From contig JACOXG010000001.1 in assembly GCA_016176405.1 (NCBI GenBank), forward strand, positions 1 through 48,249: a stretch of DNA of 48,249 nucleotides, in the 5' to 3' direction. Origin of the DNA: Candidatus Daviesbacteria bacterium (lineage in GTDB: Bacteria; Patescibacteriota; Microgenomatia; Daviesbacterales; UBA10151). The notes below the pieces were generated by a model that was not told where the DNA came from, searched no databases, and worked only from the letters and a program-made list of their open reading frames with translations. The position numbers and the translations under genes were made by a program. Positions 1-48,249 of the stretch are shown here, piece after piece (position 1 is the stretch's first letter; each line of letters starts with the position of its first letter).

Positions 1-248
1 GATTGTTCTATCCCCAAAGAATCTGCCCCAAGTTTGGCTGCCATTAAAACTACCCTGCCATCACCAGAACCCAACTCATAAAATTTTTTACCTCTTTTAA
101 CACCAGAAAGTCTTAAAACTTTTTTAATATGGTCCATTTTAGTTGGGACAAATGGAGCATCAGATCCGGCAAACCAAGATAGAGCTAGAAAACAACCTAG
201 CAAAATACCGCCAGAAATAATTAATGTTAAATCCATATTTTCTTCCAT
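1..248 (-). CDS. class I SAM-dependent methyltransferase, membrane-anchored (partial, 3' end outside window)
   Basis: Reading the minus strand from 248 gives MEENMDLTLIISGGILLGCF and continues open to the window edge. A hydrophobic N-terminal segment (about residues 5-22) is followed by a motif FYELGSGDGRVVLMAAKLGA, which is the glycine-rich SAM-binding loop (E/DxGxGxG, motif I) of class I methyltransferases. The rest is cut off, so the substrate cannot be told. An alternative start is ATG at 236. The upstream start at 246-248 lies in the first stem of the structured element that fills the gap to the next gene. The family call is good; the function is not resolved. Confidence 0.75.
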   Translation of the reverse strand, partial: MEENMDLTLIISGGILLGCFLALSWFAGSDAPFVPTKMDHIKKVLRLSGVKRGKKFYELGSGDGRVVLMAAKLGADSLGIEQ

Positions 249-420
249 ACTTTTGTAACCAAAAATATGGTAAAAGTTTTCTGCAGTGATGTTCGATCTA
301 AAAATTGTAATTTCGTTAACGGGGGCTCACCCCCTCGGATATTCACTAATCGTTCAGTATCCGGTTCCCCCTGTTGCCTCATTACAATTTTTTTAACGGT
401 CTCTGCATCAATGCAGAATT
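246..420. repeat. structured repeat element R1, copy A
   Basis: First of three copies of an intergenic element. Visible pairings: a P1 hairpin 246-254/261-269 with loop GTAACC; a long P2 stem 300-311/381-392 (12 bp); AAC+GGGGG 318-325 with CCCCC-T-GTT 367-375; and CGGATA 336-341 with TATCCG 358-363. The G5 run 321-325 can instead pair with C5 330-334 through a CTCA loop. A 7-bp hairpin TCTGCAT-CA-ATGCAGA closes the right end. It sits between two minus-strand genes, so the conserved strand is antisense to both. It could be a structured RNA or a non-autonomous mobile repeat; the sequence alone does not decide. Confidence 0.7.
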
Positions 421-425
421 CTAAT

Positions 426-1445
426 CTATTTTTTTAGTAATTTCAAAAGGAATACTTTAAATGGAGTTATTTTATCTATTATGGTAAAGAAGATATAAAG
501 TGGCCAGTCAAAGATTAGATCATAAGTCCCCATATATTCCACCAGTTCCCCTCCATATCCTTGTTTAAATTTATGAAAACCAAACCAGGGATCAGAAGAT
601 TTGGCATCTGGACCTAGGGCTCCCCACATGTCGAATTTTTTAAGACCCATTTTTTTTCCTAATTTAATTGCTTCCCAACAAACTAAATTATTTGCCATTA
701 CCTCTTTATATTTTGTAGAAGATCCTCCATAAGGATAATAAAGAGTGTCTTTAAAATTTAAAAGCATCCAAGCAGAGAGTGGTGAGGGGTTATGAGTTGT
801 GTGTTCATTGTAAAAAGCAATCAATAGACGAGCCATGTTTGCTTGGCAGAGTGTTTTCCAGACATTTCGATGGTATTGCTCATTATGCCCATGATATCCT
901 TGCCTTTTGGTTGTGATAAAATATAATTTTAAATAAATTTCAAAAGCCTGATCATCTACTTTTTCCTCCACTTTAACTCCATGTTTTTGAGCAATCTTGA
1001 TGTTATACCTGGTTTTTGGGTGCATATTTTTTAAGAGTTCTTCTTCGGATTTGGTCAGATCTAAAATAAAGTTATATTTGGTAAATAAGGGTTTTGGAGA
1101 AGGCATAAAAGTATTTGGTATAGAGTATTCAGTATTTAGTATCTCAATATCCGGCTCTAGTTTTATAAATGCGCAGTTATTTTCTTTACCGATTCTAGTA
1201 AGTGCCTCTGCCAACTCTTTATCTGGTAAAGGACCTTTTGGTAAATAACCTGCATATTTATTAGTGAGTGGAATTTTGTGAAAGGTTAACTGGAATACTT
1301 TAGATAATTTACCATTTTTGAAAATACCATATCGTAAAATTGGAGTTTCTAAACTTTTCCTAAATTCGCCCCATTCCCAGCTCTGGATCACATGGGTAAC
1401 AAGTTTGTTGTATTGAGTTTTATTGGTCATTGGTCGCAAATCCAT
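426..1445 (-). CDS. FemAB/FemX-like peptidoglycan aminoacyl ligase
   Basis: A 339-residue protein resembling FemA/FemB/FemX and related GNAT-fold ligases that add amino acids from aminoacyl-tRNA to the peptide of lipid II. Typical stretches are NMHPKTRYNIKIAQKHGVKV (about residues 140-160), a YPYGGSSTKYKEVMANNLVCW block and KKFDMWGALGPD near residue 275. Residues about 98-113 (EILNTEYSIPNTF) are encoded by an AT-rich near-repetitive stretch that looks inserted. A TACAAT hexamer ends 6 nt before the chosen ATG, so the mRNA is probably leaderless. It is followed by element R1 and a methyltransferase. The amino acid added is unknown. Confidence 0.8.
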   Translation of the reverse strand: MDLRPMTNKTQYNKLVTHVIQSWEWGEFRKSLETPILRYGIFKNGKLSKVFQLTFHKIPLTNKYAGYLPKGPLPDKELAEALTRIGKENNCAFIKLEPDIEILNTEYSIPNTFMPSPKPLFTKYNFILDLTKSEEELLKNMHPKTRYNIKIAQKHGVKVEEKVDDQAFEIYLKLYFITTKRQGYHGHNEQYHRNVWKTLCQANMARLLIAFYNEHTTHNPSPLSAWMLLNFKDTLYYPYGGSSTKYKEVMANNLVCWEAIKLGKKMGLKKFDMWGALGPDAKSSDPWFGFHKFKQGYGGELVEYMGTYDLIFDWPLYIFFTIIDKITPFKVFLLKLLKK

Positions 1446-1451
1446 GCGACC

Positions 1452-1457
1452 ATTGTA
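1452..1457 (-). promoter_or_regulatory. -10 hexamer of the FemAB-like gene
   Basis: TACAAT on the minus strand, 6 nt before the ATG at 1445. Transcription would start at or next to the start codon, so no ribosome-binding site is possible. Confidence 0.5.
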
Positions 1458-1468
1458 CTAGAAATGGA

Positions 1469-2122
1469 TTAAAAAATCTGGATTTTAGCATTAGTTCTTA
1501 ATTCTTGGAATTTCTGATTAAAGATTTGAGAAAGTTTTTGTTGTTTTAAATTGTCCTCCGCCTCTTTTCTTTGTTGGGCTGAATCAGTGGCCGTTAAAAG
1601 AGCACTATTAGTTTCTATAAATTGATCAATTTCCTCTGCTGAAACTGTAGCTTCATTTTCATAAAGCTTGGCAATAGCCAGCTGTAATTTAATTTGATCC
1701 ATCAATGTCTCTCTTGTTTGTCCCTGTTGAGAAAGTAGTTGATCTAGTGTTTCCTTTCCTCCAACTTGATTTTCTAATTCAGAAATTTTTGCTGAAATCT
1801 CTGCTTCTGTTGGGATTGCCCCCATTTTGGAAGCCTCTTGTAAAATTATTTTTTCATTGATCATCTGGTTTAAAATCTGTTCTTTAAACTGTTTATTTAA
1901 TCTTGATTGAAGTTCCAAATTAGTAATGGGAATACCATTAATAGTGGCTGCTACAAACCAATCCTTTTTATAAAAAGCCAAAAGTAGAATTCCTATGACT
2001 AAAATAATTAGATAAATTTTCTTGGAACTTTTAAAAGTGGCAATTCTTTCTGAAAAAGAGAAAAGTGAAGCGGGCAAATTGGCAATAGGATTCATGTCGG
2101 ATTTTTGAGTTTTTTTAGCCAT
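1469..2122 (-). CDS. membrane-anchored SurA-N-like chaperone domain protein
   Basis: From ATG 2122 the protein is 217 residues and starts MAKKTQ; an upstream ATG at 2158 would add 12 residues. One transmembrane helix (IYLIILVIGILLLAFY) is followed by an extracellular part that begins ATINGIPITNLELQSRLNKQ and has the helical QMINEKIILQEASKMGAIPT pattern of SurA-type N-terminal domains. No parvulin rotamase domain follows, so it should act as a holdase or assembly factor rather than a prolyl isomerase. It lies between the 3D-domain protein and the FemAB-like ligase in a minus-strand cell-envelope cluster. Confidence 0.7.
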   Translation of the reverse strand: MAKKTQKSDMNPIANLPASLFSFSERIATFKSSKKIYLIILVIGILLLAFYKKDWFVAATINGIPITNLELQSRLNKQFKEQILNQMINEKIILQEASKMGAIPTEAEISAKISELENQVGGKETLDQLLSQQGQTRETLMDQIKLQLAIAKLYENEATVSAEEIDQFIETNSALLTATDSAQQRKEAEDNLKQQKLSQIFNQKFQELRTNAKIQIF

Positions 2123-2174
2123 TGGCTGATAGTAACAGAATAAATTGTATTTTGGCAAGCACTAAATTAAAGCT

Positions 2175-2867
2175 TTATAATAAATAAATATCCACAAATC
2201 TTGCAGTCCATCCTGCAGTTTTGGCATCATCAAAACCTAAATCAATGATATTCCCTTTAATTGCTCCGCCTGTATCTCCGGCCACAGCCATGCCATATCC
2301 TGGGATATAAACTTTAGATCTTAAAGGTATGACTTTTGGGTCAACAGCAATTACCCCCTTACCGGCCCTCATCCCTATAGCTGTCCATTCATTACAACCG
2401 CTGCAGTGGGAATCATAATGAGTGGCATAAACCCTTAATTTTTTCCAGTATTGGATTGGTCCATCAGAAGTATCAAGGGTTCTCCAGACAATTTTTGTAC
2501 CCCGTAATATTTTTTTATCTTTGGCAGGAGTGGTTTCTGTAGAAACTAATTCTCTGTCATATTCTTCACCCCAGTGATAAGAAATTTTAATAATTCTGAC
2601 TCTTTTGCCATCTTCACCTTCTTCCAAAATTTTTTCTTCACCAGCTTCTGTCTCGGGATCATCTTCATAAATAGTTTTTTTAGGTAGAATTTGGGTTTCT
2701 TCCTCTAGTTTATAAGTAAAAGAAGATTCAGTGGTGATTGGTTGATTAACTGGTAAGGTTTCGGTTGGTGAGGGGGTAGATTCTCCCAGGATGGCAGGAG
2801 ATTGCCAAAAGTTTTTGGCAAAAAAGGTAAGTGTAATAATTAAGATAATACCTAAATATCTTTCCAT
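2175..2867 (-). CDS. G5/3D-domain cell-wall protein
   Basis: The start at 2867 (MERYLGIILI) gives 230 residues with an N-terminal membrane segment. A longer reading from 2885 would take its first codons from repeat R2 and is less likely. The middle (about residues 60-125, ending KILRGTKIVW) fits a G5-like domain. The C-terminus is a 3D domain: VYATHYDSHCSGCNEWTAIG, then GVIAVDPKVIPLRSKVYIPG, then AGDTGGAIKGNIIDLGF, carrying the acidic residues of this MltA/Rpf2-like fold. Such proteins are thought to be lytic transglycosylase-like wall enzymes (YabE/YocH type). A likely role is peptidoglycan remodelling at the surface. Confidence 0.8.
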   Translation of the reverse strand: MERYLGIILIITLTFFAKNFWQSPAILGESTPSPTETLPVNQPITTESSFTYKLEEETQILPKKTIYEDDPETEAGEEKILEEGEDGKRVRIIKISYHWGEEYDRELVSTETTPAKDKKILRGTKIVWRTLDTSDGPIQYWKKLRVYATHYDSHCSGCNEWTAIGMRAGKGVIAVDPKVIPLRSKVYIPGYGMAVAGDTGGAIKGNIIDLGFDDAKTAGWTARFVDIYLL

Positions 2868-2876
2868 AGGGAGCTC

Positions 2877-3016
2877 GCTCGTCACATCTAGAATAGATGT
2901 GAGAAGTTAGAAGTGAGAAAATGGATTAATGAGGTGAGAAGTGAGATTGATCACACATCACACTTCATTATCCATATTCACACATCCCACCTCTCATTTC
3001 TAATACCTGACTTCGC
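2877..3016. repeat. palindromic repeat R2, copy 1
   Basis: A 140-bp imperfect inverted repeat shared with 6409-6547. It opens with a 9-bp hairpin TCACATCTA-GAA-TAGATGTGA and carries facing arms such as ATGGATTAATGA and TCATTATCCAT. It lies between the uvrD 3' end and the 3D-protein start. No open reading frame is supported. It looks like a MITE- or REP-like dispersed element. Confidence 0.75.
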
Positions 3017-3032
3017 TCGCTTTCTATTATTG

Positions 3033-4952
3033 TTATGCATTCAGCCAATCTTCGTCATCTTTAGAAACATCATCTAAAAATTGATCAGAATCTTTAAAAT
3101 TAGTATTTGATGAAATTAAACTTTCAGGAATATCTGTTAAAAATCTGGAGACTAAATTGTTTGATCTGGTTCCAAAATATAATCTTTGTCTGGTATAGCT
3201 TAAGTAAAGTTTTTCTTTGGCGCGAGTTATACCCACATAACAAAGTCTTCTTTCCTCCTCTAGCTCATTTGGATCAAGCATAGAGCGAGAGTGTGGGAAT
3301 AATCCCTCTTCCATGCCCACCATAAAAACTACAGGAAATTCCAAGCCTTTGGCATTATGTAAAGTCATTAGAGTGACAGAGTCAATTGGTTGGGAGTTGG
3401 TGGTTTTGAGTTTTTGGTTGGGTAGATAACCATTTTCCACCAAAGCCACATTTTCTAAAAAGTCTTGCAGATTGGGAAATTCCTCTGCTACGGATCGTAG
3501 TTCCTTAACATTTTCCACCCTCATTTTCCCCTCATCAGTACCATCATCTAAATAGGCCAGATAGCCTGTTTTTTGCAAAATCCCATCTAATAAATCTAAA
3601 GTAGAATATTGGTCTAAATTGGTAGAGAGTTGGGAGTAAAATTCCATTAGTTTAGTTAATCTTCCCTTACCAATTTTCTCAGCGCGCTTTAGAGAGATTG
3701 AATCCTTAGGATTTTGTAAAAGTCTAAGATAGGAGAGGACATCTTTGATTTCTTTTCTTTGATAAAAAGAAACTCCGCCAATTAATTTATAAGGAATACC
3801 TGCTTTTAAAAACTGTTCTTCTAAAGAGCGGGATTGAGCATTAGTTCTGTATAAAATGGCAAAATCTGATAAGGTTACACCTCCGAGGTGTGCACCGGAT
3901 GTCGTCTCAGTCTCACCTCGGAGGTGAGCTATGGTGTTTATGATAAACAGAGCTTCCTCAACTTCATTTCTTAGCTCAACTATTTCTATTTTTTCTCCAC
4001 CATCTTTTTGAGTCCATAACTTTAAAATTGGATGAGTTTTATTTTTGGAAATTATTGAGTGTGCTGCATCTAAAATATTTTGAGTTGACCTATAATTTTG
4101 CTCTAGATTAAAAACACGCACATTTGGATAATCTTTTTCAAAATTAACAATATTTCTAAAATCTGCTCCTCTGAAGGAATAAATAGATTGAGAAGCATCC
4201 CCCACCACACAAATATTTTTGTGACGGTTTGCCAAATATTTAGAAATTAAATATTGGGCAGGATTAGTATCTTGGTATTCATCAATTAAGATGTATTTAA
4301 AGTGGATTTGATATCTGGCTAAAATAGTAGGCTCTGTTTGAAATAGTTGAATAGTTTTAAGTAGCAAATCATCAAAATCTAAGGCATGATTTTTTTCTAG
4401 AATCTTTTGATATTCTAAATAAATTTTGGCCACTATTTCCTGAAAGAAGCCTCTGGCATATCTTGGGTATTCTAAGGAGGAAATCAGCTCATTTTTAGCT
4501 CCTGAAATAGTAGTTCTGACTGCATGAGGGGAAGTTTTTTGAGTGGGGATATTTAAATTTCCCATAGCTTCTTTAATTGCATCTAAGGCATCTGACTCAT
4601 CATAAATTGCAAAGCCAGGGGGCAGACCTAGCACTTTGCCTTCGCGCCTTAATATTTTTGCACAAAAAGAGTGAAAAGTTCCCATAATAGGTAGGGTATA
4701 GGGTGTAGGGTTTAGGGGATAGTTTAAGAGTTTTAAAATTCTATCTCTCATTTCTCCAGCTGCTTTATTGGTGAACGTGACCATAAGAATGCTTTCGGGG
4801 GGAACTTTCTTCTCCCGAATTAAATAAGCCACTCTGTAAGTTAAGACTCTGGTTTTGCCAGAACCAGCCCCGGCAAGTATCAAAACTGGACCTTCTGTTG
4901 CTTTAGCAGCTTGTTGTTGGATAGGATTTAAATCATCTAGGAGGTCGGGCAT
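3033..4952 (-). CDS. pcrA: UvrD/PcrA-type superfamily 1 DNA helicase
   Basis: A 3'-5' SF1A helicase of 639 residues acting in repair and fork clearance. Motifs in order: Walker A GAGSGKT (about 28-34), TFTNKAAGEM (Ia), DEYQDTNPAQ (II), GDASQSIYSFRGAD (III), LEQNYRSTQNIL (IV), TLHNAKGLEFPVVFMVGMEE (V) and YVGITRAKEKLYL (VI). It is shorter than Bacillus PcrA (about 720), mainly at the C-terminus. Two stretches look inserted: NYPLNPTPYTLP (about 76-88) comes from a CCCTA-like repeat, and residues about 341-358 come from a pair of CACCTCSGAGGTG palindromes. A TATATC hexamer ends 7 nt before the ATG. Confidence 0.95.
   Translation of the reverse strand: MPDLLDDLNPIQQQAAKATEGPVLILAGAGSGKTRVLTYRVAYLIREKKVPPESILMVTFTNKAAGEMRDRILKLLNYPLNPTPYTLPIMGTFHSFCAKILRREGKVLGLPPGFAIYDESDALDAIKEAMGNLNIPTQKTSPHAVRTTISGAKNELISSLEYPRYARGFFQEIVAKIYLEYQKILEKNHALDFDDLLLKTIQLFQTEPTILARYQIHFKYILIDEYQDTNPAQYLISKYLANRHKNICVVGDASQSIYSFRGADFRNIVNFEKDYPNVRVFNLEQNYRSTQNILDAAHSIISKNKTHPILKLWTQKDGGEKIEIVELRNEVEEALFIINTIAHLRGETETTSGAHLGGVTLSDFAILYRTNAQSRSLEEQFLKAGIPYKLIGGVSFYQRKEIKDVLSYLRLLQNPKDSISLKRAEKIGKGRLTKLMEFYSQLSTNLDQYSTLDLLDGILQKTGYLAYLDDGTDEGKMRVENVKELRSVAEEFPNLQDFLENVALVENGYLPNQKLKTTNSQPIDSVTLMTLHNAKGLEFPVVFMVGMEEGLFPHSRSMLDPNELEEERRLCYVGITRAKEKLYLSYTRQRLYFGTRSNNLVSRFLTDIPESLISSNTNFKDSDQFLDDVSKDDEDWLNA
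3878..3930. repeat. palindromic repeat inside pcrA
   Basis: Contains CACCTCCGAGGTG and CACCTCGGAGGTG about 20 nt apart, forming an inverted pair. It encodes about 18 extra residues including AHLRGE and AHLGGV just before the conserved SDFAILYRTNAQSR block. The reading frame is kept. Confidence 0.6.
4686..4732. repeat. CCCTA-like low-complexity repeat inside pcrA
   Basis: Minus-strand sequence made of near-repeats of CCCTAWACCCTA, encoding NYPLNPTPYTLP between the conserved helix ending RILKLL and IMGTFHSFCAKILRREG. It looks like an in-frame expansion or insertion in a region that is normally a short loop. Confidence 0.5.
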
Positions 4953-5034
4953 AGTGGAGGATATACTAGCACTTTTTGTAAATTGTTAAAATGCCTGAAT
5001 TTTAATTGTCCAATAGTTTTATAGCTTTAAAGTT

Positions 5035-5063
5035 TTGACTTATAGGTTATTTTTTATTAGAAT
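5035..5063 (+). promoter_or_regulatory. promoter TTGACT-17-TAGAAT
   Basis: TTGACT at 5035-5040 and TAGAAT at 5058-5063 with a 17-bp spacer. The -10 ends 10 nt before the ATG at 5074. It defines the start of the following gene and argues against the longer reading that begins inside the -35. Confidence 0.6.
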
Positions 5064-5073
5064 ACGCAGAATT

Positions 5074-5787
5074 ATGATAGCTACTGAAATAGATAATGAT
5101 AGGCAAATAAATAGAAGGCGTTATGTTGGGGGAGGTGCGAGTGCCCTTGTTTTGCTTGGCAGTGCACCTGGTATCGAGAGAAAGTATGTTGAAAGGACCT
5201 TAGAAGCATGTTTAGATCACTTCTCCCAACTATGTGAATTTGCATCAGCAAGTCATATTCTTGGAGAAAGAAATTTAGCAATGGAGGTTGCATTTGAGGA
5301 TTGGTCTGATTTTAGAGTTTTTATAAACTGGCTTGCAAACGATAATGTAGCTTTTAAAGGTTCTAATGTTACCCAATCTACCTTCAATCTTGTTGAGGAT
5401 GATTTAATGTCTCATCAAGGACTACCTTGGTCTGACGCTAGGAGAGAAGCTTATATATTAATTCAAACTCAGCCGGAGTGGGGTCCGAGAGTATTATTAG
5501 AGACCTTAGGAGTTACAACTGATCCTAATTATAAATTTAGAACTCTACAAATTATTGGGTCTTCCATTTATAATACACTCGTTATTGTATCTTCAGAGGC
5601 TGAGTCTTTTGAAGATGGTGGAAATAATAAAGAAGAGAGTAAGAGTCAAGATGCATCACAGTTAACAGTAGTAGGTAATGCGGTAGAGAGAATAAGAACT
5701 ACCCCAGGGGTAAATGATACGATGGTTTATATTTGCTCAGATACTCTTGATTTCTATCCATATGATAAAGTAATTGGTGATTCTTAA
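5074..5787 (+). CDS. hypothetical protein (237 aa)
   Basis: Not recognised. The start MIATEIDNDRQINRRRY is chosen from the promoter just upstream. A glycine-rich, mildly hydrophobic stretch (YVGGGASALVLLGSAPG, about residues 17-33) is followed by a mixed alpha/beta region with no membrane helix and a polar low-complexity stretch EDGGNNKEESKSQDASQ near residue 185. There are few cysteines. It is a single-gene unit in front of trxA and divergent from pcrA. It has normal codon use and is clearly a real gene, but no function can be given. Confidence 0.7.
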   Translation: MIATEIDNDRQINRRRYVGGGASALVLLGSAPGIERKYVERTLEACLDHFSQLCEFASASHILGERNLAMEVAFEDWSDFRVFINWLANDNVAFKGSNVTQSTFNLVEDDLMSHQGLPWSDARREAYILIQTQPEWGPRVLLETLGVTTDPNYKFRTLQIIGSSIYNTLVIVSSEAESFEDGGNNKEESKSQDASQLTVVGNAVERIRTTPGVNDTMVYICSDTLDFYPYDKVIGDS

Positions 5788-5841
5788 GAGTAAAACTTTA
5801 CCCTAGACTTTTTTAGAAAGTGTTGTTAAAATCTATTTCCT

Positions 5842-6102
5842 ATGTCAGTTAAACTGCTTGATTTTTGGGCGAGTTGGTGTATGCCGTGTCGGGTGATGGC
5901 TCCTGTTTTGGAAGAAATTAAAAAAGAGTTGGCCGGGAAGGTGGAGATTGAAGAGATTAATGTGGATGAGAAACCAGCTGAGGCCCAAAAATATGGAGTA
6001 ATGAGTATACCTACCTACATTATTATAAAGGATGGGCAAGAGGTGGGCAGAAAAATTGGGGTAACTGCAAAATCTGAACTTTTAAAATTGCTTCAAAGTT
6101 GA
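5842..6102 (+). CDS. trxA: thioredoxin
   Basis: An 86-residue minimal thioredoxin. The redox motif is WASWCMPCR (usual form WCGPC, here with Met for Gly), and the cis-proline region is SIPTYIIIKDGQEVGRKIG. It reduces protein disulfides in the cytoplasm. It is shorter than E. coli Trx (108) because the first strand and helix are missing or trimmed. A TAAAAT hexamer ends 9 nt before the ATG. Its TGA stop overlaps the TTG start of the next gene by 4 nt, so the two are translationally coupled. Confidence 0.9.
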   Translation: MSVKLLDFWASWCMPCRVMAPVLEEIKKELAGKVEIEEINVDEKPAEAQKYGVMSIPTYIIIKDGQEVGRKIGVTAKSELLKLLQS

Positions 6103-6401
6103 ATTTCAAAGATCGTGTGATCCAAATTGTAAGAAAGATTCCCTATGGTCGAGTTACCACCTATGGCACAGTGGCTACTTTGGCAGGAGTTCCCAGAGGA
6201 GCCAGGCTAGTAGGAGGAGTTTTACATTTTAATATTGATGCATCTCCCTGGCATAGAGTCATTAACAGACATGGATTTATTTCTACCAAATGTTTGGATC
6301 ACCCAAAAGCTTTGCAAAAAGCACTATTGAAACAGGAAGGTGTAGAAGTAAGTAAGGATTTCATGATAGACTTGAAAAAGTACGGATGGTGGGGAAAATA
6401 A
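6099..6401 (+). CDS. alkyltransferase-like (ATL) DNA-binding protein
   Basis: 100 residues with the C-terminal fold of O6-alkylguanine-DNA alkyltransferase. The helix-turn-helix part is IPYGRVTTYGTVATLAG and the arginine-finger region RGARLVGGVLH. The active-site motif is PWHRVI instead of PCHRVI: the acceptor cysteine is replaced by tryptophan, which is the hallmark of ATL proteins. These bind O6-alkylguanine, flip it and flag it for nucleotide-excision repair but do not remove the alkyl group. The TTG start is fixed by the 4-nt overlap with trxA and by the conserved N-terminus NFKDRVIQIVRKIP. Confidence 0.9.
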   Translation: MNFKDRVIQIVRKIPYGRVTTYGTVATLAGVPRGARLVGGVLHFNIDASPWHRVINRHGFISTKCLDHPKALQKALLKQEGVEVSKDFMIDLKKYGWWGK

Positions 6402-6408
6402 TAGTCTG

Positions 6409-6547
6409 GCTCGTCACATCTAGAATAGATGTGAGAAGTTAGAAGTGGGAAGATGGATTATTGAAATGAGAAGTGAGATTATCACATTTCACACTTCATT
6501 ATCTATATTCTCACATCTCACATCCCATTTCTAATTTGTGACTTCGC
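6409..6547. repeat. palindromic repeat R2, copy 2
   Basis: Second copy of R2 (see 2877-3016), lying between the ATL gene and tpiA. It opens with the same TCACATCTA-GAA-TAGATGTGA hairpin and ends TGTGACTTCGC, so GTCACA and TGTGAC form short terminal inverted repeats. Confidence 0.75.
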
Positions 6548-6561
6548 CATCCTTCAAAATT

Positions 6562-7230
6562 ATGAGTAAGAACATCTGGATAATTGCTAATTGGAAATCT
6601 AACAAAACCATTGCTGAGGCTTTGGATTGGGTTTCTAAAGTTGGACCAGGTTTGCCTGAAAAAGATAACTTAAAAGTAGTTGTTTGCCCAACCTTTAGCT
6701 GTCTCTCTGAAATTAAAAAAGCAGTCGAGGTAGGTAATTTTCCTCTGATGGTGGGCTCACAAGATCTGTCCCCGTTTGGAGTCGGAGCATATACTGGCGA
6801 GGAATCAGCTGCCCTTTTAAAAGAACTTATTAGTGTATCCATTTTGGGTCATTCAGAAAGAAGACAGAATTTTTCTGAAACAGATGAGATGGTTGCTAAA
6901 AAGGTTGAACAAGCCATGCAAAATAACATTACCCCTCTAGTTTGTATTCAAGGGCCAGATACTCCTGTACTAGAAGATTATAAACTAATAGCCTATGAAC
7001 CAATTTTTGCCATAGGTACAGGTAATCCTGATACTCCAGAAAATGCTAATACTGTGGCAGAAAAGTTAAAAAATAAATATGGTCAGGATTTAGAAATTTT
7101 ATATGGGGGAAGTGTTACTTCATCCAACATTGCATCTTTCATAAGAGAGCCAAATATTAATGGAGCACTAATTGGGAATGCTTCTTTAGATGCTGAGGAA
7201 TTTGTCAAAATTACTAAGGAGTGTTTGTGA
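6562..7230 (+). CDS. tpiA: triosephosphate isomerase
   Basis: Interconverts DHAP and glyceraldehyde-3-phosphate. From ATG 6562 (MSKNIWIIANWKSNK) the protein is 222 residues; an earlier ATG at 6538 lies in repeat R2. Catalytic parts are all present: Asn/Lys in NWKSNK, His in SILGHSERRQ, Glu in IAYEPIFAIGTG (loop 6), and the phosphate loops LYGGSVTSSN and GALIGNASL. It is about 30 residues shorter than usual, mainly between CIQGPDTP and YKLIAYEP, where one helix of the barrel is trimmed. The next gene follows after 3 nt. Confidence 0.95.
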   Translation: MSKNIWIIANWKSNKTIAEALDWVSKVGPGLPEKDNLKVVVCPTFSCLSEIKKAVEVGNFPLMVGSQDLSPFGVGAYTGEESAALLKELISVSILGHSERRQNFSETDEMVAKKVEQAMQNNITPLVCIQGPDTPVLEDYKLIAYEPIFAIGTGNPDTPENANTVAEKLKNKYGQDLEILYGGSVTSSNIASFIREPNINGALIGNASLDAEEFVKITKECL

Positions 7231-7233
7231 GTT

Positions 7234-8469
7234 GTGAAGAAACTTGATTTTAACTTAAGTAGACAAAATCCCAATCAAAAATTTATAAGGGTTAACAAAA
7301 TTTTAAAAAGATTAGTTCCAATCACTTTTGTGTTGGCTGTTTTAATTGGCTTGGCCATTTTTTTAACTACGTCCTCTTCTACTTCAAAAGTTGTGAATTT
7401 TATTCTTTCTCTCCCCAATCTTAAATCAACCAACAACAGGGTTAATATTTTACTGCTGGGTATCTCAGGAGGTACTCACGCTGGATCTAATTTAACAGAC
7501 ACTATCATTGTGACCACCTATAATCTTAAAAATAATAAGTTACATCTAATTTCCATCCCCCGTGATCTTTGGCTACCCTCTTTACAAAGTAAAGCTAATG
7601 CAGTTTATCAGATGAAGGAACCTCAAGGAGGGGGCCTTCCCCTCACCAAAACAGTCATGGGTAATATTGTGGGTTTGCCAATTCATTATGGATTAAGGGT
7701 GGATTTTAGAGGATTTATTAAAGCAGTAGATATTTTGGGTGGGTTGGATATTGAGGTGGAAAGATCATTTGATGATTATAACTACCCTATTGAGGGGAAA
7801 GAAAATGATATGTGTGGCAATACAGAGGAAGAGAGGGAATTTAATGAGGAGGAGGCAAAACAGCTTAATATCGAGCCGGGGAAAAGAAAGGTGCTAATTT
7901 TGACTGATGGGATAATTGCCACAGATTCTGCCGAAGAGGATAAAGGTTTTAAATATTTTACTTGCCGCTTTGAACACATCTCTTTTAAAAAAGGTGTAAC
8001 TCATATGGGTGGCGAAGAAGCTTTAAAGTTTGTCAGATCCAGACGTGGCACTAATGGTGAGGGCTCAGATTTTGCTAGATCTAAAAGACAGCAAAAGATC
8101 CTTGAGGCAATAAGAAATAAGGCCCTCTCTTTAGAAACTTTGTTTAATCCTGCCAAAATTGCCGAGCTGATTAAAACCTTAGGAAAAAGTTTAGATACAG
8201 ATATATCGCCAACTGCCGCGCTAGAGTTTTATAAGTTAAGCAAAAAATTAGAAACTACCCAAAATATTGTTTTAGATGATTCAAAAAGAGACAATCTGCC
8301 AGATGGTAGAACTCAACTTTTGATTCATCCTCCAGTGACAGATTATGGAGGGGCATATGTGTTGATATCTCAAGATGATGATTTTTCTTTTATTCAGCAG
8401 TATATTAGAATGGTTCTCAATGAGGAGATAGGTGAAGCTACTACTTCTGCACGGAGCAGCCATCGCTAG
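7234..8469 (+). CDS. LytR-CpsA-Psr (LCP) family protein
   Basis: LCP enzymes transfer lipid-linked glycopolymers to peptidoglycan outside the membrane. A cytoplasmic basic N-terminus is followed by a TM helix (about 28-47: LVPITFVLAVLIGLAIFLTT) and the LCP domain: NILLLGISGG, DTIIVTTYN, LISIPRDLW, and RSRRGTNGEGSDFARSKRQQ with the conserved arginines that bind the pyrophosphate. A long acidic insert (about 180-245) is unusual. The GTG start is supported by AAGGAG at 7216-7221. It overlaps the next gene by 38 nt. Attachment of a surface polymer is the likely role. Confidence 0.9.
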   Translation: MKKLDFNLSRQNPNQKFIRVNKILKRLVPITFVLAVLIGLAIFLTTSSSTSKVVNFILSLPNLKSTNNRVNILLLGISGGTHAGSNLTDTIIVTTYNLKNNKLHLISIPRDLWLPSLQSKANAVYQMKEPQGGGLPLTKTVMGNIVGLPIHYGLRVDFRGFIKAVDILGGLDIEVERSFDDYNYPIEGKENDMCGNTEEEREFNEEEAKQLNIEPGKRKVLILTDGIIATDSAEEDKGFKYFTCRFEHISFKKGVTHMGGEEALKFVRSRRGTNGEGSDFARSKRQQKILEAIRNKALSLETLFNPAKIAELIKTLGKSLDTDISPTAALEFYKLSKKLETTQNIVLDDSKRDNLPDGRTQLLIHPPVTDYGGAYVLISQDDDFSFIQQYIRMVLNEEIGEATTSARSSHR

Positions 8470-9091
8470 TTCAAGAGAAAAGCTACAAGAAGTCAAAAGC
8501 AATTTTGATGAAAATAGTGTGGTGGTTTTTGAAAAGGAAGCTGATATTGAAACTATCAAAAGCGTTCTGATCACCCCCTCTCTGTTAGGAGGAGAGCAAT
8601 TGATTGTTTTGGAAAATCCCCCTGAGGATTTTAATCTAGACTCATCACTCATCACTCATCACTCGTCACTTCTGATGTGGTTTGATCGTGAAGTCGCCAA
8701 TTCCAAACCAATCATGGCCTGGGTGAAAAAGTTGAAGGGACAAGTGATTTATTTCCCCGAAGGAAAAGAAATTTCTGTTTTCCCCTTGCTTGATAGTTTG
8801 GCAGAGGGTAGTAGTAGGGCTTTTTTAGAACTGGATAAACTGAAAAAAGGGGGTTTTGAGATTCAATACTTTATCACCATGGTTTTTTATCTTTTGAGAA
8901 GTCTTTTGGCAACTCCCAAAAATGCTCCGCAATTTATCAAAGATAAATTAGCAAGACAGAGAGAAAAATTTAGTTTGGCAAAAATTAAAAGTCTTTATAA
9001 AGATATGCTAGATTTAGATTTTAAAATTAAAAGCGGTTTAATAGATACAGATCAAGCAGAATTTCTACTGATCAGTAAATTCGTTAGATAG
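8432..9091 (+). CDS. holA: DNA polymerase III delta subunit-like protein (HolA)
   Basis: A 219-residue protein with the short N-terminal part LLLLHGAAIASSREKLQEVK, the VLITPSLLGGEQLIVLENPP segment typical of HolA domain I, and the helical C-terminal region (ISVFPLLDSLAEGSSRAFLE, then FYLLRSLLATPKNAPQFIKD). Delta opens the beta clamp in the clamp loader. It is much shorter than E. coli HolA (343). SSLITHHSSLL (about 69-80) is encoded by ATCACTC repeats and looks inserted. The GTG start has GAGGAG just upstream and lies inside the LCP gene, so the two are coupled. The name is probable, not certain. Confidence 0.7.
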   Translation: MKLLLLHGAAIASSREKLQEVKSNFDENSVVVFEKEADIETIKSVLITPSLLGGEQLIVLENPPEDFNLDSSLITHHSSLLMWFDREVANSKPIMAWVKKLKGQVIYFPEGKEISVFPLLDSLAEGSSRAFLELDKLKKGGFEIQYFITMVFYLLRSLLATPKNAPQFIKDKLARQREKFSLAKIKSLYKDMLDLDFKIKSGLIDTDQAEFLLISKFVR

Positions 9092-10013
9092 ATCCACCTA
9101 ATTCTCTAATTTTATCTGCCATCAGATCTAAATCTTTTTGATCCACTACCCCATCCTGATTTAAATCAGCCTTTTTTTGTTTCGGATTATTACCAAAATT
9201 TAACAGGACTATGGCATGATCATTGGCATTGATAAGTGAGTCACTATTTAGATCAAAAACCTCTAGTGGTAATTCTTCTTCCGAGATTTGAGAGGTCAGA
9301 TCTATTTTTTCACCTAACCTGAGAGGGGGGAGAGGTTTTTGGGAGTCACTTAGTTTAATTAGGGTAGTAGCTTCACCTTTGGGAGAGATGACAGTTAATT
9401 TAACATTGTCATTCTCTGAAGGTTTATAAATGGTTGATAGATCTTCCGTTCGCATTAAAGAGATGGGAATTAGGAAATTACCCACCCTTTTAATCAGGGC
9501 CGACTGGGTATCTGCCCCAGAGATGGATAAATAAACAATGCCCTCATCCAGAGGATTTTCCCCATCTAAAACAGAGCCAATGATGGGATTGAAACCATTC
9601 GACTCAGGATCTTCTTGAGCAGTTTGGAACTTATTGATTTCTGAAAATATTTTGGAGGAGGTAATTCTAAATTGGTAACTGGTATTAGGGACTAAATTTT
9701 TCAGTGTCACATAGTGGGTTAGACGAGAGGTGGGGCGATCACTATCCCGATCATCCAAGGCGGTATGTTCTGAAATAGAGTCTTTGCCAAAATTAACAAA
9801 AGATGAGGCAGGAGCATCTGTTTGCCAGGAGATGGTGACTGAGGTATCGGTAGTATTGGTTATCAGGATATTTTTTGGTGTTAGATTAATTGAAGCCTGA
9901 CTGAAAAATGTTTGTTCTCTAATCACCAGATAAACACCTGCAATTATCCCGATACCGATGACTGAGAGTCCCAATAAGGTAGGAATCCTTAATTTATTAA
10001 AAAAAGAAGTCAT
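9084..10013 (-). CDS. membrane-anchored fibronectin type III / dockerin-like surface protein
   Basis: 309 residues: a TM anchor (about 12-32), an FN3 domain (about 42-130, with TSVTISWQTDAPASSFVNFG and LVPNTSYQFRITSS), a middle beta-rich domain resembling a carboxypeptidase-regulatory fold (FNPIIGSVLDGENPLDEGIV), and a C-terminal dockerin-like pair of calcium loops (DLNSDSLINANDHAIVLLNF and ADLNQDGVVDQKDLDLMADK). Dockerins bind cohesins; no cohesin is visible in the window. The ATG overlaps the stop of the small upstream gene (ATGA), making it the last gene of the pilN-like operon. It converges with holA, overlapping by 8 nt. Confidence 0.85.
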   Translation of the reverse strand: MTSFFNKLRIPTLLGLSVIGIGIIAGVYLVIREQTFFSQASINLTPKNILITNTTDTSVTISWQTDAPASSFVNFGKDSISEHTALDDRDSDRPTSRLTHYVTLKNLVPNTSYQFRITSSKIFSEINKFQTAQEDPESNGFNPIIGSVLDGENPLDEGIVYLSISGADTQSALIKRVGNFLIPISLMRTEDLSTIYKPSENDNVKLTVISPKGEATTLIKLSDSQKPLPPLRLGEKIDLTSQISEEELPLEVFDLNSDSLINANDHAIVLLNFGNNPKQKKADLNQDGVVDQKDLDLMADKIRELGGSI

Positions 10014-10186
10014 CGTATCTTTTCCAGCCCCTTTAGATTGAACTCGGCATTAATAGGTTCAATCAGTTGTTCCACCTCAGGAGAAATTTCCACCTGTGAT
10101 TGTTTATGAATAATATCAAATATCACCCAAGCACAAACTGTGATAAAGGTAAGTATTGCAGCAATTAACCATTCTTTCTTAGTCAT
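10010..10186 (-). CDS. small single-pass membrane protein in the pilus operon (58 aa)
   Basis: A short gene easily missed by length cut-offs. The reading from ATG 10186 is MTKKEWLIAAILTFITVCAW, then VIFDIIHKQSQVEISPEVEQ and LIEPINAEFNLKGLEKIR, then stop. It has one N-terminal TM helix and a short polar extracellular tail. Its start lies 1 nt after the pilO-like stop and its stop overlaps the next start (ATGA), so it sits exactly where a small PilP-type pilus protein could be. Homology to PilP is not visible; position is the only hint. Confidence 0.75.
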   Translation of the reverse strand: MTKKEWLIAAILTFITVCAWVIFDIIHKQSQVEISPEVEQLIEPINAEFNLKGLEKIR

Positions 10187-10187
10187 A

Positions 10188-10793
10188 TTATTTTATATAA
10201 TGGCCCTTTCCGATTATAGAAATAATTAAACCTCCACTTTCTTCGACCTCGTTGATAGATACCTTTTCAATAGAGACTAACCTACTACTTGTTTTTAAAT
10301 CTTGCAATAGTGAAACTAAGTTTTCATAACTGCCTGCACTGTTAAATGTAAAATCAATTTGGGCAAGCTCACCAATACCAGTATTTTTTTTCACTTCCAG
10401 TGTAATTGGTTGAATTTGTAAAGCAGAGATGGAAGCATTGTGCAGCCTGGCTGTATCTTCTAAAGTTTGAATAAGAGATTTCAAATTGGCATGAGAAGGA
10501 ATGGCTGTCTCGATTTTATCTTTAATATCCCGACCTAAATTATCATAACTTTCCTTAGCTTTTGTTAAATCAGCACTCTTTTTTTTAACTTTTTCTAAAA
10601 CTTGCTGAGAATTTTCTAACTTTTTTTGCAACAGCAGGATTGTTTCTACTGTTGGTTTGATGGCAAAAAAGATGAAGATGGCAATCACCAAAAGAGTGAA
10701 GATGGTTGTTCCGTAAGTTCGGATAATGGGCAGTTTAGCAACTGGTTTGATATAAGTAAAATATCTGGAATATTTAGTTGATTCGCCTCTCAT
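10188..10793 (-). CDS. pilO: PilO-like type IV pilus assembly protein
   Basis: 201 residues with a short cytoplasmic N-terminus, one TM helix (TTIFTLLVIAIFIFFAIKP), a periplasm-side coiled coil (about 70-110, LLLQKKLENSQQVLEKVKKK) and a C-terminal alpha/beta domain ending GGLIISIIGKGHYIK. This is the PilO layout, and it follows a PilN-like gene with a 4-nt overlap, the usual pilN-pilO order. PilN/PilO form the inner-membrane alignment complex of type IV pili; in cells with one membrane they link PilM to the pilus platform. Sequence identity to known PilO is low, as usual for the family. Confidence 0.75.
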   Translation of the reverse strand: MRGESTKYSRYFTYIKPVAKLPIIRTYGTTIFTLLVIAIFIFFAIKPTVETILLLQKKLENSQQVLEKVKKKSADLTKAKESYDNLGRDIKDKIETAIPSHANLKSLIQTLEDTARLHNASISALQIQPITLEVKKNTGIGELAQIDFTFNSAGSYENLVSLLQDLKTSSRLVSIEKVSINEVEESGGLIISIIGKGHYIK

Positions 10794-11377
10794 AAGTTTT
10801 GTCCTCCTCCGGCAACAGAGGCGTTGGCTTTAATAGTGAAACGGATAACGCCTTCCTCAAGTCCCACGGAAGATAAAGATACACCAGAAAAAAAGCTATC
10901 TTGTTTCAGGTTGGCTTGAAAGGCAGCCAAATCATTATTATTTTGGGCCTGACCATTAATTTGGATTGAAATTTTATCAAGTGACTTTTCCAAAGAGAGA
11001 GATCGTAGGGAGACTGAGACAGGCATTTGATCTGCAATTTTTTTAAGTATTAGGGCATAATCAGGGTTAGACTGAAGAAAGCCGTTAATTGATGAGAGCT
11101 TAAGTTGAGTTTGTCTAATGAGAATTTCAAATGGTTGAAGATTTTTTATATATGGTAGTTGATTAACTTCAATCTCCTCTTTAATTTCAGCAATGTCTGC
11201 ATCTAATTTAAATCTGAAAACAAAGGCAATTAGTACTACAGCTTCCACCAAGATTAAGATATAACGGCCAGTGGATAGCAGCCAGCGAAGCAAAATGGTG
11301 GGGATTTTTTCAGGGTTGCTTTGAGGTTTGAGTAGATCAAGACGAATTAAAATACGTAAATTTTTCTTGGCAGGCAT
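10790..11377 (-). CDS. pilN: PilN-like type IV pilus assembly protein
   Basis: 195 residues: a cytoplasmic basic N-terminus (AKKNLRILIRLDLLKPQ, like the PilN segment that binds PilM), one TM helix (GRYILILVEAVVLIAFVFRF), a short coiled coil and a Fimbrial-assembly (PilN) domain with LKKIADQMPVSVSLRSLSLE and ISIQINGQAQNNNDLAAFQA. The start is fixed by TATAAT ending 6 nt before ATG. It heads an operon pilN-pilO-small membrane protein-FN3/dockerin protein. A glycine/alanine-rich tail ends the protein. No pilM is adjacent. Confidence 0.8.
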   Translation of the reverse strand: MPAKKNLRILIRLDLLKPQSNPEKIPTILLRWLLSTGRYILILVEAVVLIAFVFRFKLDADIAEIKEEIEVNQLPYIKNLQPFEILIRQTQLKLSSINGFLQSNPDYALILKKIADQMPVSVSLRSLSLEKSLDKISIQINGQAQNNNDLAAFQANLKQDSFFSGVSLSSVGLEEGVIRFTIKANASVAGGGQNL

Positions 11378-11383
11378 AGATAC

Positions 11384-11389
11384 ATTATA
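11384..11389 (-). promoter_or_regulatory. -10 TATAAT of the pilN operon
   Basis: Perfect TATAAT on the minus strand 6 nt before the pilN ATG, placed in the short gap after the rpsT stop. It implies a leaderless pilN mRNA separate from rpsT. Confidence 0.6.
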
Positions 11390-11397
11390 CTAGAAAA

Positions 11398-11631
11398 TTA
11401 TCTGCTCTTTTTGGATAATCTGGATTTTAATCTGGCAGCCTTATTTGGGTGAATTAATTTAACTTTGGCTGCTTTATCTAGGGCAGAAAATACTGTTTGC
11501 AAATCTTTGACAGATTTAGAAAGACGGGCCTTTTTAATTAAAGCCTTAAGGGTATTTTCTCGTTTCTTGTTACGAGCGGTTCTGGTCTTATCTTTCCTAA
11601 CTTTTTTTATGGCTGAGCGTATAATTGGCAT
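11398..11631 (-). CDS. rpsT: 30S ribosomal protein S20
   Basis: A 77-residue, strongly basic protein with the S20 pattern: MPIIRSAIKKVRKDKTRTAR at the N-terminus and AAKVKLIHPNKAARLKSRLS at the C-terminus. It binds 16S rRNA helices 9 and 44 in the small subunit. The start is the first ATG. A TATAAT lies about 16 nt upstream and a TATCAT 7 nt upstream on the minus strand. It precedes pilN but that gene has its own -10. Confidence 0.95.
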   Translation of the reverse strand: MPIIRSAIKKVRKDKTRTARNKKRENTLKALIKKARLSKSVKDLQTVFSALDKAAKVKLIHPNKAARLKSRLSKKSR

Positions 11632-11764
11632 AATTTTAATGATAACAATTATATAAGAGGAGCGCCATTGAACTTGTTCAAGGCGACCTGCTTATCTTAT
11701 TGGCATGCTGGGTATGGTATCATAGCAGCTTCCCTTGCGCAAGCGAGAATGCTAACATAAATTA

Positions 11765-13402
11765 ATGGTTAAAAATATCCTAACACTTTTATATTCCCGA
11801 CAAACTTCAATTCTTTCCGGTGCTGCCATTATCATGGCCACCATGATAGTTTCCAAAATTTTGGGGTTGATTCGGGATCGACTTTTGGCCCATGTTTTTA
11901 CCCCAGATAAGATTGACATTTTTTGGGCAGCCTTTCGATTACCAGACTTCATATTTCAAATAGTGATTTTGGGAGCTTTATCAGTGGCTTTTATTCCAGT
12001 TTTTACAGAATATTTGGAAGATAAAGGTAAAGAAAATGCCTTTGATGTTGCCAGAACTATTCTGAATGTTTCTTTATTACTTTTTGTCCTCACAACCATA
12101 GTAATTTTTATTTTGGCTCAACCAATTGTGTCCACGCTCATTGCCCCAGGTTTTTCTGACGATAAACAATTACAAGTGGTATCTTTAACAAGAATTATTC
12201 TGTTTGGCCAAATTATTTTGGTATTTGGATCATTTTTTGTGGGAATCTTACAATCTTTTCAAAGATTTATTATTCCTGCCTTTGCTCCTGTTTTTTATAA
12301 TTTGGGAATTATCTTAGGGATAATATTTTTATCCAATTCTTGGGGGATTATGGGAGCAGCAGTGGGCGTGGTATTAGGGGCAATTTTACATGCGCTGATT
12401 CAAATACCCTTAGTTTATTCTTTAGGCTTCAGATTTAAGCTACCATTAAGATTCTTTCATCCCGGAGTTAAGGAGATTATGAAACTGATGAGTGTTCGAA
12501 CATTAGGGTTGGCTGCTGAACAGATTAATGAGACAGTGGGTTTGGCTTTGGCCTCATTGATAGCAATTGGTTCAGTGACATATTTAACCTTTGCCCAACA
12601 TTTGCAGGTTGTACCAATTGGTTTGTTTGGAGCAACGTTGGCTCAAGCTGCTCTTCCTATCCTTTCCTCAGAAAAAGCCAGAGGTAAAATTGAAGAATTT
12701 AAAATTACCTTGCTGACTACTTTGCATCAGATTCTGTTTTTGGCTTTGCCAGCCACAGCTATATTAATTGTGATTAGAATTCCAGTGGTCAGACTGATTT
12801 TTGGTGCCTCGCAATTTAGTTGGGAGGCCACTGTTTTAACAGGACTAACTGTGGCCTATTTGGCCATTGGGCTGTCTGCTCAGGCCATCTCACTACTTTT
12901 AGTGAGAGGATTTTATGCCTTAAAAGATACTAAAACACCAGTGATAGTATCTTTGATAGTGGTGACTATCAATATTATTTTGAGTGTTTATTTCATTATT
13001 ATTTTGAAAATGGAAGTTTGGACTATTGGTCTTGCTTCCTCAATTGCAGCAATTTTATCAGCAACTCTTTTATTTTGGGCTCTATATTTTAAAGTAGGAA
13101 AATTTGATTTGGAAAAAGTCTTTAGTCCATTTCTAAAAATGTTAATGGCTACAATTATCATGGGCGTGGCTTTATATGTGCCCATAAAACTTTTAGACCA
13201 AGTTATTTTTGATACTACCAGAACTATTAATCTGTTAATTTTGACTGGTCTTTCTTCAATATTTGCCCTAACGGTATATATTTTGTTAGTTTGGTTTATG
13301 AAGGTGAGAGAACTCAATACTTATACGACATTGATGAAAAAAATCGGCAAAATGCCATCTAAACTGTCATCAAAGGAGCTGATCTCTTCTGAACAATATT
13401 AG
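11765..13402 (+). CDS. murJ: lipid II flippase MurJ
   Basis: 545 residues with about 14 hydrophobic helices, matching MurJ/MviN of the MOP superfamily, which moves lipid II across the membrane for wall synthesis. The N-terminus carries the family signature around GAAIIMATMIVSKILGLIRD, and FWAAFRLPDFIFQIVILGAL follows. The C-terminus is soluble and basic. Its 3' end overlaps the start of lepA by 14 nt and holds the lepA Shine-Dalgarno. The upstream gap to rpsT (11632-11764) has an extended -10-like TGGTATCAT near 11717-11725. Confidence 0.95.
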   Translation: MVKNILTLLYSRQTSILSGAAIIMATMIVSKILGLIRDRLLAHVFTPDKIDIFWAAFRLPDFIFQIVILGALSVAFIPVFTEYLEDKGKENAFDVARTILNVSLLLFVLTTIVIFILAQPIVSTLIAPGFSDDKQLQVVSLTRIILFGQIILVFGSFFVGILQSFQRFIIPAFAPVFYNLGIILGIIFLSNSWGIMGAAVGVVLGAILHALIQIPLVYSLGFRFKLPLRFFHPGVKEIMKLMSVRTLGLAAEQINETVGLALASLIAIGSVTYLTFAQHLQVVPIGLFGATLAQAALPILSSEKARGKIEEFKITLLTTLHQILFLALPATAILIVIRIPVVRLIFGASQFSWEATVLTGLTVAYLAIGLSAQAISLLLVRGFYALKDTKTPVIVSLIVVTINIILSVYFIIILKMEVWTIGLASSIAAILSATLLFWALYFKVGKFDLEKVFSPFLKMLMATIIMGVALYVPIKLLDQVIFDTTRTINLLILTGLSSIFALTVYILLVWFMKVRELNTYTTLMKKIGKMPSKLSSKELISSEQY

Positions 13403-15260
13403 AAATTTTTGTATCATCAGTCATGTTGATCATGGCAAATCAACTTTGGCAGATAGACTGTTGGAAATAACAGGGACTGTCCCAAAGGAAAAATTAAGAC
13501 CACAACTTCTAGATTCATTGGCTTTGGAGCGGGAACGTGGTATCACTATCAAGCTTGCTCCAGTTAGGTTAAAATATGAATATCGAAATCCGAAATCCGA
13601 AACAAATTCAAATGTTCAAAATACAAATGATCAAAATAATTTCGAATTTCGTGCTTCTAATTTCGAGTTTACAGATTCAGAATATATTCTGAATCTGATT
13701 GATACTCCTGGTCATGTGGATTTTTCTTATGAGGTGTCTCGTTCCCTGGCTGCAGTTGAAGGGGCCATCCTTTTGGTGGATGCCACCCAAGGCATTCAGG
13801 CTCAAACCTTGGCTCATGGTTTATCTGCACTTGATCAAAATTTAACTTTGATTCCAGTCATCAACAAAATTGATTTGGAAAATGCTGATATAGCGGGTAC
13901 CAGGAAACAACTGGTAGAAACTTTTGGGTTTGATGAGAGTGAGATACTTCTAGCATCAGGAAAAACAGGAGAAGGGGTGGAAGGAATTTTAAAAGTCATA
14001 GTTGAGCGTATTCCTACTCCAAAATCCGCAGGTGTCAACCTAATCCACCCCAAGGGTGGAAGTACTTTTAAAGCTTTAATTTTTGATTCTTTTTATGATC
14101 CTTTTAAAGGTGTGGTGGCAGAAGTACGATTGTTTGAGGGGGAAACACCAAAGATTCAGTCGCCCATTGTATTCTTGGGAACAAAAGCCACCGGCCAAGT
14201 ATTGGAAACAGGTTACTTTTCACCACAACTGATACCAACTGAAGAATTAAGGGAGGGGGAAATTGGATACATTGCAACCGGCATAAAACAGCCAGATTTG
14301 GTCAGAGTAGGAGATACCATTTCTACAGATTTAGGAGTACAATCACTACCAGGGTATAAACAGGTCAAGCCAATGGTATTTGTGGGACTTTTTCCGCTGG
14401 ATCAGGATGAATTCCCAGATGCCAAAGAGGCTTTATCAAAATTTAGATTAAATGATCCTTCATTTACTTTTGAGTTAGAATCCTCACAAGCTTTAGGTTC
14501 TGGTTTTAGATGTGGATTTTTAGGATTACTACATGCAGAGGTTGTACAGGAAAGATTGCATCTAGAGTTTGGAGTAGATCTTTTAGCTACCTCCCCTTCT
14601 GTTGAATATTTAGTAAATGGTGAGTCAATTACTAACCCTTCATCTTTAGACCCATCAATGTTAAAAAATGTTAAAGAGCCCTGGGTAAAATTAAAAATTT
14701 TTGTACCACAAAAATATATTGGAGGGGTGATGGATTTAGCACAAGAAAAACGGGGAAAATTTATTAACATGCAGCATTTTGCTACTCAAGTAGAACTCTC
14801 CTATGAAATGCCACTTGCTGAAATGGTGACTGATTTTTATGATAAATTAAAATCAATCTCTTCTGGATTTGCTTCATTAGATTGGGAGTTTTTAGAATTT
14901 AGAGAGGTGGATGCTGTCAGGGTAGATATTTTAGTTGCAGGAGAAAAAGTGGATGCCTTATCACAAATTGTAGTGAAAGAGAGGGCTGAAAATTTTGGTA
15001 GAAGAATGGTAGGAAAATTAAAAGAAGTACTTCCTAGACAAAATTTTGAGGTGGCCATACAAGCAGCCATTGGTGGAAAAATAATTGCCAGGGAAACTTT
15101 ATCATCTTTTAGAAAAGATGTCACAGCCAAATTATATGGAGGAGATAGAACTAGAAAAGATAAACTTTTAGAGAAACAAAAGAGGGGAAAGAAGAAAATG
15201 AAAATGGTGGGTAGAGTAGAAATCCCACAAGAGGCATTTTTAAATATTCTAAAATCTTAA
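13389..15260 (+). CDS. lepA: elongation factor 4 (LepA), non-AUG start
   Basis: A translational GTPase that back-translocates or remodels stalled ribosomes. The first ATG/GTG/TTG in frame (TTG 13446) would cut off the P-loop, but the frame is open further upstream and reads (CTG)NNIRNFCIISHVDHGKSTL, the standard LepA N-terminus. A CTG at 13389, 10 nt after AAAGGAG at 13372-13378, is the best start; ATT at 13398 is the alternative. G motifs: DHGKST, RERGIT, DTPGHVDFSYE, NKIDLE. Between RLKYEYR and YILNLIDTPGHVDF lies an extra piece of about 33 residues (about 61-94) encoded by a repeat. The rest, to RVEIPQEAFLNIL, is normal. Confidence 0.92.
   Translation: MNNIRNFCIISHVDHGKSTLADRLLEITGTVPKEKLRPQLLDSLALERERGITIKLAPVRLKYEYRNPKSETNSNVQNTNDQNNFEFRASNFEFTDSEYILNLIDTPGHVDFSYEVSRSLAAVEGAILLVDATQGIQAQTLAHGLSALDQNLTLIPVINKIDLENADIAGTRKQLVETFGFDESEILLASGKTGEGVEGILKVIVERIPTPKSAGVNLIHPKGGSTFKALIFDSFYDPFKGVVAEVRLFEGETPKIQSPIVFLGTKATGQVLETGYFSPQLIPTEELREGEIGYIATGIKQPDLVRVGDTISTDLGVQSLPGYKQVKPMVFVGLFPLDQDEFPDAKEALSKFRLNDPSFTFELESSQALGSGFRCGFLGLLHAEVVQERLHLEFGVDLLATSPSVEYLVNGESITNPSSLDPSMLKNVKEPWVKLKIFVPQKYIGGVMDLAQEKRGKFINMQHFATQVELSYEMPLAEMVTDFYDKLKSISSGFASLDWEFLEFREVDAVRVDILVAGEKVDALSQIVVKERAENFGRRMVGKLKEVLPRQNFEVAIQAAIGGKIIARETLSSFRKDVTAKLYGGDRTRKDKLLEKQKRGKKKMKMVGRVEIPQEAFLNILKS
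13573..13674 (+). repeat. palindromic repeat inserted in lepA
   Basis: A stretch of near-repeats (CGAAATCCGAAATC, then TTCAAATGTTCAAAA, then TTTCGAATTTCGTGC, TTCTAATTTCGAG) whose halves are roughly inverted copies. It encodes PKSETNSNVQNTNDQ and NNFEFRASNFEF in frame, just before the G3 motif. Such peptides have no counterpart in LepA of other bacteria as far as I know. Confidence 0.65.
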
Positions 15261-15295
15261 GTATTGTATATAATTTTAGTATAAAGAATAAATTT

Positions 15296-15532
15296 ATGGC
15301 TATAGGTGAAAGATATTTTGGGGGTAGAATTATCTACGATCATGAAACTATTGCTGATAGGATGGCGTTGCTTGATCGGGTGGAAAGAGCGCAAAGGAGG
15401 ACAGCTAAACTTTATTCTCAGGAGCCCACTTTTAGTAGAGCTCGACGTTATCACAGACTAGTTCATATGGAGCAAGATCTTTTAAAAAAACCTCTAATCA
15501 GGGAGATTCATTTTAATTTCCGGCAGAAGTGA
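15296..15532 (+). CDS. hypothetical small basic protein (78 aa)
   Basis: Not recognised. A 78-residue, arginine-rich soluble protein, MAIGERYFGGRIIYDHETIA to IREIHFNFRQK, predicted mostly helical (ADRMALLDRVERAQRRTAKL). It follows lepA with a gap of 35 nt. TATAAT at 15269-15274 and a weaker AAGAAT ending 6 nt before the ATG could be its own promoter. The high basic content hints at nucleic-acid or ribosome binding, but this is only composition. Confidence 0.55.
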   Translation: MAIGERYFGGRIIYDHETIADRMALLDRVERAQRRTAKLYSQEPTFSRARRYHRLVHMEQDLLKKPLIREIHFNFRQK

Positions 15533-15600
15533 CTTTAAGTTTAATTTGATTTCAAAGAGATAGATAGATAGATTACATTTTCAAATAGTTTATAATCTGC

Positions 15601-15606
15601 CATAAT
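15601..15606 (+). promoter_or_regulatory. -10 hexamer of the phosphodiester glycosidase gene
   Basis: CATAAT ends 6 nt before ATG 15613. A TATAAT at 15591-15596 (16 nt before ATG) is the alternative. Confidence 0.45.
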
Positions 15607-15612
15607 TATTTT

Positions 15613-16566
15613 ATGCATCTGCCTGCTGCTTTAATTGTAATCATCATAATAGCTTTAGGAATAACTGTTAGTAATGTAGCTGATATACAAATATTTACTC
15701 CGCAATCAAAGACTGAAGTTGTGACTAATCTACAACTTGAAGCATCTCCTTCTGCCTCGCCTACCTCAACTCCAACTGCCACCCCATCAGCTACACCCAA
15801 ACCAACTGCAAAACCTACCTTCACAGGTACCCCTAAACCCACTGCTGCTCCTGCCCCGGTGAGTAATACCCCTCCTTCTTCTGGTTATTCCAGACAATCT
15901 GTTCAAACAGATGTGGGAACATTTACTGTGAGTATTGTTTCTGCTGATTTAAATTCTACTAGAGTGATTGTGGATACTGCTTCTGATTCAGATTGTAGAG
16001 ATAATTGTCCAGTTTTGTCTTTAGGAGAGTATGTTTCAAGAAGTGGGGCTTATGCTGGAGTAAATGGATCATATTTTTGTCCTGCTTCATATGATTCTTG
16101 TGCAGGCAAAACTAATTCGTATGACACACTTTTAATGAATAAAAATAAAGTTTATTTTAATTCTGATAATAATGTTTATTCCACAGTGCCAGCAGCAATT
16201 TTTTATGCTGGAGGATCCAGGTTTGTGGGACAATCTTTGGAATGGGGTAGGGATACTTCAGTTGATGCGGTGATTGCCAACCAGCCTTTACTTTTATCAG
16301 GAGGTAATGTGGTTTTTGGAGGAAATTCTGATCCGAAACAAGGGTCTAAGGGTTCAAGATCTTTTGTGGGAGTAAAAGGTTCAACTGTTTATATTGGGGT
16401 AGTTCAAAATGCCACGGTGGCAGAGGTGGCCAGAGTGTTACATGCTATGGGCATGCAGGAAGCTTTAAATTTAGATTCAGGTGGATCAACTGCGTTGTAT
16501 CATGGGGGTTACAAATTTGGCCCGGGTAGAAATATCCCCAATGCTCTTCTTTTTGTCCAAAGATAA
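15613..16566 (+). CDS. secreted phosphodiester glycosidase (NAGPA) domain protein
   Basis: 317 residues: an N-terminal signal anchor (AALIVIIIIALGITVS), a Ser/Thr/Pro linker (about 45-90), then a NAGPA-type phosphodiester glycosidase domain. Key stretches are AYAGVNGSYFCPASYDSCAG, AVIANQPLLLSGGNVVFGG, SFVGVKGSTVYIGVVQ and the signature ALNLDSGGSTALYHGG ending RNIPNALLFVQR. Relatives cleave sugar-phosphodiester bonds, in the human enzyme to uncover mannose-6-phosphate and in bacteria probably in exopolysaccharide turnover. Several cysteines (near 130-155) suggest disulfides outside the membrane. The true substrate is unknown. Confidence 0.85.
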   Translation: MHLPAALIVIIIIALGITVSNVADIQIFTPQSKTEVVTNLQLEASPSASPTSTPTATPSATPKPTAKPTFTGTPKPTAAPAPVSNTPPSSGYSRQSVQTDVGTFTVSIVSADLNSTRVIVDTASDSDCRDNCPVLSLGEYVSRSGAYAGVNGSYFCPASYDSCAGKTNSYDTLLMNKNKVYFNSDNNVYSTVPAAIFYAGGSRFVGQSLEWGRDTSVDAVIANQPLLLSGGNVVFGGNSDPKQGSKGSRSFVGVKGSTVYIGVVQNATVAEVARVLHAMGMQEALNLDSGGSTALYHGGYKFGPGRNIPNALLFVQR

Positions 16567-16584
16567 TATTGGGCGGGATTTTTG

Positions 16585-16590
16585 TATAAT
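16585..16590 (+). promoter_or_regulatory. -10 TATAAT of ldcA
   Basis: TGTATAAT with the hexamer ending 6 nt before ATG 16597. This fixes the start codon and implies a leaderless mRNA. Confidence 0.6.
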
Positions 16591-16596
16591 AACCTC

Positions 16597-17571
16597 ATGA
16601 AAATCGTGAAGCCTCCCAAATTAAATATTGGGGATACTATTGGCATTGTGGCCTCATCCTTATCTGTTCTACCATCATTTAAAGAAAACTACCAACGTGG
16701 GAAAAAAGTAATTGAGGAAATGGGATTTAAGATTAAAGAAGGGAAGACTATTGGGAAAGTTAGGTGGTGGGCAGCTGGAACACCTAAAGAAGTAGCTCAA
16801 GATATTAATTCCATGTTTGCAGATAAAAATATAAAAGCAATTTTTGCTCAAACTGGGGGATATTCTGCAATTTCAGTCTTGGAACACTTAGACTATGAAC
16901 TCATCACTCATGACCCAAAACCTTTCATGGGAATGTCTGATATGACCACCTATCATCTGGCCATATTTGCCAAAACTGGCATGGTGGGATTTCATATGGA
17001 TGATGTAACTTTTGGATTAGGTAGAAAACCAAGAGAAGGAGAGGGTGATTGGGTAAAAAAGGATAAAGAATTTTTTCTAAAATTTTTAACAAAATCTGAA
17101 GCTCCTGGTGTGATAAAGCCATTAAGTGAGTGGGAGGTTTGGAAAAAAGGAAAAGCAGAAGGGCATTTAATTGGGGGAATTTTACAACATTTAACTATAC
17201 TTTCTGGAACCAATTATTTTCCTAAAGTTGAGGGATTTGATGGGGCAATTTTATTTTGGGAAGAAGTGGGAAAAAGTTTATATGATATATCAAGAAGTTT
17301 ATATAAATTAAAATATTTAGGAATTTTGGATAAAATTTCCGGAATGTTAATTGGAAAAATTAAATATTTAAAACCTGTTAGGGATGAGGAAGTTGAAGAA
17401 CCCACTGCCAAAGAGATGATTTTAGATATTTTAAAAGATTATGATTTTCCCATTATGGCCAACTTAGATTTTGGTCATTTTACAGTAAATATCCCAATGC
17501 CAATAGGAATTAAAGTTTCTTTTGATACCACTAAAAAGGAACTAAACTTTTTAGAAGGAGCTGTAGTTTGA
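16597..17571 (+). CDS. ldcA: LD-carboxypeptidase (peptidase S66)
   Basis: Cleaves the L,D bond before the terminal D-Ala of muropeptide tetrapeptides in wall recycling; MccF relatives cleave antibiotic peptides. From ATG 16597 it has 324 residues. Visible family features: GDTIGIVASSLSV at the N-terminus, GGYSAISVLEHLDYELI, the nucleophile motif KPFMGMSDMTTYH (GxSD), the Glu region GAILFWEEVGKS, and the His region ANLDFGHFTVNIPMPIG. All three catalytic positions (Ser, Glu, His) are present. It ends in TGA next to a palindromic repeat. Confidence 0.92.
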   Translation: MKIVKPPKLNIGDTIGIVASSLSVLPSFKENYQRGKKVIEEMGFKIKEGKTIGKVRWWAAGTPKEVAQDINSMFADKNIKAIFAQTGGYSAISVLEHLDYELITHDPKPFMGMSDMTTYHLAIFAKTGMVGFHMDDVTFGLGRKPREGEGDWVKKDKEFFLKFLTKSEAPGVIKPLSEWEVWKKGKAEGHLIGGILQHLTILSGTNYFPKVEGFDGAILFWEEVGKSLYDISRSLYKLKYLGILDKISGMLIGKIKYLKPVRDEEVEEPTAKEMILDILKDYDFPIMANLDFGHFTVNIPMPIGIKVSFDTTKKELNFLEGAVV

Positions 17572-17577
17572 GTTTTC

Positions 17578-17691
17578 CGTCATCCCCGCGTAGGCGGGGA
17601 TCCAATTCCGAACGTGATTTATTTAATAGATGTGGACTATTATCTTCACTGCGTTTGGATAATTGGATTCCTGCATTCGCAGGAATGACGT
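17578..17691. repeat. GTCATCCCCGC...GCAGGAATGAC palindromic repeat
   Basis: A composite of two hairpins: TCCCCGC-GTAG-GCGGGGA (17583-17601) and ATTCCTGC-ATTC-GCAGGAAT (17667-17686), bounded by CGTCAT and ATGACG as short inverted ends. It lies between the convergent ldcA and NAD kinase genes and could serve both as a terminator. A half copy (right hairpin only) is at 40121-40146. This type of GTCATYCC repeat is widespread in bacteria. Confidence 0.75.
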
Positions 17692-17701
17692 GTGGACGGT
17701 T

Positions 17702-18397
17702 TTAGCCTCTAATTACTTCACAGTTGGGGCATCTTAAGGAATCTGCTTCATAGATTTTGGCAACATCATCAGATAGGGAGAAAGAAATACTTGAACCTTC
17801 ATTGATTCTATAAACATCAGGACTATTGTCTGAAGTTAAATCAGCAGTTCCTCTAACCAGCTCAAATTTAATTTCTTCATATTCATTTAAAAAGAGTGGT
17901 TTTATATCTTCTGTCACATTATTAAATGCAACTCCAAAACCAGAAGAAAAAGATTGGTTGGTAATACTTTTAAAATAAGCAGAAGAGCCAAAAGGGGTGG
18001 ATACTACAATCCCGTCACCAATATAGAGTTTGTCTCTGATTCTAAATCTAATAGCATGAGTGGGGTGAGCATTTCTAATTGAGAAATCATTTAAAGCCAA
18101 AAGAGTTTTTCCACTCACTTCTGTTTTTAATTTTTTATAAGTTTTTAGAGTAAGCTGATTTTCTAATAATTTTTTTAACAAAGTTTTTTCTTCATGATCT
18201 GAGCATTTATGACAAAACTGAGAATCTCTAATAGGCAGTTTAGGAATGCCTGGATGTTCTCTTTCTGCATGAAGTAAAGTTCCGTCACCACCAAAACTTA
18301 TTACTACATCTGGATTTTCAGAAACTATGGAAAATCCTGCCTCTTTTACAACAGGTTCTATTTTTTGTGTATTTTTCCCAACCAGCAAAACTTTCAT
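17702..18397 (-). CDS. nadK: NAD kinase
   Basis: Phosphorylates NAD to NADP. From ATG 18397 (MKVLLVGKNTQKIEPV) there are 231 residues. Motifs: VVISFGGDGTLLHAE (GGDG), NDFSIRNAHPTHAIRFRIRD (NE/ND motif) and GDGIVVSTPFGSSAYFKSI (conserved TPxGSxAY). The protein is shorter than most bacterial NAD kinases (about 270-300). Cysteines near the middle (QFCHKCSDHEE) and at the C-terminus (SLRCPNCEVIRG) are unusual and may bind metal. Earlier ATGs at 18442 and 18409 are possible, but 18442 lies in the CIRCE site. TATGAT ends 7 nt before the chosen ATG. Confidence 0.88.
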   Translation of the reverse strand: MKVLLVGKNTQKIEPVVKEAGFSIVSENPDVVISFGGDGTLLHAEREHPGIPKLPIRDSQFCHKCSDHEEKTLLKKLLENQLTLKTYKKLKTEVSGKTLLALNDFSIRNAHPTHAIRFRIRDKLYIGDGIVVSTPFGSSAYFKSITNQSFSSGFGVAFNNVTEDIKPLFLNEYEEIKFELVRGTADLTSDNSPDVYRINEGSSISFSLSDDVAKIYEADSLRCPNCEVIRG

Positions 18398-18404
18398 AAG
18401 CTCA

Positions 18405-18410
18405 ATCATA
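18405..18410 (-). promoter_or_regulatory. -10 hexamer of nadK
   Basis: TATGAT on the minus strand, 7 nt before ATG 18397, divergent from the hrcA promoter. Confidence 0.45.
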
Positions 18411-18421
18411 TCATATGGGTC

Positions 18422-18450
18422 TTGACAAGAGTTAGCACTCATGGTAGATT
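18422..18450 (+). promoter_or_regulatory. hrcA promoter TTGACA-17-TAGATT
   Basis: -35 TTGACA at 18422-18427 and -10 TAGATT at 18445-18450 with a 17-bp spacer. The CIRCE operator overlaps spacer and -10, so HrcA binding would block polymerase. Confidence 0.7.
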
Positions 18451-18458
18451 AGTGCTAG
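18432..18458. promoter_or_regulatory. CIRCE operator (HrcA binding site) of hrcA-grpE-dnaK
   Basis: TTAGCACTC - 9 nt - TAGTGCTAG matches the CIRCE consensus TTAGCACTC-N9-GAGTGCTAA with two mismatches in the right arm. It lies over the promoter and 6 nt before the hrcA ATG. Confidence 0.92.
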
Positions 18459-18463
18459 ATTTT

Positions 18464-19210
18464 ATGGCAGAACTTTCTGAAAGGCAACAGGCTTTACTAA
18501 AAGCTATTGTGGAAGAGTACATTGACAGCGCAGAACCAATTGGCTCTGAGGTTATTGAAAGAAAATATAACTTAGGAGTCTCCCCTGCCACTATTAGAAT
18601 TGAGATGGGAAAGCTAACTGAGTTAGGTTTTTTAAGACAACCTCATACCTCAGCTGGTAGAACTCCCACCTCTTTGGGGATGAGATTTTATATTCAAACT
18701 TTGATGAAGGAAAAACAGCTACCTGTAACAGCTGAAGTTTCTATCAGGGAAAAGATGATGAGTCAAAGGGCCAGGGAAGAAAGATTACTCAAAGAAGCAG
18801 TGACTGCTTTGGCTGAGAAACTGGATATGTTGGGTTTAGCTTTGGATGATAATGGACAGCTATATTATGCAGGAGCAGCTAATATCTTGGATTGGCCAGA
18901 GTTTTATGATATTGATGTGGCCAGGTTTGTTTTATCACTTTTTGATGAGAACCCAAGATTAAGAGATATTATAGGTAGGGCCCAGGGAGCAGATCCAATT
19001 CACATATTATTTGGGGAAGATATGGAGTTTGAGAATTTAAGATCAACAGGGTTTGTGTTTACCAGGTATGAGTTTATATCTCAAGTTGTGGGAGTGAGTC
19101 CAAAAGGTGGGGTGATAGGAGTAATTGGGCCTGCCAGGATGAATTTTGCTTTAGTTTTGCCTTATGTCAAATATGTGAGAAATTTAGTTTGTGAAGCAAT
19201 GAGGGGGTAA
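18464..19210 (+). CDS. hrcA: heat-inducible transcription repressor HrcA
   Basis: Repressor of chaperone genes through CIRCE. From ATG 18464 (MAELSERQQALLKAIVEEYI) it is 248 residues, against about 340 usually. The winged-helix domain is complete: DSAEPIGSEVIERKYNLGVS, PATIRIEMGKLTELGFLRQP, HTSAGRTPTSLGMRFYI. The effector (GAF-like) domain is trimmed but keeps the C-terminal VGVIGPARMNFALVLPYVKY motif. The start is set by the promoter and CIRCE just upstream. It is the first gene of hrcA-grpE-dnaK and so represses itself. Confidence 0.95.
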   Translation: MAELSERQQALLKAIVEEYIDSAEPIGSEVIERKYNLGVSPATIRIEMGKLTELGFLRQPHTSAGRTPTSLGMRFYIQTLMKEKQLPVTAEVSIREKMMSQRAREERLLKEAVTALAEKLDMLGLALDDNGQLYYAGAANILDWPEFYDIDVARFVLSLFDENPRLRDIIGRAQGADPIHILFGEDMEFENLRSTGFVFTRYEFISQVVGVSPKGGVIGVIGPARMNFALVLPYVKYVRNLVCEAMRG

Positions 19211-19215
19211 GGAGG

Positions 19216-19285
19216 GAAGTAACAAGTATCCAAGAAACAAGTAACAAACAATTTGGAATACTTGGACACTTGTATCTTGGAAAAC
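19216..19285. repeat. inverted repeat R3, copy 1 (before grpE)
   Basis: AAGTAACAAGTATCCAAGAA on the left and CTTGGACACTTGTATCTTGG on the right fold into a long imperfect hairpin. A related copy precedes nusA at 25163-25227. It fills the hrcA-grpE gap. Confidence 0.65.
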
Positions 19286-19295
19286 TTAAAATATT

Positions 19296-19868
19296 ATGAG
19301 TAAAAAGAAATCTGAAGATCAAAATAAACTAGAGGAAAGAGTTTCCGAGTTGGAAAATCAACTAAAACGTGCAGTGGCTGATTATCATAATTTGGAAAAA
19401 AGAGTGTCTGAGGGAAGGTCAGAATTAACTTCTTTTGTGGGAGGAGAGTTAATAAAAAGATTGTTACCAGTTTTAGATCATCTAGAACAATCATTATCTG
19501 GTGTATCTGAGCAAGAGAAACAATCAGGGCCTGCCCTGAGCGAGCGAAGCGAGTCGAATGGGTGGGTTAAGGGAGTAGAGCTGGCTGTAAAAGAGTTTAA
19601 ATCTGTTTTGGAATCAGAAGGTTTGGGTGAAATTGTAGCAGACGGACAATTTGATCCAAACCTTCATGAGGCTGTTGACACCCGTGAGGGTGAAGATAAT
19701 AAAATATTAGAAGTAGTCAGAAAAGGGTATACTTTAAATAATAAAGTGATTAGGCCAGCTCAGGTGGTGGTGGGAAGAAAAAATCCACCTAAGATGGAAG
19801 AAGTAGAAAATTTACCTGGTGGAGAAACCCAATCTGATTTTCATATACCACCGAAAGGAGAAAATTAA
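19296..19868 (+). CDS. grpE: nucleotide exchange factor GrpE
   Basis: A 190-residue DnaK exchange factor. The N-terminal coiled coil (about 8-45) leads to the GrpE core: RAVADYHNLEKRVSEGRSEL, LIKRLLPVLDHLEQSL, GVELAVKEFKSVLESEGLG and DGQFDPNLHEAVDTREGEDN, with RPAQVVVGRK at the end. The stretch SGPALSERSESNG (about 77-89) is encoded by CCCTGAGCGAGCGAAGCGAG, a common dispersed repeat, and sits in the linker between helices. Second gene of the CIRCE operon, 15 nt before dnaK. Confidence 0.95.
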   Translation: MSKKKSEDQNKLEERVSELENQLKRAVADYHNLEKRVSEGRSELTSFVGGELIKRLLPVLDHLEQSLSGVSEQEKQSGPALSERSESNGWVKGVELAVKEFKSVLESEGLGEIVADGQFDPNLHEAVDTREGEDNKILEVVRKGYTLNNKVIRPAQVVVGRKNPPKMEEVENLPGGETQSDFHIPPKGEN

Positions 19869-19883
19869 TCGGCTAAAAAGCAT

Positions 19884-21821
19884 ATGAGTAAAATCGTAGG
19901 TATAGATCTTGGAACTACAAATAGCTGTGTGGCTGTGATGGAGGGTGGAAAGCCCAAAGTTATCCATTCTGCTGAGGGGGAAAATATTATCCCTTCTGTG
20001 GTTAATCCCATTAAAAATATTGTGGGCAGGGTTGCTAAAAGGCAAGCTGTGGTTAATCCCAAAGAAACTATTTTTTCTATAAAAAGGCTGATGGGAAGAA
20101 AGTTTAAAGACCCGGAGGTGCAAAGAGATATTAAATGGTTACCCTATACCATTAAAGAGGGTAAAAATGGCATGGCTGTGGTTGAAGTGGAAGGACATGA
20201 TTATACTCCACAAGAAATTTCTGCACAAATTTTACAAAAAATAAAAGCAGATGCCGAAAGTTATTTAGGTGAAAAAGTCACAGATGCTGTGATAACAGTT
20301 CCTGCATATTTTGATGATTCACAAAGACAAGCCACCAAACAAGCAGGAGAAATTGCCGGGCTTAATGTCCAAAGAATTATTAATGAACCAACTGCTGCAG
20401 CCTTAGCTTATGGATTAGAAAAGAGCCATGCTCACACCATTGCTGTTTATGATTTAGGTGGAGGAACTTTTGATATTTCTGTTTTGGAATTAGGTGAGGG
20501 AGTGTTTGAAGTAAAAAGTACTAATGGTGATACACATTTAGGTGGAGATGATTTTGATCAAGTTATTTTAGACTTTTTGGCAGAAGAGTTTAAGAAAAAT
20601 GAGGGTATTGATTTAAAAACAGACAAACAAGCACTGCAGAGACTTCGAGACGCAGCTGAAAAAGCCAAAATTGAGCTCTCATCCTCAATGGAAGCAGCAA
20701 TTTCTATTCCTTTTGTAACTGCTGATTCATCTGGTCCAAAACATTTGGAGATGAAATTATCAAGAGCCAAACTTGAGGCCATGGTCAAACCCTTAATTGA
20801 TAAATCATTTGATGCTGTAAAAAGTTGTTTGAAAGATGCCAAGCTTGATCCCAAAGATATTGAAGAAATAATTTTGGTAGGAGGTATGACCAGAATGCCT
20901 GCAGTTCAAAAAGCAGTTCAAGAGTTTTTTGGTAAAGAACCACACAAAGGTATTAATCCAGATGAGGTGGTGGCAGTTGGGGCAGCAATTCAAGCAGGAG
21001 TTTTGGGTGGGGAAGTTAAAGATGTGTTACTTTTGGATGTGACTCCTTTAACTTTGGGTATAGAAACTTTAGGTGGAGTTAGAACTCTATTAATTCCTAG
21101 AAATACTACTATTCCTACTTCTAAATCTGAGGTTTTCTCCACAGCTGCAGATAATCAACCAGCTGTAGAAATTAATGTTTTACAAGGGGAGCGGGAAATG
21201 GCTTCAGATAATAAATCTTTGGGGAAATTTATTTTAGATGGAATTCCACCAGCCCCAAGAGGGGTGCCACAAGTTGAGGTCACTTTTGATATTGATGCCA
21301 ATGGCATATTAAATGTGACAGCTCATGATAAAGCCACTGGTAAAAAACAAAATATCACCATTACTGGTTCTACTGGATTAAATAAAGATGAAGTGGAAAA
21401 GATGACCAAAGAAGCAGAAGCTCATGCTGAGGAAGATAAAAAGAAAAAAGAAGGAATTGAAATAAAAAATACAGCAGATAGTCTAGTTTATCAAACAGAG
21501 AAAACATTAAAAGATCAGGGTGAAAAAGTTCCTCAAGATGTGAGGGTGGAGGTTGAACAAAAATTAAATGAGTTAAAGGAGGCTTTAAAGGGTGAAAATA
21601 CTGATGATATTAAAACTAAAGCTGATGCCTTAGGAGAAGTTTTACAAAAAATAGGTTCAGCTATGTATGGTCAATCCTCCTCCGCTCCTGGTGGAGCTAC
21701 GGAAGGACAAGCAACTCCAGGTGAAGGACCCAAAACAGAAGACTCGTCATCCGAAGCTTCAGCGAAGGATGAAGCTGTTGAGGGTGAAGTAGTTGAGGAA
21801 GAAAAGAAAAAAGAAGAATAA
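19884..21821 (+). CDS. dnaK: molecular chaperone DnaK (Hsp70)
   Basis: 645 residues with a complete Hsp70 layout. The ATPase domain starts [20 protein letters not shown] and contains [33 protein letters not shown] and [15 protein letters not shown]; the substrate domain follows ([40 protein letters not shown]). The helical lid is followed by a Ser/Glu-rich tail in which SSEASAKDE is encoded by a small palindrome. The last lysine/glutamate run replaces the usual EEVD-like end. Third gene of the CIRCE operon; dnaJ is not adjacent but has its own CIRCE. Confidence 0.98.
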
Positions 21822-22193
21822 CTAAGATTTCTTGATTCTTGAAAAAGTAAAATAAATAATAGGTGTCAGTATTAAAGTAAATACTAACAACCATAATGGT
21901 AGCTGAAGGATTAATGCAAACGCCCAAGAGCCAAGAGAATCACGAAGAGGGAAAGCCATAAGAAAGATCATACCCGCTGAGAGTGCGAATGCAATAATTA
22001 CTGATAGAAATAAAGAGCCTATATCAAATTCATTTGCACCAAGCTTAATTGAAAAAACTTCAGATAATGGTTTTTTAAGAAATATAACCTGATAAAGTAT
22101 TTTAATAATATAATAAAAAAGAACAATTGGCAGAGCTGTCCTTAAAAGAATATAAACAAAATTTAAATACACTTTAATCTGTTCAATATCCAT
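21822..22193 (-). CDS. small membrane protein (123 aa)
   Basis: Not recognised. It has three likely TM helices (about 10-35, 58-82 and 90-115) with a short polar loop FLKKPLSEVFSIKLGANEFD between the first two. It converges on dnaK, its stop directly abutting the dnaK stop. A perfect TATAAT ends 8 nt before the ATG. The next features upstream are a hairpin and a 19-bp direct repeat that flank the toxin-antitoxin pair. Confidence 0.65.
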   Translation of the reverse strand: MDIEQIKVYLNFVYILLRTALPIVLFYYIIKILYQVIFLKKPLSEVFSIKLGANEFDIGSLFLSVIIAFALSAGMIFLMAFPLRDSLGSWAFALILQLPLWLLVFTLILTPIIYFTFSRIKKS

Positions 22194-22201
22194 TTGATTA
22201 T

Positions 22202-22207
22202 ATTATA
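22202..22207 (-). promoter_or_regulatory. -10 TATAAT of the 123-aa membrane protein gene
   Basis: Perfect TATAAT on the minus strand, 8 nt before ATG 22193. Confidence 0.5.
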
Positions 22208-22220
22208 CACTTTATAAGCA

Positions 22221-22239
22221 GAAAGGTTGTTTTAACCTA
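22221..22239. repeat. 19-bp direct repeat, left copy
   Basis: GAAAGGTTGTTTTAACCTA, identical to 22901-22919 in the same orientation. Each copy contains a small hairpin AGGTT-GTTTT-AACCT. The pair brackets the DUF433/DUF5615 genes. Confidence 0.85.
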
Positions 22240-22247
22240 CCTTTAAT

Positions 22248-22281
22248 TTTCATTTATACCACGACTGTAGCATAAATGAAA
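22248..22281 (-). terminator. hairpin downstream of the toxin-antitoxin pair
   Basis: TTTCATTTAT (22248-22257) pairs with ATAAATGAAA (22272-22281), a 10-bp stem lying just after the DUF5615 stop on the minus strand. It is a plausible transcript end, with no clean T-run. Confidence 0.4.
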
Positions 22282-22290
22282 TTGGTAATC

Positions 22291-22656
22291 TTAATTTTCT
22301 CCTTCACCACTAAGAGTTGTTAATTTACCCATTAAAGATTTTTTAGTGGATTTATTTAAAAGTGCAGTTAATTTTTTATCTACTTGCTCTGATGATAAAC
22401 TAGGAGATACTCCAATAACTCCAGCTTTTGTATCATTTTCAACTAAAGGAGCAAAGTCTTTAATATTGTAAGTAACTATTATCCGTTCTTCTTTTTGGGC
22501 AAGTTTATAGACTTTAGGATCAGGTAAACTAGCTAGATTCAAATCTGCAGTAAGATGCTTAAGATCATATCTCCTGTTTAACTTGGGAAAATAGGAACGA
22601 ACTGGAAAATTTTCATCCAGTAAGAGTTTGTGTTTGTGAAATCTTTTTGTCATCAC
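22291..22656 (-). CDS. DUF5615 PIN-like toxin
   Basis: 121 residues with the DUF5615 (Mut7-C/PIN-like) pattern: KLLLDENFPVRSYFPKLNRR at the N-terminus, KHLTADLNLASLPDPKVYKL, and RIIVTYNIKDFAPLV with the conserved acidic pair. Such proteins are paired with DUF433 antitoxins and are predicted RNases. It overlaps the DUF433 gene by 44 nt in another frame, as usual for this pair. The C-terminal half, KKLTALLNKSTKKSLMGKL, is helical and basic. Activity is inferred from the family only. Confidence 0.8.
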   Translation of the reverse strand: MMTKRFHKHKLLLDENFPVRSYFPKLNRRYDLKHLTADLNLASLPDPKVYKLAQKEERIIVTYNIKDFAPLVENDTKAGVIGVSPSLSSEQVDKKLTALLNKSTKKSLMGKLTTLSGEGEN

Positions 22657-22858
22657 TTAGCTTATATAGTTTACTTGCCAACTCTTCTAATGCTCCTTCA
22701 AACTTACCTCTATCAACCCAAGGATACATTTTATAAAGCTCTTTAATACTAATACCCTCCTTAAGGCGATGTAAAATCACCACAACAGGAATTCTTGTCC
22801 CAACTATACAAGGTTCTCCACCCATAGTATCTGGCTTGGAAGTAATATACTTTTTCAT
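22613..22858 (-). CDS. DUF433 antitoxin
   Basis: An 81-residue helical DUF433 protein: KYITSKPDTMGGEPCIVGTR, IPVVVILHRLKEGISIKELY, and a final PWVDRGKFEGALEELASKLY. The GxPxIxGTRI motif is the family signature. It is upstream of, and overlaps, its DUF5615 partner, so antitoxin is made first. TATAAT ends 6 nt before the ATG. The pair lies between dnaK and dnaJ inside a 680-bp segment bounded by 19-bp direct repeats. Confidence 0.85.
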   Translation of the reverse strand: MKKYITSKPDTMGGEPCIVGTRIPVVVILHRLKEGISIKELYKMYPWVDRGKFEGALEELASKLYKLSDDKKISQTQTLTG

Positions 22859-22864
22859 ACTGCT

Positions 22865-22870
22865 ATTATA
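22865..22870 (-). promoter_or_regulatory. -10 TATAAT of the DUF433/DUF5615 operon
   Basis: Perfect TATAAT on the minus strand, 6 nt before ATG 22858. Confidence 0.6.
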
Positions 22871-22900
22871 ACATGGGAAGCTGTTAGAGGTGAAGTAGTG

Positions 22901-22919
22901 GAAAGGTTGTTTTAACCTA
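22901..22919. repeat. 19-bp direct repeat, right copy
   Basis: Identical to 22221-22239; it ends 3 nt before the CIRCE site of dnaJ. Confidence 0.85.
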
Positions 22920-22922
22920 AAA

Positions 22923-22949
22923 CTAGCACTCTATGCCTAAAAGTGCTAT
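22923..22949. promoter_or_regulatory. CIRCE operator of dnaJ
   Basis: CTAGCACTC - 9 nt - AAGTGCTAT: a second CIRCE-like site, with seven of nine bases matching the consensus in the right arm. It lies just upstream of the dnaJ -10, so dnaJ should respond to HrcA although it is separated from dnaK. Confidence 0.85.
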
Positions 22950-22953
22950 GATG

Positions 22954-22959
22954 TAGAAT
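22954..22959 (+). promoter_or_regulatory. -10 TAGAAT of dnaJ
   Basis: TAGAAT ends 6 nt before ATG 22966, directly after the CIRCE site. Confidence 0.55.
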
Positions 22960-22965
22960 ACATTT

Positions 22966-23889
22966 ATGGCTACAAAAAGAGATTATTATGAGATTCTGGG
23001 AGTGAAAAAAGGGGCTTCTGAGGCAGAGATAAAATCTGCTTATAGACAGCTGGCCAGAAAACATCATCCTGATATAGATAAATCTGCTGGAGCAGATGCA
23101 CGATTTAAAGAAATTGGGGAGGCTTATCAGGTTTTATCTGATCCTCAGAAAAAGGGGGCTTATGATCAGTTTGGTCATGCTGCTTTTGATAGAGGTGGAG
23201 CTGGAGCAGGCGGACCTTTTGGAGGGGCAAATCCCTTTGGAGGTGGGGGTGGATGGCAACAATATTCCTGGTCTTCCTCTGGGGGAAATCCTAATGTTCA
23301 ATTTGATTTTGGAGGATTTGAAGATCCATTTGAATTATTTGAACAAATTTTTGGAGGAGCAGGATTTGGACAAGCTTTTAGAAGAAGACCTACCTATCAA
23401 TTAAATTTAACTTTTAATGAAGCTATTCATGGAACTACCAAAGATGTAGAGGTAGAAAGTAGAAATGCTCAGGGATCTTTGATAAGAAAAAGGATGAGAA
23501 TAAAAGTGCCAGCAGGAGTAGATAATGGCACCAAAATTAGGTTTGGAGAATTAGATATTGTTTTTAATGTTCAAAGAAATCCCCAATTTTTAAGAGAGGG
23601 AGCAGATATTTTTTCTGAAATTACTATTTCTATTCCACAGCTAGTTTTAGGAGATACTTTTGAGGTAGAAACTGTACATGGAAAAGTAAAAGTGAGAGTT
23701 CCCCCAGGAACTCAACCTGGATCTTTAGTTAGACTTAAGGGAAAAGGAGCCCCAAGATTAGGTTCTTCTGGACATGGTGATCATTATGTCAGAGTTAATC
23801 TAAAGGTTCCCCAAAATCCCTCTAAAGAAGAGAAAAAATTATATGAGCAGTTATATAACTTAGGTTCCAAGAAAAAAGGCTGGTTTTAA
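22966..23889 (+). CDS. dnaJ: DnaJ-type co-chaperone without zinc finger (type II Hsp40)
   Basis: 307 residues. The J domain ([20 protein letters not shown], then KHHPDIDK with the HPD motif) is followed by a G/F-rich linker (about 75-130) and the two beta-sandwich substrate domains ([20 protein letters not shown], then [20 protein letters not shown]). No CxxCxGxG repeats are present, so this is a class B/CbpA-like Hsp40 rather than classical DnaJ. It stimulates DnaK ATPase. Regulation is by its own CIRCE and a -10 that implies a leaderless mRNA. Confidence 0.93.
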
Positions 23890-23929
23890 TTCCTCTAAGC
23901 TGGTATAAATAGATTAGAGATAATTTTAG

Positions 23930-24289
23930 ATGAAAAATTATGCAGGATTTTGGAGAAGATTCGCTGCTTGGTTTATCGATGGGCTCATTTTTTGGGTTAT
24001 TTCAGCGATTAGTAGAAACAATTTCCCCCTCTTAGTTTATGTTTTAATGTTAGCTTATGCTACTTGGATGCTTGGAGCTTATGGAGCAACAATTGGCAAA
24101 ATGGTTATGAAAATAAAAGTAACTAAAGAAAATGGAAGTAAGCTGACTTACTCTAATGCATTAGTAAGAGAATTATCTAAACTGTTATCAGGTATAGTTT
24201 TTGGTCTTGGATACTTATGGATGATTTGGGATAGTAAAAAACAAACTTGGCATGACAAGATTGCTAAAACCGTGGTAGTGAGAAGCTAA
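23930..24289 (+). CDS. RDD family membrane protein
   Basis: 119 residues: MKNYAGFWRRFAAWFIDGLI carries the R..A...D pattern that names the RDD family, two to three TM helices follow, and IGKMVMKIKVTKENGSKLTY plus LWMIWDSKKQTWHDKIAKTV are typical for the C-terminal part. Function is unknown for most members; a transport or membrane-assembly role is suspected. GATAAT ends 5 nt before the ATG. It converges with the slipin gene, 1 nt apart. Confidence 0.88.
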   Translation: MKNYAGFWRRFAAWFIDGLIFWVISAISRNNFPLLVYVLMLAYATWMLGAYGATIGKMVMKIKVTKENGSKLTYSNALVRELSKLLSGIVFGLGYLWMIWDSKKQTWHDKIAKTVVVRS

Positions 24290-24290
24290 T

Positions 24291-25034
24291 TTACTTTAAA
24301 AGTTTTTTTAAACCTGATAAGACTTCTGCTGGGAGGGTAAAGATCACAGTGTTACCTGCTTTGGTTCCTGCAGCCTCAATTGTTTGTAAAGTTCTAAGTG
24401 AAATTGCCCCATTTGCCATATTGGCCATGGCTTTTTTCAAATTCTCTGAGGCAGATAATTCTCCCTGAGCCCTAATCACAGCTGCTCTTCTTTCTCTTTC
24501 TGCCTGAGCTTGTTTGGCCATCACCAGCTTCATATCAGCTGGTAACTCAATATCCTGCATTTTTATGGAAACCACATTAATACCCCACTCTGCAGTTTCT
24601 TTATCCACCAAAGCTTTAATTTGTTCAGCAACCTTTTCTCTTTCTGTTAAAACTGTATCTAATTCCACTCCACCTACCACATCACGTAGCGCAGTTTGAG
24701 CATATTGAGCCACAGCATATTCGAAGTCTTGAATTTTTAAAACAGCATCATCTGGCTTTTCAACTTGAAAATAAACCACAGCATTTATCCCAACAGGCAC
24801 ATTATCTTTGGTAATCACTTCTTGTTTGGGAATATCCAAGGTGGTAATTCTCAAATCTACCCTAATTAATCTTTGAATAAAGGGAATAACTATTCTTAGT
24901 CCAGGAGATAAAATTCCGCTAAATGTTCCCAAAGTTAAAACAACCCCTCTTTCGTATTGATCAATAATTTTAATACCAGAAATTAGAATTAAACCTAAAA
25001 CTGCCAGTAATATATAGAACACCCAAGCTTCCAT
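24291..25034 (-). CDS. slipin / SPFH (band 7) family protein
   Basis: 247 residues, stomatin-like: an N-terminal TM helix (YILLAVLGLILISGIKII), then the SPFH domain with YERGVVLTLGTFSGILSPGL, DLRITTLDIPKQEVITKDNV, FEYAVAQYAQTALRDVVGGV, EWGINVVSIKMQDIELPADM, and a C-terminal coiled coil AKQAQAERERRAAVIRAQGE. Slipins organise membrane microdomains and are often paired with an NfeD protease; none is adjacent here. TATATT ends 7 nt before the ATG. Confidence 0.95.
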   Translation of the reverse strand: MEAWVFYILLAVLGLILISGIKIIDQYERGVVLTLGTFSGILSPGLRIVIPFIQRLIRVDLRITTLDIPKQEVITKDNVPVGINAVVYFQVEKPDDAVLKIQDFEYAVAQYAQTALRDVVGGVELDTVLTEREKVAEQIKALVDKETAEWGINVVSIKMQDIELPADMKLVMAKQAQAERERRAAVIRAQGELSASENLKKAMANMANGAISLRTLQTIEAAGTKAGNTVIFTLPAEVLSGLKKLLK

Positions 25035-25041
25035 TAGCTGG

Positions 25042-25047
25042 AATATA
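25042..25047 (-). promoter_or_regulatory. -10 hexamer of the slipin gene
   Basis: TATATT on the minus strand, 7 nt before ATG 25034. Confidence 0.45.
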
Positions 25048-25060
25048 TCAGATTATCAGC

Positions 25061-25089
25061 TTGACTTCAATTCAGTAAAAAGTTAAAAT
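25061..25089 (+). promoter_or_regulatory. nusA promoter TTGACT-17-TAAAAT
   Basis: -35 TTGACT 25061-25066 and -10 TAAAAT 25084-25089 with a 17-bp spacer. It gives a leader of about 145 nt before nusA, unlike the leaderless genes nearby. Confidence 0.6.
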
Positions 25090-25116
25090 ATTCCTGGTTA
25101 ATAATCCAATTGACTG

Positions 25117-25160
25117 AAAGGTGGGCTAGTCCCACCTTTTCTTTTAGCTCTGCTAAAAGA
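25117..25160 (+). promoter_or_regulatory. tandem hairpins in the nusA leader
   Basis: Hairpin 1 is AAAGGTGGG-CTAGT-CCCACCTTT (25117-25139) followed by TTCTTTT. Hairpin 2 is TCTTTTAGC-TCT-GCTAAAAGA (25140-25160). The first looks like a Rho-independent terminator, so this may be an attenuator controlling nusA-infB. ACTGAAAGG of arm 1 recurs at the nusA Shine-Dalgarno (about 25230). Confidence 0.5.
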
Positions 25161-25162
25161 AA

Positions 25163-25227
25163 TAACCAAGTAACAAATAACAAGTACCAAATATTTGGAA
25201 ACTTGGAATTTGTAATTTGGAACTTAC
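25163..25227. repeat. inverted repeat R3, copy 2 (before nusA)
   Basis: Related to 19216-19285: CCAAGTAACAAATAACAAGT on the left faces ACTTGGAATTTGTAATTTGG on the right. It ends just before the nusA ribosome-binding site. Confidence 0.6.
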
Positions 25228-25242
25228 GACTGAAAGGAGTTT

Positions 25243-26106
25243 ATGGCACAAGCTAGAACTGAATTTGCAGCTGCTTTAAATCAAATAGCCTCTGAAAAAG
25301 GAGTGGATGTAGAAGTGGTCTTAGATGCCATCCGCCAGGCAGCTTTGGCTGCTTATAAAAAAGATTTAGTTTTAAGAAATGAAATAGTGCCTGAGGATTT
25401 TGAAGAATATACCTCTGAGGTTGATCCGGTGAGTGGAGAGATTAGAATTTTCCATAAAAAAGATAATGTTACTCCACCAGGCTTTGCCAGAATTGCCGCC
25501 TCGATTGCCAAACAGGTGATTATGCAAAGATTAAATGAGGCAGAAAGAGATGCCATATTAAGTGAATATGCTTCTAAAGTTGGTACCATTATTTCTGGAG
25601 TGATTCAAAGGCAAGAAGGTAATACTTTTTTTGTGGATTTAGGTCGAGCTGAGGGAGTATTACCACCTTCTGAACAAGTTCATACAGAAATTTATTCTCA
25701 AAATCAAAGATTAAAATTTTTTATCAAGGAAATTAGAGAAGGAGGTAGGGGTTCTGAGGTAGTAGTGTCTCGCTCTGATCCTGGTTTGGTCAAGGCTCTT
25801 TTTGCCATGGAAGTGCCAGAGATTGCCTCGGGTGCAGTGGAAATAAAGGTGATTGCCAGAGAGGCTGGTTCCAGAACTAAGGTGGCTGCCATCTCCACTC
25901 AAGAAGGAGTTGATCCGGTGGGATCTCTGGTGGGCCAAAAAGGAGTTAGAGTTCAGGCGGTAATGAGTGAGCTGGGCGAGGAAAGAATAGACATTATTTC
26001 TTATTCAGAAGACCCGGCCAGATTTATAGCAGCCTCTTTATCCCCTGCCAAGGATATTCAAGTTAAATTAAATGAGACAGATAAAGTTATCCTTGGCTAT
26101 AGGTAA
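25243..26106 (+). CDS. nusA: transcription factor NusA, N-terminal part (frame broken in KH2)
   Basis: 287 residues holding the NusA N-terminal domain (MAQARTEFAAALNQIASEKG, AIRQAALAAYKKDLV), the S1 domain (GTIISGVIQRQEGNTFFVDL) and KH1 (GVDPVGSLVGQKGVRVQAVM, ERIDIISYSEDPARFI). The frame then reads KLNETDKVILGYR and stops. The KH2 continuation LSLAIGKGGQNVRLAAKLTG is in the +1 frame of the next entry. Compared with other NusA, about 10 residues (the ATVIVPDYQ-like strand) are missing at the junction, fitting a deletion of about 29 nt. AAAGGAG precedes the ATG. NusA controls pausing and termination. Confidence 0.9.
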   Translation: MAQARTEFAAALNQIASEKGVDVEVVLDAIRQAALAAYKKDLVLRNEIVPEDFEEYTSEVDPVSGEIRIFHKKDNVTPPGFARIAASIAKQVIMQRLNEAERDAILSEYASKVGTIISGVIQRQEGNTFFVDLGRAEGVLPPSEQVHTEIYSQNQRLKFFIKEIREGGRGSEVVVSRSDPGLVKALFAMEVPEIASGAVEIKVIAREAGSRTKVAAISTQEGVDPVGSLVGQKGVRVQAVMSELGEERIDIISYSEDPARFIAASLSPAKDIQVKLNETDKVILGYR

Positions 26107-26578
26107 AGGTGGACAAAATGTCAGATTGGCTGCCAAATTAACAGGATATAAAATAGATATTGAGGGTGCAGAAGAACCAGAAGTTAGTGAAGAGGAAAAA
26201 TCACAAGATGTCATTCTGGGGAGCGAAGCGACTCCAGAATCAAAGAAAGATTCTGGACAAGCCAGAATGACAGATGAAGAGGGAACTGGAGAGAAGAAAG
26301 AAGAACCTCAAGGTGGATCACAAGCTCCTGCTGATGATACCAAGGCCAAACAGCTCCCAGCTGAAGAAACTACAGCTGAGGAGGAAAAAGCAGAAGCAAC
26401 TGATCCTAGTAAAACCACTGGAGAAGCTGTAGCTGAGGCTGTTGAAGAAAATATTACAGAGGCAATGCAAGAAGAATCCAAAGGTGGAGAACTTCAGGAA
26501 GAAGAAAAAGTTGATGAACCCAAAGCAGCAGCTGATGCAGAAAAAGACATAGAAGAAGCAGATAAAACAGGGAAGTGA
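26072..26578 (+). CDS. nusA: NusA C-terminal part: KH2 and acidic tail (frameshifted fragment)
   Basis: A separate reading from ATG 26072, but the first codons are out of frame with any real protein. From LSLAIGKGGQNVRLAAKLTG (about residue 6) on it is the second KH domain of NusA. A long Glu/Ala/Lys tail (about residues 35-168) follows and is unusual in NusA. Inside the tail VILGSEATPESKKDSGQARM is encoded by a GTCATTCTGG...CCAGAATGAC palindrome. It is probably the downstream half of one nusA gene split by a deletion or by an assembly error, not an independent gene. Confidence 0.75.
   Translation: MRQIKLSLAIGKGGQNVRLAAKLTGYKIDIEGAEEPEVSEEEKSQDVILGSEATPESKKDSGQARMTDEEGTGEKKEEPQGGSQAPADDTKAKQLPAEETTAEEEKAEATDPSKTTGEAVAEAVEENITEAMQEESKGGELQEEEKVDEPKAAADAEKDIEEADKTGK
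26208..26272. repeat. GTCATTCTG palindrome inside the nusA tail
   Basis: GTCATTCTGGGGAGCGAAGC at the left and GGACAAGCCAGAATGACA at the right are inverted ends of a common dispersed repeat, kept in frame in the acidic tail. Confidence 0.6.
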
Positions 26579-26605
26579 AATGATGAAGCAATCTGAATCA
26601 TGTAG

Positions 26606-26671
26606 GAGATCCTTCGTCGCTTCGCTCCTCAGGATGACAAACTGCGTTTGGAAATTATACGCAGTTTGTCA
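26606..26671. repeat. GATCCTTCGTCGCTTCGC repeat plus 13-bp hairpin between nusA and infB
   Basis: 26606-26638 is an AGGAGCGAAGCGACGAAGG-type dispersed repeat. It runs into a perfect 13-bp stem, TGACAAACTGCGT (26635-26647) with ACGCAGTTTGTCA (26659-26671) and an 11-nt loop, ending 14 nt before the infB ATG. It could be a processing site or just a mobile palindrome. Confidence 0.6.
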
Positions 26672-26685
26672 AATAAACCTAAACT

Positions 26686-28128
26686 ATGGAACAAGCACGA
26701 CCACCAATAATAACAATCCTTGGCCATGTTGATCATGGTAAAACTACTTTACTAGATTATATTCGCAAAACTTCTGTAGCTGCCAAAGAACACGGCGGAA
26801 TTACCCAACACATTGGTGCTTACCAAATAACTCATAACTCAAAACCCATCACCTTCATAGACACTCCAGGTCATGCTGCTTTTGAGAAAATGAGATCAAG
26901 AGGAGCAAAAGTGGCTGATATTGCCATATTAGTGGTGGCAGCAGATGATGGGGTAATGCCACAAACTTCTGAGGCTATCAAACATATTCAAGAGGCTAAA
27001 GTGCCTCTAGTTGTGGCAGTAAACAAAATAGATCTTCCTGGAATAAATATAAAAGTACAAATGGAAAAGATTAAAAAACAACTATCAGATAGAGATGTTA
27101 AGTTAGAAGAATATGGAGGAGATACACCACTGGTGCCTATTTCTGCCAAAACTGGAGAAGGAGTGGATAAACTTTTGGAAACAATTGAACTGGTGGCTGA
27201 GCTGCACGAGCTTAAAGCTGATCCACAAGCTCAGGTTGCAGGTGTGGTAATTGAGGCCATGTTAGATAAATTTAAAGGTCCAGTGGCCACAATTTTAGTC
27301 AGAAACGGAACTTTAAACAAAGGAGATCAAATTATGCTAGGTGGAATTAAAGGAAAAATTAGAGGTATGTTTGATTTTAATATGAAAGCAATTACTGAAG
27401 CAGGTCCTTCAACTCCTGTTGAAATATTAGGTCTAGAAGCTGTTCCATCAGTAGGGGCAAAATTAGGTGAAGAACCCAAAGAGATGGAAAAAGCACAAGT
27501 TCAAAGTTTAGTGGATAAATTAAAACAGGGAGAAAATAAAACATTAAAATTAGTGATTAAAGCTGATAAACAAGGATCTTTAGAAGCAATCCAGGCTGGG
27601 TTGGAAAAACATAATGATGAGCGTAGAGTAGTAGAATTTAAATTTTTGGGAACAGGGGATATTGTTGAGGATAATGTCAAACTTGCTTCCTCCACAGGAT
27701 CAATTGTGATTGGGTTTAATATCAAAGTTTTACCAGCTGCTCAGAAATTGGCTGATACCGACCATGTTTTAATAAGAACCTACCTTATTATATATGAGTT
27801 ATTAGAAGAGATGGAGGAAGTGATAGAGGGATTAATAAAGGTAGGGCAAGTTGAGGAGGTTTTGGGAAAGGCTAAGATTATTGCTGAGTTTCCACACGGG
27901 AAAGAAAGAATTGCAGGGAGCAGGATCGTAGAAGGATCAATTGCCAAAGGGCAAAGAATTAGAGTTGTAAGGGAGGATACTATTATTGGTGAGACTAAAT
28001 TAAAATCTTTAAGAAAAGTTAAAGAAGAGGTAAATAAAGTGGAAAAAGGTAATGATTGTGGGATGCTATTTGAGCCTCAATTAGATTTCCAAATTGGAGA
28101 TACAGTTGAGTCCTTTAGAGTTATATAA
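26686..28128 (+). CDS. infB: translation initiation factor IF-2 (compact form)
   Basis: 480 residues starting almost directly at the G domain: PPIITILGHVDHGKTTLLDY (G1), GGITQHIGAYQI (G2), FIDTPGHAAFEKMRSRGA (G3), VAVNKIDLPG (G4), ISAKTGEGVDKLLE (G5). Domains II, III and IV follow, ending with the fMet-tRNA-binding part (GSRIVEGSIAKGQRIRVVRE, then CGMLFEPQLDFQIGDTVESF). The long N-terminal region of E. coli IF-2 (about 390 residues) is absent, as in other reduced genomes. Second gene of the nusA locus. No Shine-Dalgarno is visible. Confidence 0.96.
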   Translation: MEQARPPIITILGHVDHGKTTLLDYIRKTSVAAKEHGGITQHIGAYQITHNSKPITFIDTPGHAAFEKMRSRGAKVADIAILVVAADDGVMPQTSEAIKHIQEAKVPLVVAVNKIDLPGINIKVQMEKIKKQLSDRDVKLEEYGGDTPLVPISAKTGEGVDKLLETIELVAELHELKADPQAQVAGVVIEAMLDKFKGPVATILVRNGTLNKGDQIMLGGIKGKIRGMFDFNMKAITEAGPSTPVEILGLEAVPSVGAKLGEEPKEMEKAQVQSLVDKLKQGENKTLKLVIKADKQGSLEAIQAGLEKHNDERRVVEFKFLGTGDIVEDNVKLASSTGSIVIGFNIKVLPAAQKLADTDHVLIRTYLIIYELLEEMEEVIEGLIKVGQVEEVLGKAKIIAEFPHGKERIAGSRIVEGSIAKGQRIRVVREDTIIGETKLKSLRKVKEEVNKVEKGNDCGMLFEPQLDFQIGDTVESFRVI

Positions 28129-28136
28129 TTCCCTCC

Positions 28137-28410
28137 TGTCATTCTGAGCGTAGCGAAGAATCTCTATATTTATTCTATATACAATTTCTTTCACGCTTTT
28201 GTAACCAAAAGCGTGGGAAAAGTTTTTTTGCTGAAAGTCGGACTACTCGTCAGATTTTTCTGATCGGGGGCTCACCCCCTCGGATATTCATCCCGATAAA
28301 TCGGGATTCAGTATCCGGTTCCCCCTGATAGAAAAATCTTCCTCGTTTAACGTCCTTTGTTTCTAAGCAAAAATTTAGGAAAATTTAACGCCCTTGGTAT
28401 CAATGCAAAA
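28137..28410. repeat. structured repeat element R1, copy B, with GTCATTCTGAGCG flank
   Basis: Fills most of the 337-bp gap between infB and the DHH-like gene. A GTCATTCTGAGCG/GCGAAGAATCTCTA flank (28139-28174), shared with copy C, precedes the element. P1 is CACGCTTTT-GTAACC-AAAAGCGTG (28192-28215, perfect 9 bp). P2 is AGATTTTTCT 28252-28261 with AGAAAAATCT 28330-28339. ATC+G5 (28263-28270) pairs with C5-T-GAT (28321-28329). P4 is CGGATA 28281-28286 with TATCCG 28312-28317 and holds an extra perfect stem TCCCGAT/ATCGGGA (28291-28306). P2 has a sequence unlike copy A but still pairs. Confidence 0.72.
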
Positions 28411-28465
28411 ATAAATAGAATCACTTGATTTTTATGGGCTATTGAGATAGAATAGCCTCATCATA

Positions 28466-29464
28466 ATGAAATACGATAGTCAATTAGTAGAGCTTAAAAA
28501 TTTATTGCCTAATGCTAAAAATGTTTTAATTGCCTTACCTGCTGGGGCAGATATTGATAAGTTAGCCTCAGCTTTGAGTCTATTTTTAGTACTAAATGCT
28601 CAGGGGAAAGAGGTAACTGTTGTTTCAGATGATATCCCCACAGTGTCTCAAGCTCATTTATTCGGTATAGATCATATTCAAAAAAATCTGCCTTCCGGAG
28701 TTGGTGGTAATTTAACTTTAACCTTAGAAGGAGTGGCTGCCTCAGATGGGACAGTACCTGCTTTGGAAAAACTAGATTGGTTTGCAGAAGGGGCTAATTT
28801 AAACTTGGTTTTTCATGTCCTGCCTGGCCAAACTTTTCAGCCCGCAGGAATAATTCCTAAATATCAAGGCTCAGGTTTTAATTTAATTTTTGTGATTGGA
28901 GCTGCCAATTTAGATTCTTTAGGTTCAGTCTACAGAAGTAATACTCAAGCTTTTTCCGGAGTTCATATTGTCAATATTGATAATCAAAACAATACTTCTT
29001 TTGGGCAAACTAATGTGGTGGATACTACTGCTTCGTCTGTATCTGAGGTAATGACAAACCTAATGAGTGATTTAGGCTTAAATTTAGATGCAGATTCTGC
29101 TAGTAATCTGTTGGTGGGAATTTTTGAAGCAACTGCAAATTTGACTCAAAAGGCTACTGCGGATACTTATATGGTGGTGGCTAATTTGCTTCGAGCAGGT
29201 GGTAAAAAGCCAGGGACTATAGTTGGAGCACAACCAGTTAGTCAACCAGTGTTTCCAACTCAGCCTGGCGGATTAGATTTATCTGCTTTAATACCCAAAG
29301 AACCCTTCGCACAGCCTACAGCAGAGTATACCACTCCACCAGTGGTACCGGTTGATACCCAATCCTCACCTGAGGAAAGGCCAATGGAAGAAGGGGTTAT
29401 TTCTGAAACCCCAGAACCAGATTGGTTAACCCCTAAAATATTTAAAGGGACTTCAATAGGCTAA
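28466..29464 (+). CDS. degenerate DHH-family phosphoesterase-like protein
   Basis: 332 residues with the NrnA/RecJ-like DHH fold outline: a first strand and helix IALPAGADIDKLASALSLFL, EVTVVSDDIP, then IVNIDNQNNTSFGQTNVVDT, where active enzymes have NIDHHxxNxxFG, and TTASSVSEVMTNLMSDLGLN, LLVGIFEATANLTQKATADT. The DHH triad is replaced (NIDNQ) and the first Asp-rich motif is also lost, so it should not bind catalytic metals. A Pro-rich tail (about 255-332) replaces the DHHA1 domain. The place between infB and rpsO is where bacteria often carry nrnA. A TAGAAT ends 12 nt before the ATG. Confidence 0.7.
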   Translation: MKYDSQLVELKNLLPNAKNVLIALPAGADIDKLASALSLFLVLNAQGKEVTVVSDDIPTVSQAHLFGIDHIQKNLPSGVGGNLTLTLEGVAASDGTVPALEKLDWFAEGANLNLVFHVLPGQTFQPAGIIPKYQGSGFNLIFVIGAANLDSLGSVYRSNTQAFSGVHIVNIDNQNNTSFGQTNVVDTTASSVSEVMTNLMSDLGLNLDADSASNLLVGIFEATANLTQKATADTYMVVANLLRAGGKKPGTIVGAQPVSQPVFPTQPGGLDLSALIPKEPFAQPTAEYTTPPVVPVDTQSSPEERPMEEGVISETPEPDWLTPKIFKGTSIG

Positions 29465-29486
29465 TCCTTGCATATTCTTAATATGC

Positions 29487-29515
29487 TTGCATATCCCAAC
29501 ATTTTCTGATAGAAT
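29487..29515 (+). promoter_or_regulatory. rpsO promoter TTGCAT-17-TAGAAT
   Basis: TTGCAT 29487-29492 and TAGAAT 29510-29515, 17-bp spacer, giving a leader of about 135 nt. Confidence 0.55.
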
Positions 29516-29531
29516 ACTCCCAAATAAGAAC

Positions 29532-29641
29532 CTGCTTCGCGCTTCACTATGAATTATTTTAGTTCGCGCTCGCAGAACCTTGCCTTTTTGACTTTGTCAA
29601 AAACGTTAAATTAAGGACGACTTTGGCATCAAAGTTGTTCC
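29532..29641 (+). promoter_or_regulatory. structured rpsO leader (candidate S15 autoregulatory site)
   Basis: Three hairpins in a row. I: CTGC/GCAG, GCGC/GCGC and ACTA/TAGT stems separated by regular TTC/TC internal loops (29532-29575). II: TTTTTGAC-TTT-GTCAAAAA (29585-29603). III: GGACGACTTTG-GCAT-CAAAGTTGTTCC (29615-29641), just before AAGGA (29645-29649). S15 represses its own mRNA through leader structures in several bacteria; this one is inferred by position. Confidence 0.5.
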
Positions 29642-29656
29642 AGAAAGGATATTAAG

Positions 29657-29926
29657 ATGCCACTTGATCCAAAGATTAAGCAGAAAATAATTAAAGAGTT
29701 TGCCACCAAAAGTGGTGATACAGGCTCCCCTGAAGTTCAAGTAGCCCTTTTAACAGAACAGATTAAAAATCTTACCACACATTTAAAAGAGCATACACAT
29801 GATGTTCACTCTCGAAGAGGACTGCTATCTATGGTTAACAAAAGAAGAAGACTATTGCAATATCTTGCCAAAAAGGATGCGGAAAGATATACAATGGTAA
29901 TTGATAAGTTAGGGTTAAGTAAGTAA
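29657..29926 (+). CDS. rpsO: 30S ribosomal protein S15
   Basis: 89 residues, a complete S15: [60 protein letters not shown] and [20 protein letters not shown]. It binds 16S rRNA helices 20-22 early in small-subunit assembly. It is preceded by a structured leader with AAGGA and followed by a long hairpin and pnp, the classical rpsO-pnp pair. Confidence 0.97.
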
Positions 29927-29934
29927 CAAGAGAG

Positions 29935-30004
29935 GAAAAATTTGGGGATTGCAAAGAGTTAGTTAGAAAACTAATTACCTCTTACACAGTTTCCAAATTT
30001 CCTC
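29935..30004 (+). promoter_or_regulatory. long rpsO-pnp intercistronic hairpin
   Basis: GAGGAAAAATTTGG pairs with CCAAATTTCCTC (two bulged A), with inner stems AAGAG/CTCTT and TTAGTT-AGAA-AACTAA. The same place in E. coli holds the RNase III-cleaved hairpin by which PNPase controls its own mRNA. A like role here is inference. Confidence 0.5.
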
Positions 30005-30011
30005 AAAAAAT

Positions 30012-32315
30012 ATGAGTAAAGTTGTTGTTAAAGAAATGGATTTGAATGGTCGCAAGCTAAAGCTTGAGACTGGTAAGTTGGCTTTGCAAGCCAACTCCTC
30101 TGTAGTGGCTTCATGGGGAGAAACAGTTATTTTGGCAACTGTGGCCACCCAACCTTTAGAGGAAGATATTGGCTATTTTCCTTTATCTGTGGAATATGTA
30201 GAAAAACACTATGCTGGAGGCAGGATTTCCTCATCTCGCTTTATCAAAAGAGAAACTAAACCCACTGATGAGGCTGTTCTAACCGGTAGATTGATCGACC
30301 GTTCTATCCGTCCCCTTTTTCCCAAAGAATTTAAAGATGAAGTCCAGGTAATTTTGACTGTTTTATCTGTTGATCAAGACAATGATCCGGATATTGTGGG
30401 TTTAATTGGAGCCTCTGCAGCCTTAAGTATCTCTTCAGTGCCTTGGGGCGGACCAATTGCCGCCATCAGAATAGGTGAGCGGGATGGGAATTTAGTGATT
30501 GATCCAACCATGGAGGAGATGGAACATCTCAATATGGATCTGGTGGTTGCTTCTACCAAAGATAAGGTGGTGATGATAGAGGCGCAGGCTAACCAGATTA
30601 GTGACGGAGTGGTTTTGGAAGGAATTAAGAAAGCGCATACTCATGTCAAAGAGATTATTGATTTAATAGAGGAATTTGCCAAAGAGGCAGGTCAGGAAAA
30701 ACAAACTATCTCTCATTTGGAGGAGGAGATTGAAGAAGCCTTAATTGTTGAAGTGACTAAATTAACCAAAGAAAGAATTGAGAAAGCACTTTTTGATACC
30801 GAACATCCCTGGCATGAAGCAACTGGGGATTTGATCAAAAGAGAACTGGCTATTCAATATGCTGAAACTTTGACACCCACCATTATTGCCGGCATTTTTG
30901 ATAAAGTAGCCAAAGAAATTGTTCACGAGACTGTTTTGAAAAAGGATAAAAGGGTAGATGGAAGGAATATGGATGAAATCAGACCAATCAATATGGAAGT
31001 GGGAGTTTTACCAAGAACTCACGGATCTGCTTTATTTCAAAGAGGCGATACCCAAATTTTATCTGTGGCCACCCTGGGTGCTCCGTCCTTACAGCAAACT
31101 TTGGAGGGCATGGAGGGAGAAAGACAAAAGCGCTTTATGCACCATTACAATATGAGTATTAATCCTTTTTCAGTGGGTGAGGTGAAAAGACTGGGTCCTC
31201 CTAATAGACGAGATATTGGCCATGGCGCTTTGGTGGAAAAATCACTATCAGCAGTCATTCCTTCAGAGGATAAATTTCCTTATGCCATCAGAGTGGTATC
31301 TGAAGTTTTGGCAGCCAATGCTTCAACTTCAATGGCCGCTGTTTGCGGCACAACCTTGGCTTTACTTAATGGGGGTGTGCCTTTAGTAGAACCGGTGGCA
31401 GGTATTGCTTTAGGTCTATTCTCTGATGATAAAAAATTCCAAGTGGTGACTGATATGAGGGCTGTTGAGGATTTTTATGGAGAAATGGATTTTAAAGTGG
31501 CCGGCACTAAAGGGGGCATCACCGCAATTCAAATGGATACTAAATTAGCAGGCTTAAGTTTTGAAATTATTGAACAAGCTTTGAAGATGGGTAAGGAGGC
31601 CAGACTGACCATTTTGGAGCAAATGAATAAAGTAATTCCAGCAGCCGGTCCCCTCTCGCCTCATGCACCCAGAGTGGAAATTTTACATATTAAACCAGAA
31701 GAAATTGGTCTTTTGATTGGGCCAGGCGGTAAAAATATTAATGGCATCATTTCTAAAACTGGTGCTCAGATTGATATTGAGGATGATGGTACAGTGATGA
31801 TTTCTGGAACTAATTTTGAGGGAGTGGATAAGGCAATTGAGGCAGTGGAGGGTATGTTTAAGAGTGTCAATGTGGGGGATATATTGGAGGGTAAAGTGGT
31901 CAGGTTAGCCCCTTTTGGAGCATTTGTGGAAATTGCTCCGGGCAAGGATGGACTAGTCCACATATCTCAGATGGCCCCAGGTCATGTTGAGCGAGCAGAA
32001 GATATAGTATCAGAGGGACAAGTTGTTAAGGTTAGGGTAACTGATGTTTCAGATGGAAAGGTTGGTTTATCAATGTTATTTGGAGAGGATATTAAACCAG
32101 AATCTGAAGGCAGACCAAGATCATCTGGTGGTTATAGAAATGGTGGTAGTGGATATAGTAGAGGAGGGGAAGCAGGAAGAAGACCTTTTGGGCCCAGAAG
32201 AGGATTTTCAGAGAGAAGAGGGCCTTTTGATAGAACCAGAGCCAGATTCGAAAGAAAGCCTTTTGGTAGAGGAGGGGGAAGAGATCGAGGAGGGCGTGGA
32301 GGATTTAACCGCTAA
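30012..32315 (+). CDS. pnp: polyribonucleotide nucleotidyltransferase (PNPase)
   Basis: A 767-residue 3'-5' phosphorolytic exoribonuclease. Domains: RNase PH-like 1 (about 10-145, HYAGGRISSSRFIKRETKPT), alpha linker, RNase PH-like 2 (about 320-540, MHHYNMSINPFSVGEVKRLG and RDIGHGALVEKSL), KH (EEIGLLIGPGGKNINGIISK) and S1 (GDILEGKVVRLAPFGAFVEI, DGLVHISQMAPGH). After S1 comes an Arg/Gly/Phe-rich disordered tail (about 695-767: RPRSSGGYRNGGSGYSRGG, RDRGGRGGFNR) not found in standard PNPase. It lies in rpsO-pnp-AAA+-rnj. Confidence 0.97.
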   Translation: MSKVVVKEMDLNGRKLKLETGKLALQANSSVVASWGETVILATVATQPLEEDIGYFPLSVEYVEKHYAGGRISSSRFIKRETKPTDEAVLTGRLIDRSIRPLFPKEFKDEVQVILTVLSVDQDNDPDIVGLIGASAALSISSVPWGGPIAAIRIGERDGNLVIDPTMEEMEHLNMDLVVASTKDKVVMIEAQANQISDGVVLEGIKKAHTHVKEIIDLIEEFAKEAGQEKQTISHLEEEIEEALIVEVTKLTKERIEKALFDTEHPWHEATGDLIKRELAIQYAETLTPTIIAGIFDKVAKEIVHETVLKKDKRVDGRNMDEIRPINMEVGVLPRTHGSALFQRGDTQILSVATLGAPSLQQTLEGMEGERQKRFMHHYNMSINPFSVGEVKRLGPPNRRDIGHGALVEKSLSAVIPSEDKFPYAIRVVSEVLAANASTSMAAVCGTTLALLNGGVPLVEPVAGIALGLFSDDKKFQVVTDMRAVEDFYGEMDFKVAGTKGGITAIQMDTKLAGLSFEIIEQALKMGKEARLTILEQMNKVIPAAGPLSPHAPRVEILHIKPEEIGLLIGPGGKNINGIISKTGAQIDIEDDGTVMISGTNFEGVDKAIEAVEGMFKSVNVGDILEGKVVRLAPFGAFVEIAPGKDGLVHISQMAPGHVERAEDIVSEGQVVKVRVTDVSDGKVGLSMLFGEDIKPESEGRPRSSGGYRNGGSGYSRGGEAGRRPFGPRRGFSERRGPFDRTRARFERKPFGRGGGRDRGGRGGFNR

Positions 32316-32344
32316 ATTGGTTAAGTTAAAATATATTTAACAAC

Positions 32345-33361
32345 ATGGATTCTGCCCAAGCAAAATTAGAAGAGTTAAGGGGTAAAATTTCTCAATCCAA
32401 TTTGTCTGCTGAAGTTTCCGAGAGACTGATTAATCTTTTGAAATTTCCACCCTCAGGTGTTGAATTTGAGAGATTAGTTTCATATATAGATTTTGTTTGT
32501 GCACTTCCCTTTAATAAATATTCCCAAGACATATTAGATTTAGGTCGGGCCAAGGAAATTTTAGATCGGGATCACTATGGTTTGCAATCAGTCAAAGATC
32601 GAATCTTAGAGTATTTATCTGTTTTGATACTACACAAACAAAAAGGAGGCACCTTTCATACCCCAATTTTGGCTTTTATTGGATTAGTGGGTACAGGTAA
32701 AACTACCCTGGCTTCATCAATTGCCGAAAGTTTAGGCCGACCTTTAATTAGAATTCCTTTTGGAGGTCTGGGAGAGGCAGCAACACTACGGGGACAATCC
32801 AGAGTTAAGGCAGATGCAGAACCTGGTCAAATTATCAAGGGGATTCAAAAAATTAAAGTTTCCAATCCAGTTATTCTACTTGATGAAATTGATAGAGTGG
32901 CTGAAGAAGAAAGAATTGATATCATGGGGGTTTTGGTAGAACTTTTGGACCCAGAGCAAAATCATAGCTTTTTGGATCACTATTTAGATTTTCCCTATGA
33001 TTTATCTCAAGTTTTATTTATAACAACAGCCAACAATAGCACCAATATAGCCACTGCTGTTTTGGATAGATTGGAACCGATCCAGATGCCTTCCTACTCA
33101 GATGAGGAGAAACTGGTGATTGGTAGAGATTATCTTTTACCAAAGATTTTGACAGAAACTGGCTTGGATAAAGATGCCATTAATATAGATGAGGCCATCT
33201 GGCCGCAAATTATTAGACCCTTAGGATTTGATGCAGGTATAAGATCCTTACAAAGGAATTTACAGGCCATTTGCAGAAAAATTGCCAGAAAAATGGTGGA
33301 AGGAGAGAAGGGACCATTTAAAATAGATAACCAGAATTTGGGAGAATATTTAGGAGTATGA
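32345..33361 (+). CDS. Lon-type AAA+ ATPase without substrate (LAN) and protease domains
   Basis: 338 residues covering only the central module of Lon: a helical lead-in (SYIDFVCALPFNKYSQDILD, then LDRDHYGLQSVKDRILEYLS), Walker A GLVGTGKTTLASS, the Lon-specific FGGLGEAATLRGQSR, Walker B NPVILLDEIDRV, LLDPEQNHSFLDHYLDFPYD, ITTANNSTNI (sensor 1), and the small domain with sensor 2 (GFDAGIRSLQRNLQAICRKI). It stops where the S16 protease would begin. It should be an ATP-driven unfoldase or remodeller. Its stop overlaps the RNase J start (ATGA), so both are made together. Confidence 0.88.
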   Translation: MDSAQAKLEELRGKISQSNLSAEVSERLINLLKFPPSGVEFERLVSYIDFVCALPFNKYSQDILDLGRAKEILDRDHYGLQSVKDRILEYLSVLILHKQKGGTFHTPILAFIGLVGTGKTTLASSIAESLGRPLIRIPFGGLGEAATLRGQSRVKADAEPGQIIKGIQKIKVSNPVILLDEIDRVAEEERIDIMGVLVELLDPEQNHSFLDHYLDFPYDLSQVLFITTANNSTNIATAVLDRLEPIQMPSYSDEEKLVIGRDYLLPKILTETGLDKDAINIDEAIWPQIIRPLGFDAGIRSLQRNLQAICRKIARKMVEGEKGPFKIDNQNLGEYLGV

Positions 33362-35049
33362 AAACATTTGCACCAAAATTTAATTTAAATCAAAAAGGTG
33401 GGGTACTGAAACTTATTCCTTTAGGAGGAGTGGGTGATGTGACCAAAAATATGTATGTTTATGAATATGATAATGATATTATCATTATTGATTGTGGGGT
33501 AGGTTTTCCCGATGAGGCTATGCCTGGTGTAGATTTAGTGATTCCAGATATTACCTATTTAAGAGAAAAAAGAGATAAGATTAGAGGAATTTTAATTACT
33601 CACGGGCATGAAGACCATATTGGTGGATTGCCTTTTATTTGGCCACAGTTACAAGTTCCCATCTATACCCAAAAGTTGACAGCCGGATTTATCAGGGCAA
33701 AATTTTCAGAACATAATTTGCCCAAGGATAAAATTGCGGAGGTTAAACTAGATCAGGTTTTAAACTTGGGGGTATTTAAAGTATCTTTTTATCAAGTTTC
33801 TCACTCAGTTCCAGATTCTATGGGTATAGTTTTAAAAACCCCAGTCGGAACACTCATTCACCAAGCTGATTTTAAAATAGACTGGACCCCAGTGTCTAAA
33901 CAAGTGACTGATGTGGGAGCGGTGGCCAGATTAGGTAGTGAAGGGGTATCAGTTTTGGCCATTGATTGTTTAAGGGTGGATAAGCCAGGTTTTAACAAAT
34001 CAGAAAAATCAATTGAGGATTCTTTTGAAAAAGCTGCCTTAGAAACTAAGGGTAAACTGTTGATTACCATGACCTCATCCAATGTGTCCAGGATGCAACA
34101 GGCCATTAATGTAGCTCAAAAATTAGGCAGAAAAGTGGTGGTGGTGGGTAGATCTTTTGAAAATAACTTTCAAATCGCCAGGGATTTGGGATACTTATAT
34201 GTGCCAGCGGGTTTGGTGGTTGCTCCAGATACCATCTCCTCATTTGCCTCCAGAAAACTTTTAATTCTGATTGCCGGTGCTCAGGGACAATCTGATTCAG
34301 CCTTGGCCCGGGCAGCCAATGAGGAACATAAACAGCTAAAGTTATCTGAGGGTGATAGTGTAGTTTTTTCTGCTGATCCCATTCCTTCCACTGAATCAGC
34401 CCAGAATGCCTTAATTGATTCTTTAACATCTTTAGGAGTGGATGTTTATTATTCGGCTATTACCTCTGATTTACATGTGTCTGGCCATGCAGCCTTGGAA
34501 GAGTTGAGGCTAATGATTAATCTCATCAAGCCGCGCAATTTATTGCCTATTGGTGGCACATTTAGACACATGAGGCAGTTTTCTCAAATGGTTCAAGATA
34601 TGGGATATCATAAAGAGAATGTGATCATGGCAGAAGATGGGGATATTTTAGAACTCAAGAAAGATAGTATCAAGCTGATAGGCAGAGTTGAGGTACAAAA
34701 TGTCTATGTTGATGGCTTAGGTGTAGGAGATGTAGGGCATATTGTGCTTCGGGATAGAAAAGTGATGAGCGAGGAAGGAGTGGTGGTAGTGGTGGTGCCG
34801 CTTGATCAACATGAAGGTAGAATAAGGGGAGAGATTGATCTTATCTCCAGAGGATTTGTTTTTGAGGAATTTGCCACTGAACTTTTGGATGAAGGTACAG
34901 AGGTTTTAAAAGCTGCTTTGGAAAAACACCCTCATAAAATTTCTGATTGGAGATTTTTAAGGAAAATGATTGAGGAAACATTGGAAAGGTTTTTTTACGA
35001 ACAAACCGAAAGAAGACCGTTAATTTTGCCAGTAGTGGTGGAGGTATAA
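33358..35049 (+). CDS. rnj: ribonuclease J
   Basis: A 563-residue beta-CASP metallo-beta-lactamase RNase with 5'-3' exo- and endonuclease activity in mRNA decay and rRNA maturation. Metal motifs: LITHGHEDHIGGLPFIW (HxHxDH form with Glu between), SHSVPDSMGI, IHQADFKIDW; beta-CASP: ITMTSSNVSRMQQAI, FSADPIPSTE, SDLHVSGHAALEEL, PIGGTFRHM. A C-terminal domain follows (about 450-563, YEQTERRPLILPVVVEV). Its ATG overlaps the AAA+ ATPase stop. It ends an operon pnp-AAA+-rnj that gathers the main RNA-decay enzymes. Confidence 0.96.
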   Translation: MKTFAPKFNLNQKGGVLKLIPLGGVGDVTKNMYVYEYDNDIIIIDCGVGFPDEAMPGVDLVIPDITYLREKRDKIRGILITHGHEDHIGGLPFIWPQLQVPIYTQKLTAGFIRAKFSEHNLPKDKIAEVKLDQVLNLGVFKVSFYQVSHSVPDSMGIVLKTPVGTLIHQADFKIDWTPVSKQVTDVGAVARLGSEGVSVLAIDCLRVDKPGFNKSEKSIEDSFEKAALETKGKLLITMTSSNVSRMQQAINVAQKLGRKVVVVGRSFENNFQIARDLGYLYVPAGLVVAPDTISSFASRKLLILIAGAQGQSDSALARAANEEHKQLKLSEGDSVVFSADPIPSTESAQNALIDSLTSLGVDVYYSAITSDLHVSGHAALEELRLMINLIKPRNLLPIGGTFRHMRQFSQMVQDMGYHKENVIMAEDGDILELKKDSIKLIGRVEVQNVYVDGLGVGDVGHIVLRDRKVMSEEGVVVVVVPLDQHEGRIRGEIDLISRGFVFEEFATELLDEGTEVLKAALEKHPHKISDWRFLRKMIEETLERFFYEQTERRPLILPVVVEV

Positions 35050-35058
35050 ATGTCTTTA

Positions 35059-35134
35059 GAGTACGAAACACTATTGAAACAGCGATTTCAATAGTAGTGA
35101 AGTACTCGCAAGCCTTCCAATGTAGGGAAGGCTT
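35059..35134 (+). other. nested hairpins between rnj and ftsK
   Basis: GAGTAC (35059-35064) and GTACTC (35102-35107) enclose a perfect 10-bp stem ACTATTGAAA/TTTCAATAGT (35070-35095). A second hairpin AAGCCTTCC/GGAAGGCTT (35110-35134) follows. No T-run follows, so intrinsic termination is not certain; it may end or protect the rnj mRNA. Confidence 0.5.
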
Positions 35135-35143
35135 ATAGTGTGG

Positions 35144-35149
35144 TATAAT
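35144..35149 (+). promoter_or_regulatory. -10 TATAAT of ftsK with TGG extension
   Basis: TGGTATAAT, an extended -10, ending 11 nt before ATG 35161; a leader of about 5 nt at most. Confidence 0.6.
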
Positions 35150-35160
35150 TGTCATAACGT

Positions 35161-37263
35161 ATGTCTCGAAGAAGATCTCTTTATAGAATGCCCAGATTGA
35201 AACTTAGACACAGGACCATTATTGCGGTGGCTTCTTTGATTTCTTTTATTCTGGCAGTTTTATCAATAGTGGCCTTAACATTGCAAACACCCGCACTCTC
35301 ATTTTGGAGACAATTCTTAATACAAATTTTAGGGTGGACTGCCTTTATGGCTCCAGTAATTTTTTTACTGATTGGTCTGGTTTTATCAAGAGCCAGATGG
35401 AGATTTGCTCAAACCAATGTTTTATTGGGGCTGATTTTGATTATCCTGTCTATTTTGGGGTTAACAGCCTCATTTAATGAGAATCAAGCTGGGGCAATCG
35501 GTCTCAATTTGTGGATACAACTATCTTCATTTGTCAGCGGGATTGGAGCTTTTGCTTTGCTGGTTTTAGTATTTTTGGTGGGTTTGGTAGTTTTATTTAA
35601 TACCTCCTTGTCCCAAATTTTTTCTATCTTCATGTTTGTTTCTAATTTTTTAAAAAATAGAATCTTTAAACCGATCTTTTTAAGACCGCGGACATTTGAA
35701 GCCAAACATATTCCTATTAAAGTATCTGGTTTGGAGGAGAAAGGGAGAGTTAAACCATTGCTGCCACAAAATAAGGAAAGCATCATTGCTGATGCCTTAG
35801 TACAAAATGTGGCAGGTAAGGGAGTGGTTTGGAAATATCCGCCGCTGCCACTTCTTTCAGATAAAGTGGGTTCAGCTGCCGAGCGCGGTGATGTTAAGAA
35901 AAATGCCTCAATTATTGAAAAAACTTTGGATTCCTTTGGAGTGGCAGCCAGGGTGGCTGAGGTGAATGGTGGGCCAGCAGTGACTCAATATGCTCTGGAA
36001 GTTTCAGCTGGAGTAAAAATTGCCAAAATTGCCAATTTGCAACATGATATTGCCATGGCCTTAGCCACACCCACTGGTACTGTTAGAATTGAGGCACCGA
36101 TTCCTGGTAAATCTTTGGTGGGGATTGAGGTGCCTAACAGATCTTTGGAGATAGTTGGGCTAAAACACGTTTTGGCCTCAGATGAAATGGGCAAACATAA
36201 ATCCAAACTGGCGGTGGCATTAGGACGGGATACTTCTTCAAAGGCGATGGTGGTGGATTTGGATCGGATGCCTCACGTTTTGATTGCTGGAACTACCGGT
36301 TCTGGTAAATCAGTTTTAATCAATGCTTTTATTGGGTCATTACTTTTTAGAAATTCTCCAGATGAGTTAAAGATGATTTTGATTGATCCCAAAAGGGTGG
36401 AGTTGACCAATTATAATGGTATACCTCACCTGTTAACTCCAGTAATTACAGAACCAGAAAAAATTTTATCTTCTTTGAAGTGGGCCATGGCAGAGATGGA
36501 TAGAAGATATAAACTTTTTCAATCCGTTGGGGTGAGAAATATTGCCGGTTATAATGATATGTCAGGTTTTCAGGCATTGCCTTATATTGTGATTATCATT
36601 GATGAGTTGGCAGATTTGATGATGTTTGCGCCGGTGGAGATTGAGGATGCTATAACTAGAATTGCCCAACTGGCTAGGGCAACTGGGATACATTTGGTGG
36701 TGGCCACACAAAGGCCATCTGTTGATGTAATTACTGGTTTGATTAAGGCCAATATTCCTTGCCGGATTGCTTTTAATGTTTCCTCAATGGTTGATTCCAG
36801 AGTGATTTTAGATGGGCCAGGAGCTGAGAAACTTTTAGGTCGGGGAGATATGTTATTTTTACCGCCAGATGCTTCCAAGCCAATTAGAATTCAGGGAGTA
36901 TTGGTGCAAGATCAAGAAATAAGTAATTTGATCAAATACTTAAAGGAGTTGGGTATTGCTCCCCAGTATACGGCTGAGGTGACGGAGATGCCTTTGGGTA
37001 GATGGGGTGGAAGGGGAGGTAATGGAGGAGAAAAGGATGAATTGTTTGAGGAAGCAGTCAGAACTGTTTGTCAGTACGATCGGGCCTCAGCCTCACTCTT
37101 ACAAAGAAGACTCAAGGTAGGTTATGCCAGAGCAGCCAGAATTATTGATGAGCTGGAAGCAGCTGGAATTGTGGGTCCAGGTGAAGGATCTAAGCCTCGG
37201 GATGTGTTAGTCAGAAATGCAGATGAATACTTTGCCAATCAAGCAGGAGGAGCTGAGAGCTAA
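35161..37263 (+). CDS. ftsK: DNA translocase FtsK/SpoIIIE
   Basis: 700 residues: four TM helices (within about 15-160), a short linker, the alpha domain (SIIEKTLDSFGVAARVAEVN), the RecA-like motor (Walker A IAGTTGSGKSVLINAF near 380; YIVIIIDELADLMM; RIAQLARATGIHLVVATQRP) and the C-terminal gamma winged helix (DELFEEAVRTVCQYDRASAS, LLQRRLKVGYARAARIIDEL) that reads KOPS/SRS sites. It pumps chromosomal DNA through the septum and aligns dif sites. Membrane and gamma domains are both complete. AGGAGGAGC near its end is the ribosome-binding site of the next gene. Confidence 0.97.
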   Translation: MSRRRSLYRMPRLKLRHRTIIAVASLISFILAVLSIVALTLQTPALSFWRQFLIQILGWTAFMAPVIFLLIGLVLSRARWRFAQTNVLLGLILIILSILGLTASFNENQAGAIGLNLWIQLSSFVSGIGAFALLVLVFLVGLVVLFNTSLSQIFSIFMFVSNFLKNRIFKPIFLRPRTFEAKHIPIKVSGLEEKGRVKPLLPQNKESIIADALVQNVAGKGVVWKYPPLPLLSDKVGSAAERGDVKKNASIIEKTLDSFGVAARVAEVNGGPAVTQYALEVSAGVKIAKIANLQHDIAMALATPTGTVRIEAPIPGKSLVGIEVPNRSLEIVGLKHVLASDEMGKHKSKLAVALGRDTSSKAMVVDLDRMPHVLIAGTTGSGKSVLINAFIGSLLFRNSPDELKMILIDPKRVELTNYNGIPHLLTPVITEPEKILSSLKWAMAEMDRRYKLFQSVGVRNIAGYNDMSGFQALPYIVIIIDELADLMMFAPVEIEDAITRIAQLARATGIHLVVATQRPSVDVITGLIKANIPCRIAFNVSSMVDSRVILDGPGAEKLLGRGDMLFLPPDASKPIRIQGVLVQDQEISNLIKYLKELGIAPQYTAEVTEMPLGRWGGRGGNGGEKDELFEEAVRTVCQYDRASASLLQRRLKVGYARAARIIDELEAAGIVGPGEGSKPRDVLVRNADEYFANQAGGAES

Positions 37264-37264
37264 T

Positions 37265-37651
37265 ATGTCAGGAAAAACTATTGCCACTATCTATTTTTAT
37301 GTAATTTCTGCTGCTAGTTTGGCATTAATTGTAATTGGGATATTTAATGCAATTAACTTCCTTATTAATATAACTCAATATGATAAATATCCACTAAGGT
37401 ACCCACAAGGCAGTTGTGAGGTTTATTCTTTTAAATTTGGGCCATATCCGGCAATGGATACCAGGGGAGTTCCAGCAACTCCCTCAGCTGAAGAGTTGGA
37501 GAAACAAAGACAGCTCTGTTTAGAACAAGAAGAGCAGGAAAGAAAACAACATCAAATTGATGATCTAAAAAACGCCATCACTTTCACTTTGGTGGGAATT
37601 GTTTTATTCTCTATTCATTTTCCTCTAGCAAGAAAGCAATCAAAGAGCTAA
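37265..37651 (+). CDS. two-helix membrane protein (128 aa), unknown
   Basis: Not recognised. From ATG 37265 (MSGKTIATIYFYVISAASLA): TM helix 1 (about 6-35), an outer loop with one short Cys-containing stretch (PQGSCEVYSFKFGPYPAMDT), a charged coiled segment (EELEKQRQLCLEQEEQERKQ), and TM helix 2 (about 100-122). AGGAGG precedes the ATG by about 16 nt, and the gene starts 1 nt after the ftsK stop, so it is co-translated with ftsK. A longer reading from 37217 overlaps ftsK and is less likely. Confidence 0.65.
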   Translation: MSGKTIATIYFYVISAASLALIVIGIFNAINFLINITQYDKYPLRYPQGSCEVYSFKFGPYPAMDTRGVPATPSAEELEKQRQLCLEQEEQERKQHQIDDLKNAITFTLVGIVLFSIHFPLARKQSKS

Positions 37652-37654
37652 AAT
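37649..37654 (+). promoter_or_regulatory. -10 TAAAAT of tsaC
   Basis: TAAAAT overlaps the upstream stop codon and ends 7 nt before ATG 37662. Confidence 0.45.
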
Positions 37655-37661
37655 TCTGTTC

Positions 37662-38246
37662 ATGAATTCAAAAATAGTCAATCTTTTAAAAAATGGTGGA
37701 GTTGGTGTAATGCCTACTGATACTATCTATGGAATTGTGGGGTCAGCATTGCTCCCTCAAACTGTTGAAAAAATTTATCAGTTAAGAAAAAGATCTTTGA
37801 ACAAACCGTTTATTATTTTAATCTGCAGTTTAAATGATTTGAATCATTTTAACATTAAACTGTCTGCAGCTCAAAAAAAGTTTTTAGAAAAAATCTGGCC
37901 AAATCCTTTGAGTGTAGTTTTATCATGTCAAGATGAAAATTTTAAATATCTGCATAGAGGGACAAATAGTTTAGCTTTTAGATTACCCAAAGATAAAAAA
38001 TTATTAGAACTTTTAAAAAAAGTGGGTCCTTTGGTTGCTCCATCTGCCAATATAGCAGGAGAAAAACCAGCTGCAAATATTAATGAAGCAAAAAAATATT
38101 TTTCTGATAGAGTAGATTTTTACTACGAAGTAGCAAGATCTCCTTATTTAGATAATGGTCATATCCCATCGAATGCATCTACCTTGGTTGAATTGGGAAA
38201 GGATGGTTCATACAAAATCATAAGACAAGGACAGTTCAAATTGTGA
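37662..38246 (+). CDS. tsaC: threonylcarbamoyl-AMP synthase (Sua5/YrdC/TsaC family)
   Basis: 194 residues of the YrdC fold: NGGVGVMPTDTIYGIVGSAL, KIYQLRKRSLNKPFIILICS (KxR..KP motif), WPNPLSVVLSC, NSLAFRLPKDKKLLELLKKV, GPLVAPSANIAGEKPAANIN (SAN motif) and STLVEL near the end. It makes threonylcarbamoyl-AMP from threonine, bicarbonate and ATP for t6A37 in ANN-decoding tRNAs. There is no Sua5 C-terminal domain, so it is the short TsaC type. Confidence 0.93.
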   Translation: MNSKIVNLLKNGGVGVMPTDTIYGIVGSALLPQTVEKIYQLRKRSLNKPFIILICSLNDLNHFNIKLSAAQKKFLEKIWPNPLSVVLSCQDENFKYLHRGTNSLAFRLPKDKKLLELLKKVGPLVAPSANIAGEKPAANINEAKKYFSDRVDFYYEVARSPYLDNGHIPSNASTLVELGKDGSYKIIRQGQFKL

Positions 38247-38267
38247 TAAACTTACAAAAGTTTTACC

Positions 38268-38903
38268 ATGCGTACCGTTGGACAAATTTTAAAAGAAACA
38301 CGTGAGGCAAAATTTTATACTCTTGATGAGATAGAAAAGATCACCAAAATTAGGAAAGAGTTACTGGAGGCTTTGGAGGCAGATCAATATAATAAACTAC
38401 CTCCCTCTACTTTCGTGCAAGGTTTTATCAAAAACTATGGCAAGTTTTTAGGGTTGGATCCGCATAAACTTTTGGCAATTTATAGAAGAGAATTTTCTGA
38501 TAAAAAAAATCCTCCCAGAATTTTGGAATCTTTTACCAATCCTGTAGATAAAAAGGTGTTTAAAATAACTCCAGCCAAATTTTTGGGAGCAATCATTTTA
38601 ATACTGCTTTTGACATTTTTTGCCTATCTTTGGTTTGAATATCGCTTTTTAACTGAGTCTCCTTTTCTGGTGGTGGAGCAGCCCACCAATCAACAAAGTA
38701 TAGAGAAGAAAGAAGTAGTGGTTTCAGGTAGAACAGATCCTGAGGCTAAAGTCAGTATAAATAATCAAGAGATTCATGTTGATATTTATGGTAAATTTTC
38801 TCAAGAAATCCAACTGACAGAGGGTAGTAATACTATTTTAATTACAGCTATTGGTAAAAGTGGTAAAATGACTAAAATAGAACGGGTTGTGTTTTTAAAG
38901 TAA
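38268..38903 (+). CDS. RodZ-like HTH membrane protein with extracellular Ig-like domain
   Basis: 211 residues: an N-terminal cytoplasmic HTH_25 domain as in RodZ (TVGQILKETREAKFYTLDEI, LEALEADQYNKLPPSTFVQG, FIKNYGKFLGLDPHKLLAIY), one TM helix (FLGAIILILLLTFFAYLWF, about 105-124), and an outer beta domain of bacterial Ig/glucodextranase-B type (VVVSGRTDPEAKVSINNQEI, SQEIQLTEGSNTILITAIGK). RodZ links MreB to the wall machinery; whether MreB exists here is not visible. It follows tsaC after 21 nt. Confidence 0.85.
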   Translation: MRTVGQILKETREAKFYTLDEIEKITKIRKELLEALEADQYNKLPPSTFVQGFIKNYGKFLGLDPHKLLAIYRREFSDKKNPPRILESFTNPVDKKVFKITPAKFLGAIILILLLTFFAYLWFEYRFLTESPFLVVEQPTNQQSIEKKEVVVSGRTDPEAKVSINNQEIHVDIYGKFSQEIQLTEGSNTILITAIGKSGKMTKIERVVFLK

Positions 38904-38912
38904 GGATTCTGC

Positions 38913-39191
38913 ATGGATTTTTTACAGATTGCTTTAATATTTTTAATATGTCTTTTAGCAGTATTTTTAACCATTACTGGTGTTCAGGTATTTTTTATTT
39001 TGAAGGATTTAAAACAAACCTTGGACAGAATTAATAAAGTTTTGGAGATTGGAGAGGGAATTGAAAGAGGGGTGGAAAAACCTATCCATGCTGCCTCAAA
39101 TTTGATCACATCCGGAGCAAAAGTTTTGAGTAATACCTTGAAAAGGGATACAAAACCAAAACACAAAAGATTCTACAAAAAAGTATTGTAA
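38913..39191 (+). CDS. small single-pass membrane protein (92 aa)
   Basis: An N-terminal TM helix (FLQIALIFLICLLAVFLTIT, about 3-30) is followed by an amphipathic segment (VFFILKDLKQTLDRINKVLE) and a basic tail ending RDTKPKHKRFYKKVL. The layout resembles DUF948-like proteins, but homology is not certain. It starts 9 nt after the RodZ-like gene, probably in one operon. Element R1 copy C follows directly. Confidence 0.6.
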   Translation: MDFLQIALIFLICLLAVFLTITGVQVFFILKDLKQTLDRINKVLEIGEGIERGVEKPIHAASNLITSGAKVLSNTLKRDTKPKHKRFYKKVL

Positions 39192-39200
39192 TTCCCTTCT

Positions 39201-39480
39201 GTCATTCTGAGCGATTAGCGAAGAATCTCTAAATTTATTTTAGATACATTTTATTCACACTTTTGATCGCAAAAGTGTGGCAAAACTCCCACAAGTGATG
39301 TTCGACCTAAAATCTTCGGGCTCGTTAACGGGGGCTCACCCCCTCGGAAATTCACTAATCGTTCAGTTTCCGGTTCCCCCTGTTGCCTCGCCCTCGATTT
39401 TTTAACGGTCTCTGCATCAATTGTGGATTAAGAGGATGCCCTTTGTTTCTAAAAGCAAGATTTTAAAAAGCAAAAATGTT
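39201..39480. repeat. structured repeat element R1, copy C, with GTCATTCTGAGCG flank
   Basis: Fills the 300-bp gap 39192-39491. The flank (39201-39230) matches that of copy B. P1: CACACTTTT-GATCGC-AAAAGTGTG (39256-39279, 9 bp). P2: AAAATC 39309-39314 with GATTTT 39396-39401 and GGGC 39318-39321 with GCCC 39390-39393. AAC+G5 (39327-39334) pairs with C5-T-GTT (39376-39384); G5 can also pair with C5 39339-39343. P4: CGGAAA 39345-39350 with TTTCCG 39367-39372, a double change against CGGATA/TATCCG of copies A and B. AAGTGATGTTCGA and TTTAACGGTCTCTGCATCAA are shared with copy A. Confidence 0.72.
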
Positions 39481-39485
39481 ATCAT
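39480..39485 (+). promoter_or_regulatory. -10 TATCAT of the 39492 gene
   Basis: TATCAT ends 6 nt before the GTG start and supports that unusual start. Confidence 0.4.
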
Positions 39486-39491
39486 TAGTGC

Positions 39492-40112
39492 GTGAACCAA
39501 AAGGGGTTAGCACCAATTTTAATAGTAATTTTAATTGCAGCTGCAATTGGTGGATATTTTATTTATAAAAACCAAAATAAGGTAGCTCCTGTTGTTCAAA
39601 AAACTCCTCAGCCTTTACCTACCTCATCTGATGAAACTACTAATTGGAAAACATATAATGAGGCAAACAGTGGTTTTGTTATTAAATATCCCAATAGCTG
39701 GAATCAATTTAATTTGCCAGATAATACTGGTGGATATGTTACTAAAATTGTCCTTACTCCTCAGACAGAAAATCTCTTAAATAAAAATACAAACGGAATC
39801 ACAATTGGAGTCTTAAACTTAAATATTAAAGATTGCACAGACTCCGCAGATTATTCAAACACAGAATTCAATGAATATCTACGCTTAAAAGATGATCTCT
39901 ATCCTGATCTTGAGATAGAACAATTAAATTTGCAAGGAATTAATGGTTATGTAATATATAAAGGATCACCAGGAGCCGTAGCTCAAAGAGGCCCAGAAGC
40001 ATATATCTTCCAATGTCCAAAAGAAATTCAAATAAGCTTCGATCCTACAGGTATAGAAAACAGTACACAACTTTTCGACCAAATTCTTTCCACCCTTAAA
40101 TTTACTCAGTAA
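39492..40112 (+). CDS. membrane-anchored PsbP-like surface protein
   Basis: 206 residues with a GTG start. The N-terminus MNQKGLAPILIVILIAAAIG is a short signal anchor of the kind seen again and again in CPR secreted proteins. A Pro/Ser linker leads to a domain that begins WKTYNEANSGFVIKYPNSWN, the pattern of PsbP-like or lipoprotein LpqN-like folds, and ends FDQILSTLKFTQ. Two cysteines (about 115 and 175) may form a disulfide. Function unknown. It is preceded by element R1 copy C and followed by alaS. Confidence 0.7.
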   Translation: MNQKGLAPILIVILIAAAIGGYFIYKNQNKVAPVVQKTPQPLPTSSDETTNWKTYNEANSGFVIKYPNSWNQFNLPDNTGGYVTKIVLTPQTENLLNKNTNGITIGVLNLNIKDCTDSADYSNTEFNEYLRLKDDLYPDLEIEQLNLQGINGYVIYKGSPGAVAQRGPEAYIFQCPKEIQISFDPTGIENSTQLFDQILSTLKFTQ

Positions 40113-40120
40113 ATGTTAAT

Positions 40121-40146
40121 TGGATTCCTGCTTTCGCAGGAATGAC
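40121..40146. repeat. half copy of the GTCAT palindromic repeat
   Basis: GGATTCCTGC-TTTC-GCAGGAATGAC matches the right hairpin of 17578-17691. It lies between the 39492 gene and alaS and may end transcription of the former. Confidence 0.6.
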
Positions 40147-40154
40147 ATAATTGT

Positions 40155-40160
40155 TAAAAT
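40155..40160 (+). promoter_or_regulatory. -10 TAAAAT of alaS
   Basis: TGTTAAAAT ends 6 nt before ATG 40167. Confidence 0.55.
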
Positions 40161-40166
40161 AGCTTC

Positions 40167-41978
40167 ATGAGTTCTAAAGATATTAGAGAAAAATATATTA
40201 AGTTTTTTGTGGGTAATGGACATAAGCAAATTCCTCCTGCAAAGTTAGTTCCTGAAAATGATCCTACTACTCTTTTTACCTCTTCTGGTATGCAACCTTT
40301 AGTACCATATTTACTTGGGCAAGAGCATCCTGAAGGGAAAAGATTAGTTAATTCTCAACCTTGTTTTAGAGCAGAGGATATTGAGGAAGTTGGGGATAAT
40401 AGACATACCACTTTTTTTGAGATGTTGGGTAATTGGTCCTTGGGAGATTATTTTAAAAAAGAACAGTTGGAATGGTTTTGGGAATTTCTTATTAATGAGT
40501 TGAGGTTACCAAAAGAAAAATTATATGTCAGTGTATTTGAGGGCAATACTGATGTCCCAAAAGATAATGAGTCTTATGAGATTTGGAAGAGTTTAGGAGT
40601 AGCTGAGGATCATATTTATTTTTATGGAGTTGATAAAAACTGGTGGTCTCGCTCCGGCGAGCCGGATAAAATGCCTGAGGGAGAAATTGGTGGTCCAGAT
40701 TCAGAAGTTTTCTATGATTTTGACACGCCACATGATGAAAAATATGGGAAAGAATGTCACCCAAACTGCCAGTGTGGAAGATTTTTGGAAATTGGCAACT
40801 CTGTTTTTATTCAGTACAAAAAAACTAAAAATGGTTTAGAGGAATTACCACAAAAAAATGTGGATTTTGGTGGAGGATTAGAAAGACTAACAGCAGTCAG
40901 TTTAGATAATCCAGATATTTTCCAAACAGATTTATATATGGACATAATTAAGAAATTAGAGGGAATATCAGATAAAAAATATGAAACAGAAAATAAAGCC
41001 CCAATGCAAATAATTGCTGATCACCTAAAGGCCGCCACTTTTATGATTGTTGATGGAGTAGAACCATCTAATAAATTACAAGGATATATTTTAAGAAGAC
41101 TACTTAGAAGATCTGCCATTAAATTAAGACAACTCAATAAAATTATATCACTAAACATACTTGTTTCAATGATTCAAATCATTTTAACAATCTACAATAA
41201 AGATGGACAGACAAAGTTAGTGGAGAAAATAGTAACTGATGAGATTAATAGATTCCAAAAAACTTTGGATCACGGTTTAAAAGAAATTGAAAAGATTGAA
41301 AAAATTGATGGAAAGAAAGCTTTTGATTTATATCAGACTTTTGGATTTCCCTTTGAGGTAACTGAAGAATTATTTAGACAAAAAGGGCAACAAATCGACA
41401 AGGAACAATTTAGGCAAGAATTTGAGAAACATCGGGAACTTTCCAGAACTGCCTCTGCCGGAGTTTTTAAAGGAGGGTTAGCTGATCACTCTGAGGTGGT
41501 TACCAAATACCACACAGCAACCCATCTTTTACATCAGGCCTTAAGAGATGTATTAGGACCAGAAGTTTTTCAGAAAGGGTCTAATATTACTGCTGAAAGA
41601 TTGAGATTTGATTTTTCGCTGAATCGAAAAATGACTGAGGAGGAAATAAAACAAGTAGAGGATTTGGTTAATCAGAAAATTAAAGAGAATTTGAAAGTTG
41701 ATCATATGATTATTCCATTAGATGAGGCAAAGAAAATGAATGCTATAGGTTTATTTGATGAAAAATATGCGGACAAAGTGAGCATTTATGGAGTAGGCCC
41801 TAAATATGAGTTAGATCCAAAAGCCAAGGATCAAAGGGACAGAGCTGGTTATTATTCTCTAGAATTTTGTGGAGGACCACATGTAGAACAAACAGGAATA
41901 ATTGGAGGCATTAAAATTACTAAAGAAGAAGCAGTCTCATCCGGCATGAGAAGAATTCGTGCCCAGCTTGTTTCCTAA
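40167..41978 (+). CDS. alaS: alanyl-tRNA synthetase, short form
   Basis: 603 residues (E. coli 876). The class II catalytic core is complete: LFTSSGMQPLVPYLLGQEHP, RAEDIEEVGDNRHTTFFEML, GNWSLGDYFKKEQLEWFWEF, VDFGGGLERLTAV. The tRNA-recognition helices and the editing domain follow, with TATHLLHQALRDVLG (HxxxH) and EFCGGPHVEQTG (CxxxH), so mischarged Ser/Gly should still be cleared. The C-Ala/DHHA1 domain is missing; the protein ends GMRRIRAQLVS. Short AlaRS forms are known in reduced bacteria. Confidence 0.96.
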   Translation: MSSKDIREKYIKFFVGNGHKQIPPAKLVPENDPTTLFTSSGMQPLVPYLLGQEHPEGKRLVNSQPCFRAEDIEEVGDNRHTTFFEMLGNWSLGDYFKKEQLEWFWEFLINELRLPKEKLYVSVFEGNTDVPKDNESYEIWKSLGVAEDHIYFYGVDKNWWSRSGEPDKMPEGEIGGPDSEVFYDFDTPHDEKYGKECHPNCQCGRFLEIGNSVFIQYKKTKNGLEELPQKNVDFGGGLERLTAVSLDNPDIFQTDLYMDIIKKLEGISDKKYETENKAPMQIIADHLKAATFMIVDGVEPSNKLQGYILRRLLRRSAIKLRQLNKIISLNILVSMIQIILTIYNKDGQTKLVEKIVTDEINRFQKTLDHGLKEIEKIEKIDGKKAFDLYQTFGFPFEVTEELFRQKGQQIDKEQFRQEFEKHRELSRTASAGVFKGGLADHSEVVTKYHTATHLLHQALRDVLGPEVFQKGSNITAERLRFDFSLNRKMTEEEIKQVEDLVNQKIKENLKVDHMIIPLDEAKKMNAIGLFDEKYADKVSIYGVGPKYELDPKAKDQRDRAGYYSLEFCGGPHVEQTGIIGGIKITKEEAVSSGMRRIRAQLVS

Positions 41979-42035
41979 CTGATTAGATTATGCTAAGATA
42001 ATCTTAATAGGCTTGTTTTCCAGGCATAATTTGTT

Positions 42036-44348
42036 ATGAGTTTAATAGACCGTCTGTCTGCCATTTTACCTTTTGGAAAAGAGCGAGAAAAGGTAGAATA
42101 TTATTTTGCTCTAAACATTTCTTCTGAGGAGCTAACCGCTGCCCTTTGGTCAATCGAGGGATCTAAATTACAAATTTTGGAAACTGCCTCTGAAAGATAT
42201 AGCTCTATTGATCAGATTACCCCAGTGGCTGATAGACTTTTGGATCAGGTCTTGGGCAATAGGATGATTGAACCTGATCAAATTCTGTTTGGAGTACCTG
42301 ATTCTTGGTTAGTTGATGATAATTTAAAGGATGAATATTTAAAGATACTTAGGGATACGGTCAAAGATTTGGAACTTAATCCGATGGCTTATGTGGCCAC
42401 CTCCCATGCCATCATTCACTTTTTGGAAAAACAAGAGGGAGTTCCCACCACTGCCATTTTGGTAGGTTTTAATAAACATCACCTGGAAGTGATTGTGGTG
42501 AGGGCAGGTAAATTAGATGGAGCCAAAAGTATTTCCCGCGGGGATAACAGCGGAATTGATATTGAAAAGGCCTTACTAACCTTTTCTGATGTGGAAACCT
42601 TGCCATCCAAAATCCTAATTTTTGGAGAAGATGAAAATGCTTTGGAAAAACTAAAAACGCAGCTTTTATCTTTTCCCTGGATGTCCAAATTGTCATTTTT
42701 ACATTTCCCCAAAATCGAGATTTTAAAAGGAGAGATGGAAATTAGAAGCGTCTGTTTTGCTGGAGCATCAGAGATCAAATCTGATGTGGTTTATATTGCT
42801 ACTACTACCCCATCATCAGTGACCAAACCTTTAACTGCTACTCAAGAGGAAAAAGCACCAATTGAATCTAAAGAGGGAGATTTTGGATTTATTGCTGGAG
42901 ATATTTCAGAGGCCGATGAGTCGGCGGGTCAAAGTCCCAGTGAATCAGAGGGACAAAGTATCAGTGAATTAGCAGGTCAAGATATTGGTGTTCCAGAAGA
43001 AGGATTGAAAGATACTGAGATGCTAGAGGAGGGAGCTGGAGAATTAGAAGGAGAAGGTATGACAGAAGAAGAGATAGCTGAAGCAGAAAATTTTCAACGC
43101 TCCGAGATAATTCCTGCTCCGGCTGAGCCGCCTGTGGTTAGCGGGAGAAAGACAAAATTACCAGCATTTTTTTCCAAATTACCGATACCTTCATTTAACA
43201 GATTTATCCCCAAAAAGCTTCTGCGGATGCCGATTGTATTAGGTTTGATTGTTTTAGTGGTTGGTATTTTGGCTGCCTACCTATTTTTGGTCAAAGCCGA
43301 GGTGGCAATTTTTGTAGAACCGCAAATTTTGGAAAAAGATACTCAGGTGACAGCTGACCCTGCTCAAAAAGAAGTAGATGAGGAGGCCAAAATTATTCCA
43401 GCTGAGACAGTTTCAACAGAAGTGTCAGGGACTCAAAAAGCTGAAGCCACTGGTAAAAAGACCATTGGTGATCCTGCCAAAGGTACTGTTAATATTTACA
43501 ACAAGACAAACTCTGAAAAAACTTTTAGCAAGGGGACAGTTTTGGTAGGTCCCAATAATATCAAATTTAGCCTGGATGTTTCTATCACGGTGGCTTCTCA
43601 ATCTGCCAAGGTGAGTGGTATTGATTATGGTACTGTTAAAGCTGCTGTGACAGCACAAGAGGTAGGGGCTGATGGTAATATCGCCTCTGGTAGTAAGCTG
43701 ACATTGAGTAATTTTTCTGAATCTGAATATGCGGCAGAGGCTGAGGGGAATTTTTCTGGAGGTACTTCCAAAGAAGTGACAGTTGTTTCTGATGCGGATC
43801 AAAAAAGACTACTGGCTGCTTTGGCTTCGGATTTAAGAAGAGAGGCTCAAGAAAAACTGCAAGAACAAATGGCAGGTAAAAAGATTTTAGAAGAAGGTTT
43901 ATCTGAGCAGATTGTCAAAAGAAGTTACAGTAAAAATATTAATGATCAAGCTGACGAGTTTTCCTTAAATTTAACTGTCAGGTTTTCTGGTTTGACCTTT
44001 GATGAGAAAGATTTAAAGCTGATTGTTTCTAAGCTGGTCACCACTGATATTCCAGAGGGTTTTGAATTAAATTTGGAGGAAACTGAAACTCAGGCTGATA
44101 TTTCCAAATTGGAGAAAGATAAGTTAATCTTTTTAGCCAGATTTAGAGCCAAGATCATACCAAAACTGGATACTGAAGCAATTAAAAAAGAGATTAGAGG
44201 CAAGACTGCCTCTCAAGCCATAAATATTTTGAAAAATCATCAGGGTGTTTTAGGGGCAGAAATTAAACTGATGCCTAATTTGCCCACCTTTTTGCAAATT
44301 CTGCCATTTTTGGAAAGAAATATTACCGTTTCCGTGGGATTGAAATGA
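42036..44348 (+). CDS. actin-fold (PilM/FtsA-like) - TM - baseplate J-like fusion protein
   Basis: 770 residues. N-terminal part (about 20-260): an ASKHA/PilM-like fold with EYYFALNISSEELTAALWSI, QILFGVPDSWLVDDN, VATSHAIIHFLEKQEG and TTAILVGFNKHHLEVIVVRA. A long acidic linker (about 270-370, rich in E, S and G) follows, then a TM helix (about 395-420, LGLIVLVVGILAAYLFLV), then an outer part with VEPQILEKDTQVTADPAQKE, AKGTVNIYNKTNSEKTFSKG and AKVSGIDYGTVKAAVTAQEV that resembles baseplate J/gp47-type beta domains. It overlaps the sortase start by 4 nt. It may couple a cytoplasmic filament-like domain to a surface scaffold. Confidence 0.75.
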   Translation: MSLIDRLSAILPFGKEREKVEYYFALNISSEELTAALWSIEGSKLQILETASERYSSIDQITPVADRLLDQVLGNRMIEPDQILFGVPDSWLVDDNLKDEYLKILRDTVKDLELNPMAYVATSHAIIHFLEKQEGVPTTAILVGFNKHHLEVIVVRAGKLDGAKSISRGDNSGIDIEKALLTFSDVETLPSKILIFGEDENALEKLKTQLLSFPWMSKLSFLHFPKIEILKGEMEIRSVCFAGASEIKSDVVYIATTTPSSVTKPLTATQEEKAPIESKEGDFGFIAGDISEADESAGQSPSESEGQSISELAGQDIGVPEEGLKDTEMLEEGAGELEGEGMTEEEIAEAENFQRSEIIPAPAEPPVVSGRKTKLPAFFSKLPIPSFNRFIPKKLLRMPIVLGLIVLVVGILAAYLFLVKAEVAIFVEPQILEKDTQVTADPAQKEVDEEAKIIPAETVSTEVSGTQKAEATGKKTIGDPAKGTVNIYNKTNSEKTFSKGTVLVGPNNIKFSLDVSITVASQSAKVSGIDYGTVKAAVTAQEVGADGNIASGSKLTLSNFSESEYAAEAEGNFSGGTSKEVTVVSDADQKRLLAALASDLRREAQEKLQEQMAGKKILEEGLSEQIVKRSYSKNINDQADEFSLNLTVRFSGLTFDEKDLKLIVSKLVTTDIPEGFELNLEETETQADISKLEKDKLIFLARFRAKIIPKLDTEAIKKEIRGKTASQAINILKNHQGVLGAEIKLMPNLPTFLQILPFLERNITVSVGLK

Positions 44349-44989
44349 TTAGTAGTATTAAATTATTATCTTTGGGGTTTTTATCAGTGGGAATAATCAC
44401 TTTAATGCAGGTGGTTTTACCGATTATTTCATTTAAACTTTGGGAAGTAGGTCAAAGTGTCAATGAGGTCATGTTGATTAGCCCAAAGCCATTGAAAAAT
44501 TCTCAAGTCTTGGGAATTTCTATTAAAAATGATGGTAATTTTCCCACAATTTATTCCGAGATAAAAAGGGAAAATAGCCCCAGCTACTTAGAATTTAGTT
44601 TATCAGTGCCTACTTTAAAGTTAGATCAATTTAAGGTTTTGGTTGATAGTAATGATTTAAATGAGGCTTTAGCTCACTTGCCTGGTTCAGCCTTGCCTGG
44701 GGAAAGAGGGAATGTTTTTATTTCTGGTCATTCAGCCTTAAGTTGGATTTTTAAAAATAAAAAAGCTCCCTTTGCCAATTTGATGGATTTAAAAAAAGGA
44801 GATGAAATGTATGTTCAGGTGGGTGGATCAAAGTTTAGCTATGAGGTGGTTGGGGTAAAGATTGTTGATCCGATGGATTTATCAGTGATTGCCCCGCCTG
44901 ATAATTTGGGAAGGTATATTACTTTGATGACTTGTGTGCCTCCTGGTTTAAATACCAAAAGACTTGTGGTATTGGGTAAAATAATATAG
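44345..44989 (+). CDS. sortase
   Basis: A 214-residue membrane transpeptidase: an N-terminal TM helix (about 7-30), then the sortase barrel with LEFSLSVPTLKLDQFKV, HLPGSALPGERGNVFISGHS (catalytic His), MDLKKGDEMYVQVGGSKFSY, and TLMTCVPPGLNTKRLVVLG (catalytic Cys and Arg). Sortases cut LPxTG-like signals and attach surface proteins or build pili. No clear LPxTG protein is in the window. Translational coupling (ATGA overlap) to the actin-fold/baseplate-J-like protein suggests they work in the same surface system. Confidence 0.9.
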   Translation: MISSIKLLSLGFLSVGIITLMQVVLPIISFKLWEVGQSVNEVMLISPKPLKNSQVLGISIKNDGNFPTIYSEIKRENSPSYLEFSLSVPTLKLDQFKVLVDSNDLNEALAHLPGSALPGERGNVFISGHSALSWIFKNKKAPFANLMDLKKGDEMYVQVGGSKFSYEVVGVKIVDPMDLSVIAPPDNLGRYITLMTCVPPGLNTKRLVVLGKII

Positions 44990-44999
44990 AGTTTTTGGC

Positions 45000-45371
45000 A
45001 TGAAATATTTAGGAATAGATTTTGGGTTAAGAAGGATTGGTTTGGCTACTTCTGAAGGAAATATTGCTTTCCCTTATAAAATAGTAGAAGGTAAAAATTT
45101 TTCTGAAATAGTGGAAAAAATTAAAAAGGAGGCTGAAGGATTTGATAAAGTAGTGGTAGGTATGCCACAAGGCAAGATGGGTCAAAATGTTTTAGGATTT
45201 ATAAAAGCTTTAAGAAAGAGCGGTTTAGATGTAGTTGAAGCTGATGAAACTTTATCTTCCCAAAAAGCAGTTTCTCAAATGATCGAATTAAATGTACCAA
45301 AGGAAAAACGTCGTATGAATGATGCATACTCAGCTGCAGTGATTCTGCAGGGTTATTTAGATAATTTATGA
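45000..45371 (+). CDS. ruvX: RuvX/YqgF family Holliday junction resolvase-like nuclease
   Basis: 123 residues of RNase H fold: MKYLGIDFGLRRIGLATSEG (first Asp), DKVVVGMPQGKMGQNVLGFI, VVEADETLSSQKAV (Glu) and KRRMNDAYSAAVILQGYL (last Asp). The family processes the 5' end of pre-16S rRNA and may resolve Holliday junctions. It sits between sortase and mltG with a 4-nt overlap to mltG; the alaS-ruvX-mltG neighbourhood is common in bacteria. Confidence 0.93.
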   Translation: MKYLGIDFGLRRIGLATSEGNIAFPYKIVEGKNFSEIVEKIKKEAEGFDKVVVGMPQGKMGQNVLGFIKALRKSGLDVVEADETLSSQKAVSQMIELNVPKEKRRMNDAYSAAVILQGYLDNL

Positions 45372-46324
45372 AGAAAATTTTGATTCCACTGATTATTTTG
45401 CTGCTGCTTATTATCTCCCTGATTGGTTGGTGGAATTCTAATTTGGCTCCGGTTTCTCAAGAAAGGGCAGAAAAAACAGTCCTTATTGAAAAGGGGAAAA
45501 GTTTATCTGAGATTGCCAAAATTTTAAAAGAGGAAGGTTTAATCAAATCAGAACTTATCTTCAGTTTATACACCCGCCAACAAGGCTTAGGTAATAAACT
45601 TTCTGCCGGGGTTTTTAAACTATCTCCTGCTATGTCTACCCCAGAGATCATTAAGGCTTTAACAGGTAGGCCGGCTGAGGCATGGGTGACTTTAATTGAG
45701 GGATGGAGGATTGAAGAGATGGCAGAGGAATTAAATTCCAAATTACAAATTCCAAATGATAAATTTTTGGAAGTAGCTAAAGAAGGTTATATGTTTCCTG
45801 ATACATATTTATTTGCTCCGGATGCCACTGCTGAGCAGATAGTTAAAAAATTAAGAAATACTTTTGATCTTCGTTTTTCAGAAGAGTTGAGAGCTAAAAT
45901 CCGAGCCCAAGGTTTGACTGAAGAGCAAGGAGTCATTTTAGCCTCAATTGTGGAAAGAGAAGCCAGATCTGATAAAGCCAGAACAGAGATTGCCTCGATT
46001 CTTTTAAAAAGATTACAAATTGGCATGGGTTTAAATGCCGATGCTACCTTACAGTATATTTTAGGTTATCAGGAAGATGAAAAGAGTTGGTGGACCAAGC
46101 ATTTAACTAGAGAAGATAAAAAAATAGATTCTCCATATAATACCTATTTATATAAAGGTTTACCCCTAAGCCCAATCTGTAATCCAGGACTATCCTCTTT
46201 GGAAGCTGTGGCCAATGCCGATCCAAATACTCCCTATCTATATTATTACCATGATTCTAAAGGCAACTCTTATTATGCCAAAACCTTGGAAGAACACAAT
46301 ACAAATGTAGCTAATAATCCCTAA
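45368..46324 (+). CDS. mltG: endolytic murein transglycosylase MltG
   Basis: 318 residues. An N-terminal TM helix (KILIPLIILLLLIISLIGWW), a LysM-like domain (EKGKSLSEIAKILKEEGLIK), then the YceG catalytic domain: GWRIEEMAEELNSKL, YMFPDTYLFAPDATAEQIVK, LASIVEREARSDKARTEIAS with the catalytic Glu, and LNADATLQYILG, SPYNTYLYKGLPLSPICNPG near the end. It cuts nascent glycan strands and sets their length. Converges with the next gene, overlapping by 4 nt. Confidence 0.95.
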   Translation: MKKILIPLIILLLLIISLIGWWNSNLAPVSQERAEKTVLIEKGKSLSEIAKILKEEGLIKSELIFSLYTRQQGLGNKLSAGVFKLSPAMSTPEIIKALTGRPAEAWVTLIEGWRIEEMAEELNSKLQIPNDKFLEVAKEGYMFPDTYLFAPDATAEQIVKKLRNTFDLRFSEELRAKIRAQGLTEEQGVILASIVEREARSDKARTEIASILLKRLQIGMGLNADATLQYILGYQEDEKSWWTKHLTREDKKIDSPYNTYLYKGLPLSPICNPGLSSLEAVANADPNTPYLYYYHDSKGNSYYAKTLEEHNTNVANNP

Positions 46325-46740
46325 GGTGAAGATTCATTTCCAGAATCTGTAGATTCAGGAGGTTCTGGAGATGGAGTGGGTGTTGGTGTTGGAGTCGGTG
46401 TTTCAGTTGTGGAGGGAGGCGCATCGGTGGGTGTTGGGGTAGAAGTTGGAGTGGGAGTAGCAGTTGGGGTAGGGCTGGGAGCTTTTGTAGGTGAGGATAC
46501 TTTTGGTTTGGTAGTACTTTTGGGAGTAGGTGTTGGAGTGGGAGAGGGAGAAAATTGGGTAGTAGTTGATAATACATTTGGATCAGTGAGTTTATCTCCT
46601 TTATTTTCTTCATTTAAACTTTTATTATATGAGCCTGAAAATACCACTGAGTTTATTAATAAAATCCCGCCTGCAGAAGAGCCAACTAATATTAAGATTA
46701 AAACAGCTGTCAGTATACTCATGGGTTGGATCCTGTTCAT
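46321..46740 (-). CDS. membrane-anchored Thr/Pro-rich surface protein
   Basis: From ATG 46740 (MNRIQPMSILTAVLILILVG) about 139 residues; ATG 46755 would add five. A single signal anchor (about 8-30) is followed by a short polar region and a long low-complexity tail built of PTPTPTP, SPTKAPSPT and TETPTPTP units to the C-terminus. There is no folded domain, so it is likely a flexible, possibly glycosylated wall spacer. It is divergent from rpoB. The G/V-rich reading on the other strand is only its shadow. Confidence 0.65.
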   Translation of the reverse strand: MNRIQPMSILTAVLILILVGSSAGGILLINSVVFSGSYNKSLNEENKGDKLTDPNVLSTTTQFSPSPTPTPTPKSTTKPKVSSPTKAPSPTPTATPTPTSTPTPTDAPPSTTETPTPTPTPTPSPEPPESTDSGNESSP

Positions 46741-46748
46741 GCTATCCC

Positions 46749-46778
46749 TTGACATAGTACCATAAATTGTGGTATTTT
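46749..46778 (+). promoter_or_regulatory. rpoB promoter TTGACA-18-TATTTT
   Basis: TTGACA 46749-46754 and TATTTT 46773-46778, 18-bp spacer, giving a leader of about 80 nt. Confidence 0.55.
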
Positions 46779-46801
46779 AGGGACAGTTAAATAAATTTTT
46801 A

Positions 46802-46833
46802 AAGTAGGCGTACGGAAAGTATGCTTACTTTTG
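46802..46833 (+). promoter_or_regulatory. 12-bp hairpin in the rpoB leader
   Basis: AAGTAGGCGTAC (46802-46813) pairs with GTATGCTTACTT (46819-46830), with two G-T pairs and a GGAAA loop, followed by TTG. It could be an attenuator or a stabilising leader stem for rpoB. Confidence 0.45.
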
Positions 46834-46867
46834 TTGTCCTACTTTAGGATAGAGCGGCCATCTACTA

Positions 46868-48249
<1,382 letters not shown>

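Follow-up and report, generated by a model that had tools for sequence, protein, structure and literature searches.

The 770-residue protein encoded near the end of the analysed stretch of DNA (48,249 nucleotides, hereafter the window) unites in one chain an envelope pair that otherwise is made by two genes and that is present in nearly all sampled genomes of the Patescibacteria (CPR). Here we name the two components ACT, for the separate gene encoding the actin part, and BPJ, for the barrel protein. The genome carrying the window comprises about 0.95 Mb on 33 contigs.

Architecture of the fused protein

The fused gene and its surroundings consist of the following features, all on the forward strand:

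38268..38903, +, RodZ-like HTH-TM protein, upstream of the 770-aa gene (Pfam, NCBIfam)
40167..41978, +, alaS, conserved upstream neighbour (locus maps)
42036..44348, +, fused ACT-BPJ gene, 770 aa (ORF call, homologue searches)
42093..42785, +, actin-fold cytoplasmic domain, residues ~20-250, without subdomain 1C and nucleotide motifs (AF2, Foldseek, motif comparison)
42786..43229, +, acidic low-confidence linker, residues ~251-398 (AF2 model, composition)
42885..42908, +, conserved linker motif GF(x3-4)D[IVL], residues 284-291 (fused homologues versus shuffles)
43230..43292, +, single TM helix, residues ~399-419 (sequence, outer-part model)
43452..43775, +, barrel resembling phage baseplate J, residues ~473-580 (profiles, structure superposition)
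43791..44345, +, C-terminal alpha/beta region, residues ~586-770, without a clear structural match (model, Foldseek)
44345..44989, +, sortase, 214 aa, N-terminal TM, catalytic H129/C197/R206 (Pfam, NCBIfam, alignment)
45000..45371, +, ruvX (YqgF), conserved downstream neighbour (Pfam, locus maps)
45368..46324, +, mltG (YceG lytic transglycosylase), conserved downstream neighbour (Pfam, locus maps)

The layout given in the preliminary description is borne out: the stop of the 770-aa ORF overlaps the start of the sortase ORF by four bases (ATGA), and an acidic stretch that is modelled with low confidence separates the actin fold from a single TM helix. Basic residues precede this helix, which places the N-terminus inside the cell. 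The outer region consists of an all-beta and an alpha/beta part and was modelled with a mean pLDDT of 94.7.

AF2 modelling with 74 homologues confirmed the actin fold that had been proposed for the N-terminal part (core pLDDT ~98 for residues ~20-250), and Foldseek returned 696 hits at E<=0.001, with E values down to 1.6e-9 and hundreds of actin-superfamily structures among them. PilM from Pseudomonas gave the closest superposition in the PDB (TM 0.56). The window protein does not match any NCBIfam model and thus does not reach the cut-off of the FtsA equivalog TIGR01174. The nucleotide-binding residues have degenerated at all three sites, with NISSEE in place of DIGTE (phosphate-1), VGFNKHHLE in place of DVGGGTTD (phosphate-2) and FGEDE in place of CGGGS (adenosine). 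Furthermore, subdomain 1C is gone from the fused form while it is kept in stand-alone ACT and in the split forms of the class. The earlier idea of a filament-like ATPase domain is therefore not supported for this protein; as the fused form has lost both the 1C-like insert and the ATP motifs, its actin domain is, judging from sequence, very probably a pseudo-ATPase.

The outer barrel is recognized at the level of the family. Taken alone, the window sequence matches Baseplate_J (PF04865) with an E value of 0.0024, under the Pfam cut-off, and as a single sequence it did not retrieve a match from the PDB. PF04865 is matched by 66 of the 74 homologues (best 2.1e-8) and the PHROG baseplate wedge family phrog_6 by 39 of the 74, while a profile search of the PDB led to diffocin TRI-2 (3.5e-6). 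The suggested resemblance to baseplate J is thus upheld and is confined to a J-barrel of ~110 residues. Since ~109 residues superpose on phage J proteins at 2.8-3.0 A and the whole-chain TM is ~0.2, one barrel and not a whole baseplate protein is the common unit. BPJ differs from phage baseplate J, gp47 and diffocin TRI-2 in being membrane-anchored, in the absence of other tail parts and in remaining domains that are not superposable. The beta-barrel domain of GlxA likewise matches the outer barrel (ten members by Pfam, and also by Foldseek) and ring formation should therefore not be read from the barrel alone. Recent transfer from phage was considered and rejected: when 50,697 phage records were searched by tblastn with the outer domain, no E value was better than 6, and the loci seen contain housekeeping genes.

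Distribution of the ACT-BPJ pair and its relation to FtsA and PilM

Homologues of the 770-aa protein occur in 181 of 187 genomes of the class Microgenomatia. A profile of the outer domain found 277 of 287 genomes of the phylum, mostly with a single copy, and outside the class the BPJ outer domain is present in 253 of 263 genomes. There, ACT is a separate gene of ~415 aa located upstream of BPJ in 33 of 38 loci (E 1e-26 to 2e-6), as counted from gene maps with profile A1, which was built from fused proteins only. A profile derived from ACT itself added a 34th locus (L155) and matched the N-terminus of the window protein at 1.4e-18. Beside BPJ, ACT was not detected in four of the 38 loci (L172, L174, L178 and L179), pointing at an ability of BPJ to work without ACT. 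The BPJ ORFs outside the class are shorter (~420-700 aa in the loci read) and most start with a different alpha/beta segment, which is lost from the fused form. In L160, L163, L175 and others this conserved segment spans 70-80 aa and reads DEITSVIDKLKK...IVLVIPK...LLQSVVNLKLLK...; two pieces of it that were tried did not match Pfam.

Retention of the outer-domain gene, as a single copy, in ~96% of the sampled genomes of a phylum with strongly reduced genomes suggests that ACT-BPJ is likely important to these cells, and offers a tangible way into the question of how the envelope of such minimal cells is organised. Should cultivated Saccharibacteria carry the pair, it would be testable now by their published genetics (PMC10633639). 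We did not find a description of the pair in the text of open-licence papers, although supplementary tables may list its genes as unnamed families; apparently, the pair has never been described in papers.

Which actin-like family does ACT belong to? Four stand-alone ACT proteins reach 87-123 bits with the FtsA model TIGR01174 versus 34-48 bits with PilM, all of them under the FtsA equivalog cut-off of 175.85. A true FtsA above this cut-off is present in 59 of 59 sampled genomes, and many of those from outside the class have a second match to the FtsA model, at 80-125 bits, that adjoins BPJ. The window's own genome has FtsA, MreB and PilM elsewhere; by eye, its FtsA gene adjoins an FtsZ-like gene, and PilM resides on contig 17, followed by genes of PilN and PilO size. 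When profile A1 was run over nearly all of this genome, it matched the window protein and nothing else; FtsA, MreB and PilM were not hit. Given that true FtsA, MreB and PilM are all encoded in addition, we regard ACT as a distinct FtsA-related family. In an actin tree, the N-domains of the window protein and of other fused proteins group with the split forms of the class with a support of 99. This group falls within ACT, separate from FtsA and MreB; support is weak (56) for the fork between ACT and the others, and a single long row represents PilM in this tree.

Stand-alone ACT resembles FtsA (TIGR01174, PF14450) in its actin fold, its ATP motifs and an insert like 1C/SHS2. Most of the proteins from outside the class feature ALDIGTEFVKA at phosphate-1, DVGGGTTDIAV at phosphate-2, CGGGSxLP at the adenosine site and the 1C-like insert, and stand-alone ACT often ends, as FtsA does, with a possible amphipathic helix. 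ACT differs from FtsA in scoring under the equivalog cut-off, in co-occurring with true FtsA and in being paired with BPJ; the window protein differs further by the loss of 1C and the ATP motifs. ATP use is not uniform across ACT, since the motifs are partly eroded in some stand-alone families (e.g. L157 and L158). The original assignment to a PilM/FtsA-like domain consequently stands as far as the fold is concerned, with the best structural fit on PilM, and is to be narrowed for sequence, which is closer to an FtsA-like family and not to PilM.

The structural fit raises the question of whether the fusion is a GspL-like part of a type IV pilus or type II secretion machine. Like the PilM-PilN pair, ACT-BPJ combines an actin-like soluble protein with a bitopic membrane partner encoded beside it, and the fused protein shares with GspL the order of an actin-like cytoplasmic domain, one TM helix and an outer domain. 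Pili are, moreover, near-universal and host-linked in the phylum (PMC6744442, PMC12206443). We nevertheless consider such a role unlikely: a separate PilM with its own PilN/PilO-sized neighbours is encoded on contig 17, the sequence of ACT is nearer to FtsA, and the partner is BPJ and not PilN. In place of the ferredoxin-like periplasmic fold of GspL and PilN, Foldseek found a J-barrel, which is followed by an alpha/beta region, and instead of a secretion operon or pilus genes the locus contains alaS, ruvX and mltG.

Gene fusion, linker and sortase in Microgenomatia

Seven loci of the class remain unfused (L083, L093, L099, L103, L111, L114 and L115). They form two families with separate ACT and BPJ and without sortase, and offer natural controls for the fusion. 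Their ACT proteins keep the 1C-like insert and have degenerate ATP motifs. In the barrel tree, all fused proteins fall into a single group (support 59) and the split ones are found outside, beside other classes. The trees thus show that the pair was fused once in the class, with modest support on the barrel tree. The fused form can be seen as an experiment of nature, with an actin-type ATPase turned into a passive adaptor.

The linkers of the fused homologues contain on average 17% D/E. A motif GF(x3-4)D[IVL] is present in the linkers of 52 of 73 fused homologues versus 0.4 expected from shuffled linkers, and some of the misses reflect a misplaced TM helix in the delimitation of the linker. 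The motif is frequent within the class only and sporadic outside (3/38). AF2 did not dock it onto the actin domain (motif pLDDT ~57-60); it is probably a docking peptide for a partner or a neighbouring copy.

The sortase matches PF04203 at 3.2e-23 and its triad of H129, C197 and R206 is invariant in 68 sequences. With the intact triad and a TLxTC plus R signature it resembles the class C and E cysteine transpeptidases, but it reaches only 73.5 and 66 bits with the corresponding models (cut-off 160), stays under every class-specific NCBIfam cut-off and differs in being encoded with BPJ. In 67 of 73 fused loci the gene lies directly or closely downstream of BPJ, and an identical 4-bp overlap is seen in 14 of the 67; conservation of the gene pair thus holds among fused loci. 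A sortase was found at none of the seven split loci of the class and at none of the 38 loci outside. It is also missing from six fused loci, two of which are at contig ends (L059 and L084); L046, L047 and L049 form a subclade of the window's family, and L113 branches off before all other fused proteins in the tree, so that the fusion may predate the sortase. The proposed coupling to a sortase is thus real for most fused loci and not integral to the pair. A published survey had already noted a sortase family that nearly all Microgenomates possess and that has a patchy distribution in the rest of the CPR (PMC6744442).

By eye, the 770-aa protein does not carry a sorting signal. The genome encodes three sortases, and a genome-wide look for substrates yielded two candidates, neither of them beside the window's sortase: a 382-aa LPATG protein on contig 9 and, on contig 24 and with no sortase next to it, an LPNTG protein of 118 aa. 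The former ends with LPATG, a TM segment and a basic tail and adjoins another sortase (contig C9:9944-11092 and 11226-11606); the two are likely a dedicated sortase-substrate pair.

The J-barrel homology, the adjoining sortase in this class and the epibiontic life of cultivated members of the phylum (PMC11665869) would fit a host-contact or secretion scaffold, in which J-barrels form an outer baseplate-like ring at the site of host attachment and the sortase attaches adhesins; this would be a broader version of the proposal in the preliminary description. We judge this improbable, as only a single phage barrel is shared, other tail or contractile genes were not noticed at the BPJ loci read, and a sortase adjoins BPJ in the fused clade only.

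Genomic neighbourhood and proposed function

The pair resides in an alaS-ACT-BPJ-ruvX-mltG arrangement, followed in some lineages by mreBC or a LysM-CHAP protein. Near the fused loci, alaS and mltG are each found in 67 of 73 cases; outside the class, the numbers are at least 28 of 38 for alaS and at least 17 of 38 for mltG. In L166, mreB and mreC follow mltG, and MreB is also encoded in L162 and L184. A LysM-CHAP protein occurs within a few genes in nine other lineages (two members confirmed by Pfam). At the window locus, FtsK and the RodZ-like protein are encoded upstream of alaS. The genes alaS, ruvX and mltG adjoin in other bacteria also, and the link to mltG may thus be inherited and not functional. 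A ~425-aa ORF recurs between sortase and mltG in L052, L058, L067, L092 and others, often where ruvX was not seen; considered as a component of the pair, it looks unrelated and by eye resembles a pyrimidine-nucleoside/AMP phosphorylase.

The theme of the neighbours (mltG, mreBC, LysM-CHAP, RodZ-like, FtsK) is wall growth and shape, and this favours an envelope scaffold. FtsK upstream in this genome and the relationship of ACT to FtsA, including the 1C insert of the stand-alone proteins, could also indicate a divisome accessory with ACT as a duplicated FtsA acting in septation and BPJ as its FtsN-like bitopic partner. This appears quite improbable in view of a true FtsA in all 59 sampled genomes and of MreBC and LysM-CHAP neighbours that suggest general wall growth over division.

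Our best explanation, to which we give somewhat less than an even chance, is that of a membrane-spanning wall scaffold turned nucleotide-free adaptor, the 770-aa protein being the one-polypeptide form of the envelope pair. ACT would be an actin-fold ATPase related to FtsA, and BPJ would cross the membrane once and project the phage-J-like barrel outside. In the ancestral state, ATP-bound ACT, possibly polymerising and held at the membrane, would gather BPJ molecules and thereby position their outer domains beside cell-wall enzymes. In the class, the trees show a single fusion of the genes, the ATP motifs and 1C have been lost, and the actin domain may now serve as a permanent nucleotide-independent adaptor like the cytoplasmic domain of GspL. 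The linker motif probably provides the docking to a partner or neighbouring copy, and the adjacent sortase probably serves to anchor surface proteins of the LPxTG type in the vicinity and not to act on BPJ. It is conceivable, though on balance doubtful, that all Patescibacteria inherited ACT-BPJ from their ancestor as an envelope machine that is unknown elsewhere. ACT, as the fourth member of the actin family in addition to FtsA, MreB and PilM, would then organise or drive outer J-barrel assembly for wall growth or host contact, and in one class the machine would have been converted into a static fusion linked to a sortase.

Two further ORFs are located downstream of mltG. Convergent with mltG, a 144-aa ORF (46321-46755, reverse strand) encodes a long tract rich in Pro, Thr and Ser as well as one TM segment, and is overlapped by an ORF on the forward strand. 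An rpoB-like ORF (46868-48139) comprises 423 aa only and stops 110 bases short of the contig end; as several relatives reach at least ~1,000 aa, the reading frame has likely been shifted close to the end of the contig.
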